A stretch of 64,000 nucleotides of DNA from positions 1 through 64,000 of the forward strand of contig NZ_LR701605.1 in assembly GCF_902498805.1 (NCBI RefSeq), in the 5' to 3' direction. Positions 1 through 64,000 of this stretch are shown here, piece by piece; position 1 is the stretch's first letter; each line of letters opens with the position of its first letter. Position numbers and translations under genes: made by a program. The notes below the pieces were generated by a model, which was not told the origin of the DNA, ran no database searches, and was given only the letters and a program-made list of their open reading frames with translations. The DNA comes from Imperialibacter sp. EC-SDR9. GTDB taxonomy: Bacteria > Bacteroidota > Bacteroidia > Cytophagales > Cyclobacteriaceae.

Positions 1-103
1 TTGGCGTATGAACATGCATAAAGCTAGCAAAAGCCTCTCTGGGACACCCAAGACACCGTCAAAAACCCCTCTATTTTAACTTAATTGAGGATTTTCGATA
101 ATC

Positions 104-502
104 TTATAAAAAAGTGCGGAAGTCAGGAAACACAAGGCCCTTTAGCTCGATTTTGTCTTTGGTGAACGACACCATTTCAAAAGTGATATAGTTTTCTTTT
201 GTTTCCCAACCCACCAGTTCAGGCGTAAAGTGCTTGAGACGGAGGCCTGTTTTGTTCAGCACCATAAACTCGTAGAAGTTGAGGCTGCCATCGGCATTGT
301 GGTGGCGGTACACGCCCATCATGGTGCCGTCAGCTGAGGGTGGTGACCATATTTCTTCCGAGGTGCCGCCAAAGCCATCGCCCGTCCATCGGCCAGCCAG
401 CCAGGCGTAGTCGTTGATGTTGAAAGGTGCAGGTTCATTGCCTGCGGAAACGTAAGGCGTGAGAAAGAAAAGGCAGATGATCGTTGTGATAGTTGTTTTC
501 AT
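104..502 (-). CDS. Secreted DUF6265-like protein, apparently short at the C-terminus
   Basis: A signal peptide (residues 1 to about 20, ending in a VSAG-type cleavage site) is followed by a small domain opening with 'WLAGRWTGDG' and 'EEIWSPP' and continuing 'MMGVYRHH' and 'NFYEFMVL', the layout of DUF6265 proteins. No function is established for the family. I start at 502, because the longer frame to 553 puts 17 polar residues in front of an obvious signal peptide. As I recall, members normally run about 25 residues past the 'KGLVF' strand. This one stops after ten, and neither other leftward frame offers a plausible continuation in bases 1-103, so the end is probably lost. Family call fairly secure; truncation inferred. 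Confidence 0.6.
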   Translation of the reverse strand: MKTTITTIICLFFLTPYVSAGNEPAPFNINDYAWLAGRWTGDGFGGTSEEIWSPPSADGTMMGVYRHHNADGSLNFYEFMVLNKTGLRLKHFTPELVGWETKENYITFEMVSFTKDKIELKGLVFPDFRTFL

Positions 503-576
503 ACATTGTTCCTTTAGAGGTTCTAGGGTATAGACAGACTCAAGTGCTGACAATGGACAATTATCTCATTTTTTCT

Positions 577-2103
577 CTACTCCAGACAGGGAATCTCCTC
601 TTTAGTAAAGGGAGGTGCTATGGCGTAGCCGTCGATGCCTTCAGCAAGATCAAAATCATGGAACTGGTAATTGGGAGTGTAGAGAACGGTGTCCCAATAG
701 CTCGTCAATGGATCGGTTGCTCTCAAGTCGCCGGTAGACTCCATCCACTGCTGCAGGTCAGCCTGCAGGCTGCTCATGGTCGATCGGTACTCCGGGTCAA
801 GTGCCAGATTGTGCAGTTGGAAGGGATCTTTTTTGATGTCGTAGAGTTCTTCTGGCTGCCGCTTCGCAAAGGTCAGGTTGAAATAGTCCGGTCTGGTTTC
901 TGCAGTTTTGCCTTCCATGGCCATTATCAGGTATTTGGTGATGGAGTTGTCTACATCGCCATATTGCCCCACCGACTGATAGGTGGTGGGGTCGCCAGCT
1001 GGCCACCTGTCGGGCATGAAGTTTTTGATGTAAAGGTATTGCTCCGTTCTCACACTGCGGCTGGGGTAGCTGAGGTCGCCAACCCGCACGTTGGCATGGC
1101 GTTCTCTTTCCGAAAACCCCCGACTTCTGTCTTTGCTGTCAGTGCCAGCTAAAAGTGGCCACAAGCTGCTGCCCGAGGTGAACATGCTGGCGTCTAACCC
1201 AGCAGCTTCCACGAAAGTAGGCGCAAAATCCACAGCGTTTGTGAACTCAGTGACCACTGTGCCCTCGGCTATTTTGGAGGGAAAGCGCATCGCTAAGGGC
1301 ATGTGAGCGCCATATTCATACAAGTTTGCTTTGCCCCTGGGAAAGGGCATCCCATTGTCGCTGGTCATCACCACAATGGTATTGTCGAGCTCACCGGCTT
1401 CCTCCAGCATTCTGAGGATACGGCCACTTTCTCTGTCGAAGCGCTCCACCTCGAAGTAGTAGTCGAGAATGTCGTTCCTCACGCAGGGTAGGTCGGGCAG
1501 AAAAGCCGGCACAATGACGTCGTCCAGCGACATGCCGGTTTGTATGCCTGTGTTGGGTACGTAGTCCCGGTGCGGATCTGTGCTGCCAAACCAAAAAGAG
1601 AACGGCGTGCCAGCAGGCTTCTGAGCAAAGAATTCCTCAAAGGAGGCAAAATCTTTTCCGGCTGGGTTGTCGGTATAGCCGCCTGCTTTGAAGTCGCCGG
1701 GCCCCCAGCCTTTCCTTGTTTTACCCGTGAAATAGCCATTCTCATCCAGAATCGTGACCCAGTTCGCAAACTTCTTTGGAAACACCGACCATAAGTTGCC
1801 AGCCGACTCCAGCTGGTGCGGAAAGCGACCTGTTAAGATCGCCGCTCTGGATGGCGAGCAGCTGGGCGCTGCCGTATAAGCATTTTGAAACAAGGCACCT
1901 TCCCTGGCAATGCGGTCGAAGGTAGGTGTGCGCACCACGGGATCTCCATAAATGCCAGCATGTGGAAACGACCAGTCGTCGGCAATCAGGAAGAGGACGT
2001 TGGGTTGATTGACGGCAGACGCCTCTTTGGCGGGCTGCGAATCAGGTGTGCAGCCAATGGCGAGGAAGACGATTGAAAGGGCGGTGAGAATGGATTGTTT
2101 CAC
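577..2103 (-). CDS. Sulfatase, N-sulfoglucosamine sulfohydrolase (sulfamidase)-like lipoprotein
   Basis: This is a formylglycine-dependent sulfatase of the alkaline phosphatase superfamily. The C-S-P-S-R signature is at residues 82-86 and C82 would be converted to formylglycine. Metal-binding 'IADDW' lies near residue 40 and 'TSDNGMPFPRGKANLY' in the second half. The 'DPHR' and 'DNGxPFPxGxxNLY' motifs resemble mammalian sulfamidase (SGSH) more than arylsulfatase A. The N-terminus is lipoprotein-like (LAIGC, Cys18), so it likely acts in the periplasm or on the cell surface, removing sulfate from a sulfated sugar. At 508 aa it has normal length. No maturation enzyme or SusCD pair lies beside it, so the substrate is unknown. 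Confidence 0.85.
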   Translation of the reverse strand: MKQSILTALSIVFLAIGCTPDSQPAKEASAVNQPNVLFLIADDWSFPHAGIYGDPVVRTPTFDRIAREGALFQNAYTAAPSCSPSRAAILTGRFPHQLESAGNLWSVFPKKFANWVTILDENGYFTGKTRKGWGPGDFKAGGYTDNPAGKDFASFEEFFAQKPAGTPFSFWFGSTDPHRDYVPNTGIQTGMSLDDVIVPAFLPDLPCVRNDILDYYFEVERFDRESGRILRMLEEAGELDNTIVVMTSDNGMPFPRGKANLYEYGAHMPLAMRFPSKIAEGTVVTEFTNAVDFAPTFVEAAGLDASMFTSGSSLWPLLAGTDSKDRSRGFSERERHANVRVGDLSYPSRSVRTEQYLYIKNFMPDRWPAGDPTTYQSVGQYGDVDNSITKYLIMAMEGKTAETRPDYFNLTFAKRQPEELYDIKKDPFQLHNLALDPEYRSTMSSLQADLQQWMESTGDLRATDPLTSYWDTVLYTPNYQFHDFDLAEGIDGYAIAPPFTKEEIPCLE

Positions 2104-2158
2104 GTAATTACCTAGGTTATAAGTTCAAGTAGATAGATTTAGTGTTGGAAAAGGTACT

Positions 2159-2321
2159 GATGCCAAAACAATAAAAACCGTCATTCAGAGCCTCCGGGCA
2201 GGGAGTGCGGGAGCCAGGCGTAGGAATCTCCCCGGGGGACTCCGACGCAATTTTCCAACCCTCAGATGCCGGGCGAAAATAGCTCAGAGTGACGTGAAGC
2301 GGTTTTTATCGTTTTGGCATC
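2159..2321. repeat. 163-bp imperfect palindromic intergenic element
   Basis: The ends are 22-bp inverted arms: GATGCCAAAACAATAAAAAC begins the left one at 2159-2180, and its reverse complement with one mismatch is at 2300-2321. The inner part also carries opposed TCATTCAGAGC / GCTCAGAGTGA segments and a GC-rich CCCCGGGGG centre. It fills most of the gap between the sulfatase and the helicase. No ORF is present. It could fold as a long hairpin and act as a terminator for the leftward helicase gene, or be a small non-autonomous mobile element. Confidence 0.6.
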
Positions 2322-2390
2322 CCAACGAATTGGCATCCCAAACCCACTTGAAGGTATAAAAAATCCCTCTACCTGCCATCCTGTACTTCC

Positions 2391-3740
2391 CTACTTCCTC
2401 TTATTATTCTTAAACTTATCCCCCCGGGTCTTCGGCTTCGTGTATTTCAGTACGATTTCCCTCTTGTACGAGCCGCCCAGGTTAACCTTCTTGTTCTTAG
2501 CTATCTTCTCATGGAAGCTTGGCCCTGCCAGGTCTTTTTTGGCATTGCGGTGCGGGTTCTTGTTGTCACCGCTTTTGGCCCTTTCTTCGGGCAATAGCTG
2601 GTGCGAAATTTCAATGCCTTCCGGCATCTCCACCTGGGCAATTTCATGCAGCATCAGCACCTCAATGGCCAGCTTGTGTTCTTCCTCTCTGTCGGTGAAG
2701 AAAAGGATGGCGTTGCCTTTTTCTTCCATCCGTCCGGTACGGCCAATGCGGTGGATATAGTTTTCCGGGAAGTTGGGCGTGTCAAAGCTCACCACATGGC
2801 TGACCGTGGCCAGGTCCAACCCACGTGCCATCACGTCGGTGGCGATAAGGATGCGGTTTCTGCCGCTATCGAAGTCTTCAATGGCGTTGATGCGATTGTT
2901 CTGCGACTTATCGGTATGGATGATGCCCATTTCCGGTGCATAAGGATCTTCCAGCAGGTCGTAGAGGAGGTCTGCGTTCTTTTTGCCGGTAACGAACACC
3001 AGCACTTTCTGGAAGGTGTCTTTGTCCCGCAGCAGGTGACTTAGCAGGTTCGCTTTGGTGTGGAAGTTGGGCACCCGGTAGGCCGTTTGCTCGATGGTTT
3101 CGAGGCGGGCACCGCTGATGGCAATAGATATTTTGACCGGAGCAATGAAGCTGTCGTTGATGAGCTCCTCCACGTCGTCGGTCATGGTGGCGGAGAACAT
3201 GATGTTTTGACGGCGCTCGGGGATGAGCTCAAACATGTTGGTAAGCTGAAAACGGAAGCCCAGGTCGAGCATCACATCCACTTCGTCGATCACCAGCTTC
3301 TTAATTTCTTTGAGCTGCACTGCCTTGCTGATGGCCAGGTCGTAGATGCGGCCGGGGGTGGCCACCAGGATGTCCATGCCCTGGGCTACAGCCAGCGCCT
3401 GTGTTTTGATATTGGTGCCGCCGTATACGCCCATCACCCGAACATTCATGTATTTGGCGTAGGTGTTTACCTGCTCCACCACCTGCAACACCAGTTCCCT
3501 GGTGGGCACCAGTATAAGGATGCGGGGATGTACCTGCTTCGAAAACTTCAGTTCCCGAAGTAGGGGTAGCATATAGGCCAGGGTTTTGCCCGTACCGGTT
3601 TGTGCAATGCCCACCACATTCTTGCCCGAGAGGACGACAGGAAACGACTTCTCCTGAATGGGGGTAGGCTGGGTAAAGCCCAGGTCATCAAGGGCATTGA
3701 GGAGGGGATTGGACAGGTTGAGTTCTCTGAAGGAATTCAT
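2391..3740 (-). CDS. DEAD-box ATP-dependent RNA helicase (RhlE-like)
   Basis: The helicase core is complete and in order: Q motif (GFTQPTPIQ, 21-29), motif I AQTGTGKT (46-53), PTREL (79-83), TPGR, motif II as DEVD (152-155) instead of DEAD, SAT (183-185), ARGLD and HRIGRTGR. A basic C-terminal tail ('KPKTRGDKFKNNKRK') is typical of RNA-binding extensions. The protein would unwind RNA in cold adaptation, ribosome assembly or mRNA turnover. The DEVD variant occurs in this group and keeps both acidic residues. Monocistronic by position. Confidence 0.92.
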   Translation of the reverse strand: MNSFRELNLSNPLLNALDDLGFTQPTPIQEKSFPVVLSGKNVVGIAQTGTGKTLAYMLPLLRELKFSKQVHPRILILVPTRELVLQVVEQVNTYAKYMNVRVMGVYGGTNIKTQALAVAQGMDILVATPGRIYDLAISKAVQLKEIKKLVIDEVDVMLDLGFRFQLTNMFELIPERRQNIMFSATMTDDVEELINDSFIAPVKISIAISGARLETIEQTAYRVPNFHTKANLLSHLLRDKDTFQKVLVFVTGKKNADLLYDLLEDPYAPEMGIIHTDKSQNNRINAIEDFDSGRNRILIATDVMARGLDLATVSHVVSFDTPNFPENYIHRIGRTGRMEEKGNAILFFTDREEEHKLAIEVLMLHEIAQVEMPEGIEISHQLLPEERAKSGDNKNPHRNAKKDLAGPSFHEKIAKNKKVNLGGSYKREIVLKYTKPKTRGDKFKNNKRK

Positions 3741-3815
3741 GGGTTGTGCGACTTATCAAACGAACTGCAAAAGTCGGGAGTATTGGCGAGGTAAAAAAAT
3801 GGGGGAGGTGGTGTG

Positions 3816-3836
3816 CGGGTCACAGACCCTATGATA
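3816..3836. repeat. Copy 1 of a 21-bp hairpin-containing repeat
   Basis: The 21 bases recur exactly at 7130-7150. They contain GGGTC-ACA-GACCC, a 5-bp stem with a 3-base loop, followed by CTATGATA. Both copies lie just beyond a gene end and are followed by a second CTTCGG-type hairpin. Copy 2 sits between convergent genes, so a terminator-associated repeat is the simplest reading. Confidence 0.5.
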
Positions 3837-3891
3837 TGGCTTCGGTTTCTCCGAGCAGATTGCAAATTAAACGAGTGGACTTCTCTACATT

Positions 3892-4698
3892 TTAACCGTC
3901 AATTAAGTCCTTAAAACTAAAGTTTACATTAAACCTTTTTTCCTTTGACTCATTTAACACTTCCTGCTTCAGTGCTTCAAAATCAACAGAACTGAAGTTT
4001 AAAGAATATTTTAAAGTGTTAAGATTCGACTCTAAGAACTTACAATTTTTATAGCCTAATTTATTGATCAGATAATGAATGCTCACGCAGGTTCTTTTTG
4101 GACATCGCAGACCAAAATTGACCTCGACTAGGGCAGACATATCAAAAGCTACACTTTTACTTCTTTCCATTATGAATCTGATTTCCTTTTCATATTTCCA
4201 GTTGGTAGATTTTCGAAGAATTGTCCTTGCAATCGAATGATTGATGTCATTTATATCAAATACATATGGGTTGTCGTCATAGTCCACTTCATCAAATTGT
4301 AGGTATTTTTTTTTGAGAAGTTCATAGTCAAATCCTAGTGCTACCCCCTTATGACTGTCCGTATAATGGCTCCATAGTAAGAGCTCATGTTTTGTCCTGC
4401 TGAAACAGCAAATCCCATAGTAATTGAGAATTTGGTTAAAGCAATCAATATAACGTTGGGTATATGTGTGAGGGTCTTTTTTGAATGCCTTTAAGTGTTT
4501 TAACCGATCTTCTTCCTTGTCATGTAGCGTATTGATATGGGTTTCAAAACTTTCGATTGGAATCTCCTCTCCGACGGTTAGATGACAGTCATACGGGTCA
4601 TTAAACTGTTTAATTGAAGAAAAATATAGCTGGTTACTTATTATGGTGTCGAACAGATACTCATTTGTTCTAAAGAATTTATAAATGACTTCGCCCAT
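3892..4698 (-). CDS. DUF2971 domain protein
   Basis: The family hallmarks are visible: N-terminal 'YKFFRTNEYLFDTI', then 'LYFSSIKQFNDPYD', central 'YGICCFSRT' and 'LLLWSHYTDSHKGVALGF', and 'NWKYEKEIRFIM' near residue 190. DUF2971 proteins have no firmly established reaction; from memory they often sit in anti-phage defence neighbourhoods. This gene and the one upstream on the same strand (39-bp gap) are clearly more AT-rich than their neighbours, which suggests acquisition by transfer. No signal peptide, so probably cytoplasmic. Domain call secure; a defence role is inference. Confidence 0.75.
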   Translation of the reverse strand: MGEVIYKFFRTNEYLFDTIISNQLYFSSIKQFNDPYDCHLTVGEEIPIESFETHINTLHDKEEDRLKHLKAFKKDPHTYTQRYIDCFNQILNYYGICCFSRTKHELLLWSHYTDSHKGVALGFDYELLKKKYLQFDEVDYDDNPYVFDINDINHSIARTILRKSTNWKYEKEIRFIMERSKSVAFDMSALVEVNFGLRCPKRTCVSIHYLINKLGYKNCKFLESNLNTLKYSLNFSSVDFEALKQEVLNESKEKRFNVNFSFKDLIDG

Positions 4699-4737
4699 GT
4701 CGTTTAATGTCTTTGTTATAAAATTTGGAATTGTGCC

Positions 4738-5262
4738 TTATTTGACCAAAATCTGATTCCCATAGGCTATTTCCATAAGAAAACTTTCGGTAGTAAGGCA
4801 GAAAGATCCAAGAGACCCTCCCTCCAGTTTGATGATTTTTTCCGGAGAGATTTCTAAGGTTAAAGCACTTTTAAAATCGTAGCCAAACACCTCACCTAAG
4901 AACGTTTTTGAAGTGAACTCAAAGCAGATAGGATATTTTAACCTCCATACTTTTTCTACCTGCTCTTGAAATGTTGGGCCAATAATATCCTTGATGAATC
5001 CTGGGTAAGAATCCTTTAGTACCTTTTTGTCATTTTCTGCTACATCGGCAAAGGTGTCGAACGAGGGAATCAATTGACTCAAGTTGTAAAATCTACTGAC
5101 AGAATTATACATTAGATAGCACCCGACTCTGAAATTTTTCCGGGTCTGAGTAAAGTGCATTAGCAGTTTGTATGTCTGTGTTATGACTTTGTTTCTCGTG
5201 AGGTGAGCACGATCAAAATTGAAGCCTCCAGCCCAATATTTGCATAAATCTTCTTGACTCAT
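4738..5262 (-). CDS. Hypothetical protein, probable partner of the DUF2971 gene
   Basis: I do not recognise this family. It has 174 residues, is soluble and has no signal peptide. The N-terminal half is rich in aromatic and basic residues ('FTQTRKNFRVGCYLMYNS'); the C-terminal half looks like alternating beta strands ('CFEFTSKTFLG', 'LTLEISPEKIIKLEGGSLG'). It lies 39 bp upstream of the DUF2971 gene on the same strand with similar AT-rich composition, so the two are probably co-transcribed. Confidence 0.5.
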   Translation of the reverse strand: MSQEDLCKYWAGGFNFDRAHLTRNKVITQTYKLLMHFTQTRKNFRVGCYLMYNSVSRFYNLSQLIPSFDTFADVAENDKKVLKDSYPGFIKDIIGPTFQEQVEKVWRLKYPICFEFTSKTFLGEVFGYDFKSALTLEISPEKIIKLEGGSLGSFCLTTESFLMEIAYGNQILVK

Positions 5263-5550
5263 CAGTCTTTAATTTGTCTGTTAACTACCATTGATAAGTG
5301 TGTATATGAGGTCAAAGACGCCATAATAGGGTTTTTGGACTAAGAATCCCAATTAAGGGAGCACGCCGACATTTAAAGTAATTGATTCGTGACCATGCTA
5401 AATAAGGTGGTTTTCAGTTCAAGCTTCCACCAACCGCTATCTAAATTTCCACGATTTCAATTGAAGGCTATTCCGACTTCTGTTAAAGCCTCAATTTAAA
5501 GGGAACAGGGAGAGCACGCCAATCCCTTCCTCATTTTAAGCCTGAAAATA

Positions 5551-5582
5551 TTGTGAAAATACCTTATTTATAAATAAATTTG
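5551..5582 (+). promoter_or_regulatory. Bacteroidota-type promoter with 14-bp palindrome, upstream of the DUF4143 ATPase
   Basis: TTG at 5551-5553 and TAAATTTG at 5575-5582 fit the -33 TTG / -7 TAnnTTTG pattern, 21 bases apart. Between them lies the perfect palindrome TTATTTATAAATAA (5564-5577), overlapping the -7 box and a possible repressor site. The start codon is 50 bases downstream at 5633. The rest of 5263-5632 is AT-rich and holds no gene I can support; 'GAGCACGCC' occurs twice in it. Confidence 0.5.
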
Positions 5583-5632
5583 TAAATAATACCTTTATAA
5601 TGCTCTTATTTATGAAAAAATAGACAACTAGT

Positions 5633-7066
5633 ATGGCTTTGAGCTCTGTATCGGAGAAGCAGATCATTGAACGCCTCAAGTTTGAGAACCCATGGTGGGT
5701 TACCGGGGCGATCGAGGATTTCTATAACGAGATGCCCAGGAGGCTGTATTTCGGCCTGTTCAAAACGCTGGCCTACGAAACGGAGGTGCGCAGGGCCCTG
5801 ATATTGATGGGGCCACGGCGGGTGGGCAAAACAGTCATGCTGTATCATACCGTGCAGGATTTGATTGCTTCAGGTGTTCCCGCCGATAAGATCATCTTTA
5901 TTACGGTGGAAAGCCCTGTTTATCTAGATGTAGGGCTGGAGCAAATGCTGCAGTACGCCATGACGGCAGCTGGCCAGGAAGAGCTGTCTGGTCTTTATGT
6001 GTTCTTCGATGAGGTTCAATACCTGAAAAACTGGGAGGTTCACCTTAAGTCGCTGGTCGATAGCTATAGGACATGCAAATTCATAGCGTCGGGCTCAGCG
6101 GCAGCGGCATTAAAGTACAAGAGCTTGGAAAGCGGGGCGGGCCGGTTTACCGATTTCCTGCTTCCGCCGCTCACCTTCAATGAGTACATCCATTTGAAAG
6201 GGCTGGAAAATTTAATCAGGCCTTCAAAAGTAGACTGGCGGGGGGCTGATATCGACTTCTATTCTACCACCCATATTGAGGAGCTCAATAAACATTTTAT
6301 TGACTACATGAATTTTGGAGGCTATCCGGAAGTCATTTTTTCTGAGAAGATTCAAGCCAATCCGGGTCGGTTTATCAGGCAGGATGTGATCGACAAGGTG
6401 CTGCTGAGGGATTTGCCAAGTTTGTATGGCATTCGGGATGTGCAGGAGTTGAATTCACTGTTTACCACCATTGCGTACAATACTGGCAACGAGTTTTCGC
6501 TGGAGACGCTGAGCAAAGAATCGGGAGGCGTGAAGAAGCAAACGATCAAGACCTATATCGAGTATTTGGAGTCGGCGTTTTTGATCAAGACGGTCAAAAG
6601 GGTGGGCCAGGATGCCAAGAGGTTTCAGCGGGATAACTTTTTCAAGATGTATCTCACCAACCCATCCCTTCGGGCGGCTTTGTTCTCGCCGATGTCCGCC
6701 ACCGACGATATGATTGGCAACATGGTGGAAACGGCGATTTATGCCCAATGGATGCACCGTGATTGGTTCACTCCCTGGTATGCCAGGTGGCAAAATGGGG
6801 AAGTGGATTTGGTTGCTCTGTCGGAGGCTAAGTTTGAGCCGCTGTGGGCGCTGGAGGTGAAGTGGTCGAACAGGTACTTCGAAAAGCCCAGAGCCTTGAA
6901 AAGTCTGCTGAAGTTCAGTGCCGAAAACGGCCTGAAACATGTGCTGGTGACCACCATCGATAAGGAAGGAAGCAAAGAGGTTGACGGAGTTAATCTGCAC
7001 TATTTTCCGGCAGCTACTTATGCTTATACCGTTGGCAAGAATACTTTGAAAATGAAGGGTGGATAA
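5633..7066 (+). CDS. AAA-type ATPase with DUF4143 domain
   Basis: The AAA_14 plus DUF4143 arrangement of a large prokaryotic ATPase family. Walker A GPRRVGKT is at 60-67, Walker B 'YVFFDEVQ' at 122-128, a sensor 'FIASGSAAA' follows, and 'SGAGRF' carries the arginine typical of the group. The C-terminal half has 'FGGYPEV', a winged-helix-like stretch ('SKESGGVKKQTIKTYIEYLE') and a PD-(D/E)XK-like end ('NGEVDLVAL', 'ALEVKWS'). The cellular role is unknown; members are often accessory genes. At 477 aa it appears intact. It has its own promoter and is convergent with the DHFR-like gene. Confidence 0.85.
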   Translation: MALSSVSEKQIIERLKFENPWWVTGAIEDFYNEMPRRLYFGLFKTLAYETEVRRALILMGPRRVGKTVMLYHTVQDLIASGVPADKIIFITVESPVYLDVGLEQMLQYAMTAAGQEELSGLYVFFDEVQYLKNWEVHLKSLVDSYRTCKFIASGSAAAALKYKSLESGAGRFTDFLLPPLTFNEYIHLKGLENLIRPSKVDWRGADIDFYSTTHIEELNKHFIDYMNFGGYPEVIFSEKIQANPGRFIRQDVIDKVLLRDLPSLYGIRDVQELNSLFTTIAYNTGNEFSLETLSKESGGVKKQTIKTYIEYLESAFLIKTVKRVGQDAKRFQRDNFFKMYLTNPSLRAALFSPMSATDDMIGNMVETAIYAQWMHRDWFTPWYARWQNGEVDLVALSEAKFEPLWALEVKWSNRYFEKPRALKSLLKFSAENGLKHVLVTTIDKEGSKEVDGVNLHYFPAATYAYTVGKNTLKMKGG

Positions 7067-7129
7067 AATCGGGCGCTCTTGGATTTGAAGGGCTACGACG
7101 AGATTCCAACCTGGTTGGGGTGTTTTGGT

Positions 7130-7150
7130 CGGGTCACAGACCCTATGATA
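7130..7150. repeat. Copy 2 of the 21-bp hairpin-containing repeat
   Basis: Exact repeat of 3816-3836, with a GGGTC-ACA-GACCC hairpin. Here it sits between two convergent genes (ends 7066 and 7189), immediately before a strong 11-bp stem-loop. Confidence 0.5.
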
Positions 7151-7152
7151 GA

Positions 7153-7175
7153 CCTTCGGAATTTCAAATTCCGAA
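7153..7175. terminator. Bidirectional stem-loop between convergent genes
   Basis: CTTCGGAATTT and AAATTCCGAAG form a perfect 11-bp inverted repeat around a single C. Both the rightward ATPase gene and the leftward DHFR-like gene end beside it. There is no long T run, so it may work as a weak bidirectional terminator or an mRNA 3' end stabiliser. Confidence 0.5.
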
Positions 7176-7188
7176 GAGCGGGTGCATG

Positions 7189-7743
7189 TTAATTTCTCTT
7201 CACCTCGTACCACAGCTCCACCATGCCATTCTTATAAGTCGTCACGTCCTTGAGGTGCAGGGGCTGCTCTATGCCGATGTAGTCAAAGAACAGGAGCCCT
7301 GCTCCCAATAGCATAGATTTCACGGTTACTATAATTTCGTAAACCAGCCTGGCCCGGAGGAAGTCTTTGGCAACAGTAGTGCCGCCCACTACCCAAATGT
7401 TTTTATAGCGAGGTTTCAGTTGATCAGTCACCAGCTTTTCGATATCTCCCGCATGGAATTTTACATTTACCCGTGCAGACATCATCGGTCGACTGGTCAG
7501 TACCATTACCGGTTTGTGGCCATAAGGCCAGCCCAATGCCAGGGCGTGTTCATAGGTTTTGGAGCCCATTACATAGCAGTCGATGCCTTCGAGAAAAGTT
7601 GTTATTTGGTCGTCGGTTAGGTCGATACCCTTTTCATATGTATCAGGCGTTTCAATCCACGACACGTCGTTGTCTTTTCTCGCAATAAAGCCGTCGAGGC
7701 TGGAGACCATGTGTAGGGTGACTTTGGACGGGGTGGTGGTCAT
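7189..7743 (-). CDS. Dihydrofolate reductase family protein (RibD C-terminal-like)
   Basis: A RibD_C/DHFR-fold reductase of 184 aa. Typical motifs are 'LHMVSSLDGFIARKD' at the N-terminus, 'VMGSKTYE' near residue 60, and 'IWVVGGTTVAKDFL' for the NADPH-binding glycine turn. Members are NAD(P)H-dependent reductases of mostly unknown substrate; this is not the housekeeping folA or ribD. It starts 6 bases after the stop of the secreted-protein gene upstream, so the two form an operon. Confidence 0.8.
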   Translation of the reverse strand: MTTTPSKVTLHMVSSLDGFIARKDNDVSWIETPDTYEKGIDLTDDQITTFLEGIDCYVMGSKTYEHALALGWPYGHKPVMVLTSRPMMSARVNVKFHAGDIEKLVTDQLKPRYKNIWVVGGTTVAKDFLRARLVYEIIVTVKSMLLGAGLLFFDYIGIEQPLHLKDVTTYKNGMVELWYEVKRN

Positions 7744-7749
7744 TACTTT

Positions 7750-8385
7750 CTATTTGGCCTTTAGCCGTATCACATAAATGGAGTCTGTGGAGAAAATATG
7801 AATACTGTTGCCGCTAAGGGTAAAGCCAGCATTAAAAAGCTCTTCAGCACTCATCGTGCTGAGCGAATCGACGGTTTCCTGGTCAAGTTTGCCCTCGTAC
7901 ATATAGGGAAGGCCATTGCCCAGCTGGCGTGACTTAGTCAAAACTGTGGAGGATTTCGCTTGCAGCGTCCGCTTCATGTCGTGCGTGGTTGTGAGGAGCT
8001 TGGTGAGCGTGAGTGAGGTGCTGCTCAGTTCAGTCAGCGAAAATATTCCCCCGAAGTTAAGCTTGTCCTGATCGGCCGTGTCGTCAAACGTATGCTCGAT
8101 ATACTTGTCGTCGATCACTTTCCAACTGCCGAAGGATCCATTGTAAAAAAACTTTCCGTTGGGATAATAGCTCAGCGAAACATTCATTGGCGAGGGAAGT
8201 GTGTGGCCTTTGTTCTCGGTAGCATCTTCAAATACCCTCCAGTAGCCACCGGTCAAAGTAACTAAAGCCTGATCGTTGAGCATGATGGCGTCAGGGTTAC
8301 TGAGTTCAAAGCTCTTAGGCTGAGCAATAGCGGAACTCAACAAAAGATAACAGGCGGCAGAGAAAAAATACTTTACAGCTTTCAT
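7750..8385 (-). CDS. Secreted hypothetical protein
   Basis: Not a family I recognise. The start at 8385 gives a clear signal peptide (residues 1-22, ending SSAIAQ); the longer frame to 8415 adds ten residues in front of it and is less likely. The mature part has 'LTGGYWRVFEDA', 'SLSYYPNGKFFYNGSFGSWKV' and repeated short strands ('SLTELSSTSLTLTKL'), which looks like a lipocalin-type beta barrel, though that is only an impression. It probably precedes the DHFR-like gene in one transcript. Confidence 0.55.
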   Translation of the reverse strand: MKAVKYFFSAACYLLLSSAIAQPKSFELSNPDAIMLNDQALVTLTGGYWRVFEDATENKGHTLPSPMNVSLSYYPNGKFFYNGSFGSWKVIDDKYIEHTFDDTADQDKLNFGGIFSLTELSSTSLTLTKLLTTTHDMKRTLQAKSSTVLTKSRQLGNGLPYMYEGKLDQETVDSLSTMSAEELFNAGFTLSGNSIHIFSTDSIYVIRLKAK

Positions 8386-8774
8386 GACATAGCGGGTAAG
8401 TTGCAAAAATGCCAATGCTAACGGTTCATCCGCCAGTTGGCTTTCATGTAACTAAAATAAACATTCTTTGCGCTCGGGTTTCATTTTTCCGGCAAAATCT
8501 GTCCAGCGCAGTGACTGGCGAAGACACCGACGCCGTCAGGAAGAAATAGAAATGCAGATAAGTTGATGTGCGGGGAAGCCACAAGTATATTTAAAAGAAC
8601 ACCAATACCGTCGCCGGGATGTTTTTCAAGCGGTGGTCTAACTTACGCTGATCACCACATTTTCCTTTTTGCCAGCCAAAGACCATTGAAAGGTCCCATT
8701 TTCCGCAAATCATGAACAGAGAAAATAATTCCCACAATTAGTTTCTATCATTTTCGTGTTTCGGGTTTGTCTCT

Positions 8775-8782
8775 TACATTTG
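8775..8782 (+). promoter_or_regulatory. -7 promoter box of the iron-uptake operon
   Basis: TACATTTG matches the Bacteroidota -7 consensus TAnnTTTG and lies 45 bases before the TonB-receptor start codon. A -33 element is not obvious. The rest of the gap 8386-8774 holds no gene I can support. Confidence 0.45.
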
Positions 8783-8784
8783 CC

Positions 8785-8809
8785 ATTATTTGTAATAAGT
8801 CTAAATAAT
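8785..8809 (+). promoter_or_regulatory. Candidate Fur-like operator
   Basis: Inverted arms ATTATTT (8785-8791) and AAATAAT (8803-8809) flank an 11-base centre containing GTCT. They sit directly downstream of the -7 box, where a bound repressor would block initiation. AT-rich palindromes with a TCTAAAT right half resemble Fur boxes, and the downstream operon looks iron-related. A functional assignment is inference. Confidence 0.4.
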
Positions 8810-8826
8810 AATAAGGTAAATCAAGG

Positions 8827-11214
8827 ATGGCGAGGCTGGTACTTATATGGATGATATCTTGTTATGCGCAGGTCGTGTTGGGCCAGGCGTCGGAAGGTAA
8901 TGCTACCATCACTGGCAAGGTCACTTCTACCGTTGGCGAAAAGCTGATCGGGGCTAGTGTGCTGTTGAAAGGGACTACCGCAGGTACTATTACAAGTGTG
9001 GATGGTAGTTTCGAAATCGTCAATATTCCTGCTGGCACCTACGTGCTTCAGGCCCATCTGTTAGGGTTTGAGGGGTTTGAAAAGGAGGTAAGATTGGCCG
9101 CAGATCAACGCCTGAAGTTCGACATCCTCCTTGAGGAAGTAAGCTTTGAGCTTGATAACGTAGAAGTAGTAGGCAAATCGGAAAGTACCGAAGTTCGTGA
9201 GCTGCCCTATGCCGTGTCGGTAATAAATACGAAAAATTTATACAACAGCACTTCCAATGCCAAAGAGGTGCTCAACCGTGTGCCGGGCGTGAGGGCCAGG
9301 GAAGATGGTGGTGTTGGCTCCAACCTAAGCTTTACACTCAATGGATTTTCGGGCGACCAGGTAAAGTTCTTCCTGGACGGTATCCCTATGGACAACTATG
9401 GCTCCTCTCTTAGCCTGAATAACATCCCCGTCAATACCATCGAGCGCATAGAGGTTTACAAAGGCGTGGTGCCAGTGTGGCTTGGTACCGATGCACTTGG
9501 TGGTGCGGTGAACATCGTATCGAACAAGCGCCACAACTTTATAGATGCGTCTTATTCCCTGGGATCATTCAATACACATTTGGTATCGCTGAATGGGGCC
9601 TATACGCATCCGCAAAGTGGCTTTACCGTTAGGGGAAATGCCAATATCAACTACTCCGACAACAGCTACAAAGTGTGGGTTCCCATCAAAGAGGGAAACA
9701 ATATTGTAGATTCTGCCAATGTGCGAAGGTTTCACGACCAGTACCGCTCCGGTACGGTGAAGCTGGAAACCGGGGTTGTCAATAAACCTTATGCCGACAA
9801 CCTGCTGTTGGGAATGATGGTGGCGGGCAACGACAAGGAAGTGCAAACCGGAGCCACTATGAACAGCGTGTATGGCGGCATCGTAAGAAACAGTCAGTCG
9901 GTGATTCCTTCTTTGAAATACAGCAAAGAGAACCTGTTGATAAACGGCTTTAACCTGAGTGTGAACAGCGCTTTTAACGCTACAAAAAGCCAGGTGGTCG
10001 ACACACTGAGGGGAGTGACTTACAACTGGCTGGGCGAGGCGATCTATACTCCCAATTCCAACGATGGAGAGTTGTCCCGCACTTTTACCACGCTGACCGA
10101 CGGTGAGTTCAACAGTCAGGTCAACGCCGGCTATACCATCAATACCAGGCATTCGCTGGCCTTTAACCGTTCTTTTTCTCATTTCGAAAGGGAGGTGTTT
10201 GACAAGGAAAACCCTGATAGGATTGAGAACCAATTCCCCAAATCCATCAACAAGCAGGTGATGGGGCTGGCTTACAAATTCGACGCCAGCGAAAAGTGGA
10301 GTACGACATTATTTGGCAAGGCGTATTTGCTGCATGCTGCCACAAGCAAACAGTTTGACTTTGGGCTACCGACCCAGCGGACCGAGGCCACTGAAAGCAA
10401 AAAACAAAACCTGGGCTATGGGATGGCCAGTACTTATTTCTTAGTGCCCCGGTTACAAATGAAAGTTTCCTACGAACACACCTACCGCATGCCCTGGGCC
10501 ACCGAGATTTTCGGTGATGGTCTGTTTGTACAGCCTAATCCCGACCTGGGTCCGGAGCAGAGCGACAACCTGAACCTGGGAGCTGCCTACCAGTTCACAG
10601 TTAAGCGCCATCACCAGCTCATGCTTGAGAGCAGCTTCGTTTATCGGGAGTCGAAGGACCTGATCTACCAGGTGGTGAGAGTGGCCAGCCCGGAAACGTA
10701 TTACGAGAACCTGGCCCAAACGAAGGTGGTCGGTATGGAAGGCAGCGTGAGCTACCAGTGGAAAAAGCTGTTGAGGGTGGGTGGAAATGTCACCTTTCAG
10801 GACATCACCGACCAGGCCGATTCGGTGTACAATGAGTCTTACACCAACACAGGCTACCAAAGGAATTTCCAAAAGGGATACAGGCTCCCCAACACTCCTT
10901 ACTTTTTTGGTCATGCCCATGCTGGTTTAACATTTCAAAACGTGACAGGCAAGGGGTCTTCTTTGAATGCGAATTACTATTTCAATTTCGTTCAGAAGTA
11001 TTTCCTGAGCTGGGCTGAGCTGGGCTCGATGGACACAAAGAAAATTATTCCGCAACAGGCTTCCCACGATGTGGAGCTGTCTTTAAGTCTCAGAGAGAGC
11101 AAATACAATATTTCGCTGGAATGCCGGAATCTGGCCAATGCCAGGCTGTACGACAAATACTATTTGCAGAAACCGGGAAGGGCATTCTACCTGAAACTCA
11201 GGTATACACTTTAA
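8827..11214 (+). CDS. TonB-dependent outer-membrane receptor, XusA-like
   Basis: A signal peptide (1 to about 20, ending VVLGQ) is followed by a carboxypeptidase-regulatory-like domain (about 25-105, 'GKVTSTVGEKLIGASVLLKG'), a plug (about 115-225, with 'IERIEVYKGVVPVWLGTDAL') and a beta barrel ending in 'FYLKLRYTL'. At 795 aa it fits siderophore-type receptors, not the ~1000-aa SusC class. It leads a three-gene operon: 32 bp to a DUF4374 lipoprotein, then a PepSY membrane protein. That order matches the XusABC xenosiderophore system of Bacteroides, so import of an iron-siderophore complex is likely. The ligand cannot be read from sequence. Confidence 0.85.
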   Translation: MARLVLIWMISCYAQVVLGQASEGNATITGKVTSTVGEKLIGASVLLKGTTAGTITSVDGSFEIVNIPAGTYVLQAHLLGFEGFEKEVRLAADQRLKFDILLEEVSFELDNVEVVGKSESTEVRELPYAVSVINTKNLYNSTSNAKEVLNRVPGVRAREDGGVGSNLSFTLNGFSGDQVKFFLDGIPMDNYGSSLSLNNIPVNTIERIEVYKGVVPVWLGTDALGGAVNIVSNKRHNFIDASYSLGSFNTHLVSLNGAYTHPQSGFTVRGNANINYSDNSYKVWVPIKEGNNIVDSANVRRFHDQYRSGTVKLETGVVNKPYADNLLLGMMVAGNDKEVQTGATMNSVYGGIVRNSQSVIPSLKYSKENLLINGFNLSVNSAFNATKSQVVDTLRGVTYNWLGEAIYTPNSNDGELSRTFTTLTDGEFNSQVNAGYTINTRHSLAFNRSFSHFEREVFDKENPDRIENQFPKSINKQVMGLAYKFDASEKWSTTLFGKAYLLHAATSKQFDFGLPTQRTEATESKKQNLGYGMASTYFLVPRLQMKVSYEHTYRMPWATEIFGDGLFVQPNPDLGPEQSDNLNLGAAYQFTVKRHHQLMLESSFVYRESKDLIYQVVRVASPETYYENLAQTKVVGMEGSVSYQWKKLLRVGGNVTFQDITDQADSVYNESYTNTGYQRNFQKGYRLPNTPYFFGHAHAGLTFQNVTGKGSSLNANYYFNFVQKYFLSWAELGSMDTKKIIPQQASHDVELSLSLRESKYNISLECRNLANARLYDKYYLQKPGRAFYLKLRYTL

Positions 11215-11246
11215 TCAATTTCAACAAACACAAATAATCAAAACAA

Positions 11247-12470
11247 GTGGATATGTTTTCTAAAAATCAATTCAAGTTATGGGCTATGCCGGCGCTGATC
11301 TTATGTGCGGCCATTTTCTTCACAGGATGCGGTGGGTCGGACGATCCCGAACCGGAAGAAACAGAGAGCCCGTTTGTGGTATCGCTGGCGATTCAGGGCA
11401 GCGACAATGGATTCACTTACTATTCTGTGCCTTTCAGCGACGTAATGACAGGCTCACTTTCGGCCGTAGGCCAGGGCATTGAGCAGCCAGGCTACTACGA
11501 CTTTACCCAAATTGGCAGCACCATCTACAGCATTGGTGGCCTTGACGATGTGAATGTAGTGGGCATCTCGAAAAATGAAGATGGCTCTTTGGAACAGGTT
11601 GGCGATATTTCCTTTGTTAACAGCCTGTCGGACATAATCAAAGCGGACGATAATACTTTGGTGGCCCTGGAGCTTTCGGCAGCTTCTGATCAGGTAAAAT
11701 TCCATACCATTGACATCAATTCGGTAACTGTGAAATCAACCGTATCACGTCCTGTGTCCGACCTGGTTTCCGAGTATTCCGCTGCCTACGGGGGCATGAG
11801 AATCAGTGGTGACTTTCTGTACCTGGCGTACTATGTCAGCGACCCGACTACCTACAACACGCCTTCTACCGAGCAAGCGGAAGTAGCAGTGTATTCTTAC
11901 CCAGGCTTCGAGTTTCAGAAAATAATGACCGACTCAAGGGTTGGGCCTATTGGCGGTTTCAACGTAAAGGCAGGTTTGATCAAAGACGAAAAAGGAGATG
12001 TGTACGCTTTGTCGCATTCTAATCCTGCCAATGGCTATAGCCAAACAACGAAGAGCGCAGGTATCCTTAAAATCGAGAAAGGATCGACAGCCTTCGACGA
12101 GGAGTACTTTCTTGACATTGAGGAGCTGACTGACGGCAAAACCACTGCCCACCTCATGTACCTTGGCGATGGCAAGGCTTTCGCCGAAATCAATATGACA
12201 GATCGTGCTGACCAGGCAAGATGGTCTGACGGCCCTCTGCAGTCGGCGGTGATCGACCTTTACGCTAAAACCGTCACCTACATCAGCGGAGTGCCTGAGC
12301 ATGCAGGGCAGGGTCGCCGACTGGCAGCCGTGCACGATGGTGATTTTGTATACATGTGTGTTCCGGAGGACACGGGCATCTTCGTGTACAAAATGGATGT
12401 AAAAAACTTCACGGCTACCAAAGGCGCTGAAGTAGAAGCCAACTTCGTCGCTGGATTCTTCAAACTATAA
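11247..12470 (+). CDS. DUF4374 lipoprotein, XusB-like siderophore-binding candidate
   Basis: The N-terminus is a lipoprotein signal (FTGCGG, Cys about 28) followed by an acidic linker. The body has repeated beta-propeller-like strands ('YDFTQIGSTIYSIGGLDD', 'GMRISGDFLYLAYYVS', 'GDVYALSHSNP', 'HDGDFVYMCVPEDTGIFVYK') typical of DUF4374. In Bacteroides thetaiotaomicron the DUF4374 lipoprotein XusB is reported to bind enterobactin-type siderophores and work with the TonB receptor XusA. Position directly after a TonB receptor and before a PepSY protein supports the same role here, probably at the cell surface. Family call strong; ligand unknown. Confidence 0.8.
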   Translation: MDMFSKNQFKLWAMPALILCAAIFFTGCGGSDDPEPEETESPFVVSLAIQGSDNGFTYYSVPFSDVMTGSLSAVGQGIEQPGYYDFTQIGSTIYSIGGLDDVNVVGISKNEDGSLEQVGDISFVNSLSDIIKADDNTLVALELSAASDQVKFHTIDINSVTVKSTVSRPVSDLVSEYSAAYGGMRISGDFLYLAYYVSDPTTYNTPSTEQAEVAVYSYPGFEFQKIMTDSRVGPIGGFNVKAGLIKDEKGDVYALSHSNPANGYSQTTKSAGILKIEKGSTAFDEEYFLDIEELTDGKTTAHLMYLGDGKAFAEINMTDRADQARWSDGPLQSAVIDLYAKTVTYISGVPEHAGQGRRLAAVHDGDFVYMCVPEDTGIFVYKMDVKNFTATKGAEVEANFVAGFFKL

Positions 12471-12483
12471 TATTTGAACTGCA

Positions 12484-12514
12484 AACCACCGGTCTGCCCA
12501 CCAGGCCGGTGGTT
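12484..12514 (+). terminator. Stem-loop between the xusB-like and xusC-like genes
   Basis: AACCACCGG (12484-12492) pairs perfectly with CCGGTGGTT (12506-12514) across a 13-base loop. No T tract follows and the downstream gene starts 20 bases later, so this looks more like an attenuator or RNA-stabilising hairpin inside the operon than a full terminator. Confidence 0.5.
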
Positions 12515-12533
12515 GTTACTGATCTGACTGTCG

Positions 12534-13733
12534 ATGAAAAACAAGAAAGGCAAGGCTAAAAACAAAAGTACCATCCGCCGGCTTAACGATTGGCTTCACC
12601 TCTGGCTGGGGCTAGTTTCCGGGATTATTGTTTTGGTGGTGAGCCTTACCGGGTGCATCTATGTTTTTCAGCAAGACATTAAAGATGCGCTGGAACCATG
12701 GCGTTTTGTAGAGACGCAGGATCAACCTTATGTTCCTCCCAGTCAGCTGCTCGACACCGCACAGGCCTATACGCCAGGTGCAAAGCCTACAGGCTTGACC
12801 TATGCTACCAGAGAGGGCGCTGCGGCAGTTGGTTTTTCCTCTTTTGAAGAGGGAAAGCGCAGCTTTACTGTCGTTTTTATGAACCCCTATTCGGCTGCGT
12901 TTCTAAAAAAGCAGCAAACCATTGGCAACGGGCAGTTTGATTTTTTTCGATTTATCATCGATGGGCACCGGGCACTCTGGCTGCCCTATGAGATTGGCCG
13001 ACCGATTGTTGGCGTTGCCACTTTGGTCTTTCTGGTTTTGCTCGTGACTGGTCTGGTCATGTGGTGGCCTAAAAACAGAAAGAAGGCAGAAATGAAAAAG
13101 GGGCTCACGATAAGATGGAATGCAAGTTTTAAGCGGGTTAACTACGACTTACACAATGTGGTGGGCTTCTACAGCCTGATATTGGCACTGGTGCTGGGCA
13201 TCACAGGCCTGGTGTACAGCTTTGAGTGGTTTGCCGATGGACTCTATTATGTGACATCGGGAGGAGAGAGCCGACCCGAGCACAGTCACCCTCACTCCGA
13301 TGTATCGAAGGCTGGCCTCGTACAACATAATGATAGCATTTCACCATTAGATCGAGCCTGGTACAAAGCCGTGGCGCTGGAGCCTGATGCACAGGGGTGG
13401 TATATGACACCTATCCTTCGTGATGAAGACGATGCGATTGAGCTAATTGCCTATCAGGATGAAGGATCATTCTATAACCAAAACACCTACTACTACGATC
13501 GGTATACGCTGGAGCCTTACCGCATGCAGGGAGACAGATTTGTGGAAGCAGGCTTTGCCGATCAGCTGGCTATGCTGAACTACGATATGCACGTGGGGGT
13601 GGCATTGGGTTTGCCCGGAAAAATACTGGCTTTCTTTGTTAGTTTGATTTGTGCGAGCTTGCCAGTCACCGGGTTTATGGTGTGGTTGAACAAAAAGAAG
13701 AAATCGAAAAAGCGGGAAAAGGTTCGGCTTTAG
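12534..13733 (+). CDS. PepSY-associated TM helix protein, XusC-like inner-membrane reductase candidate
   Basis: Four membrane helices are visible: about 24-46 ('LWLGLVSGIIVLVVSLTGCI'), about 160-182 ('VGVATLVFLVLLVTGLVMWW'), about 208-230 ('VVGFYSLILALVLGITGLVY'), and one near 360-385. His residues flank them ('DWLHLWLG', 'YDLHNVVG', 'YDMHVGVA'), which could ligate haem. PepSY-TM proteins next to siderophore receptors are thought to reduce or release iron in the periplasm. The tail is strongly basic. Third gene of the iron operon. Confidence 0.8.
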   Translation: MKNKKGKAKNKSTIRRLNDWLHLWLGLVSGIIVLVVSLTGCIYVFQQDIKDALEPWRFVETQDQPYVPPSQLLDTAQAYTPGAKPTGLTYATREGAAAVGFSSFEEGKRSFTVVFMNPYSAAFLKKQQTIGNGQFDFFRFIIDGHRALWLPYEIGRPIVGVATLVFLVLLVTGLVMWWPKNRKKAEMKKGLTIRWNASFKRVNYDLHNVVGFYSLILALVLGITGLVYSFEWFADGLYYVTSGGESRPEHSHPHSDVSKAGLVQHNDSISPLDRAWYKAVALEPDAQGWYMTPILRDEDDAIELIAYQDEGSFYNQNTYYYDRYTLEPYRMQGDRFVEAGFADQLAMLNYDMHVGVALGLPGKILAFFVSLICASLPVTGFMVWLNKKKKSKKREKVRL

Positions 13734-13790
13734 CCAATATACGACCAAGCAAAAAAATGAAGAGTTTGCAAACGGTTGGGTTCAAAAGAA

Positions 13791-13934
13791 AAAAGAAGAG
13801 GCTGTCTCAAAAGTCCAGTTAGCTACTTACGATGTCACATTGAGCCTGTCGAAATGCACATTAGTGCTGTTAACAAGGTTTCGACAAGCTCAACCTGACA
13901 TCCATTGAGGACTTTTGAGACAACCTCTTCTTTT
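13791..13934. repeat. 144-bp palindromic dispersed repeat, copy 1
   Basis: The outer arms start AAAAGAAGAGGCTGTCTCAA at 13791 and end with its near-perfect reverse complement at 13934; about 25 of 26 bases pair. An inner pair, CATTGAGCCTGTCGAAA and TTTCGACAAGCTCAA, also pairs imperfectly. A related element lies at 26330-26457 in the opposite orientation. This copy separates convergent genes (ends 13733 and 13954), ends in CTTCTTTTT and would terminate transcription both ways. A MITE-like origin is possible. Confidence 0.65.
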
Positions 13935-13953
13935 TAGGTCTTTTTGATGTCTG

Positions 13954-16815
13954 CTATTTATCTACTTTGATCGAATTTTTGTCAATAACATCCCCTTTGG
14001 CATCAAGCTCCACCACTTCGTAGCCTAGCTGCTCCAGCTTTTCCCGGTTGGTGGCGCCGTCGCCAACAACGAGGATATAAATACTGTCGTCGTCGAGGTA
14101 TTTTTTTGCCAGCTTATTGATCTCATCTTTCGAAATGGTATTGATGATCTTGGTTTGCTGATCGACATAGCTCTTGTCGAGGTTGTAATGAGCGATTGTC
14201 CGCAAGAAGCCCGCCTTCTGACCCGGTGTTTCATAGCTTCTGGCGTCACGCTGCCCTACGGAGTTTCTCATAAAGGCAAGTTCATCGTCGGTAATGCCTT
14301 TTTCCCGATAGTCAGTGATCTCTTTCATAAATTCCACCACGGCACTGTCGGTAGCTGTTGCCAACACCCCCGCATAGGCCTGATAGGGCCCCGGGTCTTC
14401 TGTAGAACTGAAATAAGCACCGGCACCATACGTCCAGCCCTTGTCTTCTCTCAAGTTCAGGTTGATGCGGCTGTTGAAAGCGCCTCCCAGCGGATAGTTC
14501 ATCAGGTACGATTTGAAGTAATCACCAGTAGCGTCGTATTTCAGGTCGGTCATATAGCCCACCCGAATCTGTGATTGCGGTGCATTGGGCTTGTCCACCA
14601 GATAAATCCTGGTTTTGTCGCCCGGTTTGGCCGGTGGAAGTGTGGGTAGCGCCACTTTTTTGTTGGGCCAACTTTTCAGGAAGCCCAACTTTGGCAGAAT
14701 CTCCTTTTGATCAACATCTCCTACAATCACCAGCTCGCCCAGGTTGGGAGAGTAGTACTTGTCGTAGAAAGCCTTCACATCGTCAAGTGTAATGTTGGCG
14801 ACCGTTTCCTCTATCCCGGATGTTGGCACTGAATAAATATGCTCGTCGCCGTATAGCAACCGGTCAAACACCTGGCCCGCAATGGCTGAGGGATCCTTCT
14901 GACTGGCAATGATGCCTTCCATTTGTTGCTTGATCACCCTGTCAAAGTCTACTTGCTGGAAGCCTGGTCGCAGGAGTTTTTCCTCCGCAAGTTGTAGCGT
15001 TTTGTCGAGGTTCTTCTTCAGTGTGTTGATACTGACTACTGTTGAAGTCCGGTTGGCATAAATATTAATGCTGCTGCCAATTTTCCGCAGCTCTTCCTGC
15101 ATGGCTTCGGCTGAATAGTTTTGCGTTGACTCATCCATCATGGAAGCCGTGATCTGAGCCAACCCGCTTTTCTTGGGGTCGGCCGCATCGAACTTGTGGC
15201 CACCTACCAGCGTCAACTGAATAGCAACGGTAGGAATCTCATTGCTTTTTGTTCCAATCACCTTAATGCCATTATCGAATTTGGTTTCCCAGAACTCAGG
15301 CACCTTTACGAGCGGGCTTGGGCCAGAAACAGGTCTTTTGCTTCTATCGAAAGGCTCATTGGTGGGTTTCTTGTAAGTAAGACCGGTGTAGTCTGTTTTT
15401 GGAAATGCGCTGACGCCACTTGTTGGCTTCTCAAAATTGTCGGGCTTGGCAGGAGCCGTTTCAGCATTTGGCAGATAACTGAGGATAACGCCTGGCTTGT
15501 TGTAGATGTACTTGTTGAATACCCGCATCACATCGTCGGCCGTAATGTCAAGGTAGCGCTGCAGGTCTTTTTTGACCAGATTGGGGTTGCCGAATGCATA
15601 CTGGTACCTCGACAGCTGTGATACCTTTCCGCTCACGCTGGCCAGGCCGTTGATGGTGCTCGACTCCTGGTTGGCTTTGAATTTCTTCAGATCGTCTTCG
15701 CTTACACCATTTTTGGCGAATTCGTCCAGTATCTGGCGCATTTCAGTTTCAAAGCCGGAGAGCGTCTGCCCGGGGTAGGGCAGCACAAACATCGTAAACT
15801 CGCCTGAAAGCTCTGCCGCCGGATGGAACACCGACGCCTGAATGGCTTTCTGGGTCAATACAAATTTTTTGAAGAAGTAAGAACTTTGACCGGTTCCTAA
15901 AATCTCCGAAAGGCAATCAAGCGCTGCCTCATCAGGGTGCATATTGGGCACAGTAGGGTAGGTGAACATCAACGCCGGGAAGCGGATGTTGTTGTCGACA
16001 TGCGAGATGTAACGGTCGGCGGGAATCACCGGGGCATCCAGCTTCATTTTTGCTACTTCCGGCCCTCTCGGAATACTCCCGAAATACTTTTCAACAAGGG
16101 TAATCACCTTTTTCGGATCAACGTCTCCCCCAACAGTAAGGGAAGCATTGTTGGGGCCGTACCACCGCAGGAAGAAGTTCTTCAGGTCATCTAAATTGGC
16201 CCGGTCGAGGTCTTCAAGCAATCCAATGGTCGACCAGGAATAAGGGTGGCCGTAGGGATACACCGCTGCAATGGTTGTTTCGTTCCACATGCCATAAGGG
16301 GCATTGAGCACACCCTGACCTTTTTCATTCTTCACGGTTGCCCGCTGCACTTCAAATTTTTTGGTTGTCACCGCATCGAGGAAGAAGCCCATCCTGTCAG
16401 CTTCCAGCCAAAGCATGGTTTCCAGCTGGTTGCTGGGTGCGGTTTCAAAATAGTTGGTTCGGTCACGGTTGGTGGTCCCGTTCAGCGTGCCACCCGATTC
16501 GGTCACAATTTTGAAATGTTCTTCATCGGCAACATTGTCGGAGCCCTGGAACATCATGTGTTCGAAGAAGTGTGCAAACCCAGATTTGTTGAGTTCCTCC
16601 CGGGCCGACCCCACATGGTAGGTTACGTCGACATGCACCAGCGGATCGGAATGATCTTCGTGAATGATCAGCGTCAGGCCATTAGCCAGCTCGTATTTTT
16701 CATAGGGTATTACCAGCTCATCACCGGTTTTGGTTACTTTTTCGATGAGCTTGGTTTGTGATTGAGAGGTCAATGCCATCGAAATGGCAAGACAGAGCAG
16801 TAGCAGTTTTTTCAT
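13954..16815 (-). CDS. M16 family zinc metallopeptidase (two-domain insulinase type)
   Basis: Signal peptide (1 to about 20) then two M16 halves. The N-terminal half holds the inverted zinc motif HFFEH at 82-86, with 'NEKGQG' downstream for the distal glutamate. The C-terminal half starts near residue 510 ('FDNGIKVIGTKSNEIPTVAIQL') and has 'KSGLAQITASMMDE' where the motif would be, so it is the catalytically inactive half, as in pitrilysin-type enzymes. It probably degrades peptides in the periplasm. At 953 aa it is full length. Apparently monocistronic. Confidence 0.9.
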   Translation of the reverse strand: MKKLLLLCLAISMALTSQSQTKLIEKVTKTGDELVIPYEKYELANGLTLIIHEDHSDPLVHVDVTYHVGSAREELNKSGFAHFFEHMMFQGSDNVADEEHFKIVTESGGTLNGTTNRDRTNYFETAPSNQLETMLWLEADRMGFFLDAVTTKKFEVQRATVKNEKGQGVLNAPYGMWNETTIAAVYPYGHPYSWSTIGLLEDLDRANLDDLKNFFLRWYGPNNASLTVGGDVDPKKVITLVEKYFGSIPRGPEVAKMKLDAPVIPADRYISHVDNNIRFPALMFTYPTVPNMHPDEAALDCLSEILGTGQSSYFFKKFVLTQKAIQASVFHPAAELSGEFTMFVLPYPGQTLSGFETEMRQILDEFAKNGVSEDDLKKFKANQESSTINGLASVSGKVSQLSRYQYAFGNPNLVKKDLQRYLDITADDVMRVFNKYIYNKPGVILSYLPNAETAPAKPDNFEKPTSGVSAFPKTDYTGLTYKKPTNEPFDRSKRPVSGPSPLVKVPEFWETKFDNGIKVIGTKSNEIPTVAIQLTLVGGHKFDAADPKKSGLAQITASMMDESTQNYSAEAMQEELRKIGSSINIYANRTSTVVSINTLKKNLDKTLQLAEEKLLRPGFQQVDFDRVIKQQMEGIIASQKDPSAIAGQVFDRLLYGDEHIYSVPTSGIEETVANITLDDVKAFYDKYYSPNLGELVIVGDVDQKEILPKLGFLKSWPNKKVALPTLPPAKPGDKTRIYLVDKPNAPQSQIRVGYMTDLKYDATGDYFKSYLMNYPLGGAFNSRINLNLREDKGWTYGAGAYFSSTEDPGPYQAYAGVLATATDSAVVEFMKEITDYREKGITDDELAFMRNSVGQRDARSYETPGQKAGFLRTIAHYNLDKSYVDQQTKIINTISKDEINKLAKKYLDDDSIYILVVGDGATNREKLEQLGYEVVELDAKGDVIDKNSIKVDK

Positions 16816-17055
16816 TGGAACATGGATCAGTTAAAAAGTAATATTTGAGTCTTTAACGTTTGGTTACTGAAAAGTAGTGTTGCGGATATAATTTAGTACA
16901 AAACGGTGGTTCTAATAAGCTTTCGAAAGCAAAATAACCTGAATCAGGCTTTTATTGGACTTTCGGCTTATGTTTTTCTGTATGAAGGTGATTCTTTGAT
17001 GCCATCGTGACATGTGATGGCTGGCAGAGGCGTGTTGCACACTTCTGTCGATGCC

Positions 17056-18171
17056 TTAATTTGAAACCAGCAGATAATTGGTACTTCTCCCGCCACCTTC
17101 AGCTTTCTGTAGTATCTGTTTTGCTACCAAATCCTGTATGTCACGCAGCGCCGTGTCAGCGGAACACCCGGTTATCTTCGCCCACTTCGAAGTGGTGAGG
17201 TTGCCTTCGAAGCCGTCCATCAATTTTTCGAGCATGAGCTTCTGGCGTTCGTTGTCTATCAGGAGCGCATGCTTGCTCCAGAAGGTATGCTTGAATATAA
17301 CCGCATCTAACACATCGTACGATGCATTGAGCGAGTTGAGCAGGCAGTTTAAAAACCAGTCGAGCCAGCTAGTGATGTCCACATCCCCCTGCTGGGTTTT
17401 TTCAAGTATGTCGTAATAAGCTTTTCGCTCCTTCCTTATCTGCGCCGACATGCTGTAAAACCTTTGGGGCATGCCGTCGGCCCTGGCCAGCAGCATATCG
17501 GCGATAGCCCTGGCTATTCTGCCGTTGCCGTCCTCAAAAGGGTGTATAGTAACGAACCATAAGTGGGCTATAGCGGCTTTCACAACCAGGTCATTGCTGT
17601 CGTTTTCGTTGAGCCAAAGCAGGAACCTGTCCATTTCTTCATCGACGTGCCTGGCCGGTGGCGCTTCAAAGTGTACTTTTTCCTTTCCCAATGCACCTGA
17701 TACCACCTGCATGGGGCCGGTAGAATCGTCTCGCCAGTTGCCCACGAGCACTTTGTACATGCCGCTTCTGCCAGTTGGGAACAGGGAGCTGTGCCAGGCG
17801 AATAGTCTGTCTTTTGTCAAAGGGGCGTTGTATTGCTGGGTGGCGTCCAGCATCATATCGACTACACCGTCTACATCCCTGTCGGAGGGGACGAGTCCGG
17901 ATATGTCCATGCCTAAGCGACGAGCCACCGAAGAACGCACCTGCTGCGGATTCAGGATATGCCCTTCTATTTCGGTAGATTTCAGCACGTCGAGCGTGAG
18001 CGTTTCCAGCACGGCTTCGTTTTGCAGCACAAACCCAAGAGATTCCATTTTGCCTACCAGCTTTCCTTGCAAGTGGCGCACCCTGCCTAATAGCGGTGTG
18101 AGCTGCTCCTGCCTCCATTCAAAGGCTGGCCAGCTTGCTTTCTGATAGATGTATGGTAGTAATCTCCGCAT
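17056..18171 (-). CDS. Fic family protein with N-terminal DUF4172-like region and C-terminal winged helix
   Basis: The catalytic loop HPFEDGNGR is intact at 210-218, so it should transfer AMP (or another NMP) to a target protein. The inhibitory motif (S/T)xxxE(G/N) appears as STEIEG at 65-70, N-terminal to the Fic core, making it a self-inhibited class II Fic protein. Residues 1-60 resemble DUF4172. The C-terminus ('TTSKWAKITGCSADTALRDI') is a winged helix-turn-helix. The start codon lies inside a CCGCAT-type palindrome, and DNA binding plus the repeated operator sequence suggest autoregulation. The target is unknown. Confidence 0.88.
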   Translation of the reverse strand: MRRLLPYIYQKASWPAFEWRQEQLTPLLGRVRHLQGKLVGKMESLGFVLQNEAVLETLTLDVLKSTEIEGHILNPQQVRSSVARRLGMDISGLVPSDRDVDGVVDMMLDATQQYNAPLTKDRLFAWHSSLFPTGRSGMYKVLVGNWRDDSTGPMQVVSGALGKEKVHFEAPPARHVDEEMDRFLLWLNENDSNDLVVKAAIAHLWFVTIHPFEDGNGRIARAIADMLLARADGMPQRFYSMSAQIRKERKAYYDILEKTQQGDVDITSWLDWFLNCLLNSLNASYDVLDAVIFKHTFWSKHALLIDNERQKLMLEKLMDGFEGNLTTSKWAKITGCSADTALRDIQDLVAKQILQKAEGGGRSTNYLLVSN

Positions 18172-18233
18172 AATGTGCGGTAAATATATGACTTAATCTC
18201 CGCATCCTGAAATAAATCCCGCATATTATGCGG
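18166..18233 (-). promoter_or_regulatory. Operator cluster in the Fic gene promoter
   Basis: CCGCATAATGTGCGG (18166-18180) covers the Fic start codon, and CCGCATATTATGCGG (18219-18233) lies upstream; both are near-perfect 15-bp palindromes. A half site CTCCGCAT sits between them at about 18198. Three copies in 68 bp suggest cooperative binding of a dimer, plausibly the winged helix of the Fic protein itself. The remaining gap to 18532 holds REP-like repeats but no gene. Confidence 0.6.
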
Positions 18234-18257
18234 AGAATAGAAAAGCTATTCGCCGCA

Positions 18258-18479
18258 GTGGTGCCCACAGCGAAAGCTGGTGGCGCCAGCTACAAGAGAT
18301 TCAGCCACCCGTAGCATGAGACACAAAAGTTTGGATTGGCCGAAGGAGGCTGTATGACCAGCCTGGCTAATGCGATCTTTCTTTTCAGTAAAACAGCTGA
18401 AACTTTTGTAGTCTTTCGCTGCCTAGTCACTAGCCAGTCGTGCCACCAACCTGGCAGGGGCCATCGTTGTGGGCACGAC
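18258..18479. repeat. Two REP-like palindromes, first site
   Basis: A 31-bp unit at 18258-18288 (GTGGTGCCCACAGC then AGCTGGTGGC) and a 43-bp unit at 18437-18479 (GTCGTGCCACC ... GGGCACGAC) each fold on themselves. Both recur about 1 kb away at 19431-19509, with three mismatches each, in the reverse order. Confidence 0.6.
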
Positions 18480-18532
18480 TTGCGGGACTACTCATCTCCC
18501 CAAAAGATCGACGTGAAATAAGTTGCGAAATG

Positions 18533-18919
18533 TTATTTCTTCTTTTTCTCTCTGGCCTTATCCAGGTTTTCCTCTACCCTGAACTTTACAATTTGGGCAA
18601 TGAGATCCAACGGCAAGGGCTTATCGATGGGAAACTGAACCGAGCCTTTGGCGCCTTTGTAGCCTGCCAGCTCTTTTTTGAAAGCTTCAATACCGGAAGG
18701 GGTGGGGTAAAAGCCGATGTGTTTATCGTAGGCGGCGTAATATACCAGCATGCCCTCAAGCATGAAGGCTGGCATGTTGTAGCTGATCTTCTCTATTGCC
18801 TGGGGGGCTGCTTTTTTGATCGTTGCCCTCAGGCCTTCCATCAGTTGCTGCGTTTTTTCAGGAAATGCGGCGAAGTATTCTTCAACGGTTTTGAATTTGT
18901 GAGAAGGTGCTGCTTCCAT
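18533..18919 (-). CDS. DUF1801 (YdhG-like) protein, paralogue 1
   Basis: A 128-aa cytoplasmic protein of the DUF1801 family: 'VEEYFAAFPEKTQQLMEGLR', 'AIEKISYNMPAF', 'HIGFYPTPSGIEAF' and 'VQFPIDKPLPLDLI' are the family signatures. Some members are called iron-chaperone-like, but a general function is not established. It has a lysine-rich tail (REKKKK). The next gene upstream, six bases away, encodes a close paralogue, so this is a tandem duplication in one transcript. Confidence 0.8.
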   Translation of the reverse strand: MEAAPSHKFKTVEEYFAAFPEKTQQLMEGLRATIKKAAPQAIEKISYNMPAFMLEGMLVYYAAYDKHIGFYPTPSGIEAFKKELAGYKGAKGSVQFPIDKPLPLDLIAQIVKFRVEENLDKAREKKKK

Positions 18920-18925
18920 GGTGTT

Positions 18926-19300
18926 TTACTTTTTTGAGGTAGACTGGACTCTTTGGTTGTTTTCCTTTAGTCTGAATGCTACCAGTTGCGCAATCAGCTC
19001 TAACGGCATTGGTTGGTTTAATGGAAACTGGGCTGTCGACTTTTCAGTAGTAAAGGGAGCTATTGCTTTTTGGAAAGCCTGGTCTCCAGCAGGTACCGGA
19101 TACATACCAATGTGTTTTTTCCAGGCGGCGTACGATACGAGAAAGCCATTTTGCTTAAAGGCCGGCATATTGTAGCTGATCAGCTCTTCTGCCTGGGGTG
19201 CAGCTTGCTTAATTGTTTGCCTCAAGGCTGTTAAAGTCGACTGCACTTCTTCAGGAAAAGTACCGATATACTCATCGACTGATTTGAATTTTGCTCCCAT
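18926..19300 (-). CDS. DUF1801 (YdhG-like) protein, paralogue 2
   Basis: 124 aa, collinear with the downstream copy along its whole length ('VDEYIGTFPEEVQSTLTALR', 'AEELISYNMPAF', 'HIGMYPVPAGDQAF', 'AQFPLNQPMPLELI'). The pair has diverged strongly in the linker regions, so the duplication is not recent. Function unknown. Confidence 0.8.
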   Translation of the reverse strand: MGAKFKSVDEYIGTFPEEVQSTLTALRQTIKQAAPQAEELISYNMPAFKQNGFLVSYAAWKKHIGMYPVPAGDQAFQKAIAPFTTEKSTAQFPLNQPMPLELIAQLVAFRLKENNQRVQSTSKK

Positions 19301-19430
19301 TACCTAATGTTTTTGTAGTATCCGACGTAACAAAAATACCTTTATCCTCATAAATTCCTCCGGTGCAGAAGCGGCAATTGGAGGGGTGGTTTGCGGCAGG
19401 TATATCCGGCTGAGGTACGTTCATCTACAT

Positions 19431-19509
19431 GTCGTGCCACCAACCCGGCAAGGGCCTTCGTTGTGGGCACGACTTGCAGTGGTGCCCACAGCCATAGCTG
19501 GTGGCACCA
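19431..19509. repeat. Two REP-like palindromes, second site
   Basis: The 43-bp unit (19431-19473) and the 31-bp unit (19479-19509) lie back to back here, five bases apart, at the 3' side of the sulfatase gene. Same units as 18258-18479. The composite could act as a terminator or mRNA stabiliser. Confidence 0.6.
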
Positions 19510-19543
19510 CCTAATCAGAGAGTCGGCTGCTTGTAGTCATTCA

Positions 19544-20908
19544 TCATTTAGACAAACTTTCAATTTCCTCATTGCACTGCTTGCGAAGCGCTGCCAGTAT
19601 TTTCTGCGACGCCTTGTCTTGTACCAGGTTTTTTGTTTCCCACGGATCGTTGACAAGGTCGTAAAGTTCTTCAGAATCTGGAATATCCCTGTACCTGAAG
19701 TACTTGTATTTTTCGGTTCGTATGCCCTCACTGGCAGCGATAGGCTTAAAGTTCCAGAGGTGTTCGCAAAGGAAGGCGTCTCGTCTTGGTACAGCCATTT
19801 TCGTTTTTTTGGTGTGGCCGGTGAGGCTCATTCCCTGATAAGACGCTGGAATTTTGGCCTGAGCAAAATCAAGGATGGTAGGGGCAATGTCTACATTCAG
19901 GGCCATGTCCTCTACGGTCTTGTTGCCAACGCCTGATGGGTCATAGATTATGAGCGGCACACGCAGCGATGGCTCATACATCAGCCATTTGCCAGCCAGC
20001 TGACGTTCGCCAAGAAAGTAGCCGTTGTCGCCCATGAGGATGATGACTGTATTTTTATCAACTCCTTTTGCTTCCAGCGCTGTTCGTATTTTGGCGATGG
20101 CTCGGTCTATCCCGCTGATCATCCGGTAGTAGCCCTTTACCATTTGCTGGTATTTTTCCGGGCTATCGAACCGCCAGTTCCAGCGGGCTCGGTTGAAGCC
20201 TTCTCGCACAGGCAACGGCAGCTTCATGAAGTAGCTGTCGTCGGCCATGGCCGGGCCTGGGATAGTCACATTTTTGTACAGGCTATCTACTTCCTGCGGC
20301 CAGAAATACTGCTGCGGTGAGCTATCGTCGGCATGCGGCGCATGGAAGCTAATGGAAAGGCAAAACGGCTTGCCTTCTGGCGCATTTTCGATAAAATCGA
20401 TGGCGTTATCCCTGATCACGTCGGTGGTGTGTTTGTGCCTGGTGCCTTCTTCTACCAGCCTGAAGTAGGCCCCAACGGGCTCAGGCTTGTATACATCGAA
20501 AAGGCTCGTGTCTCTTTTGTTTTCAAAATTGACGCCCATTTTGCCCAAAAATCCGCTGTAGTAGCCCTCACTTTTCAGTAGGGATGGATAACTGTTGTCA
20601 GTGAATTCGTTTTTGACCGGAGGCTGCTGAAAGGTGTAATTATGTTTCCTTTCATAAAGCCCTGTAATGATGGTGGCCCGGCTGGCGGCGCAAATGGGGG
20701 TGGTGACGAAGGCATTTTTGAAGTACACCCCCTCCCTGGCCAGCTTGTCCATTTCCGGTGTTTGAATAATTGTGTTGCCTGCATAACCCAGGGCGTCCCA
20801 ACGCTGGTCGTCGGTGAGAATGAAAACGATGTTGGGTTTGGCACTTTGGCCATAAACGTAACCAGATAAACAAAGGAGAAGGAGGGTCAGGAGGTTTTTT
20901 GACGTCAT
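19544..20908 (-). CDS. Secreted sulfatase (CxASR type)
   Basis: Signal peptide (1 to about 20, VYGQ) followed by a type I sulfatase. 'ILTDDQRWDALGYAG' binds metal, the formylglycine signature is CAASR with C73, 'MGDNGYFLGERQL' is the second metal motif, and the end 'PDSEELYDLVNDPWETKNL' is typical. The alanine in place of proline is accepted in CxAxR sulfatases. At 454 aa it is complete. It would desulfate an unknown glycan in the periplasm. Neighbours give no substrate clue. Confidence 0.88.
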   Translation of the reverse strand: MTSKNLLTLLLLCLSGYVYGQSAKPNIVFILTDDQRWDALGYAGNTIIQTPEMDKLAREGVYFKNAFVTTPICAASRATIITGLYERKHNYTFQQPPVKNEFTDNSYPSLLKSEGYYSGFLGKMGVNFENKRDTSLFDVYKPEPVGAYFRLVEEGTRHKHTTDVIRDNAIDFIENAPEGKPFCLSISFHAPHADDSSPQQYFWPQEVDSLYKNVTIPGPAMADDSYFMKLPLPVREGFNRARWNWRFDSPEKYQQMVKGYYRMISGIDRAIAKIRTALEAKGVDKNTVIILMGDNGYFLGERQLAGKWLMYEPSLRVPLIIYDPSGVGNKTVEDMALNVDIAPTILDFAQAKIPASYQGMSLTGHTKKTKMAVPRRDAFLCEHLWNFKPIAASEGIRTEKYKYFRYRDIPDSEELYDLVNDPWETKNLVQDKASQKILAALRKQCNEEIESLSK

Positions 20909-20932
20909 GGGAGGATCGTTTTTAGCGTAGAG

Positions 20933-21400
20933 TCAGGTTGTCGGTTGCTTCTGTAGCTGCTTCGCAAAGCAGATGCTGCTCGTCATATTGGCATACTGTC
21001 CATAGTTTTCAATTTCAGAGTAGCCAGATTTTTTGTACAACCTAATGGCGTTTTTGTACTGCCTGCCGGTTTCTAAAATACAATATTCGCAGGAAAGCTC
21101 TGTAGCCCATCGCTCTAATTCGTGAAGAATTTTGGAGGCAATTCCCCGCCCTCTGCCTTCAGGAGAAGTGTACATCCTTTTGACTTCCATGGTGGTAGCG
21201 TCGAACTTTTTGATGGCGCCACAGCCGAGAGCTGTTTCTCCATCGTAAGCCACCACCACGTGCCTGATCTTGTCGATGTGATTGTATTGGGCATAAAAGG
21301 CATGGTCTTCACCATCCATGGCTGTCACGTACACATCCAGTTGCTTTACCAACTCTACGAAGGCTGGATTTTCAGAAGTGGTTCGTTGCAGTTGGAGCAT
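20933..21400 (-). CDS. GNAT family N-acetyltransferase
   Basis: 155 aa with the GNAT acetyl-CoA site 'RMYTSPEGRGRGIASKIL' (motif A, R-x-x-G-R-G) near residues 95-112, preceded by 'GCGAIKKFDATTMEVK' and followed by 'LYKKSGYSEI'. The substrate cannot be inferred. It lies 24 bp upstream of the sulfatase on the same strand. Confidence 0.85.
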   Translation of the reverse strand: MLQLQRTTSENPAFVELVKQLDVYVTAMDGEDHAFYAQYNHIDKIRHVVVAYDGETALGCGAIKKFDATTMEVKRMYTSPEGRGRGIASKILHELERWATELSCEYCILETGRQYKNAIRLYKKSGYSEIENYGQYANMTSSICFAKQLQKQPTT

Positions 21401-21442
21401 AAGGAAGAATTTGACTTAGAACCTGCCGTTAGATAGATAATT

Positions 21443-22393
21443 CTAATGGATTTTGAAGGTTATAGGTAAGATCATTTCTACTTTTATCCTCTGGCCTCGA
21501 TGCATTGCAGGCTTCCAGTGAGGAGCACCTGAAATTACCTCTTTCGCAGCCTCATCACAGCCTTCACCAATTCCCTTTAAGACCTCGACGTCAACTATTT
21601 CCCCCTCCTCGTTAATGAAAAATTGAACAAAGACATTTCCCTCAACTCGAGATCTTCGTGCAGACTTTGGATACTTTAAATTTTTGGAAATATAGCTATA
21701 AAATTTAGGCAGCCCCTCGCTTGGTTCAGGTTGTATCACCAGTTCTTTGTAATGGTATTCGGTTCCAATTGAATCGTAACTCACTCCGCTAATCAGAACC
21801 CCTTGTTGATATTTTTCTCTGAAAAACAAAGAGTCATTTTCATATCTACCGAACCATTCTCCATCTCTATCTGAGTTGACTAACCGCCCTTCTATGGTAT
21901 ATTCCTCGTCTTCGACTGATGACTGATAGTCGCCAGTACCATTTGTTACTAACTGTAATCCAGTGGAATCCCATAATTGAATGACCTTTTGTGACTGAGA
22001 AAGTTCTTTGCCAGGTTCAGGTGTCTCAAAAAACCGAGTTTCTTTTTTTACCCCGTTTTTGTGCCAGTATGTCCAATTGCCCACACGTTGACCCTTTTCA
22101 AAATTTCCTTCTGACGACTTCTTGCCATTTTGAAAATAGTAAACAAACCAACCATGCTTAATATTGCCTTTTGGAAGCATGAAGGATCCTGACATTCTGA
22201 GTTGACCACCCATATAATAGTCTTCAACCATTGTCATTTCTGGGTCTGAAATGGAGGGTGTTTTCAACCGATAGTAATCGGCAGTTTCTTTCTTGGTCTC
22301 AATTAATTTTTTATCTAGAAAAAGAGTATCTAGTTGAGCGATACAATCACAGCAGGAAATTAGAAACAGAAGAGAAGAAATATAAAATTTCAT
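21443..22393 (-). CDS. Secreted protein with MORN/YwqK-like repeats and a C-terminal TonB domain
   Basis: Signal peptide (1 to about 19, Cys-rich) then repeats of the 'G.W..Y..NG....E' type ('GWFVYYFQNGKKSSEGNF', 'GNWTYWHKNGVKKET', 'DGEWFGRYENDSLFF') as in YwqK-like antitoxin-repeat proteins. The last ~90 residues are a TonB C-terminal domain ('YPKSARRSRVEGNVFVQFFI', 'HWKPAMHRGQRIKVEMILPI'). It lacks the N-terminal TM-proline arm of true TonB, so energy transduction is doubtful. The gene is more AT-rich than its neighbours. Confidence 0.75.
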   Translation of the reverse strand: MKFYISSLLFLISCCDCIAQLDTLFLDKKLIETKKETADYYRLKTPSISDPEMTMVEDYYMGGQLRMSGSFMLPKGNIKHGWFVYYFQNGKKSSEGNFEKGQRVGNWTYWHKNGVKKETRFFETPEPGKELSQSQKVIQLWDSTGLQLVTNGTGDYQSSVEDEEYTIEGRLVNSDRDGEWFGRYENDSLFFREKYQQGVLISGVSYDSIGTEYHYKELVIQPEPSEGLPKFYSYISKNLKYPKSARRSRVEGNVFVQFFINEEGEIVDVEVLKGIGEGCDEAAKEVISGAPHWKPAMHRGQRIKVEMILPITFKIH

Positions 22394-22462
22394 GTAAATC
22401 TGAGCGTTGAGTTTGTAACGATGGTAATTTGATGCAATGGGTTTCTAGTCGAGTAGGCTTAA

Positions 22463-24265
22463 TTATTTGCTGACCAACGGCTTCAGTGCCTCTCTCATTT
22501 TCACATACCCAGTGGCGTTGGGATGCAAGCCATCTGAGAAAAGGCTTTCGTCAATCTTGTTGTCTTTGTTTAAGAAGATGGCACCCAGGTCAGCGTATTT
22601 TACCTGCTTATTACTGGAAAGCCTGGCCATTTCAAGGTTGAGGTTGGCCACCCTCTGCTCGTTATTTCTTCGTGGCAGAAGTCCCATCATCGTGATTTCT
22701 GCTTTTGGCTGACGGATTTTGATGACGTCCAGTAAAATGCTTAGCCCTTCAAGGATTTCTTCGTCAGTGTTGAGGTGCAAGTTGTTGGTGCCTATCATGA
22801 TGAAGATCTTTTTGGCTTGAAACCCATCCAGCTCTCCATGGTAAACACGCCAAAGCACGTTCTCCACCCTGTCCCACCCATAGGCCTGGTTGCGCATGCC
22901 TGCAGGTGTAAACAGCGTTTTCCACGATTCTTCTTCCACCACTCGTTTCGTGCGGGGTAGGCCACCCCAAAAGTGAATAATAGAATTGGCGAGGAAGACC
23001 ATCTTAGGTGGTTCGTTGGCGTTCATCTGCAGAATTTCGTTGTGACGCTCTTCCCAGTCGTAGTTGTTGGGCTCACGGTATTGGGTGACTGGTTTGGTGG
23101 TGGAAGCGACTCCCACCGGTTCATTCAAAATGGCCCTCAGACTTTTTTCGTAGCCCTGCGCATAGTGAAGCATGCCGAGGTCGGTGGGATGAGTGCCATC
23201 TACCGTATCGTCCAGTCCCAGGCCAATCTCTTCCTTCGTCAGGTAGAAGAGTCCGGTAACTCCTTCTTTCTTCAACTGATAAAAGGCCTCCTGCTGCACC
23301 CGGTTGGCCTTGGTGTATTGCCACTTTCTATCGTCGTTGACAAGGGCGTCGGTATAACCAGCGTTATCCACCAGCAACATTGGTGTAGTGGGATGCTTTG
23401 CTCTCAAAGTACGAACAGACGTTAGTACCCGATCCTTTAGCCCCTGTTCTCCGTTGATGCCAAGCCTTGCCCAGGTGCCAGGAATCAGGTTGGGCAAGCA
23501 GTCGAGCACAAACACTTTGGCGTCAATCTCATTCACGAAATCTACAACGGAGCTGTCGAGGCGGCCATTGCCGCTGAAGGCCAGGTTGATCAGTGGCCTA
23601 TCCATTTTTCGTCCGACAATGGATGTCCAGGCCATGCCGGGGCGGGAGGCGCAGGCACCGTGAGCGATAGAGGTGCCGTACACTACTATGGGCTTTTCTT
23701 TGCGGACAGGAAGTGGTTTGAAATGACTCCCGGTTTCCACGCCTACTTCCAGCCAGGAAACCGAATTGTAAAGCGGCAAATAAAGGCGGTATTCTCGGCC
23801 CAGCTCGTGAAATTGGTCGTTGGGCCTCAGCCCCTCGTAGCGGTAGGTAATGGTATCACCGAAGTTTCGTTTGGCAGCGCACCAGACTTCCTGCCCCTCA
23901 TTGGTAATGGCATAGAGGTCGACGCCGCTCACACCGGTAGCGGGCATGTGATCCATGCCGTTGTTGTTGCCGTCACCTTTTGGCTTAGAAATATATCGAA
24001 CAACGATCTGTGTAGAATTGGAACGAAACCGCACCATAAGGCCAGCTGAATGCTGAGAAAGGTTCCAGACTGCCGGGGGTACTTTCCCTTCGGCTCTGGC
24101 GGGAAGCCGGTCGTAGGGTTCCTTTGTTTCGCCTGCCCAGGCTTGCCCTTCTATAACGGGGAATGCATGTTCGGCTGGGTTCCACCATTTGAGCAAAGAC
24201 TTTTCTTGAGAGAAGGTGTCAAAGGCGACAAGACAAACCACGACAGCGAGTAGGTATTTTTTCAT
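22463..24265 (-). CDS. Two-domain SGNH/GDSL hydrolase
   Basis: Signal peptide (1 to about 19), an SGNH N-terminal beta domain (about 25-180), a first SGNH hydrolase (about 190-380: nucleophile S199 in 'YGTSIAHG', Asp-His pair D356/H359 in 'DGTHP') and a second (about 420-600: S428 in 'LANSIIHFWG', D578/H581 in 'DGLHP'). Both catalytic triads look complete. Such proteins are usually carbohydrate esterases or lipases; this one probably deacylates a glycan in the periplasm. The tandem catalytic domains are unusual. Confidence 0.8.
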   Translation of the reverse strand: MKKYLLAVVVCLVAFDTFSQEKSLLKWWNPAEHAFPVIEGQAWAGETKEPYDRLPARAEGKVPPAVWNLSQHSAGLMVRFRSNSTQIVVRYISKPKGDGNNNGMDHMPATGVSGVDLYAITNEGQEVWCAAKRNFGDTITYRYEGLRPNDQFHELGREYRLYLPLYNSVSWLEVGVETGSHFKPLPVRKEKPIVVYGTSIAHGACASRPGMAWTSIVGRKMDRPLINLAFSGNGRLDSSVVDFVNEIDAKVFVLDCLPNLIPGTWARLGINGEQGLKDRVLTSVRTLRAKHPTTPMLLVDNAGYTDALVNDDRKWQYTKANRVQQEAFYQLKKEGVTGLFYLTKEEIGLGLDDTVDGTHPTDLGMLHYAQGYEKSLRAILNEPVGVASTTKPVTQYREPNNYDWEERHNEILQMNANEPPKMVFLANSIIHFWGGLPRTKRVVEEESWKTLFTPAGMRNQAYGWDRVENVLWRVYHGELDGFQAKKIFIMIGTNNLHLNTDEEILEGLSILLDVIKIRQPKAEITMMGLLPRRNNEQRVANLNLEMARLSSNKQVKYADLGAIFLNKDNKIDESLFSDGLHPNATGYVKMREALKPLVSK

Positions 24266-24292
24266 GAGGTGTTAAAAATAGAATAACGTAAG

Positions 24293-24313
24293 CCCTTTTG
24301 TGCTCGAAAAGGG
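24293..24313 (-). terminator. Short stem-loop downstream of the TraB/GumN gene
   Basis: CCCTTTT and AAAAGGG pair around a 7-base loop in the gap between two leftward genes. No long T run, so a weak terminator at best. Confidence 0.35.
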
Positions 24314-24370
24314 AAAGTCAATCTAATAGTTTTTGCTTAAAAAGCCTTCAGTGAAACTATTGGGTGGTTC

Positions 24371-25255
24371 TCAAATAGCCGAGATCGGCTCTACCACAAA
24401 CCCTCTTTCCCTCAGCTGGCTGATCAACCCGCATTCAAACTGTAGATGGCTTAGGCCGACAGCAACAAAGCAGCTTGAGGACTGGAGATCATCAACGATT
24501 TTTTCCAGCCAGCGGGTGTTGCGGTCGGTGAGTATGAGGCTGTTGCGGCAGGGCTCCGTTAGTCGGTAGTCAAAGGCCATCTGCCGGTACATGTCGGTGG
24601 CTTCGCAGCTTTGGGTATCACCTCCACTCTTTATTAATTCGATAAGCCGGGACAGGCGTTTTTTATGCACTTTTGGTGGCATGCCTTCAATGTCTTTCCT
24701 GATTAATTCCAGTTGCTCTTCAGCCGTTTCCAGCCCTAACACTTGCTTGCCTGCCTGCTTGGCAAGAAAGCCGATATAGTCGTCGATTGAAAGATTGGGG
24801 TCAGCGGCGGATCTTGTGTTGCAGGTGTTAATGGTGTATTCCCTGTTGAGAGCTGCGTGCAGTTCCTCAGGCCGCAGCTTTTCAAAGTTGGCGGGACTGT
24901 TTTGCAAGTGCTCTCGTAAGTAGGCCAGGTCAGCTTTTGTCAGGTATTTTGACCATTGAGTGTCAGCCGTACGGGCGTTCACGATATCGTTGGCTGTGTG
25001 CCCGGGCCCGGGGTCTGATTCTGTAATCACGATATCCGCTGCCATGAGTTTGTCCTTCGCATTTTTCAGTGTATCAAAGAAAGACTTGCTAAGGGCGTGG
25101 TGGGTGCCGAAGAGGTAGGATTCAACTGAGCCATCTGGTGAAACAACTCGAAACAGGAGCGTACGGCGTACCTCACCCTGGCGGTTGTTGGCAGCGAGCC
25201 TTCCGGCGATAAAGCCGAGGAATATTGCAAGAAGAATAGATGCAAATTTTTTCAT
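24371..25255 (-). CDS. TraB/GumN family protein
   Basis: Signal sequence (1 to about 22) then the TraB/GumN fold: 'SYLFGTHHALSKSF' at the N-terminus, 'DIVITESDPG', a helical middle ('DDYIGFLAKQAGKQVLGLE' with its conserved glutamate) and the C-terminal 'CFVAVGLSHLQFECGL'. The GTHH and GLSHL motifs mark a putative metal-dependent hydrolase related to TIKI proteases. Its substrate is unknown. Length (294 aa) is normal. Confidence 0.85.
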   Translation of the reverse strand: MKKFASILLAIFLGFIAGRLAANNRQGEVRRTLLFRVVSPDGSVESYLFGTHHALSKSFFDTLKNAKDKLMAADIVITESDPGPGHTANDIVNARTADTQWSKYLTKADLAYLREHLQNSPANFEKLRPEELHAALNREYTINTCNTRSAADPNLSIDDYIGFLAKQAGKQVLGLETAEEQLELIRKDIEGMPPKVHKKRLSRLIELIKSGGDTQSCEATDMYRQMAFDYRLTEPCRNSLILTDRNTRWLEKIVDDLQSSSCFVAVGLSHLQFECGLISQLRERGFVVEPISAI

Positions 25256-25392
25256 CAGTCAGTGTTGTATCTACTCAAATATCCTTGAGTATGCCTTGGT
25301 CAAATAGAGGAAGCCAGCTATGATTTTAATTGCCAAAATTGCGAGGTTATTGCGCAGCAGGATAGTAAAAACTGGACAAAAGATGTTTAGCT

Positions 25393-26220
25393 TCAGTTTC
25401 TTGTAAAAATGGGCATCTGCAAATCCCTCGGAGCTTTCAGGTATTCGCCGGGTGTCAGGCGTGTGAACTTCTTCATTTCTTTTATAAAGTGCATTTGGTC
25501 GTAAAAACCATTGTCGTGGGCAATGCTGGTGAGGTTGACCTGGCTGGCTTTGTTAGTGGCTTTCAGTGTATGAAACAGCCGAATCAACTGCCCGCACTGC
25601 TTGGGTGACACGCCCAGGTTTTGCATGAATTTTCTCTCAAAGGTTTTTATGATGACGCCGGTTTCTTCCGCCAGATCGAGTATACGGTGAGCGCCCCTTC
25701 CATCCACAATGCGGTTAATCAGGTAGTCGAAAGTGGCATCGGCCTGCCGGTTGAGTGTCAGCAGTCTTTTCATAAAGTAGGTTTCGATAAGCCTAACCCT
25801 ATTTAGCAAGCACTGGGTTTCAAAAAGCTTGCTCTCCAGCTCCAGCATATCTTTTCCAAAAAGGTCTTCAATGGGAATTGACTGATTGACGGTTTCCTGA
25901 AGGCCTGGCTTGATAAATGGATAGAGCCCATAAGGCTTGAAGCGAACAGATATACCCATTTCTCCATCTACCTTCACATCCTGAGCAATAGTTTTGAGCC
26001 CGGAGAGGTGACTACCCAAAACCTCTACTTTGTCTGAGCCGTCTTTTATTTTTCTTTCCAGCGTGCCAGAGGTAAAGATTAGCTCCACTGTATTGTCGGG
26101 CACCACCAGGTAGGTTCGCCCTTTGTTTTCAGGCCGCTGCGTATAGCTTTCTGTCCACACACAGTCGATATATCGACTAAGCACGCTGTTCAGCTTAAAC
26201 TCCTGGTACTCATAAATCAT
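25393..26220 (-). CDS. AraC family transcriptional regulator
   Basis: 275 aa. The N-terminal half ('VWTESYTQRP', 'LVVPDNTVELIF', 'GISVRFKPYGLYPF') matches the DUF6597-type sensor of this regulator subgroup. The C-terminal ~100 residues hold two helix-turn-helix motifs ('FERKFMQNLGVSPKQCGQLI', 'ASQVNLTSIAHDNGFYDQMH'). The signal and targets are unknown. The nearest genes do not form an obvious regulon. Confidence 0.85.
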   Translation of the reverse strand: MIYEYQEFKLNSVLSRYIDCVWTESYTQRPENKGRTYLVVPDNTVELIFTSGTLERKIKDGSDKVEVLGSHLSGLKTIAQDVKVDGEMGISVRFKPYGLYPFIKPGLQETVNQSIPIEDLFGKDMLELESKLFETQCLLNRVRLIETYFMKRLLTLNRQADATFDYLINRIVDGRGAHRILDLAEETGVIIKTFERKFMQNLGVSPKQCGQLIRLFHTLKATNKASQVNLTSIAHDNGFYDQMHFIKEMKKFTRLTPGEYLKAPRDLQMPIFTRN

Positions 26221-26329
26221 ACTGATGCTCTTATGATCGTATGGAGGAGTATACTTTGGTTGTTAGAATTTGTTGCAAAACTGTGGTGAGTGGTTGGAGT
26301 TGTTAAGCGATAGGCTGGTAAACCAAATG

Positions 26330-26457
26330 AGGGTGTCTCAAAAGTCCTAACTGGATGTCAGGTTGAGCTTGTCGAAACCTTGTTATTAGTCCTAATAAGC
26401 ATTTCGACAGGCTCAATGTGACAATTACGTCAGCTAAAGGACTTTTGAGACACTCTC
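26330..26457. repeat. 128-bp palindromic dispersed repeat, copy 2
   Basis: Arms AGGGTGTCTCAAAAGTCC (26330-26347) and GGACTTTTGAGACACTCT (26439-26456) pair, with inner GTTGAGCTTGTCGAAA and TTTCGACAGGCTCAA pairing as well. Its left half matches the reverse complement of the right half of 13791-13934. It lies downstream of the CE15-like gene's end and upstream of the AraC gene's start. Confidence 0.65.
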
Positions 26458-26508
26458 CCTGGTCACATACCATATCAAATCAGGCCCACACTTAGGTTGC
26501 AGCCTGAG

Positions 26509-28050
26509 TTATTGTGTTTTCTCGTACCTTAAAAGGTTACTTGCCCATGGAATGAAGTATTGGAAGTTGGGTGCATCGGTGTGCCCTCCGTCATGTTGTC
26601 GCCATGCCAGTTCGCCGTCGAGCAGACCTGTGAGGACGGGAGGCATTTGCTCAGTCTGATAGTTATTGGAGACCCCAATGTCTTTGACGCCTAAAAGCTT
26701 GAAAGCCGGGCCAGCGGCCACCGTAGCCATGTAGCTTCCGTGCTGATCCAGCCATTTAGCATCGCCTTTTTCAGGAATGCCATAACTTATGAATGTTAAT
26801 CGGGGGGCGCACAGTGCAATTAATTGATGTGAGTCGACTGGCAGGTCGCAGCCTGTCTTACTTCCGAATTCGGCTTTGGAAGCGCCGTACTTCAGGTAGT
26901 TGCCCGCCATCCAGTGGTATTCGCCTGAGCCAGTGATGTTTTCTACGGCTTCACCAAAAACACGCCGGTGAAGCACGGCACCACCCTTTCCAGACGATCC
27001 TATGAGCCCCACGGCAAATCTTTGCTCCAAAGCAAGCGTCACCAGGGCGGCTTTTCCATAGCGTGACACGCCCTCGATGCCTACTTTCTTCGCATCCACC
27101 AGGGTGTCTGTTTCCAAATAGTCGAGGCCTCTGGCGGCTCCCCATGCCCAGGCACGCAGTGAGCCCCAGTCGTCAGGTTTGCGTGGTTGGCCTTTGTTCA
27201 CCAGCCCAATGATTCCCCGGGTGAGCCCTGCGCCATTGTCGGCTTGAATGCTCGCAGGCTCGATAGTGGCATAGCCCCAGCCTGCTGCTAGCAGTTGCTC
27301 TGTTGGAGGCGAATCGCCAGTTGGAGGAGGTGCAAAAAAATTGGGGCCAGGCAATTTTGTGACGGGCGTATAGGCCGGGTACCGGTCGAAGATTTCCTTT
27401 ACCTCAGGATTGCTCCTGATCATCATTTCCTTGAAGGTCTCATTCAGGGTTTGCATGTCGTCGTTGGAGGGCTGCGCTGGCGAAGGGAATGAAGGGCGGC
27501 CGAACATCATCAAAACCGGTACGGGCCCTTTCACATTGGTGGGCACCACCAGCATCATATTGATGTTGACGTTGATCAGCGGATAGGCGCTGTTGTCGAC
27601 ATGCCCCACCAATTGCTTTGCTATAACCGGTATTCGGCCAACGAACTCTTTGTCTGTGATTTTCACTTCCCAGGTCACTGCCGGGATGTTTTTCGGCAGG
27701 CGGCCGTACATTTCAGTTTCAATATCTTCTACAATTTCAGGGCGGCGCTGCTTCCACCACATGTCAGCCGAGGTGACCTTTTTGCCACTGTTGGTGACAA
27801 GCAGCTCCGGCAACTGAGGGCAGGGATTGGCAATTGATTCATCGTAATTGGCGTGATTGGGCGCCGATTCATTGCCGCTTGGACCCGGCCTTAGTTGTTG
27901 AATGCTCAACTGCTGCATCATGTTGGCGTGGTCTTCCTGTGCTGTAAAAGTGATCAGAGGCGGGTATTTGCTGCTGTCAATTTTCGCCCCCTGGGCAATC
28001 GCCATGTGGCTAATTGAAGCGGTAAATAATAGAGTAAGTAGGTTTTTCAT
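26509..28050 (-). CDS. CE15-like glucuronoyl esterase / alpha-beta hydrolase
   Basis: Signal peptide (1 to about 19). The nucleophile motif GVSRYGK (327-333, S329) matches the G-C/V-S-R-x-G-K signature of glucuronoyl esterases (CE15), with 'GWGYATIEPASI' before it, 'LCAPRLTFIS' after it, and a late His in 'RQHDGGHTDAPNF'. Such enzymes cleave esters of glucuronic acid, for example between lignin and xylan. At 513 aa it is longer than fungal CE15 but normal for Bacteroidota. It follows a SGNH esterase and a sulfatase on the same strand, consistent with attack on a decorated uronic-acid polysaccharide. Confidence 0.75.
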   Translation of the reverse strand: MKNLLTLLFTASISHMAIAQGAKIDSSKYPPLITFTAQEDHANMMQQLSIQQLRPGPSGNESAPNHANYDESIANPCPQLPELLVTNSGKKVTSADMWWKQRRPEIVEDIETEMYGRLPKNIPAVTWEVKITDKEFVGRIPVIAKQLVGHVDNSAYPLINVNINMMLVVPTNVKGPVPVLMMFGRPSFPSPAQPSNDDMQTLNETFKEMMIRSNPEVKEIFDRYPAYTPVTKLPGPNFFAPPPTGDSPPTEQLLAAGWGYATIEPASIQADNGAGLTRGIIGLVNKGQPRKPDDWGSLRAWAWGAARGLDYLETDTLVDAKKVGIEGVSRYGKAALVTLALEQRFAVGLIGSSGKGGAVLHRRVFGEAVENITGSGEYHWMAGNYLKYGASKAEFGSKTGCDLPVDSHQLIALCAPRLTFISYGIPEKGDAKWLDQHGSYMATVAAGPAFKLLGVKDIGVSNNYQTEQMPPVLTGLLDGELAWRQHDGGHTDAPNFQYFIPWASNLLRYEKTQ

Positions 28051-28099
28051 CAGTTGTAATTATTTATAGCCGAGTCGAAATATTAGTGCATACAAAGCT

Positions 28100-30076
28100 T
28101 CATTGATGTGTCCGGAATGGAGAGGCTGGTAGTCCCTCCTGGTTGTACAAGTTGGGATTGTCAGGGTTGTCGGCCCAGGCGTAGCGCACAAATTTTGGCT
28201 CAGCTAATTCATCACTCCATACAATCACTTTATTACCTTCAATCTTTGCCTGTGCCCAAACAAATTTTTTATCGGCTCCGGCGATAGCAAATTCGCTCAG
28301 TGCTTCTCCATCATCGGTTGTCAAGCCACCACCAGTATGTGAAAACGAGATGGTTATTTTGTTACCCTCGATAGAATGGTTTTCGTACAACGGGCCTGAA
28401 TAAACGATGGCTTCCCCATAAGCTATTTTTAGCGCCGCAAGCGCCATTCTTTCGCCCACATCCTTTTTGTTGTCAGGGTGGATATCGTTCCATTCTCCCA
28501 AGTCAATATTTACCGTCATGGCAGTGTTGGGAACCGCCAGACCCTTTAGCTGCGATTCCCTCAAAACTGCCCAGTTGCTTTCGGATGGCAGGTAGCTCAC
28601 GTCCATGTAGTTGGGGAGCTGCGCATAAATAAATGGTGCGCCGGGATAATTGAAGCGATTTCTCCAGTCTCTGATAAGCGCTGGCAACAAGTAGGCATAT
28701 TCGGCTGGTCGGCGCTCGTTACTTTCTCCCTGATACCACAATATTCCTTTTATCCGATAATTGGTGACAGGGGCCACCATCGCATTGAAAAGTGCGGTAG
28801 GCTGGCTTTGTGCGTTGATGCCTGGCGGTGACGATGGCCTGGGTGCAAACACAGCGCCCACTTTGTATTGCCAATAGCCCTTCAGGTCGACAGTGTCGGT
28901 GCCGGCAAACACACAATAGGGCTTGTCGGGTACGAACCCACCTTTGCCGTTGTAGTTAGTGACCTTCACCACAAAAACATTCTTCCCGGCTTTTAGCAGG
29001 CCAGCGGGAACCGGGTACCTTCGCTGTGGGTATTGATACGTTTTGTTCCCGACTTCTTTGCCATTGATGTAGAGCACATCTGCGTCCACTATCCGCCCAA
29101 GAAATACCTTCGCCTCTTTGCTAACCATGGAAGCTGGGACATCAATTTCTTTTCTGTACCAAACGATACCATTCAGGTCTTTGGCACCCTGGTCTTCCCA
29201 GTAGCCGGGGACGTTGATGGTGCGCCAGCCTTTAGGGACGAAATCGGAGGCATACCACGGTTTTGGCCCGGTTAGTCCTCTGTCTTCGGGCTGCTTTGGG
29301 GGCTGGCTTGGTCTTGCCTTTCTATTGACTGCGTTGACGTATGCTGTGTCCTTGTTGTTTTCTATGGTTTGCAGTATAGATGGGAATTCTTTGAAACCTT
29401 CCTCACTTGTCCACGCTTCAATAGGGGTGCCGCCCACACTGGCATTGATCAATCCGATGGGCACATGGTATTTCTCGTAGATTTTTTTCGCAAAGAAGTA
29501 GGCCACTGCCGAAAAAGGTCTCACCTCTTCTGACACAGCCTGGCTCCAGGAGCCGTCAGTCAAATCTTCCATGGGGCCGGCCAAACTATTACGGGTTGGA
29601 ATAAGAAACTGCCGTATTTCAGGGTAGTTGGCATTGGCTATTTCATCGGCATAGGTAACGTCATGGATATTCAACTGGTGAACCATGTTCGATTGCCCGG
29701 AGCAAAACCAAACATCACCAAGCAGGATATCTTCGAGGGTAATGGTGTTCTTGCCTGAAATCGTCATCCGATGCGGGCCACCCGCCTTCATGGCAGGCAA
29801 CTCTACCTGCCATTTTCCCTCTGCAGAGGTTGTTGCTTTATATCGCTTGTTGTTGAATGCAACGGTGACTTTTTCGCCCGGAGACGCCCACCCCCAGATA
29901 TTGAGTTTTGCGTCACGCTGCAAAACCATACCGTTTGTAATGATTTTTGGTAGCCTCACCTGTGAAAAGGCGTTCGTCAGCGGGCTCACTAGTAGTGCTA
30001 GTAGAAGCAGTCTTCTGACAGTTGTCAGGGAATTATGCTTTTTGAGCATACCTGTCTCTTTCTTCATTTGTTTCAA
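28100..30076 (-). CDS. Sialate O-acetylesterase-like SGNH esterase
   Basis: The nucleophile block GQSNM (S129) and 'WNDIHPDNKKDVGERMAL' (Asp-His) define the family. A galactose-binding-like insert lies at about 280-400 ('NGIVWYRKEIDVPASM'), and 'GILWYQGESN' is the third conserved block. The signal sequence begins after a basic stretch; M10 could be the true start. Characterised relatives remove acetyl groups from sialic acid or from xylan. A sialidase gene lies 27 kb away, but the direct neighbours (CE15-like, sulfatase) favour a plant or algal glycan. Confidence 0.82.
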   Translation of the reverse strand: MKQMKKETGMLKKHNSLTTVRRLLLLALLVSPLTNAFSQVRLPKIITNGMVLQRDAKLNIWGWASPGEKVTVAFNNKRYKATTSAEGKWQVELPAMKAGGPHRMTISGKNTITLEDILLGDVWFCSGQSNMVHQLNIHDVTYADEIANANYPEIRQFLIPTRNSLAGPMEDLTDGSWSQAVSEEVRPFSAVAYFFAKKIYEKYHVPIGLINASVGGTPIEAWTSEEGFKEFPSILQTIENNKDTAYVNAVNRKARPSQPPKQPEDRGLTGPKPWYASDFVPKGWRTINVPGYWEDQGAKDLNGIVWYRKEIDVPASMVSKEAKVFLGRIVDADVLYINGKEVGNKTYQYPQRRYPVPAGLLKAGKNVFVVKVTNYNGKGGFVPDKPYCVFAGTDTVDLKGYWQYKVGAVFAPRPSSPPGINAQSQPTALFNAMVAPVTNYRIKGILWYQGESNERRPAEYAYLLPALIRDWRNRFNYPGAPFIYAQLPNYMDVSYLPSESNWAVLRESQLKGLAVPNTAMTVNIDLGEWNDIHPDNKKDVGERMALAALKIAYGEAIVYSGPLYENHSIEGNKITISFSHTGGGLTTDDGEALSEFAIAGADKKFVWAQAKIEGNKVIVWSDELAEPKFVRYAWADNPDNPNLYNQEGLPASPFRTHQ

Positions 30077-30229
30077 CGAGTGGTTAGTTTATGCTTCAGA
30101 CCGAACGGCTTATCTTTACGAAAAGACTGCTTATAGGTGCCAGTGTGCTTTCCAGCCTGGCATTGAAGATATAATATTTTGCATACATGCCCTAAAGCAG
30201 CGGTCGAGAGGTCCGTGCCTACCCCCGCT

Positions 30230-32008
30230 TCACTCCAACTTCTTCAGCTCCACATAAAAAGGAAAGATGCTCCGGCCATTTACTGCATAAAACGAAGTCA
30301 GGTCGCAGTCCAATTGAGGCAGGCTGACGGTCTTCATTTCTATCATGTCAGTAGTGCTTCCGGCCACCTCCATCTGCTGGATAATGGGCCCCGTTTCGAG
30401 GTATAAGGTACCGCCACCTGCTACTGGCTGAGTGAATTTGAAACGGATATTGTATCTCCCTTCTTCAATACCGACTCTCCAAAGTCCATAAATTTCTTCC
30501 TGGGCCCAAATGCCTCTTTCGCCGTCAGCATCGTTTCGGTTTAGGATCACAGGGTTTTCCTTTGCGCTGCCAACAGCAATTCTGGGCGGGTTCATCAGGT
30601 TTTCGGAGGTAATGAGCTCCCGGTAAGTGCGATCCAACTCAACTTTCAGAGGCGTTGCTATGGTCTTGCTTCTTGCAATGATGTTGTTTTGCTCGTATGG
30701 ATCGGCTTCAATATTGTACAGTTCAAAAGCTTCCAGCGGGGCATTGTAGTTGGTTTTGCCCACCAGCTTGTAGGGGCCTTTTTGCAGCGCCATGTTGTTG
30801 TACAGCTCGGGGTAGCGCCGGGTCCAGTAAAAGAACAGCGTTCTTTCTGACCAGTCGACCTTTTCGCCCTTTAGCAGTGGCCAAAGACTCCTGCCATCGA
30901 TTTGCCGGTCAGCTGGAGCGGCTACGCCACAAGCCTCAGCGATGGTTGGCAGGATATCGATATGGGCAGCAGTGGTGGCGACATCTTTGTTGCCTTTCAG
31001 CTTGGCCGGATAGCGCAGATACAACGGCACTCTGACTCCTCCCCGGTAAACGTCACCTTTCCGCCCTCTCATGCCTGCTACATACCGGTTCTGCTGAGGG
31101 CCGTTGTCCGTCATAAAAATGACGATCGTATTATCGGCGATTTTGAGGTCGTCGAGCTTTTTGAGGAGTCTGCCTACATTGTCGTCAATATTTGTTACCA
31201 TAGCGTACACCCGGAGTGCATCTTCTTTGTCCTTTTCACTCATAGGCATGAAAGGTCTGCCATCGTCAAAACCAGTTGACGGATCAATGTCTTTGTACAT
31301 CTGGTAGTACTTGTCGGGCACCTGCAAGGGAGTGTGTGGTGCATTGAAGGCCAGGTAACAGAAAAATGGAGACCGGCGATTGTTTTCGATAAACTTCACG
31401 GCCTGTTCAGCGAAAACATCCGAGCAATACCCCTGATACGCCTCCTGCTTCCCATTGTGCCAGAGTGTTGGGTTGAAATAGCTGCTGTCGCCTTTGAACC
31501 AGGTGGTTACATCACCAACCTGCCCCATCCCTCCCGAGAGGTGAATGACAGATTCATCAAACCCCTGGTCGTTGGGTCTGCTGGGGTAATTGTCGCCCAG
31601 GTGCCACTTACCAAAGATGCCGGTGGTGTAGTTGGCTTGCTTTAGCATTTCGGCAATGGTCACCTCGCTGGCTGCCATAGTAGCTCCGCCATTGTAAGTA
31701 TCTCTGATGCCGGTACGCAGTGAATAACGGCCTGTCAGCAGGCTGGAGCGGGTCGGGGCGCACACCGGAGATACGTAGAAATTATTGAGTCGGGCGCTTT
31801 CCCTGGCGAACGCATCAATGACTGGGGTTTTGACATGTGGGTTGCCTGTAATTCCCAAATCGCCGTAGCCCTGATCATCGGTGAGGATAATGATGACATT
31901 GGGTTGCTGCGCTTGTTGAGCAAGGGCACAAAACGGAATTAACCAGCCAATTATCCAAATTCCAAGCAGCACTTTTATTGTCCGTTCGTTTGCCTGTAAC
32001 ATCATCAC
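30230..32008 (-). CDS. Arylsulfatase-like sulfatase (CAPTR type)
   Basis: N-terminal hydrophobic signal (about 13-31), then 'ILTDDQGYGDLG' (metal binding), the formylglycine signature CAPTR with C83, 'GKWHLGD', and 'MTDNGPQQNRY'. The C-terminus carries a ~100-residue beta region after residue 490. At 592 aa it is full length. Its start overlaps the upstream serine-hydrolase stop by 4 bases, so the two are translationally coupled. Confidence 0.9.
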   Translation of the reverse strand: MMMLQANERTIKVLLGIWIIGWLIPFCALAQQAQQPNVIIILTDDQGYGDLGITGNPHVKTPVIDAFARESARLNNFYVSPVCAPTRSSLLTGRYSLRTGIRDTYNGGATMAASEVTIAEMLKQANYTTGIFGKWHLGDNYPSRPNDQGFDESVIHLSGGMGQVGDVTTWFKGDSSYFNPTLWHNGKQEAYQGYCSDVFAEQAVKFIENNRRSPFFCYLAFNAPHTPLQVPDKYYQMYKDIDPSTGFDDGRPFMPMSEKDKEDALRVYAMVTNIDDNVGRLLKKLDDLKIADNTIVIFMTDNGPQQNRYVAGMRGRKGDVYRGGVRVPLYLRYPAKLKGNKDVATTAAHIDILPTIAEACGVAAPADRQIDGRSLWPLLKGEKVDWSERTLFFYWTRRYPELYNNMALQKGPYKLVGKTNYNAPLEAFELYNIEADPYEQNNIIARSKTIATPLKVELDRTYRELITSENLMNPPRIAVGSAKENPVILNRNDADGERGIWAQEEIYGLWRVGIEEGRYNIRFKFTQPVAGGGTLYLETGPIIQQMEVAGSTTDMIEMKTVSLPQLDCDLTSFYAVNGRSIFPFYVELKKLE

Positions 32009-33465
32009 TCTACTTTATAGAATCTGTAGTTGTTGTTCCAAAGCAAGACTACCGGGCTATTCTCACTGGCAGAAAAGACAATCTGATCTCCTTTTTCCAG
32101 GTCGATGAATTTCATAGCCTCCGTCGGCGTCAGACTGAAAGAACTGTTTTCTTCGGGGTCGATCACAGTGAGCTGACCATTGGTGAGCCTTACTTCAATA
32201 TAATAGCTGCCTGATCCCGGCACCTGCTCTGAATACTGATACTTTCCGACAAATTCCTGTAGTTTTTCCGGGGACAGTTTGATGGTTTCTATGGTTCTGA
32301 CATTCGACAGATCCCAGTCGTAGTAGTCAGAGGCTGCGTTGATGATTTCGCCAATCAGGCGGCCTCCGTTGTCGGCATTGGTCATTATGATAATGGCTTC
32401 TCCCTTATGGGCGAAGGCCACCATATTGTTCGTAAACCCTGCATTTTTTCCGCCGTGCTGAAAAATCAGGCCATTGCCCTCGTTTTTCAGTGATGGCCCC
32501 AATCCCCAGTCATTTTTGTCTTTGGTGAGCATGTGGGTCACTATTTCCTGCGATAATATGCCGTCCTTTTTGCCAGCCACAGTGGATTGAATTTCAATGC
32601 AGTATTTGGCCAGGTCGGTGGGGGTGGTCCAAAGGCCGGCGGCAGCCTGCTCCGGGTAGTTATGCCAAAGCCCGTCAATAAGTGTGCCTTCACCGTCGTA
32701 AGCTGCGCTGGCATTAGCTGTAAGATCGGCCGGCAAAGGCTGCGCATAGGTACTGTGGTCCATGCCCAGGGGTTCCAACACGTTTTGCTTCAGGTAAATG
32801 TCGAGTGGCAAGTCGGTCACATCTTCCACCACCTTTTCCATGATGGTATAGCCCCCGCCTGAGTACCTCCAAAGGGTGCCGGGAGTCGTATCTACAAAGA
32901 TGGCTGGCGTATTACCTCTGCCGTTCAAGACTGTTTCAATGCCTGGAAATATCATGGTGGGATGATAACCAGGAAAGCCATGCACGGTGGTGCCTGCAGT
33001 ATGGGTCAGCAATCGGCGAAGTGTTACTTTTTCAGTCTGCGTAAACTCGCTGGCAGGAATCTTCCAATCTTTCAGGTAGGTGTTTACGTCCTGGTCAAGG
33101 TCAACTTTGCCTTCTTGTGCCAGTTTCAGAGCTGCCAATGCGGCAATAGGCTTGCTGATAGAGCCCGCCTGAAACAGTGTGTTGATATCAACCAGGCTGC
33201 CCGTTTGAGTGTTAGCAGTTCCGTAGCCTTTGGCCCAGCTAATTCTTCCGTCTTTTACTACGGCAATACTTACTCCAGGCACGTTATAGTGTGCCATTCT
33301 CTCAGCAAGCGTGTAGGTCTTCACCGGTTCACCTTTTATTTGCATGCCAGCCACCAGGCTGTTTTCGATGACTTGGGCGGCATCTCCATCGCCCACCTGA
33401 GTTGAGGTGGAACAGGAGTAAAGGGTGAGAAAACAAAGAAGCGCAGGAAATGTCAGCAGTTTCAT
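32005..33465 (-). CDS. Serine hydrolase, beta-lactamase family (class C / PBP-like) lipoprotein
   Basis: Lipoprotein signal (LYSC, Cys18). The S-x-x-K motif is SISK at 102-105, the second block is 'YSGGGY', and the K-S/T-G equivalent is 'HGGKNAG'. The C-terminal ~90 residues form a beta domain ('FVGKYQYSEQ', 'TEAMKFIDLEKGD'). This group includes D-aminopeptidases and esterases more than true beta-lactamases, and HGG in place of KTG supports esterase-like activity. It heads the leftward sulfatase/esterase run. Confidence 0.85.
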   Translation of the reverse strand: MKLLTFPALLCFLTLYSCSTSTQVGDGDAAQVIENSLVAGMQIKGEPVKTYTLAERMAHYNVPGVSIAVVKDGRISWAKGYGTANTQTGSLVDINTLFQAGSISKPIAALAALKLAQEGKVDLDQDVNTYLKDWKIPASEFTQTEKVTLRRLLTHTAGTTVHGFPGYHPTMIFPGIETVLNGRGNTPAIFVDTTPGTLWRYSGGGYTIMEKVVEDVTDLPLDIYLKQNVLEPLGMDHSTYAQPLPADLTANASAAYDGEGTLIDGLWHNYPEQAAAGLWTTPTDLAKYCIEIQSTVAGKKDGILSQEIVTHMLTKDKNDWGLGPSLKNEGNGLIFQHGGKNAGFTNNMVAFAHKGEAIIIMTNADNGGRLIGEIINAASDYYDWDLSNVRTIETIKLSPEKLQEFVGKYQYSEQVPGSGSYYIEVRLTNGQLTVIDPEENSSFSLTPTEAMKFIDLEKGDQIVFSASENSPVVLLWNNNYRFYKVE

Positions 33466-33560
33466 GAAGTAGGCTAGGTGGGTTTGTTCTAAGGGTAAAG
33501 TTGTTTATTAGTAAGCAAGATAGCAGAATGTACCGAAAGGAGTTCAATTCGAGGCGCATC

Positions 33561-33591
33561 AAAAAAAGCCACCCCGGGGGATGGCCTTTTT
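33561..33591 (-). terminator. Bidirectional intrinsic terminator after the ABC permease
   Basis: On the minus strand, AAAAAGGCCA, a CCCCGGGG core, TGGC and TTTTTTT follow one another. It forms a GC-rich hairpin flanked by A and T tracts, 26 bases beyond the permease stop. Confidence 0.7.
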
Positions 33592-33616
33592 GTGGTTTGA
33601 ACGCTGTTTTGAGACT

Positions 33617-36244
33617 TTACTCGTATCTCAGTGTTTTAGAAGGGTCCAAAACAGCCACTTTATATACCTGGTAGCCCACGGTTAAAAGCGCAATCGCCAG
33701 CACAATGAGCAGCGATAAGCCAAGAAACAACCACGGGAAGCTGATCCGGTAGGCGTAGCCATCCAGCCATTGATTCATGCCCAGGTAGATAAGCGGCGCT
33801 CCCACCACAAGTGCTAACACGATCAGGGATAGAAAATCTTTATAGAAAATGCCAACAATGTGCCCAACCGATGCACCCAAAACCTTTCTTACACCCACCT
33901 CTTTGGTTCTCTGAATGGCCATGAAAGATGAAAGCCCGAACAATCCGAGTGTGGCTACCACCAGCGCCAGCACCGAAAAGGCACCAAAAACAGCGCCAAA
34001 GCGCTTATCTTCCTGATACAAGCTGTCAAACCTTTCATCCAGAAAAGCATACTTCAGAGGTGCATTGGGGAAAAACTGCTCCCAGGTGGCAGCCAGCACA
34101 TCAAGACCCTCCTGATACTTGCCTGCTTCCAGCTTTACCATCACCTGTGGTGGTGCATCATTGTAGAAATAAACGGTTGGCTCAACTGCGTTTTTGAGAG
34201 AGCTGCGGTTCACGTCCTTAAGGATTCCCACGATGTTCCATTTAGGGTTTTCGAGGTTTTTGCCGAACTGAATCTTTTCATTGACTATCGTTTCATTTAC
34301 TTCGAGACCAAACCGCTTGATAAAGGATTCATTTACCAACACAGTTGCCGTGTCGGCACCCCTGGTTCTGTCGAAGTTTCGGCCAAAAATGAGATCGATA
34401 TCCAGTAAATTAATTACCTCATCATTGATTTGCAGTACATAAGTAGTAGCTTCCAGCAAGTCGGTTTTGCCGACGATTTTGATCCCTCCGCTGCTTGAAT
34501 TCACGTCGGAGCTGCCACCTCCCGGCAGATTGGAGATCATGGCCACGCCCTTTATTTCAGGGTGGTTTTTTAGCTCCTCAGCAAACAAAGTACGTTTCTG
34601 GGTTTGAGTTGCAAAGTTTTCGTTGTTGGATCTGGGGCCTCTGAACCCAACTATCTGATCAATTGACATGCCGATGTCCTTAGACCGCATAAAACTGACC
34701 TGCTGGTAAACAATGAAGGTGCAGGCGATGAGAGAAAGTGAGGCGGTAAACTGCAGCACAACGAGGCCTTTCCTCAACCAAACTCCCTGTTTTGAGTTTC
34801 TGAATTTTCCTTTCAGTACCATCACGGGCCTGAATCCCGAGAGCACCAGGGCAGGGTACACACCAGACACCAGTGTGCCAACAAAAGCAAATAGGCCTAC
34901 ATTCCTGAGAAATCCCTCATCATTCCAGGCATGATCGAGTATTTCTTTGCTGATCAGGTTGTTGAACGACGGCAAGGCAAGCTCTGCCAGCCCAAGGGCA
35001 AGTAAAGCCCCCAGCACATTGATCATAAACGCCTCTGTCATGAATTGAAAAACGAGCTGGTTCCTACGGGCACCCACTACCTTTCTGATGCCCACTTCTT
35101 TCGCTCTATCAAATGACCTGGCCGTGGAGAGGTTCACGTAATTGACCCACGCAATGACCAGGATAAAAATTGAAATAAGGTTGAGAAAACTGACGGCCCG
35201 GGCGCTTCCATGTATCTCTGGTTCAAAGGTTAAATCGGAATAAAGGTGGATGTCAATCACGGGCTGTAGGTTGAATACCAGCGTGTTGTCGTCCCCCATG
35301 TATTTCTTTGACAGGGCAGGCAGCAGAGGCCTGATATTGTCGATATTGGCCTCTTTGTCGAGTTTTACATAGGTATAATAGTTATACCCATTCCACGCCT
35401 CCTGATCAAGCCGCTCTTTGATGGTGCTGATGGCCATCAGGATATCAAATTTGTAATGAGTGTTCTGACCGGGGTCAGCAATCACGCCAGCGACCTTAAA
35501 ATCTTTCTCAAAATCTTGCAGGTAGATGGTTTTGCCAACAGGATCTTGACTCTCAAAATAAAACCTGGCCTTTGATTCCGATAACACAAGACTGTTTGGT
35601 TCACTTAGCAGAGAGGCAGTATTGCCACTCAGGACTTCGTAAGTGAACAAATTCAGGAAATGTTCATCGACGGCTATCACACGTTCCTCGGTTACGAAGC
35701 TTTCTCCTTTTCTGAAGATCAACCCCCCAAATTTGTAGGTGGTGGTGGCGTCTATGATTTCCGGCACCTCTTCCACCAGCGCTTTGCCAGAGGGGGCGAA
35801 TGACATGGCATCTCTGGTGCCCAGCACGCTGTCTACCACCTGATCGGTTGTGAGGCGATACAATTGGTCAGCATCGGCAAAGTGCCGGTCATAGCTTTCT
35901 TCAAACTTTACATACTGCTGAATCAGCAGGAAGGCCGCCAGCCCAACTGCCAGCCCCATTACATTGATAAAGGTGAAGGCCTTCTGTTTGAGCAGGCTCC
36001 TTACACCTATTTTGAAATAATTTCTTAGCATACCTGTGTCCTTTATAATTGAGTTTTTGAAAAATGTTCGCATTAAAGAAGGCCGAAAAAGCACAATCAC
36101 TTGCAGCATGTACTTCCAATCGGCCACCACCGGCGAAGCTGCCCTGTTGCGCAGGTATAGCTCCTCCAGGTCACCACTAATGTCGGGGTAAAAATCGGGG
36201 TGGAGGTACCACCTGAGCAGCCGGTTCGCCAGCCGTTTGATCAT
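33617..36244 (-). CDS. FtsX/MacB-type ABC transporter permease with N-terminal prefix domain
   Basis: Residues 1 to about 85 form the 'permease prefix' domain ('LLRWYLHPDFYPDISGDLEE') found in Bacteroidota permeases paired with PadR regulators. Then come two MacB units: 'MLRNYFKIGVRSLLKQKAF' plus TM1, a periplasmic domain, FtsX helices about 350-480, a second TM/periplasmic block from about 500, and final FtsX helices ending 'AVLDPSKTLRYE'. 875 aa. No ATPase gene is adjacent, so it must pair with one elsewhere. Its start overlaps the PadR stop by 4 bases (ATGA). Confidence 0.88.
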   Translation of the reverse strand: MIKRLANRLLRWYLHPDFYPDISGDLEELYLRNRAASPVVADWKYMLQVIVLFRPSLMRTFFKNSIIKDTGMLRNYFKIGVRSLLKQKAFTFINVMGLAVGLAAFLLIQQYVKFEESYDRHFADADQLYRLTTDQVVDSVLGTRDAMSFAPSGKALVEEVPEIIDATTTYKFGGLIFRKGESFVTEERVIAVDEHFLNLFTYEVLSGNTASLLSEPNSLVLSESKARFYFESQDPVGKTIYLQDFEKDFKVAGVIADPGQNTHYKFDILMAISTIKERLDQEAWNGYNYYTYVKLDKEANIDNIRPLLPALSKKYMGDDNTLVFNLQPVIDIHLYSDLTFEPEIHGSARAVSFLNLISIFILVIAWVNYVNLSTARSFDRAKEVGIRKVVGARRNQLVFQFMTEAFMINVLGALLALGLAELALPSFNNLISKEILDHAWNDEGFLRNVGLFAFVGTLVSGVYPALVLSGFRPVMVLKGKFRNSKQGVWLRKGLVVLQFTASLSLIACTFIVYQQVSFMRSKDIGMSIDQIVGFRGPRSNNENFATQTQKRTLFAEELKNHPEIKGVAMISNLPGGGSSDVNSSSGGIKIVGKTDLLEATTYVLQINDEVINLLDIDLIFGRNFDRTRGADTATVLVNESFIKRFGLEVNETIVNEKIQFGKNLENPKWNIVGILKDVNRSSLKNAVEPTVYFYNDAPPQVMVKLEAGKYQEGLDVLAATWEQFFPNAPLKYAFLDERFDSLYQEDKRFGAVFGAFSVLALVVATLGLFGLSSFMAIQRTKEVGVRKVLGASVGHIVGIFYKDFLSLIVLALVVGAPLIYLGMNQWLDGYAYRISFPWLFLGLSLLIVLAIALLTVGYQVYKVAVLDPSKTLRYE

Positions 36245-36579
36245 GTGAATTTGAAATCCAATGCAACAGGGGGAATGGCATTGTACAGCGCCAGCCGCAC
36301 ATCCTTTGAGTGATCCAGCGCCTTTTTTCCATAAGCCGTGATCGTAAAGTAGCGCTTGGGCTTGCCGCCCCTTTCGGTATTGGGTTCTCCCTCTCTGGAG
36401 TGGAGATAGCCTTTGCTCTCCATTCGCCGGAGGGCAGACTGCAGGGCACCCACGCTCACTTTTCGCTTCAGTCGGCCTTCAATTTCGTCTTTCAATGCCA
36501 CCCCATAAGCTTCGGGGTATAATACGCCGACAGTCAGGAGCACAATCTCCTCGAATTCGCCCAATTGATATTCCTTCAT
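36241..36579 (-). CDS. PadR family transcriptional regulator
   Basis: 112 aa from the start at 36579 ('MKEYQLGEFEEIVLLTVGVL'); a start at 36603 is possible but less likely. Winged helix with 'GALQSALRRMESKGYLHSRE' and the basic wing 'GGKPKRYFTITAYGKKAL'. The ATGA overlap with the permease shows coupled translation. It probably represses its own operon, relieved by an unknown effector. Confidence 0.88.
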   Translation of the reverse strand: MKEYQLGEFEEIVLLTVGVLYPEAYGVALKDEIEGRLKRKVSVGALQSALRRMESKGYLHSREGEPNTERGGKPKRYFTITAYGKKALDHSKDVRLALYNAIPPVALDFKFT

Positions 36580-36589
36580 GCGTAATGAT

Positions 36590-37093
36590 TTATTTAAGTG
36601 CAATTTTGATTTCTTTCATTCCCTTCGATTCAAAGTAGGCCAGTAACTCTGCGGCATCTTCCTTACCTCGCTGTGCATGGTGAAGAAAGGTAAAGCCATG
36701 AGGGCCGAGTGTATTGAGCATTTGCGGATAGGCTTCTAGAACTGGCTTGACCAGATCTGTTTTTCCCAGCATAGTAAGCGCATGCAGAGTAGGTCTGGCG
36801 CCGGCATCAATCAGAAAATTGACCATCTCTTTGAAGCCAACATGACCCCCGGCGCCAATAGCGGTCTCGAAGTCGCCATTGCCCCAGTCGTGGCTGCTGT
36901 AGATCAGGTTAGGGAACTCAGCGAGCAGCTCTTTTACCTTGTCCAGATCTCTGTGCCCCGCTCCAACAAACTGCTGCACGATATCTTTTTGATACGGAGC
37001 TGGTTTATCTTCCTGGCCGAGTATGGTATTGGGTGCTACCACGAGGGCCGAAGCGCCAAGGCCAAGCCCTTTGATAAATTGAGATCTTTTCAT
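36590..37093 (-). CDS. Ankyrin-repeat protein with N-terminal signal-like segment
   Basis: 167 aa. The N-terminus 'MKRSQFIKGLGLGASALVV' resembles a Tat-like or secretory leader, but there is no twin arginine. Ankyrin-like repeats follow ('GHRDLDKVKELLAEFPNLI', 'GFKEMVNFLIDAGARPTLHA', 'GKTDLVKPVLEAYPQML'). Probably a protein-binding module. It ends 10 bases before the PadR start and could lead that operon. Confidence 0.7.
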   Translation of the reverse strand: MKRSQFIKGLGLGASALVVAPNTILGQEDKPAPYQKDIVQQFVGAGHRDLDKVKELLAEFPNLIYSSHDWGNGDFETAIGAGGHVGFKEMVNFLIDAGARPTLHALTMLGKTDLVKPVLEAYPQMLNTLGPHGFTFLHHAQRGKEDAAELLAYFESKGMKEIKIALK

Positions 37094-37243
37094 AAGCCCT
37101 TATGTTTGAGTTTTCTCACAAGTAAGGCATGGAAATATCCCAATGTCTTATTTGTAGTATTGCAATGTGAGAAAATTAACATCAATATCCTAATTGTAGT
37201 ATTGATATTTAAAACACTAGAAGGCTTGACTCCTAAAAATGGT

Positions 37244-38101
37244 TTAAATCTTTCCTTCTTTTAACATGTCGATTGCCTTAGCAACCCGTTTGACTTTGGT
37301 CTCATCTGTTTTAGCATCTTCTATCGGCAATACAAGCAGCTTCTTTTTGCTGTTTGAAAGCGCTTCAAACTTGCGCCTGAGGGTTGGTTGAGCATCCAAT
37401 GCTTGTTGAAGATCTTCGGGCACATCCACCGTTCTGGGAGCAGTATCTACTTCTAACGTTACTTTCACTTTGTCGCCACCAGCCAGGCCTGAGGCTGCTC
37501 TGTGGGCAGAGCTGAAGCTGATCATGAATTTTCCACCCATGGTGGCAATGGCACTTCGGTAGGTATAGTCGTTGACAGTGACCACCACGAGAGGTTTTTT
37601 GCCGGCCCCAAGCGCTTCAACTGTTTCGCTAGGTACTTCGATGCCTGTATTGTTACCCATTTGCAAGATGGTAGTCGTAAATTTTATCATTGGTAATGAT
37701 GTTGGGGAGACAATGTATTTTTTTACCTGATTCCGCACTCTCAGCTTTCCGCCCAACCAGGCACTTGGCCAGCCAAAAACAACGAGCGCTACCGGATACC
37801 AGTGAGGAGGTTCACTCCACATGGCGATGGCTCCCAGAATGCCCAACACAGTGCCAATGGTAGCGAGAATAATGGAGTGCCTCATTGGATTGATATGGGC
37901 TATTCTGGCAGTGACGTAACCGCCAACAAACACATAAAAGGTGCGGTAGAAAGTGACGAAAAGTTTTAGCCAAAGCGGATTTGAGTCGAATGGCAGCAAC
38001 ATCAAACCCGATTTTTCCAGCACCACGTCGGTGATATGAGACAATGCAAAAATGACAACCAGTCCAAGCAGGACAGCCCCTGCGCTTTTAAAGAAGTTCA
38101 T
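37244..38101 (-). CDS. Fusion of a small membrane protein with a DUF1905/YdeI-like protein
   Basis: Residues 1 to about 125 have four membrane segments ('AVLLGLVVIFALSHITDVVL', 'TFYRTFYVFVGGYVTARIA', 'IILATIGTVLGILGAIAMW', 'YPVALVVFGWPSAWLGG') and look like a stand-alone Bacteroidota membrane protein. From M138 ('MIKFTTTILQMGNNTGIEVP') it is a DUF1905 domain with a YdeI-like tail ('LRRKFEALSNSKKKLLV'). M138 looks like the original start of the second protein, so I infer loss of a stop and spacer between two genes. The activity of the fused form is unknown. Confidence 0.7.
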   Translation of the reverse strand: MNFFKSAGAVLLGLVVIFALSHITDVVLEKSGLMLLPFDSNPLWLKLFVTFYRTFYVFVGGYVTARIAHINPMRHSIILATIGTVLGILGAIAMWSEPPHWYPVALVVFGWPSAWLGGKLRVRNQVKKYIVSPTSLPMIKFTTTILQMGNNTGIEVPSETVEALGAGKKPLVVVTVNDYTYRSAIATMGGKFMISFSSAHRAASGLAGGDKVKVTLEVDTAPRTVDVPEDLQQALDAQPTLRRKFEALSNSKKKLLVLPIEDAKTDETKVKRVAKAIDMLKEGKI

Positions 38102-38126
38102 AGTAGTAGGTTTAGGTTGGTGAACG

Positions 38127-38540
38127 TTAATTCTTCATTTTACTCATGTCCATGTAGAGCACATTCCAGCGGTGGCCGTCCAGATCAATAAAAAGACTGC
38201 CATACATCCAGCCGCTCATTGCGGACGGTTTGTGAGAGCTTTTCCCGCCTGCATCAATCGCTTTTTGAGTCAAAGTATCTACTTCCTCTTTGCTCTCGGT
38301 ATCTATGGAAAGCAGCACCTCGCAGCCTTTGCTTGTGTCGGCAATGTCAGCATTTGCAAAGCCCTTAAACGCAGGCTCTTCAAACAGCATCACCACCACA
38401 TTTTTCTCTCCGACTAATAGAGCCGCAGAGGTTTCGGTATCTCCAGGTCCGGTGCTGAACTGAAAACCAAGCTTTGTAAAAAAGGCTTTTGACTTCTTTA
38501 CATCTTTCACAGGCAGGTTGAGCCAAAGTTGCTTTGTCAT
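38127..38540 (-). CDS. VOC (glyoxalase/bleomycin-resistance-like) family protein
   Basis: 137 aa with the paired beta-alpha-beta-beta-beta modules of the VOC fold: 'WLNLPVKDVKKSKAFFTKLG', 'AALLVGEKNVVVMLF', and C-terminal 'WMYGSLFIDLDGHRWNVLY'. Such proteins are metal enzymes or binding proteins; the substrate is unknown. It sits between the SRPBCC gene and the membrane-DUF1905 fusion in a leftward group. Confidence 0.85.
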   Translation of the reverse strand: MTKQLWLNLPVKDVKKSKAFFTKLGFQFSTGPGDTETSAALLVGEKNVVVMLFEEPAFKGFANADIADTSKGCEVLLSIDTESKEEVDTLTQKAIDAGGKSSHKPSAMSGWMYGSLFIDLDGHRWNVLYMDMSKMKN

Positions 38541-38659
38541 ATCGGTATTGGGTTGGGTTTGTGAGAGTCAAATATCAGTTTTTATGACAATGACACTACG
38601 GTATGAATGCGACAAACACAAGGGGAGTCTGCGACTTGCCGCATTCATGAAAAGGATTT

Positions 38660-39151
38660 TTAGACAAGGGTTTTGATTAGCTCGTCCAGATTGTCGTGCG
38701 CCATGGCGAAGCCCTCCTGGAAGCCCATGTTCACCATGGCTTCAAGCTCTTCCACCGAGTTGTATGATGTGACTACATTGACTTTAGTGCCGGTTCCCGT
38801 CGCAGAAAAACTGACCTCCCAGTACGCTCCCGGAAAGTCTTTATTGATCTTCCCAGCCTCATCGCAAAATGCATCTTTAGCCGAATAGCTGATAAGAACT
38901 CTGATCTTGTCATAGTCAAGCCTGGCCCAGGCTACTTCTCCTTCAGGCCCCACCATGCAGTAGTGCCAGTAGCCACCTTCCTTAAAGTTCATCGATTTTG
39001 TTTTGGCTTTCCATGGGCTTGGGGCCCACCATTGATCCAGCAGCGTGGCGTCGGTCCAGGTTTTCCAAACCAGTGCTACGGGTGCATCAAAATGCCTTTC
39101 GACTAATATTTTCTTATTAGTCAAATCTTTGGTAAAAACTGTCTTATTCAT
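38660..39151 (-). CDS. SRPBCC (AHSA1-type) domain protein
   Basis: 163 aa. The helix-grip signature 'VERHFDAPVALVWKTWTDAT' and 'LDQWWAPSPW', then 'YWHYCMVGPEGEVAWARLDY' and the long C-terminal helix 'GFQEGFAMAHDNLDELIKTL'. It binds an unknown hydrophobic ligand or acts as a co-chaperone-like protein. Its start overlaps the ArsR stop by 8 bases, the classic ArsR-SRPBCC pair. Confidence 0.88.
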   Translation of the reverse strand: MNKTVFTKDLTNKKILVERHFDAPVALVWKTWTDATLLDQWWAPSPWKAKTKSMNFKEGGYWHYCMVGPEGEVAWARLDYDKIRVLISYSAKDAFCDEAGKINKDFPGAYWEVSFSATGTGTKVNVVTSYNSVEELEAMVNMGFQEGFAMAHDNLDELIKTLV

Positions 39152-39473
39152 CTTTGTCTTCTTTTAATTGGGTAAGCAAATTATCGAGTTGGTTAAATCT
39201 ATTTTCCCACATTTTACGGAAGGGTTCCAGCCAATCGGCTACGGCACTCAGCTTCTCCGGCTGCACCTGGCAATAGCGCTCCCGTCCTTTTTGATCGATG
39301 ACAATAAGCCCGCACTCGGTTAGTATTTTGATATGCTGCGAAATGGCAGGACGACTCATCTCAAAATTTTCGGCGATGGCGTTCAGGTTGAGCGATTTCT
39401 GCGTGAGCATATTGAGAATGTCCCTTCTGGTTGGATCGGCTATTGCCTGAAATACATCTCGTCTGGTTTCCAT
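39144..39473 (-). CDS. ArsR family winged-helix regulator
   Basis: 109 aa: 'VFQAIADPTRRDILNMLTQK', recognition helix 'FEMSRPAISQHIKILTECGL', wing 'VIDQKGRERYCQVQ', and a C-terminal helix. It lacks the ELCVCDL cysteines of metal sensors, so it does not sense arsenic in the classic way. It leads the SRPBCC/VOC group and faces a large palindrome that fits autoregulation. Confidence 0.9.
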   Translation of the reverse strand: METRRDVFQAIADPTRRDILNMLTQKSLNLNAIAENFEMSRPAISQHIKILTECGLIVIDQKGRERYCQVQPEKLSAVADWLEPFRKMWENRFNQLDNLLTQLKEDKDE

Positions 39474-39480
39474 TTTATAT

Positions 39481-39528
39481 TGCGTAAGTACTTGCTTACA
39501 AATATATATGTAAGTATTTGCTTACGCA
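39481..39528 (-). promoter_or_regulatory. Promoter and paired operator of the ArsR operon
   Basis: A 48-bp near-palindrome with two outer half sites (TGCGTAAG at 39481 and CTTACGCA at 39521) and inner CTTGCTTAC / GTAAGTATT. On the minus strand it encloses TATATTTG (39499-39506), a -7 box, with TTTG about 20 bases upstream as the -33 box. ArsR binding here would block its own transcription. The rest of the gap 39529-39819 shows no gene I can support. Confidence 0.6.
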
Positions 39529-39819
39529 AATGATTTTAGTTTTTCTTCCAGCAGCATGAATAGTGGCGGGCGAAAGTGTGTCGATGCCGATCACAATTCA
39601 TTGACAGTCAAACAAATGGAAGCTGTTTATTCTCTAAGTTGCATTGGTAATGCTAGCCGACTTGGCTGCTGAACTTTCTTTTTCCAAAAAATGCCCCTGC
39701 CGTATTGAGTTTGAAAATAGCTGTTTGGTGATATCTTACGTTGTTATATTGCACCTTCCAACCCTGAGACAAGATTTTGCCACATTGCCGCCTTGCACAG
39801 GCAGGGATGACTGGACTAT

Positions 39820-42800
39820 ATGCCAGAAACAAAAAGAAATAAATTCATAAAGATCATAGCGGGTATTTTGGGAGGCATCTTGTTGCTTTTCATCATTGCC
39901 GTGTTGCTTATCCGAAGTCCCTGGGGGCAGGATATCATTGTGAGCAAGGCGCTTGATTTGGTAGCCGACAAAACAGGGGCAAAGGTGGATATCCGGCGGC
40001 TTTTCATTACTTTCTCTGGAAACGCTTTTCTGGAAGGCCTTTACGTTGAAGACCAGCAGGGTGATACCCTGCTTTATTCCGAGAGTCTGGAGCTATCGGT
40101 AGCGCTGATTCCGCTAGTTAAAGGACATGGCCTCAACCTGAAAATGCTGGAATGGTCGGGGCTTACTGCCAGGGTGAACAGAAAAGAGCCCAGCGGAGCC
40201 TACAATTTCGACTTTCTGATAGCTGCATTTGCAGCTGAGCCCGATTCGACTCAGGCAGCCACTGAACCACCTAAAGAAGGAGCTCCTTTCTATATCGAGG
40301 TTGGGACGGTTGCTTTCAATGATTTTGACATTACCTATGATGATGAGGTCTCTGGAATATTGGCATCATTGAAAATCGGTGGCCTTCAACTCGAAATGGA
40401 CGATTTTGACTTAGACCAAATGAGGTTTCATGTTGAATCGGTTGCGTTGGAGCATTCCGAAGTAACGTACAAACAGGTAAAGCCCTTAGCGCAATCTGTA
40501 GATACGACTGGGTCACCGTCTGTGCTTCCATTTTTAATCGTGGACGAGCTGACGCTGGACGACGTGAAGGGCAGCTATGTATCAATGCCAGATTCCATAG
40601 CCGTGGAGGCGCAGATTGGTCACTTTTTAGTTGAAGCGCCGGAAATCGATTTGGCCAACAACATAATCAATATCGAAACTATTGTTTTCCAGCAGTCGGA
40701 TCTGTCATATGTTTCCACCAAACGTCTACAGCCTATCGCACAGCCAGCAGATACGGTAGAAGGTATTCGAGCCCCTTTGGCTTTTGAATGGCCAGACTGG
40801 CAGGTGGCGGTGGGATCCATTTCGCTGGCAGACAATCAGCTTGCTTATCAGGTAGATACGGTTCGCTCCAGAGAAGGTACTTTTAATGCCAACGCCATGG
40901 CTTTCGCTGACTTGGCATTCGAAGCCTCAAATGTGGCTCTTCATCCGGGTTTGGCGCAGGCGCAAGTCAACAGCCTTTCCTTTAGTGAAGCAAGTGGCCT
41001 ACACCTGACGCAACTCGCTTTTGATTTGAAGGTGGAGGACAACGCCTTATCGTTAGCAAATCTGGAAGTCGAAACAGGCAAAAGCAGTGTGAAGGGTAGC
41101 TTAAGTGTTTCTTATCCTTCCGTTGCGGAGGCGCTCAATTCACCAGAAACATCAGTATTCGATCTCTACATTGCCGAGATGGGTATCAATGTAAGCGACG
41201 CCTTCATTTTTCAGCCAATCCTTGCTGAAAACAAATATCTCGTTGCACTAGCAGAGCAAAAGTTAAGCGGCCATTTTCAGCTAACCGGGTCACTCGCTGA
41301 CTTAAAGGTTAATGATGCTTTGATCAACTGGGGTGATGAAACGACCCTGTCATGGAACGGAGCGTTGAAAAATGTTCTGGACGTGCAACACCTTCAGTTT
41401 GCAGCGGCACCTTTTACTTTCAAAACAAGTAGAACGGACGTTGTTAAATTTATGTCGGAAGATGAGCTGGGCGTGGCCGTGCCGGAAACAATCACCCTTG
41501 ACCTGACGGCCAACGGAGAGCTTGACGAGTCAACCATATTAGCCAGCCTGACGACTCCGGATGGTAGAATAAACGTAAACGGTAAGTTTTCTAATAAAGA
41601 GCGGCTATCATTCGCCGCTGATATTGACGTGAAGGAACTCCGGCTAGGTAAGCTGTTGAAAAGTGATCAGATAGGCATGCTGACTTTCACTGCGGAGGCG
41701 GCTGGGTCGGGATCAAACCTGCCGTCACTTAACGCATCGCTCCAATCTGACTTTCAAACATTGGAGTTCAATCGCTACGATTTTTCAGGGTTGGCATTGG
41801 CTGGCAACATGAAAGAAGGAAAAGGAGATGTTGATCTTTTATTTAAAGACGAGAACCTGGACGTTTCGATGAAAGCGCTAATCGAGCTGGATACTTCTTC
41901 ATCTACGGTCAACATGGTGCTCGACTTGAAAGGGGCCGATTTGCTAGCCCTTGGTATAACCAAAGAAGACATCAGAGCCAGATTTAAGCTGGAGGCTGAT
42001 TTTGACGGAAATGCGGATGTATTTAGCATTAAAGCGGACATAGAAGATGGTCTTGCTATCTACGACGGGAGATCTTTTCCGTTGGGTGCTTTTAACGCTG
42101 ATGCTATGGTGAAGGAAGACAGCACGAGCTTACACGTGGCGAGTCGTTCTTTGAGGCTGAACATGGAATCGAATACTTCACCGTCTCTGTTGGCAGCTGC
42201 CATAACCAGACAACTTAATGCTTACTTTTCTGATTCAGTGGCAACCGACACGGTTTTGCGAAATACCGTCATGGAAATGGCCTTAACGATCCGGCAGTCG
42301 CCGTTGCTGAACGAAGTGCTGCTGCCAGGGCTTGAACAGATGGATTCCGTTACCATCACCGCAACGTTTGATGAGGCCAATAGTACACTGGAGGCACGGA
42401 TCCGGGCTCCGCTTATTGCCTATGGCGGGAGCAAAGTGGACAGTCTTCGTTTCGACCTTACAGGCGGGAAAGACAGCGTGACTTTCGACTTTGGCTGGCT
42501 GGGTGTGGAAGCTGGTCCACTGGCGATTCAGAGAACCACCATAGCCGGAGTGCTTAGGAGCAGGCTGCTAACATTTGACTTTGACAGCTTCGATAAAGAG
42601 GAGGCGATTGCACATGTGCGATCAGAGATCAGTTTTGAGAGCGACACCATCAATTACCATGTGGTTCCATCGGGTTTCGTTCTCGACAAAAGCTCCTGGT
42701 CGATTGAAGAGACCAATGAGATACGCTATGCTAACAGACTGCTGACGTTCCAGGATTTCACATTGAGCAAAAACCAGCAATCGCTCACCGTTAGCTCCAA

Positions 42801-44841
42801 CCTGCCCAACATCGAGAAGGCGCATATTGGAATTGACTTCAAGAATTTTAGCCTTGCCACTCTGCTTAGCTCACTTAACCCTGAGGAGCCGCTCGTTACG
42901 GGGGTCCTGTCGGGAAATTTCATCGTGGAGGATCCTTTTGGTAACACGGGCATGCTCGCTAGTCTCAAGATTGATCAGCTGCATATCATGGAGGTCGACC
43001 TCGGCAACATGGTAGTCAACGCTAAATCGATTGGAAGCGGAGGCTATGATTTCAACCTGGCCCTCAAAGGAGCCAGTGCTGACCTTGACCTGACAGGGGA
43101 CTATCTGGCTGATGAGGCGGGGGCGAAAATGAATCTCGATTTGAAGCTAAATGAAGTCAAAACAAGCGTGATTGAAGGCTTTGCAAAGGAGGCAGTTTCC
43201 GAAGCCAGCGGAAGCATGGCCGGTGTAGTCAAAATCACGGGCACCACTGCCTCGCCGGAGTACAACGGCACTATTCGTTTTAACGCCGCCAGCCTTGTTG
43301 TGAATAGTTTAGACACCCGTTTTACATTGCCCGACGAGACGCTCAAGGTTGATAATACGGGATTGTACCTCGATAATTTCACAGTTGTCGATGATGATGA
43401 AAACGTTTTCCGGCTGGACGGGAGAGTGTTGACTGAAAATATTGGTAATCCGACGTTCCAGTTGACGATCAATGCAAGAAACTTTCAGCCGGTCAACGCC
43501 GCAAAGGGAGACAAACAACTGTTTTACGGTAAAGTGAAAATGGATGCTGATCTGACTGTTGGAGGCGACTTGAAAGTCCCGGTCATCAGGGGAAAGCTCG
43601 CCATCAAAGAAGGGACCGATTTCACTGTGGTGGTTCCGGAGTCACAAGTTGACTTAGCAGAAAGGGAAGGAGTTGTGATGTTTGTAAACAAAGCAAATCC
43701 CGATGATATCCTGACCCGAAGCGAAGGTAGTTCTTCCTCGGCTCAGATAACCGGCTACGATGTGAATACGACGTTGACGGTTGAAAAAAATGCGGTCTTC
43801 AAGCTCATTATTGATGAAAAAACCGGGGACAATTTTCAGGTGTCAGGTACCGGAACCCTGGTTGTTGGCCTCGACCCAACCGGCAGAACAACCCTTTCCG
43901 GAACTTATGCTATTGCAAGCGGGCATTACGAAGCAAGCCTGTATAACCTGGTAAAAAAGCGATTTGAAATGTCTTCAGAGAGCACCATTAGCTGGCGGGG
44001 TGATCCGTTGGATGCTTCATTAAATGTGAGAGCTATTTACAATGTGGAAACCTCGGCCGCACCTTTGATGGCGATCTACACATCAGGTGAGAGCAGTAGT
44101 CTGGCAAGTAAATACCAGCAAACCTTACCTTTCCTCGTTTATCTCAACGTAAGCGGGCAACTATTACAGCCTCAGCTGTCTTTTGCACTTGATATGCCCG
44201 AGAGTGATCAGGGAGCCATTGGTGGCGACGTGTATAGCAGAGTGCAGCAGCTGAACAGCCAGGAAAGTGAATTGAATAAGCAGGTATTTTCTCTGCTGGT
44301 GCTTAACCGATTCTTTCCGGGATCAGGTACTGATGGAAGTGGAGGGGGTGTGGCATCAATCGCCAGAGGGAATGTCAACAAAGTGCTGTCGGGGCAGCTC
44401 AATAATTTTTCGGATAAACTCGTCGGTAAGACAGGCCTCGACCTCAATTTTGGGTTGGACAGCTACACCGACTATGAGGGGGAAACTCCGGAAGACCGAA
44501 CCCAGCTTGATATAGATGCCCAGAAGAAACTTTTCCACGATCGCCTGATTGTGCAGGTGGGCAGCGCAGTAGATATTGAAGGAACCGCCCAAACGACGGA
44601 CGATACCACACCTGTTATTGGCAATGTCAGCCTCGAATATCTGCTTTCCGAGGATGGACGATATCGGCTCAAAGGCTTTAGAAAAAACGAATACGAGGGT
44701 GTAATTGACGGACAGCTTATTCTTACGGGCATTTCGGTGATGTATAACAAAGAGTTTAATAAGTTCAGAGAACTCTGGCGAAAAATGGCTAAAGAGGAAG
44801 GAATGGAAGAAGAGATTGAACAAGGTAAAGCTGAAAAGTAA
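39820..44841 (+). CDS. tamB: Translocation/assembly module protein TamB (DUF490)
   Basis: 1673 aa. An N-terminal membrane anchor (about 11-31, 'IIAGILGGILLLFIIAVLLI') followed by 'SPWGQDIIVSKALDLVADKT' as in AsmA/TamB proteins, a very long beta-rich taco-like region, and the C-terminal DUF490 domain ('SGTYAIASGHYEASLYNLVK', 'LASKYQQTLPFLVYLNVSGQ', ending 'FREL'). TamB bridges inner and outer membranes and helps insert proteins or move lipids. It overlaps the TamL gene by 26 bases, so the two are co-translated. Confidence 0.9.
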   Translation: MPETKRNKFIKIIAGILGGILLLFIIAVLLIRSPWGQDIIVSKALDLVADKTGAKVDIRRLFITFSGNAFLEGLYVEDQQGDTLLYSESLELSVALIPLVKGHGLNLKMLEWSGLTARVNRKEPSGAYNFDFLIAAFAAEPDSTQAATEPPKEGAPFYIEVGTVAFNDFDITYDDEVSGILASLKIGGLQLEMDDFDLDQMRFHVESVALEHSEVTYKQVKPLAQSVDTTGSPSVLPFLIVDELTLDDVKGSYVSMPDSIAVEAQIGHFLVEAPEIDLANNIINIETIVFQQSDLSYVSTKRLQPIAQPADTVEGIRAPLAFEWPDWQVAVGSISLADNQLAYQVDTVRSREGTFNANAMAFADLAFEASNVALHPGLAQAQVNSLSFSEASGLHLTQLAFDLKVEDNALSLANLEVETGKSSVKGSLSVSYPSVAEALNSPETSVFDLYIAEMGINVSDAFIFQPILAENKYLVALAEQKLSGHFQLTGSLADLKVNDALINWGDETTLSWNGALKNVLDVQHLQFAAAPFTFKTSRTDVVKFMSEDELGVAVPETITLDLTANGELDESTILASLTTPDGRINVNGKFSNKERLSFAADIDVKELRLGKLLKSDQIGMLTFTAEAAGSGSNLPSLNASLQSDFQTLEFNRYDFSGLALAGNMKEGKGDVDLLFKDENLDVSMKALIELDTSSSTVNMVLDLKGADLLALGITKEDIRARFKLEADFDGNADVFSIKADIEDGLAIYDGRSFPLGAFNADAMVKEDSTSLHVASRSLRLNMESNTSPSLLAAAITRQLNAYFSDSVATDTVLRNTVMEMALTIRQSPLLNEVLLPGLEQMDSVTITATFDEANSTLEARIRAPLIAYGGSKVDSLRFDLTGGKDSVTFDFGWLGVEAGPLAIQRTTIAGVLRSRLLTFDFDSFDKEEAIAHVRSEISFESDTINYHVVPSGFVLDKSSWSIEETNEIRYANRLLTFQDFTLSKNQQSLTVSSNLPNIEKAHIGIDFKNFSLATLLSSLNPEEPLVTGVLSGNFIVEDPFGNTGMLASLKIDQLHIMEVDLGNMVVNAKSIGSGGYDFNLALKGASADLDLTGDYLADEAGAKMNLDLKLNEVKTSVIEGFAKEAVSEASGSMAGVVKITGTTASPEYNGTIRFNAASLVVNSLDTRFTLPDETLKVDNTGLYLDNFTVVDDDENVFRLDGRVLTENIGNPTFQLTINARNFQPVNAAKGDKQLFYGKVKMDADLTVGGDLKVPVIRGKLAIKEGTDFTVVVPESQVDLAEREGVVMFVNKANPDDILTRSEGSSSSAQITGYDVNTTLTVEKNAVFKLIIDEKTGDNFQVSGTGTLVVGLDPTGRTTLSGTYAIASGHYEASLYNLVKKRFEMSSESTISWRGDPLDASLNVRAIYNVETSAAPLMAIYTSGESSSLASKYQQTLPFLVYLNVSGQLLQPQLSFALDMPESDQGAIGGDVYSRVQQLNSQESELNKQVFSLLVLNRFFPGSGTDGSGGGVASIARGNVNKVLSGQLNNFSDKLVGKTGLDLNFGLDSYTDYEGETPEDRTQLDIDAQKKLFHDRLIVQVGSAVDIEGTAQTTDDTTPVIGNVSLEYLLSEDGRYRLKGFRKNEYEGVIDGQLILTGISVMYNKEFNKFRELWRKMAKEEGMEEEIEQGKAEK

Positions 44842-47125
44842 TAGGAAATTGAAGTTAATCGCTAACATATCAGTCTTGCTTGTTGCTTGCTTTTTAGCAG
44901 GTATGGTCTCCTGTCGGGTGAAAAAGTTTATACCAGAGGATGAGCTGCTCTACACCGGATCGAAGATAGACTTGAAGGCTGAAACCAAAGTGAAGGGCCT
45001 CGGTGGGATCCAGGATGAGCTGATGGCTGTGATGACGCCCAAACCTAATTCAAAAATACTTGGCTTTCGCCTTGGGTTGCTGTCGCATTACAAAGCAAAA
45101 AAGGAGCGGCCCGGGTTTTATTATCGGGTTTTGAATAAAAAAATAGGGCAGGAACCTGTATATATGTCCGACGTAAATCCTTTGCGGGTGGTGGAGCTGA
45201 TGAACAACCGCCTTGAAAACCGGGGCTTTTTCCGAAGCGAAATTGCTTTCGTTGAAGGCAAAGGAACTAATAGAGGATCGTTTAGTTACACGGTGCGGTT
45301 AAAGACACCTTACATCATCAATAGCTATCAGCTGGACAGCGGTTCGCTTCCAGTTTACAGTGACATTGCCGGCTATTTGAAACGAAGTGAGTTTGTTAAG
45401 CCTGGCATACGATTCGATTTGGAGCAATTGCAGGCAGAGAGAGACAACATAGACCAATTTTTAAAAAGCAAAGGTTACTACAACTTCAATGGTGACTTTC
45501 TCATTTTTGAGGCCGACACCAATAGCCACGAAGGTAAACTTGTAGATCTTTACCTCAGGCTGAAGAAAGATGTGCCTCATAAGTCGGTGATTCCCTACGA
45601 AGTCACCTCCATTAATGTGTTTCCCAATTACACCTTGGATGAAGGTGCCGATAATGACACGGTCACCCTGGCAGCAATTAACTTCATTCAGGACACCATA
45701 TTTTTCCAGCCCAGGCGTCTCGCTCCTTATATATTGCTTGAAAAGGGTAACAGGTATAATTCTACAGTCTCGCAACGTACAAGTAGCAGGCTATCATCAA
45801 TTGGAAGTTATAAATTTGTGAACATCCTGTACGAAGAAACAGACAAAGAAAATACCAGTGATACCCTGGGGGGGTTGGCCACCTCCATCTACCTGTCTCC
45901 CCTTAAACGGAGGGCTTTGCGGGCTGAGCTGCAGGGTGTGACCAAGTCCAATAATTTTGCCGGTCCGTCGCTATCACTCACGCATAGCAACCGAAACCTG
46001 TTTCTGGGTGGCGAAACGCTGAATGTGACAGCCGAGGCAGGCTATGAACAACAGCTGATTAAAGGCACCACTACCGGTTTGAGTAGTATCCAGCTTGGCC
46101 TGAAAGGTGATTTGCTCTTTCCCAGGTTATTGTTTCCAGTGAAGGTGAGCGAGAAGTTTAAATATGCTGTACCAAAAACAAAATTAAGCGCAGGGATTGA
46201 ATACCTGAACAGAAGTGACCTTTACACGCTTCAGTCGGTTTCAAGCACCTTTGGCTACAGTTGGAACGCCAGCAGGTATGTATACCACGACCTCAATCCA
46301 ATCAGTGTGAACGTAGTTAATCTAGCCAAAACGACTACTGAGTTTGAAGCCATACTCGCTGAAAACGAATTCCTTCAGAGCAGTTTCGACCAGCAATTTA
46401 TCGGTGGCCTGACCTACACATTCACCTACAATGAGTTGCTAAGTTCCGGCATCAGAAACCCCTTCTTTGTGACACTCAACGTAGACATGGCGGGCAATGG
46501 GATGGGTTTGCTCAATGAATTGACGTCAGCGAAGGAAGAAAACACTTTCTTTGGGCTGGAATATGCACAGTATTATAAAAGCGACATCAATATTCAGTAT
46601 TACGCTTATCTCAGTAAAACACAGAAGCTGGTGACGAGACTCTTTGCTGGTTTCGGCTTTCCTTATGGTAATTCCGTAACCCTGCCGTTTTCCAAACAGT
46701 ATTTTTCCGGAGGGGCGTACAGTGTGAGGGCGTTCCGTGTGAGGTCGCTCGGGCCTGGAACGTATTACCCCGACACCGACGACGCCAGTTCGTTTTTCGA
46801 TCAGGCGGGCGACATCCGGCTGGAAGCCAACCTGGAGTATCGTTTTCCCATATATTCCTACCTGAAAGGTGCACTTTTTGCCGATGCCGGCAACGTGTGG
46901 CTGTCCAACGAAAATGAGGCATTGCCCGGCGGTAAGTTCACTTCCGGTTTTATTAGGGAGCTGGGCGTTGGCGTGGGAACGGGCGTGAGGCTGGATATTC
47001 AAAACTTTGTGATCAGACTCGATCTTGCTGCCCCCATTCAGAAACCTTACCTGCCCATGGGAGAGCGCTTTGGATTTGACTGGAAAAATCCTGTACTCAA
47101 TTTTGCTATTGGGTATCCTTTCTAG
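44816..47125 (+). CDS. tamL: TamL-type outer-membrane BamA-family lipoprotein
   Basis: 769 aa. It starts with TTG at 44816, 26 bases inside tamB; no ATG lies between that point and the lipobox. The lipobox is GMVSC (Cys33), which fits the Bacteroidota lipoprotein version of TamA. POTRA-like segments ('LLYTGSKIDLKAETKVKGLG', 'VVELMNNRLENRGFFRSEIA', 'LEQLQAERDNIDQFLKSKGY') precede an Omp85 barrel ('GGAYSVRAFRVRSLGPGTYY', C-terminal 'NPVLNFAIGYPF'). It works with TamB in outer-membrane assembly. Its end overlaps the convergent HD gene. Confidence 0.88.
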   Translation: MNKVKLKSNRKLKLIANISVLLVACFLAGMVSCRVKKFIPEDELLYTGSKIDLKAETKVKGLGGIQDELMAVMTPKPNSKILGFRLGLLSHYKAKKERPGFYYRVLNKKIGQEPVYMSDVNPLRVVELMNNRLENRGFFRSEIAFVEGKGTNRGSFSYTVRLKTPYIINSYQLDSGSLPVYSDIAGYLKRSEFVKPGIRFDLEQLQAERDNIDQFLKSKGYYNFNGDFLIFEADTNSHEGKLVDLYLRLKKDVPHKSVIPYEVTSINVFPNYTLDEGADNDTVTLAAINFIQDTIFFQPRRLAPYILLEKGNRYNSTVSQRTSSRLSSIGSYKFVNILYEETDKENTSDTLGGLATSIYLSPLKRRALRAELQGVTKSNNFAGPSLSLTHSNRNLFLGGETLNVTAEAGYEQQLIKGTTTGLSSIQLGLKGDLLFPRLLFPVKVSEKFKYAVPKTKLSAGIEYLNRSDLYTLQSVSSTFGYSWNASRYVYHDLNPISVNVVNLAKTTTEFEAILAENEFLQSSFDQQFIGGLTYTFTYNELLSSGIRNPFFVTLNVDMAGNGMGLLNELTSAKEENTFFGLEYAQYYKSDINIQYYAYLSKTQKLVTRLFAGFGFPYGNSVTLPFSKQYFSGGAYSVRAFRVRSLGPGTYYPDTDDASSFFDQAGDIRLEANLEYRFPIYSYLKGALFADAGNVWLSNENEALPGGKFTSGFIRELGVGVGTGVRLDIQNFVIRLDLAAPIQKPYLPMGERFGFDWKNPVLNFAIGYPF

Positions 47126-47748
47126 TTACTGAGCTCCATTAGTTCGTGTGCAAGATTAGCTTTTGCCTGAAGTTCATACTTCGAATGAAATGCGTCAGTT
47201 TTGAAAATTCTTTCCATGTCCAGGAAATGTCGGATCACTTTTCTTCGCCCTTTTCTATACACAAAATTGGGGTAAACAGCATACTCCTTTCTTACTGCCC
47301 TAGCGTATGTCTGATAGATTTCAGAGCTTTCTCCCAGAATTGCCAGATCAATGTCGAGTAGGTACTGGGTATCGCTGTCTTGTGTGGCAGTATGCTCCTT
47401 TGTCGCCAATATCTGCTTTACGCATCGTGCTATTTTTTCTTCAGGTACTCCCAGCGTCACGAGCGCATCGTTTGCGGCCACAGCACTTTTCTCCTCGTTG
47501 TCATTCCTTAGAGTGTTGTACACAAAGTCGTGGTAGAAAATGCTGAATAAAAGTGCATCAAAATCAGCAATTTGCGACTTACACCCGGTGGCTTGATTGA
47601 CCATATGTTCGATATGGGTCAAATTGTGGTAATGCCGACCAGATGAGGAATACGCATTTTCAATCTCCTGCCATAGCTTATCAATCAACAACTGATTTTG
47701 CGAATACACTGCGGCCAACTCGTGCCATACCTGCCTGATGTTTTTCAT
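47122..47748 (-). CDS. HD-domain predicted metal-dependent phosphohydrolase
   Basis: 208 aa. 'RHYHNLTHIEHMV' and 'FSIFYHDFVYNTLRNDNEE' give the H...HD motif, and 'YLLDIDLAILG' the late Asp. This is the small family of predicted HD phosphohydrolases of unknown substrate. Its stop overlaps the tamL stop on the other strand by 4 bases, leaving no room for a separate terminator. Confidence 0.82.
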   Translation of the reverse strand: MKNIRQVWHELAAVYSQNQLLIDKLWQEIENAYSSSGRHYHNLTHIEHMVNQATGCKSQIADFDALLFSIFYHDFVYNTLRNDNEEKSAVAANDALVTLGVPEEKIARCVKQILATKEHTATQDSDTQYLLDIDLAILGESSEIYQTYARAVRKEYAVYPNFVYRKGRRKVIRHFLDMERIFKTDAFHSKYELQAKANLAHELMELSN

Positions 47749-47800
47749 GCAACTGCACCGTTTCGGTTCGTCATGAATAGCAGCCTTGGAGTGTCAGCGA

Positions 47801-48193
47801 TCAATTGAGGTTACTGATTGCCCTCGTTAGCTTTTGCTGAACCTCCTTTGCTATGCCTTCCAGGTCTGTGTTTTTTACTGAGCCCATGGAAGCGATTGGG
47901 TCAACTGCCGACACCTCAATTTCTCCGTTGGCATGCTCTTGCACCACCACGTTGCAAGGGAGAAAAACGCCGATTTTTTCTTCGCTTTGGAGGGCTTTGT
48001 AAGCGAACTGAGGATTGCAAGCACCCAGAATTTTGTACTTTCTGAAATCTACATCCAGCTTCTTTTTCAGCGTTTCTTTGATGTCAATCTCAGTCAGCAC
48101 CCCAAATCCTTCTTTTTTCAATTCAGCGGTCACTTGTTCTGTTGCTTCATCGAAGCTTTTACCCTTTAGTATTTTATTTATGCTGTAGCTCAT
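47801..48193 (-). CDS. DUF302 domain protein
   Basis: 130 aa from the start at 48193 ('MSYSINKILKGKSFDEATEQ'); a longer frame to 48259 adds 22 residues without family features. 'GFGVLTEIDIKETLKKKLDV' and 'YKILGACNPQFAYKAL' are DUF302 signatures, and 'GVFLPCNVVVQE' follows. Function unknown. It lies 112 bp downstream of the P-type ATPase on the same strand. Confidence 0.82.
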   Translation of the reverse strand: MSYSINKILKGKSFDEATEQVTAELKKEGFGVLTEIDIKETLKKKLDVDFRKYKILGACNPQFAYKALQSEEKIGVFLPCNVVVQEHANGEIEVSAVDPIASMGSVKNTDLEGIAKEVQQKLTRAISNLN

Positions 48194-48305
48194 GGCTTTG
48201 CGATTAAATAGTGTTGTTAATTGTTCCTGTTCTTTCAACAAAAAGCCGGGAGATATCATTCAGAAAAATCAGCTTTTACTCACCAGACAATACGGATAAG
48301 CTCTA

Positions 48306-50810
48306 TCAATTTAAAGCCGTTCTCCTTTTCCCCCACTTCACTACCTCGAACCAAATAACAAACAGGAAACCAACTCCACCACTTGTGCCTAACTGCCCCA
48401 ACCCAAGGGACTCAAAACCAAAGAATCGTGTAAGCGGAGGCACAAAAAGAAGCAACCCTAGAATGAGGACAGTAACGCCGATAATGAGTGGAACCAGGTT
48501 GTTTTTATACTTTAAGGTAGTGAGGACTGAGTAGAAAAAAGACCTGTTAACCAGTGTGAGAAAAATATTAGAAGAGATGAGCGCCACAAAAACCATGGTG
48601 CGGGTAACACCTTCATTGGCTCCTGCATGAACCGCCAGCTGGTAGGTGAGCAAAGTGCCCGCTGTGATTGCTAATCCTTGCACCACACTGGTGGTAAGCT
48701 CCCTCGAATTGAAGAAAGTGCTGCTGAAAGGTCGTGGTTTTCGGATCATTGTATTTTTCTCCAAAGGCTCATTTTCATAGATGATGGAGCAGGTAGGCCC
48801 CATGATCAACTCAAGCAAAATGATGTGCAGGGGCGAAAAGATATTGGGATATATCCAGCCCAGAGCCAGTGGAAGAAACACAGTAAGGATGATTGGTATA
48901 TGTATGGAAATAATATACTGGATGGCTTTTTTCAGGTTCGTATAGATTTTCCGTCCCATGGCCACTGCTTCCACCATTTTGGAAAGGTCGTCTTCCAGCA
49001 AGATAAGCGACGCTGCCTGCTTGGCGATTTCTGTACCTTTCTTGCCCATGGCAATGCCAATGTGGGCGGCTTTCAAGGCAGGCCCGTCGTTGACGCCGTC
49101 GCCTGTCATGGCCACAATCTCATTCCTCGCCTTCAGGGCGTTAATAATTTTCAGCTTGGCCTCGGGGAACATGCGGGTGAACACCTGCACCTCTTCCACT
49201 TTTTCCCTCAGCTCGTCTTCCGTTAGCTGCATCAACTCATCGCCGCTCATACTTTTGTCGAACCCGTGGAAGCCCACCTGTCGGGCAATGGCCCCGGTGG
49301 TGAGGGCGTTGTCGCCAGTCACAATCTTTACTTTGATGCCTGCGCCGTAAAACTGTTCCAGTACTAACGGAATATTCTTTTTTGGAGGATCGTAAAAGGC
49401 CACCAGGCCTTTGAAAGCAAAGGGAAACTCCTGCTGAGTGGCCGGGAAGTTGTTGCCATTGAAGCTGGCTTCGCCCACCCCCAACACCCTGAAGCCATCC
49501 TTTGCCAGGGCGTCAATGGCTTCATGTACTTGCTCCTTTTCACCTGTCGATAGGCCAGATACGGCAATCATCGCTTCGGGGGCTCCTTTGGCTGCAACGA
49601 TGCGGGTACCTTTGTCGTCCTCAAAAATATGCGTCATCATCGGTGGCTTCCCGCCCAGCGGATACTCATGAATCATTTTGAAGGCGGGTCGTTCATCAGC
49701 TACCGTAAATTGTCCGTAGGCTTCGTGCAACGCCACTTCCATGGGGTCGAAAGGGATGGGTTCGCTGGCCCACATGGCCAACCGGACAAGAGACTGAGCG
49801 TCTGCTGAAAGCGGCTGACTGGCATCCACTATGTCCTGCGAAGACAGCACAAATAGCCTGGCCAGGCTCATTTTGTTCTCGGTTAGCGTGCCGGTTTTAT
49901 CAGTGCAAATCACCGTGGCGCTGCCCAGTGTCTCCACAGTTTTCATCTGCTTCACCACTATGCCCAGCTTCATCAGTCGCCAGGCACCAAGGGCCATGAA
50001 CGTGGTGAAGGCCACGGGTATTTCTTCCGGCAAAATGCTCATTGCAAGTGTCAGCGCCTTCAACAGACTGTCCAGCACATTGTAAGACTGGAAATAATTG
50101 ATGGCCCATACAATCAGAAAGACAATGGCGCCGATCAGCACCATCTTCTTGACAAAGTTTGCTATCTGCTTTTCCAGCGGTGTTTTTTCCTCGGCGATGT
50201 CTTCAAGGCTTTTGCCAATTTTGCCGAGGTTGGTGGCGTTGCCAATGGCAGTAACAGTGACAACGGCCAATCCACTGGCCACTGTTGTGCCCAGCGAAAC
50301 CTTGTTATCTTCCTTAGTTGCATCTTTATATACCGCCATCGACTCGCCGGTGAGAATCGATTCGTTGACAGAAAAATCATTGGAATGTAGGATGATGCCA
50401 TCTGCGGCAATGGTATTGCCCTCTTCAATCATCAGGCTGTCGCCCACCACCAGTTCTTCACTTTTTATCTCTGTCGTTTCGCCACCCCTTATCACCTTGC
50501 ACATGGGCTGGCTAAAGTTCTTGAGCTTCTCCAGGGCGTTGCGGCTGCGGGAGTCCTGGTACAATGAAATGCCCGCTACCAGCACAATGGCCGCTGCCAG
50601 GAAGAGGCCATCACCGAGATTGCCGGTAAAAAAGTAAATGGAGGACACAGCCAGCAGCAGCACAACCATGGGCTCTGCGGCGATGCTTTTGAGCGCTTCG
50701 ATAAGGCCGCTCTCCTTTTTGTAGTTCAGTGTATTGGCACCATGCTTTTTCCTGGCTTCGAGAACTTCTTCAGACGAAAGACCTTGAATATTAAAGTGAT
50801 TGCTGGCCAT
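48306..50810 (-). CDS. Cation-transporting P-type ATPase (P2-like)
   Basis: 834 aa, complete: actuator TGES at 154-157, TM4 'MSILPEEIPVAFTTF' (261-265, PEEIP where Ca2+ pumps have PEGLP), phosphorylation site DKTGTLT with D304, 'KGAPEAM', and 'MTGDGVNDGPALKAAHIGIA'. A C-terminal six-helix cation domain is present ('LLELIMGPTCSIIYENEPL'). It pumps a cation outward using ATP, probably Ca2+, Mg2+ or a monovalent ion; PEEIP does not settle which. Confidence 0.88.
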   Translation of the reverse strand: MASNHFNIQGLSSEEVLEARKKHGANTLNYKKESGLIEALKSIAAEPMVVLLLAVSSIYFFTGNLGDGLFLAAAIVLVAGISLYQDSRSRNALEKLKNFSQPMCKVIRGGETTEIKSEELVVGDSLMIEEGNTIAADGIILHSNDFSVNESILTGESMAVYKDATKEDNKVSLGTTVASGLAVVTVTAIGNATNLGKIGKSLEDIAEEKTPLEKQIANFVKKMVLIGAIVFLIVWAINYFQSYNVLDSLLKALTLAMSILPEEIPVAFTTFMALGAWRLMKLGIVVKQMKTVETLGSATVICTDKTGTLTENKMSLARLFVLSSQDIVDASQPLSADAQSLVRLAMWASEPIPFDPMEVALHEAYGQFTVADERPAFKMIHEYPLGGKPPMMTHIFEDDKGTRIVAAKGAPEAMIAVSGLSTGEKEQVHEAIDALAKDGFRVLGVGEASFNGNNFPATQQEFPFAFKGLVAFYDPPKKNIPLVLEQFYGAGIKVKIVTGDNALTTGAIARQVGFHGFDKSMSGDELMQLTEDELREKVEEVQVFTRMFPEAKLKIINALKARNEIVAMTGDGVNDGPALKAAHIGIAMGKKGTEIAKQAASLILLEDDLSKMVEAVAMGRKIYTNLKKAIQYIISIHIPIILTVFLPLALGWIYPNIFSPLHIILLELIMGPTCSIIYENEPLEKNTMIRKPRPFSSTFFNSRELTTSVVQGLAITAGTLLTYQLAVHAGANEGVTRTMVFVALISSNIFLTLVNRSFFYSVLTTLKYKNNLVPLIIGVTVLILGLLLFVPPLTRFFGFESLGLGQLGTSGGVGFLFVIWFEVVKWGKRRTALN

Positions 50811-51170
50811 AGAGGGTTCGTTGCGCAGTAGTTTCTTGTGTCATCAGCCACGTGATGTTTAAAGGCCGTTTAGGAAAGTAGTGGAAAGAATCGGTTCATT
50901 AAACAGAAATGAATAAAGAATTCTGAAAATAGCGGCCTGCTGTACATGGTAGCTGGTCAAACTGCGTCTGTAAAGGGAAGCGCAATGTCATAAGTGAGCG
51001 AAATAATTGCAAAAGACTCATATTGAAGCTATTATCGTAGGTTGAGGGATAGGGAAAGTGGGTGCACATGGCGCTGGTGCCCAAATGATAACTGAAAACT
51101 TTGGAATTTTTTACCGCATATTTGCTGGTAAGTAGCTTCTGGTAAGTGATGCAAAAGTGACTTGAAAGTC

Positions 51171-51219
51171 GGCGAGTGATATGATTGCATGGCTTTTTGA
51201 GTCATGCGGTTCACTCGCC
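51171..51219 (+). promoter_or_regulatory. Leader hairpin upstream of the transhydrogenase operon
   Basis: GGCGAGTG (51171-51178) pairs with CACTCGCC (51212-51219), and an inner GCATG / CATGC stem lies within, giving a two-tier hairpin 41 bases before the first start codon. It has no T tract. The rest of the divergent gap 50811-51260 holds no gene I can support and must carry both promoters; I did not find a clear TAnnTTTG box there. Confidence 0.45.
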
Positions 51220-51260
51220 TTGAGAATAATAGTACACCCTATAGCTAATAACGCAAAACA

Positions 51261-52400
51261 ATGATTGTAGGCCTTCTAAAAGAAAGCGGAAATGAACAGA
51301 GAATCGCTTTTTTACCTGAAATCGCAGCCAAATTGGTTCAGCAGAAAGTTCGGGTTTTTGTAGAAAAAGATGCAGGATTAACGGCATTTCAATCCAATCA
51401 ATTATACGAGGAAGCAGGAGCGGAAATAGTTTCACGAGAAGAAGTGTTGGCTAAATCTGATTTGCTCGTGCAAATCGGTGAGCCATCGCCCGAGCTGGTG
51501 GAGCAGTTGGGGAGCGATAAGGTTTGGCTGAGTCAGTACCATCCTCTGTGGAATAAAGAACTGGTGAGGCTTTTTCTGGATAGGGGCATTACCAGCTTTA
51601 GTATGGACTCCATACCCCGGACGTCGAGGGCGCAGGCAATGGATGTGCTTTCGTCGATGGCTACTGTTTCAGGCTACAAGGCCGTGCTGGAAGGAGCCAG
51701 CCAGCTGCCCAACTTTTTCCCCATGTTCATGACTGCAGCAGGCACCATCCGTCCGGCCACCGTATTGGTGCTGGGAGCCGGAGTAGCAGGCCTTCAATCG
51801 ATAGCTATTGCCCGAAAGCTTGGTGCTCAGGTGCAGGCTTTCGATGTGCGCTCGGCCGTGAAAGAGGAGGTGATGAGCCTTGGGGCCCGGTTTGTAGAAG
51901 TGGAAGGGGCCAGGGAAGACGCTGCAGCAGGTGGATATGCGGTAGAACAAACGGACGAATTCAAACAAAAGCAGCAACAGGCCATCAACGACCATGCTGC
52001 GAAAGCTAACGTGGTGATATGCACAGCCCAGATTCCAGGTAGAAAAGCACCGCTTCTTCTGCCGAAAGAGGCAGTGGAGCGAATGAAGCCGGGGTCTGTG
52101 ATTGTCGATTTGGCGGCTTCGAGTGGTGGTAATTGTGAGTTGACTCAGGACAATGAGACCGTTGTGCATCATGGCGTAAAAATCATCGGGCAATCAAACT
52201 ATCCCTCGCTAATGCCGGTGGATGCCAGCAAGATGTATGGAAAGAACGTTTTTAATTTTCTCGAATTGCTGATTGCCGACGACGGGTCGCTCAATCTCAA
52301 TTTCGACGATGACATTGTGGCCGGCACATGCATCACCCACAAAGGGGAAGTTTTAAATAGCCGGGTAAAATCACTTTTTGGAGAGCTAATTGACATTTAA
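51261..52400 (+). CDS. pntA: NAD(P) transhydrogenase subunit alpha, NAD-binding part (PntAA type)
   Basis: 379 aa. The alanine dehydrogenase/PNT N-terminal domain ('IVGLLKESGNEQRIAFLPE') is followed by a Rossmann fold with GAGVAG at 172-177 and the loop 'FDVRSAVKEEVMSLGARFVE'. The mobile loop and 'VIVDLAASSGGNCELT' are present. It binds NAD(H) on the cytoplasmic side and, with the two downstream proteins, couples proton translocation to NADPH formation. Its stop overlaps the next start. Confidence 0.92.
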   Translation: MIVGLLKESGNEQRIAFLPEIAAKLVQQKVRVFVEKDAGLTAFQSNQLYEEAGAEIVSREEVLAKSDLLVQIGEPSPELVEQLGSDKVWLSQYHPLWNKELVRLFLDRGITSFSMDSIPRTSRAQAMDVLSSMATVSGYKAVLEGASQLPNFFPMFMTAAGTIRPATVLVLGAGVAGLQSIAIARKLGAQVQAFDVRSAVKEEVMSLGARFVEVEGAREDAAAGGYAVEQTDEFKQKQQQAINDHAAKANVVICTAQIPGRKAPLLLPKEAVERMKPGSVIVDLAASSGGNCELTQDNETVVHHGVKIIGQSNYPSLMPVDASKMYGKNVFNFLELLIADDGSLNLNFDDDIVAGTCITHKGEVLNSRVKSLFGELIDI

Positions 52401-52714
52401 TGGAGCAGATATTTGTTTTCTTTTTCACCTATAGAGAGGCCATTTTCATTATCGCCTTGTCCGTTTTTTTGGGAATTGAAGTAATTTCCAACGTGCCATC
52501 AGTGCTGCATACCCCGCTCATGTCGGGAGCCAATGCCATTAGTGGTGTCATCATTATTGGCGGGATTATCCTCGTTGGCCATGCCGATGCGTCGAAAGTA
52601 TCGCTGGAGCTGATTTTAGGAATTCTTGCCATCATTTTTGCCACGCTCAATGTGGTCGGTGGTTTCGTGGTGACAGACCGCATGCTGGAGATGTTCAAAA
52701 AGAAAAAGAAATAA
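52400..52714 (+). CDS. NAD(P) transhydrogenase subunit alpha, membrane part (PntAB type)
   Basis: 104 aa with three membrane helices ('AIFIIALSVFLGIEVISNVP', 'MSGANAISGVIIIGGIILVG', 'LILGILAIIFATLNVVGGFV'). It is the transmembrane part that is fused to the NAD domain in E. coli PntA but separate in this three-gene form. The ATG overlaps the upstream stop (TAATGG). Confidence 0.9.
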   Translation: MEQIFVFFFTYREAIFIIALSVFLGIEVISNVPSVLHTPLMSGANAISGVIIIGGIILVGHADASKVSLELILGILAIIFATLNVVGGFVVTDRMLEMFKKKKK

Positions 52715-52721
52715 ACCATCT

Positions 52722-54167
52722 ATGGATCAGGTAATAGGAAGTCTAAATGGTGTCGATTTCACCCTGGGCGGGGCTTTGCTCGAACTAAGTTATTTACTGG
52801 CCGCTCTTCTCTTTGTGGTGGGCTTAAGGCTGCTGAGTCACCCGGAAACAGCCAGAAAGGGAAATTTCTATGCGGCTGCCGGAATGTTTTTGGCCATGGT
52901 CACCACATTGCTGCTGCACAAAGACAGCCAGGGAGAGGCTATTCCATTGGCCAACGTATGGATCATTCTGGCGGCGCTGGGAGTTGGCACCGTACTGGGC
53001 TGGGTGATGGCACTGCGCATTCAGATGACGGCAATGCCCCAGATGGTTTCGTTTTACAATGCCACAGGTGGTGCAGCCTCTGCCCTGGTGGCGATGCTGG
53101 AGTTTCCGAATACCGACATGGGCAATGTGGGCTCGGCGCTGGCCACACTGTTGGGGCTGATAGTGGGAAGTGTTGCCTTCAGTGGTAGCATGTTGGCCTA
53201 CGGCAAACTCGACGGAAAAGTTGGCGACACCGTCTCCGGCTGGATGAAATACCTGAACTTGCTTCTGCTGCTTGTAGTGGTCGGGCTGTCGGCTTACATG
53301 ATGGCGTCAGGCCAAACAGCGGGTGAGCTGAGCTGGGCACTGTATCTGCTGCTCGGCATTTCATTGGTGTACGGGATCACTTTCGTGATGCCCATTGGTG
53401 GTGCCGACATGCCCGTTGTTATTTCTCTACTCAACAGTCTCACGGGCATCGCTGCCACCATGGCTGGGTTTATTTACAGCAACCAGGCGATGATCCTGGG
53501 CGGTATTTTGGTGGGCGCCGCAGGCACCATACTCACCGTGCTCATGTGCAATGCCATGAACCGATCACTGCTTAATGTAATACTGGGGGCCTTTGGTGGA
53601 GCAGGGGCAAGTGCGGGCACCGGACCCGAAGGCGACATGAAGGAAATCAGCATGAGCGATGCTGCCATTTTGCTTTCTTACTCTAAAAGCGTAGTGATTG
53701 TGCCTGGCTACGGCCTGGCAGTGGCGCAGGCACAGCATGTTTGCCATGAACTCGATATGTTGCTGGCCGACAAGGGTGTGCAAGTGAAGTACGCCATCCA
53801 TCCGGTGGCCGGCCGCATGCCCGGGCATATGAATGTGCTGCTTGCTGAAGCCGACGTGCCCTACAGCCAGCTGGTGGAGATGGATGACATCAACACCGAA
53901 ATAGCCAACACCGATGTGGTAGTGGTTATAGGTGCCAACGACGTCGTGAATCCGGCCGCCATCAATAATCCCGGCAGCCCCATTGCGGGCATGCCAATCA
54001 TCAATGCGCATTTTGCCAGAAACATTATTGTGATGAAGCGAGGCAGGGGCAAGGGCTATGCTGGCATCGAAAACGAACTCTTTTTTGATCCCAAAACCAG
54101 GTTGTTGTTCGGCAATGCCAAAGACACGTTGCAGAAGCTTGCCAGCGAGGTAAAGAGTTTGCATTAG
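52722..54167 (+). CDS. pntB: NAD(P) transhydrogenase subunit beta
   Basis: 481 aa. About nine membrane helices occupy residues 1 to about 270, including the proton channel. The C-terminal NADP domain has 'VVIVPGYGLAVAQAQHVCHE', 'HPVAGRMPGHMNVLLAEADV', 'VVVIGANDVVNPAAINNPGS' and 'IVMKRGRGKGYAGIENELFF'. It binds NADP(H). It follows the PntAB gene by 7 bases, and its stop codon is inside the operon terminator. Confidence 0.92.
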   Translation: MDQVIGSLNGVDFTLGGALLELSYLLAALLFVVGLRLLSHPETARKGNFYAAAGMFLAMVTTLLLHKDSQGEAIPLANVWIILAALGVGTVLGWVMALRIQMTAMPQMVSFYNATGGAASALVAMLEFPNTDMGNVGSALATLLGLIVGSVAFSGSMLAYGKLDGKVGDTVSGWMKYLNLLLLLVVVGLSAYMMASGQTAGELSWALYLLLGISLVYGITFVMPIGGADMPVVISLLNSLTGIAATMAGFIYSNQAMILGGILVGAAGTILTVLMCNAMNRSLLNVILGAFGGAGASAGTGPEGDMKEISMSDAAILLSYSKSVVIVPGYGLAVAQAQHVCHELDMLLADKGVQVKYAIHPVAGRMPGHMNVLLAEADVPYSQLVEMDDINTEIANTDVVVVIGANDVVNPAAINNPGSPIAGMPIINAHFARNIIVMKRGRGKGYAGIENELFFDPKTRLLFGNAKDTLQKLASEVKSLH

Positions 54168-54189
54168 GAAAGCTCGCTGGCGTTTTTTT
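54141..54189 (+). terminator. Intrinsic terminator of the transhydrogenase operon
   Basis: GCCAGCGAG (from 54141) pairs with CTCGCTGGC (ending 54181), followed by TTTTTTT. The upstream arm is coding sequence and the loop contains the pntB stop codon. Confidence 0.8.
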
Positions 54190-54246
54190 AAGCCAAGGCC
54201 ATCACAGGTGTCCTTGGTTCCAAAAGAGAGCCTGATGCAGTGCTAT

Positions 54247-55332
54247 TTATTCAAGCCCCAGGAAATTACTTGCATTTTGAAAGTAAACCTTTTCTAATAC
54301 TTCCCTGGGCAGGCCCAGGCCTCTGGTATGCTGCTTCCTGATGACCAGCGAATCGGTGGTGCTTAGGTACCGCCATAGGTCGTTGTAAGTGGCATCGAGG
54401 TCTTTCTGCTCAGCGTCGAGTTGTTCGGCTGTCCAGCCCTCTGCCGGATCGTAATTCCCAAAGTCGGTGCCGAACATGATCCTGTCCTGGTACTTCACAT
54501 AGAAGGCCTTCACCTTGTCGCTGTTCTGGCTGGCCAGGTCGCCAAACCGGGCCGCAGGCTCTACCATCATGTTGGGGTACTTGTCCAGGCGCTCGGCCAC
54601 CATGTCCACACTGTGCGACATGCTGCCCATGTGGGCGCACAAAATGGGCAAATCCGGATTAGCTTCAATCCACCGGTCACGGGCAGCAATGATGGTTTCA
54701 TAGCTTGGGATCTCAGGATGGGCGAACGCATGGTATTGCGGATTGTTTTTGTAGTACTCGTAGTGCGGATTCATTGGATCGTCCAACGGCCGCCAGGCCT
54801 GCACTGGCTCACCTATATGGGCCATCACGGGGATGCCGTTTTCCTTTAGAAAATCCCAAACAGGCTGCAGGCGGGCATCATCAATCTGGATAAAATTGCC
54901 AGCAGCGTCTTTCGTCACCATACCAAAGTTCTTCCACACCTTCACCATTCTGGCTCCGGTGGCAATCTCGTTTTTCAGCCGTTCAATGTTTTTGGCGGCA
55001 AAGTCTGGGTCATCAATCCCCACACCCACCAGGGAACTGCATAGATAGAATATCTCTGGGTTTTCAATGTTCATGTCTACATACTCTTCCCAGCTGCGCT
55101 GGACGCCAGCAGAATCCTCATGAGCCACATCCACCAGCACTGCCTGCATGTTCCAGTCCTGAAAAAAGGAGGAAAGGTAGGGTCGGGGATAGCGGTAGTG
55201 CGCATGCACATCTATTTTTCGTATCGTTTGCTGTTCGATTGCCTCTGCCTGACTCGTGCCAGTCTTTTCCTTGGCGGGGCTACAAGCCCCAAGGATGAAG
55301 AGAAGGAAGAGATAAGAAACTACGTTTTTCAT
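54247..55332 (-). CDS. Amidohydrolase-family lipoprotein (amidohydrolase_2 type)
   Basis: 361 aa from the start at 55332. Lipobox LGAC (Cys about 17). The TIM-barrel metal motif 'IDVHAHYRYP' is near residue 41, with 'VMAHIGEP', 'LPILCAHMGS' and 'RIMFGTDFGNYDP' as later metal ligands. Members hydrolyse or decarboxylate ring or ester substrates; this one acts in the periplasm or at the surface on an unknown compound. Confidence 0.8.
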   Translation of the reverse strand: MKNVVSYLFLLFILGACSPAKEKTGTSQAEAIEQQTIRKIDVHAHYRYPRPYLSSFFQDWNMQAVLVDVAHEDSAGVQRSWEEYVDMNIENPEIFYLCSSLVGVGIDDPDFAAKNIERLKNEIATGARMVKVWKNFGMVTKDAAGNFIQIDDARLQPVWDFLKENGIPVMAHIGEPVQAWRPLDDPMNPHYEYYKNNPQYHAFAHPEIPSYETIIAARDRWIEANPDLPILCAHMGSMSHSVDMVAERLDKYPNMMVEPAARFGDLASQNSDKVKAFYVKYQDRIMFGTDFGNYDPAEGWTAEQLDAEQKDLDATYNDLWRYLSTTDSLVIRKQHTRGLGLPREVLEKVYFQNASNFLGLE

Positions 55333-55359
55333 ATACATTGGACACAGATTAATTATTGG

Positions 55360-56877
55360 TTAGTAGTTCAGGAAAGCGCTGTTGCTCACGAAGGCGATGC
55401 GTTTCCAGTCGGGTGACCAGTTCGGCACATTCATAGAGCCCTGGCCTCCATAAATATAGCCAATAATTTTTGGCTCACCCCCGGTAATCGGCATTAGCCG
55501 GATATAGCAGTGCTTATAAAACGGGTGCTGTCCTGAGTCCACCGTTCTTGGGAAGGAAATGAAAACGATCCATTTGCCGTCGGGAGAAATGTGTGGAAAC
55601 CAATCGTTCAGCTCGTCGAACGTGACCTGCTCCGGATTGCTTCCGTCGGGCTTCATGCGCCAAATCTGGCCTATGCCAGTCCGATTGGAGTTGAAGTAAA
55701 TGTATTTCCCATCCGGGGTGTATTCAGGCCCGTCGTCAAGCCCAGGAGTTTTGGTAAGCTACACTTCCTGGCCTCCTGAAGCAGGTATTTTGAAGATATT
55801 CCATGTTTTGTCACGCACGGCAGTGTATACCAGCTCTTTGGCATTTGGCGACCAGCCATGAAGGTAGGAGGGGCCATTTGGGGTGAGCCGTTTCGGATTG
55901 CCGCCCTTTCTGGGCATGGTGAAAATAATCGAATGCCCGTCTTCCGGTGGGGCGCTGCTGATTCCCATTTGCTTTCCATCAAATGACAGCACATGGTCGT
56001 TGTTGTTTCTGACAGCAGCGCCAGTTTCCAGTTTTGTTGGCTTTCCCGTTCTCAAATCAAAATCATAGAGCAATCCATCGGAATTAACCGTAAAGACATT
56101 ATTGTCTACCATCCAGTTGGGTGCCTGCCAGGAATTATCTGCGCTGAAAACGATTTTCCGATCGCCCGTGGCGATGTCCATCAGCTCAATATGACTACCG
56201 ATATAATCTCTGTAGGGCACATAGTCTGGCTTTGGCGGAACAATCAACCGCACATTTTTGAATGTGGCTGTTTCAACCACGTCGGGGTTGTGGGCACACA
56301 CCGACAGACCAATATACACCTTTTTGCCCAGCTCGATGCCCGATACCTGCTCCTCAAAAAACCGCTCTCCCATTTTAGCTGCCGACATGATGAAGGTGTC
56401 CCCTCTTCGTTCCAATTGAATGACATCAGCATGGGTCATGACGAACGCCTTCTGGTCCATGTCCGACTGTGGATTTTCACGGAACTGCAACGACACAAGT
56501 CCATCGCCATGCACAGCTGCCGACACACAAGGGGAGTTCACTTCGAGGCTATGCCTTACCATCCAGCCGATTTTCCTGTGTGGGTCAACACCCTCACCAA
56601 CAAATGCTACGTTTGCCCTGAGGATAAAATCGCCTGTCATTTTGCGGTAGGCATACTGAAACTCATCCTTCTGGCCCCATATATTTTGCCCTGAGCCCGA
56701 AATGGCATATGACTGTTTGTCGGGGTCATAGGTGGTTTTTCCGGCTGTTTTTGTGGCGCCTACATCTACGTTGTTGGTGAACACTCCGAGTGCAGCAGGC
56801 TGCGCCATGGCGGAGTAAAGGAATAGCACAAAGATGAAAGTGCCGCAAAGGTTCAATAGTGGTGTGTTACATTTCAT
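55360..56877 (-). pseudogene. TolB-like beta-propeller gene with in-frame TAG
   Basis: The frame runs unbroken except for one TAG at 55759-55761 (codon 373 from the start at 56877). Before it: signal peptide, a DUF1349-like domain ('QYAYRKMTGDFILRANVAFV'), then propeller blades ('WSPNAKELVYTAVRD', 'FKIPASGGQEV'). After it, in the same frame: '[20 protein letters not shown]', '[20 protein letters not shown]' and '[14 protein letters not shown]'. Relatives have 'EV/EIQLT' at this point, so CAG to TAG is the likely change. The truncated product would lack the last ~130 residues of the propeller. Confidence 0.75.
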
Positions 56878-56962
56878 AATGGTGTTGTTAATCACTGAAG
56901 TAAAAAGATAGATAATCCAACGTCTGAACTGCCGACGGATTTGACAAGTGAGTATAAAAAAC

Positions 56963-57004
56963 AACTTCCCGAGGACGGCGTTGTGAACGCCACACGGGTA
57001 AGTT
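56963..57004. terminator. Imperfect hairpin between the TolB-like and sialidase genes
   Basis: AACTTCCCG and CGGGTAAGTT pair (one bulge) around an inner GGCGTT-GTG-AACGCC stem. It lies 145 bases past the leftward sialidase stop and upstream of the TolB-like start. No T run; it may be a terminator or a regulatory site. No other feature is seen in 56878-57148. Confidence 0.35.
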
Positions 57005-57148
57005 CCACCATAAACTTAAACAGCGCCTTGTGTGGCCGCTGAACAATTAAATGTAGTCAAAATTATTGACGGGAGGAAGGGCCAGGAGTAAGACCAGGAT
57101 GGGCGAGCGGGGGGCAGGGCGCGCAGTCAACCGATCTGTTACCGCAGG

Positions 57149-58276
57149 TTATTCAGGTTGAGGTATTTTGTATTTGTCCTTGCCGTCGGTTAACCATTCC
57201 AATGTGAGCCGGACAAACACATTTTCCTGGTAATCATCTTTTTCAAAAAATAAACCAATATCACCATTTGGAAGTATGGTCATTGAAGAATAAGCCGAAC
57301 CTCCATGATAAATGGTTTTCCCATCTGTCCAACTCTTTCCTTCATCATAGCTTATTCTTATGGTCATATTGCTTCGTTCGTCTTTCATTTTTGCATTTGA
57401 AAACAGTATTCTGTTTTTGTCAGCCCCTTCATTAATCGAAGTATACCTGATAATGCTGGCGTTGCAGCCCGGATCGATAAGCGATGAGTCGGGTTTAGAG
57501 AGCCATGTTGCCCCTTCATCGGATGAGGCATGAACAAACCTAAATCCCCCACTATTTACACGACTATTTATCATCCATGTGCCGTCGGTAAGCTCGATTA
57601 TTTTGGATTCATCACCTGGTATAATTGGGGAGTCAATTAAATACCAACTTTCACCGTGATCGTCGCTTCCAAAAAGATGAAGGCCTTTTTCTAAATCCAC
57701 CAGGGTGTGTAATAATTTACCACTACTGGCTTGTATACCCCTTCCGGAAGTAATGAACTTAAAATCATTGTGCCATTCCGGTTTTGTAATTTGTGAGGTG
57801 ATATCGACAGGCGAACTCCACGTTTGCCCATTATTTATACTTTTAATTACTTTCAGATAATACACATCTTTTTCATGGTCTAAATCCATGAAATTAAAGA
57901 ACATGAAAATTGCACCTGTGACTTTATCAACGATCATTGATGGATCTGAGGCTGATTTACCCAAAGGGTAATCAACCACAGTTTCAATCTCAGACCAGGA
58001 ATCGCCACCGTCAGCGCTCCTTCGTATAACTATATTTATGTCCCTGCTCAATTTTAAGTCGCCGCAGGAGGGCACCCTTTCATCAATAGCAGCAATCAAA
58101 TCTCCATTTGGAGCAGTAATAATTGCCGGAATCCTGTAGCATGCTACCCCGGCCCGCTTGGTCGCATTAAACAAATCCTTAAAATCAACGGCTTCATTTT
58201 TAGTTTGCACCCGCTCAGTTTGAGGGTAAACTATGAGTGACGCCGCTGAAAAAAGTAGGGTAAGCAGTCCTTTCAT
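57149..58276 (-). CDS. Exo-alpha-sialidase (GH33-like)
   Basis: 375 aa with a signal peptide (1 to about 18). The catalytic FRIP-type motif is YRIP at 47-50, and five Asp-boxes of the S-x-D/N-x-G-x-T/S-W type follow (SADGGDSW, SINNGQTW, SDDHGESW, SSDEGATW, SYDEGKSW). It releases terminal sialic acid or a related sugar from glycoconjugates. The gene is AT-rich relative to the 10-54 kb region. The attC-like series begins just upstream of its start, but no attC is seen at its 3' side, so I do not count it as a cassette. Confidence 0.85.
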   Translation of the reverse strand: MKGLLTLLFSAASLIVYPQTERVQTKNEAVDFKDLFNATKRAGVACYRIPAIITAPNGDLIAAIDERVPSCGDLKLSRDINIVIRRSADGGDSWSEIETVVDYPLGKSASDPSMIVDKVTGAIFMFFNFMDLDHEKDVYYLKVIKSINNGQTWSSPVDITSQITKPEWHNDFKFITSGRGIQASSGKLLHTLVDLEKGLHLFGSDDHGESWYLIDSPIIPGDESKIIELTDGTWMINSRVNSGGFRFVHASSDEGATWLSKPDSSLIDPGCNASIIRYTSINEGADKNRILFSNAKMKDERSNMTIRISYDEGKSWTDGKTIYHGGSAYSSMTILPNGDIGLFFEKDDYQENVFVRLTLEWLTDGKDKYKIPQPE

Positions 58277-58277
58277 T

Positions 58278-58467
58278 GTGCTAAGATCGTTTGAATGTAT
58301 GGTTCGTGAAGTGAGCTAGGTGCAGCGCTGTTTCCACTGGCGTTTGACCCTATGCACTGAACGTGGTTCGGGCGGGGCCGTGACTAAATTTAAACTATGT
58401 AGCGCACAATCCAAGCCAACTGCCACCAGATTGCCAATAAGGCATGCATTCATTTTTACCGTGTAGC
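58278..58467. repeat. attC-like repeat b (degenerate)
   Basis: The core is related to the other repeats: TGCAGCGCTGTTTCCACTGG, ATCCAAGCCAACTGCC, and a right end GCATTCATTTTTACC that on the minus strand reads GGTAAAAATGAATGC. The outer R boxes do not match those of the neighbouring repeat, so this copy is decayed or was rearranged. Leftmost recognisable member of the series. Confidence 0.5.
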
Positions 58468-58511
58468 TTTAGTTTTAATGGTTTTTGTATTTTGGTTGTA
58501 AATTACATGCT

Positions 58512-59282
58512 ATGATCAGGCGGTTAACCTTTCTAATTGTTCTTTGCGCCTTGGTTTCTTGCAAAGAAGAAGAGCCCGACCCTTCGGTGGAGGACTGGTG
58601 CCTGGTTTTTGAGGATGAATTTGATTCCTTAGATCAAGCAGTCTGGGAAATCTCAGTAGCACCAAATGGTATCACCTACAGAACAGATCGCCAGAAAAAT
58701 GTTAGAGTAGAAAATGGCTTGCTCATCATGGAACTTCACAAAGAAGATTATGAGGGATATGCCTACACCGGATCCGATATCGCCTCTGTTGACTATTATC
58801 AATACGGAAAAATAGAGTGCAGAGCAAAGCTCCCAACTGCTAATAGAGCCTGGCCTGCATTTTGGATGTTGGGGTCGTATGATGAATACGGAGAATGGCC
58901 GAATTGTGGGGAGATCGATATTTTGGAGTACTGGGGGTACAATGCTCCTGACGTTTATACAAATATTCACACCAAGAATTCGAATTGGAAGAATGGCAGG
59001 AATAGAGAAAAGCATTCAACTTCAGTTTCTCTTCCAGATGCTACCGAACAATTTCATATTTATGGACTGGAATGGTACAGAGACCGTTTGGAGTTTTATA
59101 TAGATGGGAGCCATTACTGGACTTTCAACAAGTTTAGCAACAACTGGAGGAAATGGCCGTTTGATCACCCCATGAGGATCGTTTTTCAGATGTTTGCAGC
59201 GACAGATTATGAGGGGTCCGATGCAGACCTGCCTGATCAATTTGAGGTAGATTATGTCAGGGTCTATAAAGCCTGCGAGTGA
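58512..59282 (+). CDS. GH16 family lipoprotein, laminarinase-type glycosidase
   Basis: 256 aa from ATG 58512; a TTG nine codons upstream is unlikely. Lipobox LVSC (Cys17). The GH16 catalytic motif is EIDILE (E134, D136, E139), the beta-bulge form ExDxxE used by beta-1,3-glucanases and related enzymes. 'YYQYGKIECRAKLP', 'PAFWMLG' and 'FHIYGLEWYRDRLEFYIDG' are further conserved blocks. It would cleave a beta-glucan or galactan at the cell surface. It is the only clearly rightward gene among the attC-like repeats. Confidence 0.88.
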   Translation: MIRRLTFLIVLCALVSCKEEEPDPSVEDWCLVFEDEFDSLDQAVWEISVAPNGITYRTDRQKNVRVENGLLIMELHKEDYEGYAYTGSDIASVDYYQYGKIECRAKLPTANRAWPAFWMLGSYDEYGEWPNCGEIDILEYWGYNAPDVYTNIHTKNSNWKNGRNREKHSTSVSLPDATEQFHIYGLEWYRDRLEFYIDGSHYWTFNKFSNNWRKWPFDHPMRIVFQMFAATDYEGSDADLPDQFEVDYVRVYKACE

Positions 59283-59345
59283 TCTTTCAAACCAAAATGG
59301 CATTTATGGAGCTGCTACGGTATTAAAAATCTTTGGCCATATTCT

Positions 59346-59539
59346 CCCTAACGCCTGCCAAAAATGAATGTGGGAGTTTTATGCAGCTCCGCTTCTACTG
59401 GCACTTAGCCACGCCTTGCCCGCCGTAGCTTTAGCGAAGGTAGGGCGATGATAAAATTATACTTTGTGGCGCAGAATCCAAGCCAGCAAATGATTGAAAA
59501 CTGATGAAACCACCATTCATTGTTAGCGGCTTGTTACAC
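59346..59539 (-). repeat. attC-like site c
   Basis: Read on the minus strand: R'' GTGTAAC, spacer AAGCC, L'' GCTAACAATGAATGG, a ~110-base variable stem, L' CATTCATTTTTGGC, spacer, R' GTTAGGG. L'' and L' pair imperfectly. The upstream gene's stop is 4 bases before R''. R'' is the exact complement of R' of site d (GTTACAC), the other end of the same cassette. Confidence 0.75.
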
Positions 59540-59543
59540 ACAC

Positions 59544-60155
59544 TTAGTCCCTCTGCCAAGGCGTCGATGTCTGAATTTCATTATAAGCTTTGTGCAATGG
59601 GGCCATTAAAGCAGGAGAGTTCCTCGCTAGTACCTCGTTAATCTCAGTATATTTCGTATTCAAACCCTTCTCATTGGTGCAACTCAACAATAGCCTAAAC
59701 ACATTTAGAATGTCTGAATCCGTACGTGTCTCTAATTCCGTCACAACCATCGAAGGGTCTGCCAAAAGTTTGTTTAGGAGACCAAATCCGTCGACGTCGT
59801 CAGTATTTTGCCACTCGCCGTCCACACATAGGTCTATGTATTTTTTATAATATGCAGACTTGTCAATTGTCCTAAGATGGTAGAAAAAGAAGATGATTTT
59901 CAATCGATCATGGACGCCGTTTAAAGGAAGCATTCCTGTTTGCTGGTCAGCACCAAATATCGCATTTAGTTCGCCAACCGAATTTGGATATGCGCAGAAG
60001 AAATCTTGTTCGATTCGGCTATTGTGTGTAGTGTCTGTGGCCAACCTAAGCAGGTATGCAAATTTATGACTTGGGCCAACAAATTCTTTTTCAATGCATT
60101 GTCCAGGTGCTTTGAAGCAAACTATGCTAAAAAGTATGAATAAGAATGTTCGCAC
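59544..60155 (-). CDS. Cassette gene: secreted hypothetical protein
   Basis: I do not recognise the family. I start at GTG 60155, which begins a clean signal peptide ('RTFLFILFSIVCFKAPG'); the longer frame to 60218 would read 21 codons derived from the attC repeat. The mature ~185 residues are helical, with 'KFAYLLRLATDTTHNS', 'FFFYHLRTIDKSAYYKKYID' and 'DILNVFRLLLSCTNEKGLN'. It forms one complete cassette between sites d (5') and c (3'). Confidence 0.6.
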   Translation of the reverse strand: MRTFLFILFSIVCFKAPGQCIEKEFVGPSHKFAYLLRLATDTTHNSRIEQDFFCAYPNSVGELNAIFGADQQTGMLPLNGVHDRLKIIFFFYHLRTIDKSAYYKKYIDLCVDGEWQNTDDVDGFGLLNKLLADPSMVVTELETRTDSDILNVFRLLLSCTNEKGLNTKYTEINEVLARNSPALMAPLHKAYNEIQTSTPWQRD

Positions 60156-60168
60156 GCAGGTGATTTGT

Positions 60169-60359
60169 GTGTAACCTCGGTAAAATGAGTGGGGGAGTTT
60201 TATGCCGCTCCGCTTCAACTACTTCATAGCCACGCCTTGCCAGCCGCAGCTTTAGCGAAGGTAGGGCGATTATAAATTTAACTTTTGTGGCGGAGATTCC
60301 AAGCTAGCAAATGATTGAAAACTGATGACGCCGCCATTCATGGAAGCGCTGTGTTAGCA
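60169..60359 (-). repeat. attC-like site d
   Basis: On the minus strand: R'' TGCTAAC directly after the ankyrin-gene stop codon, spacer ACAGC, L'' with ATGAATGG, variable stem, L' CCACTCATTTTACC, spacer GAG, R' GTTACAC. R'' differs at one base from the complement of the core at the other end of its cassette (GTAAGCA at site e). Confidence 0.75.
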
Positions 60360-61091
60360 TTATCTTTCCTTCAGGGCTTCTTCTATCATTGATTTGATTT
60401 CAGCGTCTCCAGACTCCTTGGCGAGTTGCAATGTTGTTTTACCTTTTGGGTCTTTGTAGTTGAGCGGAGCATTATATTCAAGTGCAAGTTTAACCATCAT
60501 TGGGTTCTTAGTTTTAATGGCTTCATGGGATATGCACTCCCCGTCTCTAGCTACATAGTCAACTTTTACTCCTTGTTCGAAATAGAATTTAGCAAGTTCA
60601 ATGTTATTACTATAAACAGCTGCCAATAGAGGGGTTACACCGTCATCTGCTGAAGATTCAATATCCGCACCATACTCTAATAGCATTTTTATAAATTCTA
60701 CGGACCCTGTTTTTGAGGCAAATCTTATAGGTTGTTGGTTGGATGTGGCACTGGATCTCCAATTCACATCGACTCCATTGTCAAGCAAGATCTTAACAGC
60801 CTCAAAAGAATTTGCTCCGGAGCCAATCATTATTGGATGCATGCCATTTTTTGCAAGAAAGTTAACGTCTGCACCGTTTTTCAAAAGAATGTTTAGAGCG
60901 ATTGTGTCATTGCGAAAAACAGCCATCCAAAGAGGCGTCAGACCTTTGTCATTGAACTGGTCTGTTTTTTCACCATTCACTAAGAGCCGTTCAAGTTCCG
61001 AGTGATTCTTTTGCTCAAGTGCTTTGAAAACAGGTTGGGAAAAAACAAAGGTTGGGAAAGCTATAAGAAGGATCAGTATTACCTTTTTCAT
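60360..61091 (-). CDS. Cassette gene: secreted ankyrin-repeat protein
   Basis: 243 aa with a signal peptide (1 to about 18, FVFSQ). About six ankyrin repeats fill the rest ('GLTPLWMAVFRNDTIALNIL', 'GMHPIMIGSGANSFEAVKIL', 'DGVTPLLAAVYSNNIELAKF', 'GKTTLQLAKESGDAEIKSMI'). It probably binds another exported protein. The TAA stop abuts R'' of attC d with no gap. Second complete cassette of the array. Confidence 0.8.
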   Translation of the reverse strand: MKKVILILLIAFPTFVFSQPVFKALEQKNHSELERLLVNGEKTDQFNDKGLTPLWMAVFRNDTIALNILLKNGADVNFLAKNGMHPIMIGSGANSFEAVKILLDNGVDVNWRSSATSNQQPIRFASKTGSVEFIKMLLEYGADIESSADDGVTPLLAAVYSNNIELAKFYFEQGVKVDYVARDGECISHEAIKTKNPMMVKLALEYNAPLNYKDPKGKTTLQLAKESGDAEIKSMIEEALKER

Positions 61092-61115
61092 AGTTGCGTT
61101 CTGAAGATTTATTAA

Positions 61116-61272
61116 TGCTTACGCACAGCTATGATGAGTGGGGATTAGAAAGCACTAACCTTTCCTCTCGCACATAGCCACGCCTTGATTTAAATTTAAA
61201 ACTTGTAGCGGACTTTCCAATCCTCACCAAACTATCCTGACCGATGAAACCCCATTCATTCATAGCATTTGT
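61116..61272 (-). repeat. attC-like site e, interrupted by the group II intron
   Basis: Plus-strand left part GCTATGATGAGTGGGG pairs with the right part CCCCATTCATTCATAGC, leaving one unpaired base. The right core is split: GT at 61271-61272 continues at 63173 with TGTGG after the intron. Rejoined, R'' (minus) is CCACAAC, an exact complement of R' GTTGTGG in site f. Confidence 0.75.
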
Positions 61273-61778
61273 GTGTGCCCAGCATGGGCATCTGGTATCT
61301 AAGATACCAAATTATTCCAGAGGGTGTAACCGGCGTGGAACGATCCCTTGTGCACGGATTCGTACCCCGAAGCACTAGCAAGTCGCAAGCTCGTATGCCG
61401 TGAGGCACGGAGTGAAGGAAGCGAGCCTGCAAAACCTGGTTCCAACGAACAGGAACTGGATACAGAGGCTGTACAAGTCGGATGAGGTACCACACCATAC
61501 TGACGTCCAAAGGATGGCTTGCCATTTTGGTACTTGTGCAGTAGATCCAGTGGATATTGGGTGAAGGAATATGCCCTTACCTGGGGAGATCTCTGACTCC
61601 AAAGATTGGAGCTTGAGAAGTCAGCCGAGGTCATAGTACCGATTGGGAAACGAGCTCCGAAAGCCGGAGAGGCCTCACAAGACCGGGAAGGACTGAACAT
61701 TGAATTGTGTCCTAATTCGGATAGGAATGTCGGTTACGCCGGGATAGCCTAACCTTAAGCGGACAGGGAAGAGGAAAG
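61273..61778 (+). ncRNA. Group II intron domains I-IV (no protein gene)
   Basis: This 506-base stretch upstream of the reverse transcriptase start shows no supported ORF on either strand. It should fold as domains I-III of the ribozyme; I can see local hairpins (GGTATCTAAGATACC at about 61294-61308) but have not folded the whole. Confidence 0.6.
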
Positions 61779-63090
61779 ATGATAGAAAAAGTACTACAAC
61801 CTAAAAACCTCTATAAAGCCTACCGTCAAGTGGTAGGGAATAAAGGAGCAGCAGGAGTGGATGGGATGCAGATAAGCGAATTGAAGTCATACATTGACGG
61901 AAACCGCAAAGCTGTTCTCACCTCAATCCTGAACAGGAAGTATGTACCACAAGCTATCAGAGGGCGGTCCGCCGGTGCGGTAGAGATACCCAAGAGTAAT
62001 GGAAAGACCAGACTGCTGGGAGTCCCCATTGTAGTAGACAGGTGGCTTCAACAGGCCGTTAGCCAACAACTAGCAACACGATTTGATCGCAGCGGCGAAC
62101 CGCCTTGAATTCGAAGAAGAGAGCTATGGCTTCCGGCCGGGAAAGAACCTACACGGAGCAGTAAAACAAGCCTTGAGAAACATCAATGATGGCTATCAGG
62201 ATATTGTGGATGTTGATCTGAAAGGGTTTTTCGATGAAGTGCAACACTACAAATTGCTACAGATGATCTACAACAGGGTAAAATGTCAGACAACCTTATG
62301 GTTAATCCGAAAATGGCTACGTGCACCGATCCAGATCAACGGAAAGTTGCACAAACGCAGAAAAGGGATGCCACAGGGAAGTCCTCTTAGTCCGTTATTG
62401 TCCAATATATTATTGGATGAGCTGGACAAGTATCTCAAAAGTAAAGGCTTGAAATATGTTCGTTATGCTAATGACTTTAGTATTTATACCAAGTCAAAAG
62501 CAGAAGCCCGAAAGATAGGCAATGAAGTCTATCTGTTCCTCAAGAACAGACTGGACTTGCCCATCAACAAGGAAAAGAGCGGTATCAGAAGGCCCAACAA
62601 CTTTGAGTTGCTCGGGCACAGCTTTGTGCCCACTTACAAGAAAGAGGAAAAAGGCAAGTACCAACTAGTAGTGAAGCAAAATAGCTGGGACAACTTGAAG
62701 CGGAAACTCAAGGCTATCACCAAGAAAACGCTACCGTACAGTTTCGAAGAACGCCTTTATAAGCTCAGAAAAGTGTGGATGGGATGGGTGAATAACTACC
62801 GACTGGCAAGTATTCAAGCCAAACTCAAACAGCTTGATGAATGGTTAAGGAACCGACTCAGATACTGCATATGGCACGACTGGAAAAAGCCAGAGCGAAA
62901 GCGTAAAAACCTAATTAGACTGGGAGTGTCTCAGGGTCAGGCATATGCCTGGAGCAGGACTAGAATGGGAGGCTGGGCAGTAGCTCAAAGCCCTATCCTA
63001 GGAACTACAATTACCCTGTCACGACTGAGAAGAAAAGGATATGAAAGTATGCTCGACCATTACTCAAAATCACAACCTAGGATTCAATGA
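61779..63090 (+). pseudogene. ltrA: Broken group II intron reverse transcriptase/maturase
   Basis: The first frame (61779-62108) gives RT0-RT2 ('NKGAAGVDGMQISELKSYID', 'IPKSNGKTRLLGVPIVVDRW'); the second, from about 62109, gives the rest ('ESYGFRPGKNLHGAVKQAL', 'DVDLKGFFDEVQH', 'GMPQGSPLSPLLSNILLDEL', X domain 'KLRKVWMGWVNNYRLASIQA'). Removing 16 bases (CGCAGCGGCGAACCGC, 62088-62103) joins them as 'ATRFD-LEFEEESYGF', in register with related RTs. The catalytic motif reads YAND where YADD is expected. There is no HNH endonuclease domain. Both lesions would abolish activity, although the subfamily could carry N naturally. Confidence 0.8.
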
Positions 63091-63172
63091 ACCGCCGTAT
63101 ACGAGACCCGTACGTACGGTGGTGTGAGAGGCGCACCGGTGAGCTTAACCGCTCATCGGCCGTCTACTCGAT
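63091..63172 (+). ncRNA. Group II intron domains V and VI
   Basis: Domain V: ACCGCCGTA (63091-63099) pairs with TACGGTGGT (63115-63123), then TACG with CGTA across a 2-base CG bulge and a small loop. Domain VI: CCGGTGAGC with GCTCATCGG. An A seven bases from the 3' end is a possible branch point. Confidence 0.7.
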
Positions 63173-63182
63173 TGTGGAGCTT

Positions 63183-63770
63183 TCATCTATTCCGCAAGTC
63201 CCAGATGCTGCCAGTAATTCTTCGCAAGGTTTCCTCGTCTACGGACATTTCCATTGCGTTTTTAGTATAGTCCTTTAGAACAAAATAGATATTTTCTTGT
63301 GGCTTGTCGTTCATGATGACCGCCAAAGTTCTGAAGGTCATCGTATCGTACTCATCATCCACCATATCCGCTACCCCTATCGGATCCCAGTCATTAAGTA
63401 TCTGGCGAATTCTTTGAAACTTAGTCTCCCATTCCGGCTTGAAGTCTTCCGTCGAGCGTCCAGTGTTTTCGAATCCGATTATCTGTCCAACTATGTTTAG
63501 AAGATTAGAGAAGTAAAGTCGTGGTTCGCTCTCAAGCTCTTTAACCACAACCTTCAGGTCAGAGAAGCAGTGATGAAGAATTCGGAAATCATCTTGGCTT
63601 AGGTGTCCTTTTTGGCTTAGAAACTTCGCTATGAGACCGGCTGAGTCTGAGTCGATGAGAGCCAAATCAATGCCCATGACCTCGAGTCCTTGTGTGGCCG
63701 GAAAAGGAGCCTCAGTATGTCTATTATAAAGCAGTTGAATTTCTTTCACGTCCTGTAGGTCATGCTCCAC
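63183..63770 (-). CDS. Cassette gene: hypothetical protein with DUF1871-like C-terminus
   Basis: 195 aa, cytoplasmic. Residues 1 to about 120 are helical and unfamiliar ('LIDSDSAGLIAKFLSQKGHL'). From about 125, 'RQILNDWDPIGVADMVDDEY' followed by short helices resembles DUF1871-type small proteins, which have no known role; some look like toxin-immunity proteins. The start is GTG at 63770, inside the R' core GTTGTGG of site f; the next in-frame Met is at residue 32. The stop is 5 bases from R''. Third complete cassette. Confidence 0.6.
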   Translation of the reverse strand: MEHDLQDVKEIQLLYNRHTEAPFPATQGLEVMGIDLALIDSDSAGLIAKFLSQKGHLSQDDFRILHHCFSDLKVVVKELESEPRLYFSNLLNIVGQIIGFENTGRSTEDFKPEWETKFQRIRQILNDWDPIGVADMVDDEYDTMTFRTLAVIMNDKPQENIYFVLKDYTKNAMEMSVDEETLRRITGSIWDLRNR

Positions 63771-63949
63771 AACGCCTAGGTAAAATGAGTGTGGGAGTTT
63801 TATGCAGCTCCGCTTCCACTACATCTTAGCCCTGTCTGCCGACAGGCAGGCACGCCGATGATAAAATTATAATTTGTGGCGGACAATCCAAGCCAACTGC
63901 CCTATGACATCTGGTGAAGCCCACATTCATTTTTACCGCTGTGTTGTGC
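63767..63949 (-). repeat. attC-like site f (best preserved)
   Basis: On the minus strand: R'' GCACAAC, spacer ACAGC, L'' GGTAAAAATGAATGTGGG, variable stem, L' CCCACACTCATTTTACC, spacer TAGGC, R' GTTGTGG. R boxes pair over six bases (CACAAC/GTTGTG), spacers are 5 + 5 unpaired bases, and the L boxes pair except for one extra A in L''. This is the full attC architecture. Confidence 0.8.
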
Positions 63950-63954
63950 TTCTT

Positions 63955-63999
63955 TTATTCCGTTTTGCTTAGCCAACCGGCATAATCTTCCCAGTCAGC
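63955..63999 (-). CDS. Cassette gene, 3' end only (runs off the window)
   Basis: The leftward frame reads 'ADWEDYAGWLSKTE' and stops at TAA 63955-63957, 5 bases before R'' of attC f. The same stop-to-R'' spacing as the other cassettes supports a real gene. Too short to identify. Confidence 0.5.
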   Translation of the reverse strand, partial: ADWEDYAGWLSKTE

Positions 64000-64000
64000 T

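Follow-up and report, generated by a model that had tools for sequence, protein, structure and literature searches.

A class C group II intron, from a lineage found mainly in Bacteroidota, in the attC core of an integron-type cassette array from Imperialibacter

Introduction

A group II intron lies precisely inside the core of an attC site in Imperialibacter sp. EC-SDR9, a member of the Bacteroidota, which raises the question of how it came to be there and whether it belongs to the intron lineage known for this habit. The stretch of DNA that we analyzed, referred to here as the window, comprises 64,000 nucleotides (positions 1 to 64,000 of contig NZ_LR701605.1). IIC-attC introns, S.ma.I2 and its kin, have been described (PMC7923331, PMC8876359; here and below, PMC identifiers refer to excerpts of these papers) and are given as one specific lineage (PMC7923331). 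Class C introns have been reported at both attC and terminator targets (PMC4424553), and for introns lacking an endonuclease, completion of insertion by replication has been described (PMC4424553, PMC7923331). Hosts outside the Proteobacteria had been hinted at before, since the best match of the integron-borne IIC-attC intron UHB.F1 came from a Verrucomicrobia bacterium (PMC7923331). Three introns of hypersaline integrons, UHB.I2, H.ha.F1 and H.ha.F2, are given as CL1 or class E, IIB (PMC7923331).

The setting is itself of interest. Genes for IntI and integrons in Bacteroidota have been noted earlier (PMC2426708, PMC8618304, PMC9024848), attC-like stem-loops have been suspected in Riemerella, also of this phylum (PMC13148043), and the IntegronFinder 2.0 paper, in the part cited here, gives one complete integron in Bacteroidetes proper, that of Salinibacter ruber M1 (PMC9024848). 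IntegronFinder requires the IntI-specific domain (PMC9668308); the corresponding insertion is incompletely conserved in an integron-like subgroup, yet is described as essential for integron function (PMC8138268).

Results

The intron and the attC site that it splits

Direct reading placed the start of the intron at 61273 (GTGTGCCC...) and its end at 63172 (...CTACTCGAT), exactly where the domain V-VI model stops (Table 1). Without the intron the exons join as ...CATTTGT/TGTGGAGC, and the R'' core restored on the gene strand, GCTCCACAAC, exactly reverse-complements GTTGTGGAGC, with which this cassette begins, as the first-pass annotation of this DNA had claimed. Its other anatomical claims, an intron opposite to the cassette genes and an attC hairpin upstream of the junction, held as well: the intron lies on the + strand and the adjoining cassette genes on the - strand, making this an antisense insertion, and both hairpin arms precede the junction. 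The R' core of the split site is degenerate, reading GTAAGCATT on the gene strand where the cassette partner has AATGCTAAC, with one core mismatch. A third cassette read in the window, GTTACACAC with GTGTGTAAC, keeps the rule of complementary ends. A candidate R' at CACTAAC (about 61150) was rejected; an intron-free paralogue (locus L153) places R' at 61114-61123. The ankyrin-repeat cassette gene also matches the PADLOC candidate defence family PDC-M72A (89.8 bits).

Table 1. Features of the intron, the split attC site and the neighbouring cassettes in the window
Feature	Position	Strand	Details
Group II (class C) intron	61273..63172	+	1,900 nt; boundaries read directly; Rfam
RF02001 match	61394-61575	+	104.8 bits; with RF01998 spans domains I-IV (Rfam)
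RF01998 match	61600-61693	+	with RF02001 spans domains I-IV (Rfam)
RF00029 match, domain V-VI	63090-63172	+	39.8 bits, just below the gathering score of 40
Domain V with CGC triad	63089..63124	+	sequence reading
Intron RT, N-terminal part	61779..62108	+	109 aa, ends at frame change; TIGR04416 positions 2-92; alignment
Intron RT, C-terminal part	62083..63090	+	335 aa, RVT_1 and GIIM maturase domain; ORF, domain search
RT active-site motif	62464..62475	+	YAND instead of YADD; alignment
5' exon end TTTGT, IBS1 side of R'' core	61268..61272	+	-2 G and -1 T in 46/46 copies; -3 T in 44/46
3' exon TGTGGAGC, remainder of R'' core	63173..63180	+	+1 T in 46/46 copies
Split attC, R' side AATGCTTACG (degenerate core) and 5' stem arm AGCTATGATGAGTGGGG	61114..61143	+	core 61114-61123, arm 61127-61143; reading, folding
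Split attC, 3' stem arm CCCCATTCATTCATAGCA	61250..61267	+	one unpaired base in folded stem; reading, folding
Cassette-partner core GTTGTGGAGC	63764-63773	+ (coordinates)	direct reading
Cassette gene with intron-split attC	63183..63770	-	195 aa, no Pfam match; ORF, Pfam
Next cassette gene, ankyrin repeats	60360..61091	-	243 aa; ORF, Pfam
Following cassette gene	59544..60218	-	224 aa, no Pfam match; ORF, Pfam
Intact attC-like site	63764..63949		
Intact attC-like site	60167..60361		
Intact attC-like site	59348..59541		

Folded as single-stranded DNA, the intron strand upstream of the junction forms a single long stem in which one base, close to the open end, stays unpaired. The folding energy lay modestly beyond that of shuffled sequences (z -1.9; two other sites of the host genome gave -1.4 and -1.8), and none of 100 shuffles paired as well as the window site. 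Because of this pairing, and because attC sites of the same type run on without an intron, the split attC is not a chance structure. These intron-free sites came from a search, in line with the first-pass suggestion to look for empty sites, with the 183 bases upstream of the intron, a query that stops at the junction, so that the end of similarity beyond it is not visible. It matched attC-like places in 13 of 59 genomes, the host genome included. All 13 distinct other sites that match the last three bases of the query continue without an intron, with T as the next base in 12, followed by cassette-specific tails; the nearest, 95% identical, lies on another contig of the host genome (C59). By sequence, they are unoccupied sites of this attC type, which falls short of proving them to be empty alleles.

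The intron RT is split by a frame change at about 62083-62108, and no endonuclease domain was found by a domain search of its C-terminal part. Among 88 RTs compared, identical ones included, the active site reads YADD in 84 and FADD in three, and YAND in the window copy alone. Since the RT is split over two frames and has this altered motif, the window copy is probably no longer mobile by itself and would be immobile unless helped; a sequencing error is also possible. The splice-site and domain V-VI sequences look intact. The host genome carries a single copy of the intron RNA and a single RT of this lineage at E <= 1e-20; its other RVT_1 match is a retron-type RT.

Intron class and RT phylogeny

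The RNA of the window intron matches RF02001 and has in domain V the CGC triad that has been assigned to IIC (PMC7923331). RF02001 is also matched by three proteobacterial integron introns, L149 (beside blaIMP-4), L165 (arr-2, intI1) and L170 (aadA1), and covers further plasmid introns whose class is not established; three other introns, L167, L168 and L169, match other D1-D4 families (RF02004, RF02005 and RF02012). In domain V, L149 and L165 are identical to the window intron and L170 is nearly so. The best PDB matches of the window RT were GsI-IIC (6ar1, 227.9 bits) and the 7uim enzyme (202.1 bits), a class C RT of E. rectale, with LtrA far lower at 93.1 bits. In RT trees, which hold few rows from classes other than C, the window lineage is nearest to 7uim, and GsI-IIC falls inside the same larger clade. 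On its RNA family, its CGC triad and its RT, which groups with class C in the PDB matches and the trees as the first-pass annotation had anticipated, the intron is assigned to class C.

The first-pass annotation had gone further and proposed an intron of the IIC-attC type in a host outside the usual Proteobacteria. The host is indeed in the Bacteroidota, and the class, the position on the bottom strand of attC at a TTGT/T-like site in R'' and the antisense orientation agree with that type. What was not supported is membership in the known IIC-attC lineage. An intron of that proteobacterial lineage carried into the Bacteroidota with an integron would share its RNA family, domain V triad and TTGT/T junction with L149, L165 and L170, as the window intron does, and the RTs of these three references are likewise antisense to resistance cassettes. 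In a 38-row RT tree, however, the 23 rows of the mainly Bacteroidota lineage form one clade of their own (100/100), which joins 7uim and L101 at 96/90 and is nearer to 7uim and lactobacilli than to these references. A tree constrained to unite the Bacteroidota clade with L149, L165 and L170, three integron-borne introns picked by context and not by published label, was 30.89 log units worse (p-AU 0.0001). Plasmid-borne relatives outside the Bacteroidota were 25-41% identical among the 49 listed of at least 5,000. As far as the three references go, membership in the known IIC-attC lineage is not supported, and we regard such a transfer as very improbable. An earlier 76-row tree gave the same grouping; with all outgroups it drew the E. 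faecium RT, which has a long branch, wrongly to the Bacteroidota side, and was rerun minus four long rows. A fourth integron-borne intron, L171, outside the AU-tested group, has the orientation of its cassette and takes another position within class C.

Insertion sites of related introns

A scan for relatives kept 78 loci of 182 relatives, 60-89% identical, to which a genome search and one plasmid match added more loci. By record title, 75 of the 78 come from Bacteroidota or its groups, and the other three are MAG records. These three, L064, L069 and L076, are labelled Williamsia (Actinomycetota), Marinimicrobia and Ignavibacteriaceae; all being MAG records, they therefore point to misbinning or transfer. 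Genomes G021 and G034, listed under the family of the host, coincide in contigs and places with G087 (Mongoliitalea lutea) and G066 (Lunatibacter salilacus), in keeping with a host in the Bacteroidota. Among 93 entries with an intron end, 57 had both ends. Removal of 11 (three that were truncated or had no ORF, six with too short a flank, one with a mis-paired end and one duplicate) left 46 complete copies, the window copy included.

Class C introns have a short IBS1, an IBS3 of 1 nt and no IBS2. In the copies compared here, the junction reads GT/T in all 46 and TGT/T in 44, position -4 and those beyond it being free; EBS1 and EBS3 were not located. In 36 of the 46 copies the upstream region pairs with the junction region at or below 1 in 100 shuffles, and a partly different 36 reach a stem score of at least 12, a score found at 4 of 959 GTT positions in the window (positions 1-58000, 30 kb per strand), at 4 of 684 GTT positions of plasmids and, within the loci of the copies themselves, at 11 of 362 TGTT positions, which probably include some further sites of these arrays. 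When an AAC core beside the upstream arm was required as well, 32 of the 46 copies remained, versus 0/959, 1/684 and 7/362 in the respective controls. The window site scores 13, but its degenerate R' core does not satisfy the AAC requirement. Strict AAC:GTT pairing was present in 27 of 46 copies versus 29.5% in shuffles, and together with strong pairing in 25 of 46 versus 7.2%; a spacer that shifts the R box makes this duplex test a weak one. A scan by folding energy only was dropped, being without power (about 18-20 matches per 10 kb in control DNA), and a lenient pairing flag, positive in 44 of 46 copies, was set aside for want of a control.

The first-pass expectation that copies elsewhere would sit at attC sites was borne out for the 36 copies that pass the stem detector, but not for a minority. 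Of the 10 copies under the threshold, the insertions of L015 and L047 resemble intrinsic terminators by eye, and the other eight are weak or unclear. The two terminator-type insertions are what would be expected of a generic class C intron that accepts any hairpin followed by TGT/T and strikes attC only as the commonest hairpin in these genomes. Class C introns are known for terminators (PMC4424553), and just three exon bases before the junction are constrained. A preference for terminators would, however, predict many short-loop hairpins followed by a T tract, and against this stand the 36 copies at long-loop attC-like stems and the 30 of 46 that are antisense to a stop-to-stop frame of at least 60 codons ending within 120 nt downstream, a count that overlooks frames whose stop lies within the intron, as in L013. 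We therefore hold a generic hairpin target to be unlikely, and favor specialisation on attC-type sites.

A further attC-like site away from the intron was present in 33 of 77 intron loci. More than one intron copy or end was present at each of nine loci, L012, L023, L024, L029, L033, L040, L041, L048 and L061; one copy is common to L040 and L041. In L048 a pair of introns flanks about 1.1 kb. A role for such introns in cassette formation, through recombination, has been proposed (PMC7923331); the intron pair around a short stretch in L048 fits this idea and is no test of it.

The cassette array

Thirteen stretches of the host genome contain 38 merged attC-like places by manual count, some of them perhaps one site seen from two contigs, and many lie close to contig ends; one or more long arrays broke the assembly of this genome. 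In a closed genome of the same genus (G001), BLAST gave 46 merged places, spread over about 47 kb, behind a recombinase gene (locus L258, 2316-3446). Cores could be assigned at 41 attC-like sites, with a median spacing of 874.5 bp and a median length of 155 (range 114-210), and 31 of 39 cassettes have their longest frame on the same strand as the recombinase. Complementary cassette ends are the hallmark of integrons. In 23 of 40 successive sites of G001 the six bases after GTT exactly complement the six before the next AAC, versus 2.8% of 1,641 other site pairs. The remaining 17 successive pairs are not complementary; visual inspection traces part of these failures to wrongly assigned cores or an overlooked site. 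In G001 and among the window cassettes we thus found a cassette array, attC sites and complementary ends, as in integrons. Two other genomes, the closed G045 and that of Litoribacter populi, have a similar layout; in L. populi one more cassette separates the intron from the recombinase.

Close to attC-like places on contig C61 of the host genome (about 97.6-98.8 kb), we observed a retron type VI-like RT and its HTH partner (L158, 3595-4455 and 4439-4801; PADLOC RT_VI 226 bits, HTH_VI 99 bits), a defence system that may be carried as cassette cargo.

The recombinase linked to the array

The host genome encodes two recombinases of this kind near contig ends (C20 and C23), and that on C20 adjoins an attC-bearing cassette. 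TIGR02249 matched them at 207.7 (C20) and 206.8 bits (C23), each in two pieces and below the cut-off of 265, and NF040815 ('site-specific tyrosine recombinase/integron integrase') at 214.5 and 231 (cut-off 220). The intI1 of L165 gave 508.6 bits with TIGR02249 in one piece; it is the sole positive control, because all 14 control genomes also fell below the IntI cut-off. No TIGR02249 match above this cut-off was found in any of the 30 intron-bearing genomes or in the host genome. GLR and HxLRH are 91-96 residues apart in the relatives, compared with 133 in IntI1, and an alignment shows the missing block: the array recombinases resemble IntI, including S/NPLD C-termini as in IntI1, and are without the IntI-specific segment of about 42 residues. 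The host recombinases are accordingly tyrosine recombinases lacking the IntI-specific domain by which an integron integrase is recognised.

At E <= 1e-40, 30 of 59 genomes, that of the host among them, encode a relative of this recombinase. Among 60 recombinase loci of 2.4-3.9 kb each, a partly redundant set that includes Xer-like ones, 25 contain an attC-like site and the other 35 none. The stem detector found 0 sites in positions 1-57000 of the window and 3 in about 76 kb of eleven plasmid loci; it misses host sites seen by BLAST (none detected in L157 and L163) and also fires once in L162 and once in L152 away from the array. In the 33 recombinase loci with an intact frame, an attC-like site lies 3' of the gene in 18 and 5' in one. 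In the three genomes looked at, the first cassette begins with a GTT 34-50 nt after the recombinase stop, a putative attI, and nine bases at this GTT match the R'' of that cassette's own attC. A small cysteine-rich gene, zinc-ribbon-like by eye and with no Pfam match (L152, 7459-7872; L162, 2434-2820), lies on the opposite strand just before both host array-type recombinases. In Gelidibacter maritimus (G078), eight places gave the same match to a 298-aa IntI/Xer-like recombinase, which suggests that there the recombinase is part of a transposing element.

These data bear on two other accounts of the array. In the first, the repeats would not be attC at all, only some other palindromic intergenic repeat (REP- or MITE-like), with the recombinase unrelated to them. 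The lack of a match above the TIGR02249 cut-off in the host genome and in the 30 intron-bearing genomes would fit, as would the repeat-like conservation of the G001 sites around their median of 155 nt. The cassette-specific complementarity of R' and R'' tails, in G001 and in the three window cassettes with their one core mismatch, argues against it, since circular integron cassettes should show it and no simple repeat would; the recombinase at the array head in 18 of 33 loci does so too, and we give this account little credence. In the second, the arrays would be true integron arrays that are orphaned (CALIN), having lost a canonical IntI, and the linked recombinase would have another role. 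That the linked recombinases are without the IntI-specific domain speaks for it, as this domain has been called necessary (PMC9668308, citing Messier and Roy 2001; PMC8138268). Orphaned arrays are nevertheless doubtful, given the linkage and orientation seen in several genera, the S/NPLD C-termini as in IntI1, and the lack of any match above the IntI cut-off in 30 of 30 intron-bearing genomes. We prefer to view the linked recombinase as the likely integrase, which would run the array and move its cassettes.

Discussion

Taken together, we are confident that the window intron is a class C intron of a mainly Bacteroidota lineage specialised on attC-type sites in large integron-type arrays of this phylum. 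Most likely, the intron RNA-protein particle recognises the hairpin of the single-stranded bottom strand of attC and would then reverse-splice at TGT/T in the R'' core. Because the intron is without an endonuclease, the insertion would be completed by host replication, and the outcome would be an intron antisense to the cassette genes that separates R'' from the rest of the attC. The likely integrase would be the IntI-like tyrosine recombinase without the IntI-specific segment, located at the array head and pointing in the same direction as the cassettes.

The window intron is like IIC-attC introns in having class C RNA and RT, no endonuclease domain, and an antisense position on the bottom strand of attC at R'' (TTGT/T), and the integron-borne references L149, L165 and L170 have the same junction. 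It differs from IIC-attC introns in that its lineage has a separate RT clade, lives mainly in Bacteroidota, occurs in arrays where no canonical IntI is recognisable and leaves position -4 free. With terminator-type class C introns, such as B.h.I1, that of O. iheyensis and GsI-IIC, it shares the class and a hairpin 5' of an apparently short IBS1, whereas most copies of the window lineage sit at long-loop attC-like stems. Like UHB.I2, H.ha.F1 and H.ha.F2, it is a group II intron in an integron array outside the classic cases; those are IIB introns, unlike the class C intron of the window. Chromosomal (super)integrons of Vibrio are long cassette arrays with conserved attC sites, complementary ends and a tyrosine recombinase. 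The arrays described here resemble these and the integron of Salinibacter ruber M1 (PMC9024848) in their length, conserved attC sites, complementary ends and adjoining tyrosine recombinase, but the Bacteroidota recombinase is without the IntI-specific segment and is transcribed in the direction of the array.

Insertion of class C introns in attC was already known; the present case is set apart by an RT lineage of its own, by the attC preference of that lineage in many Bacteroidota and by an array whose recombinase is unusual. Within the full-text literature searched, subscription papers and preprints being outside its scope, we found no earlier report of these three, nor any paper joining group II intron, Bacteroidetes and attC, or attC site and Cytophagales. 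We lean, by a narrow balance, towards a broader reading, in which the Bacteroidota would have their own widespread type of integron, whose IntI-like recombinase dispenses with the IntI-specific domain, and a separate class C lineage would have specialised independently on its attC sites.

If a second lineage within class C, mainly of another phylum, shares this target habit, then targeting of attC has arisen, or been retained, on more than one occasion, and the dozens of natural insertions make its target rules readable. The arrays matter more than the intron. If their recombinases move cassettes, a domain held to be essential would be dispensable in part of the phylum, and much cassette traffic in the Bacteroidota would have been overlooked.
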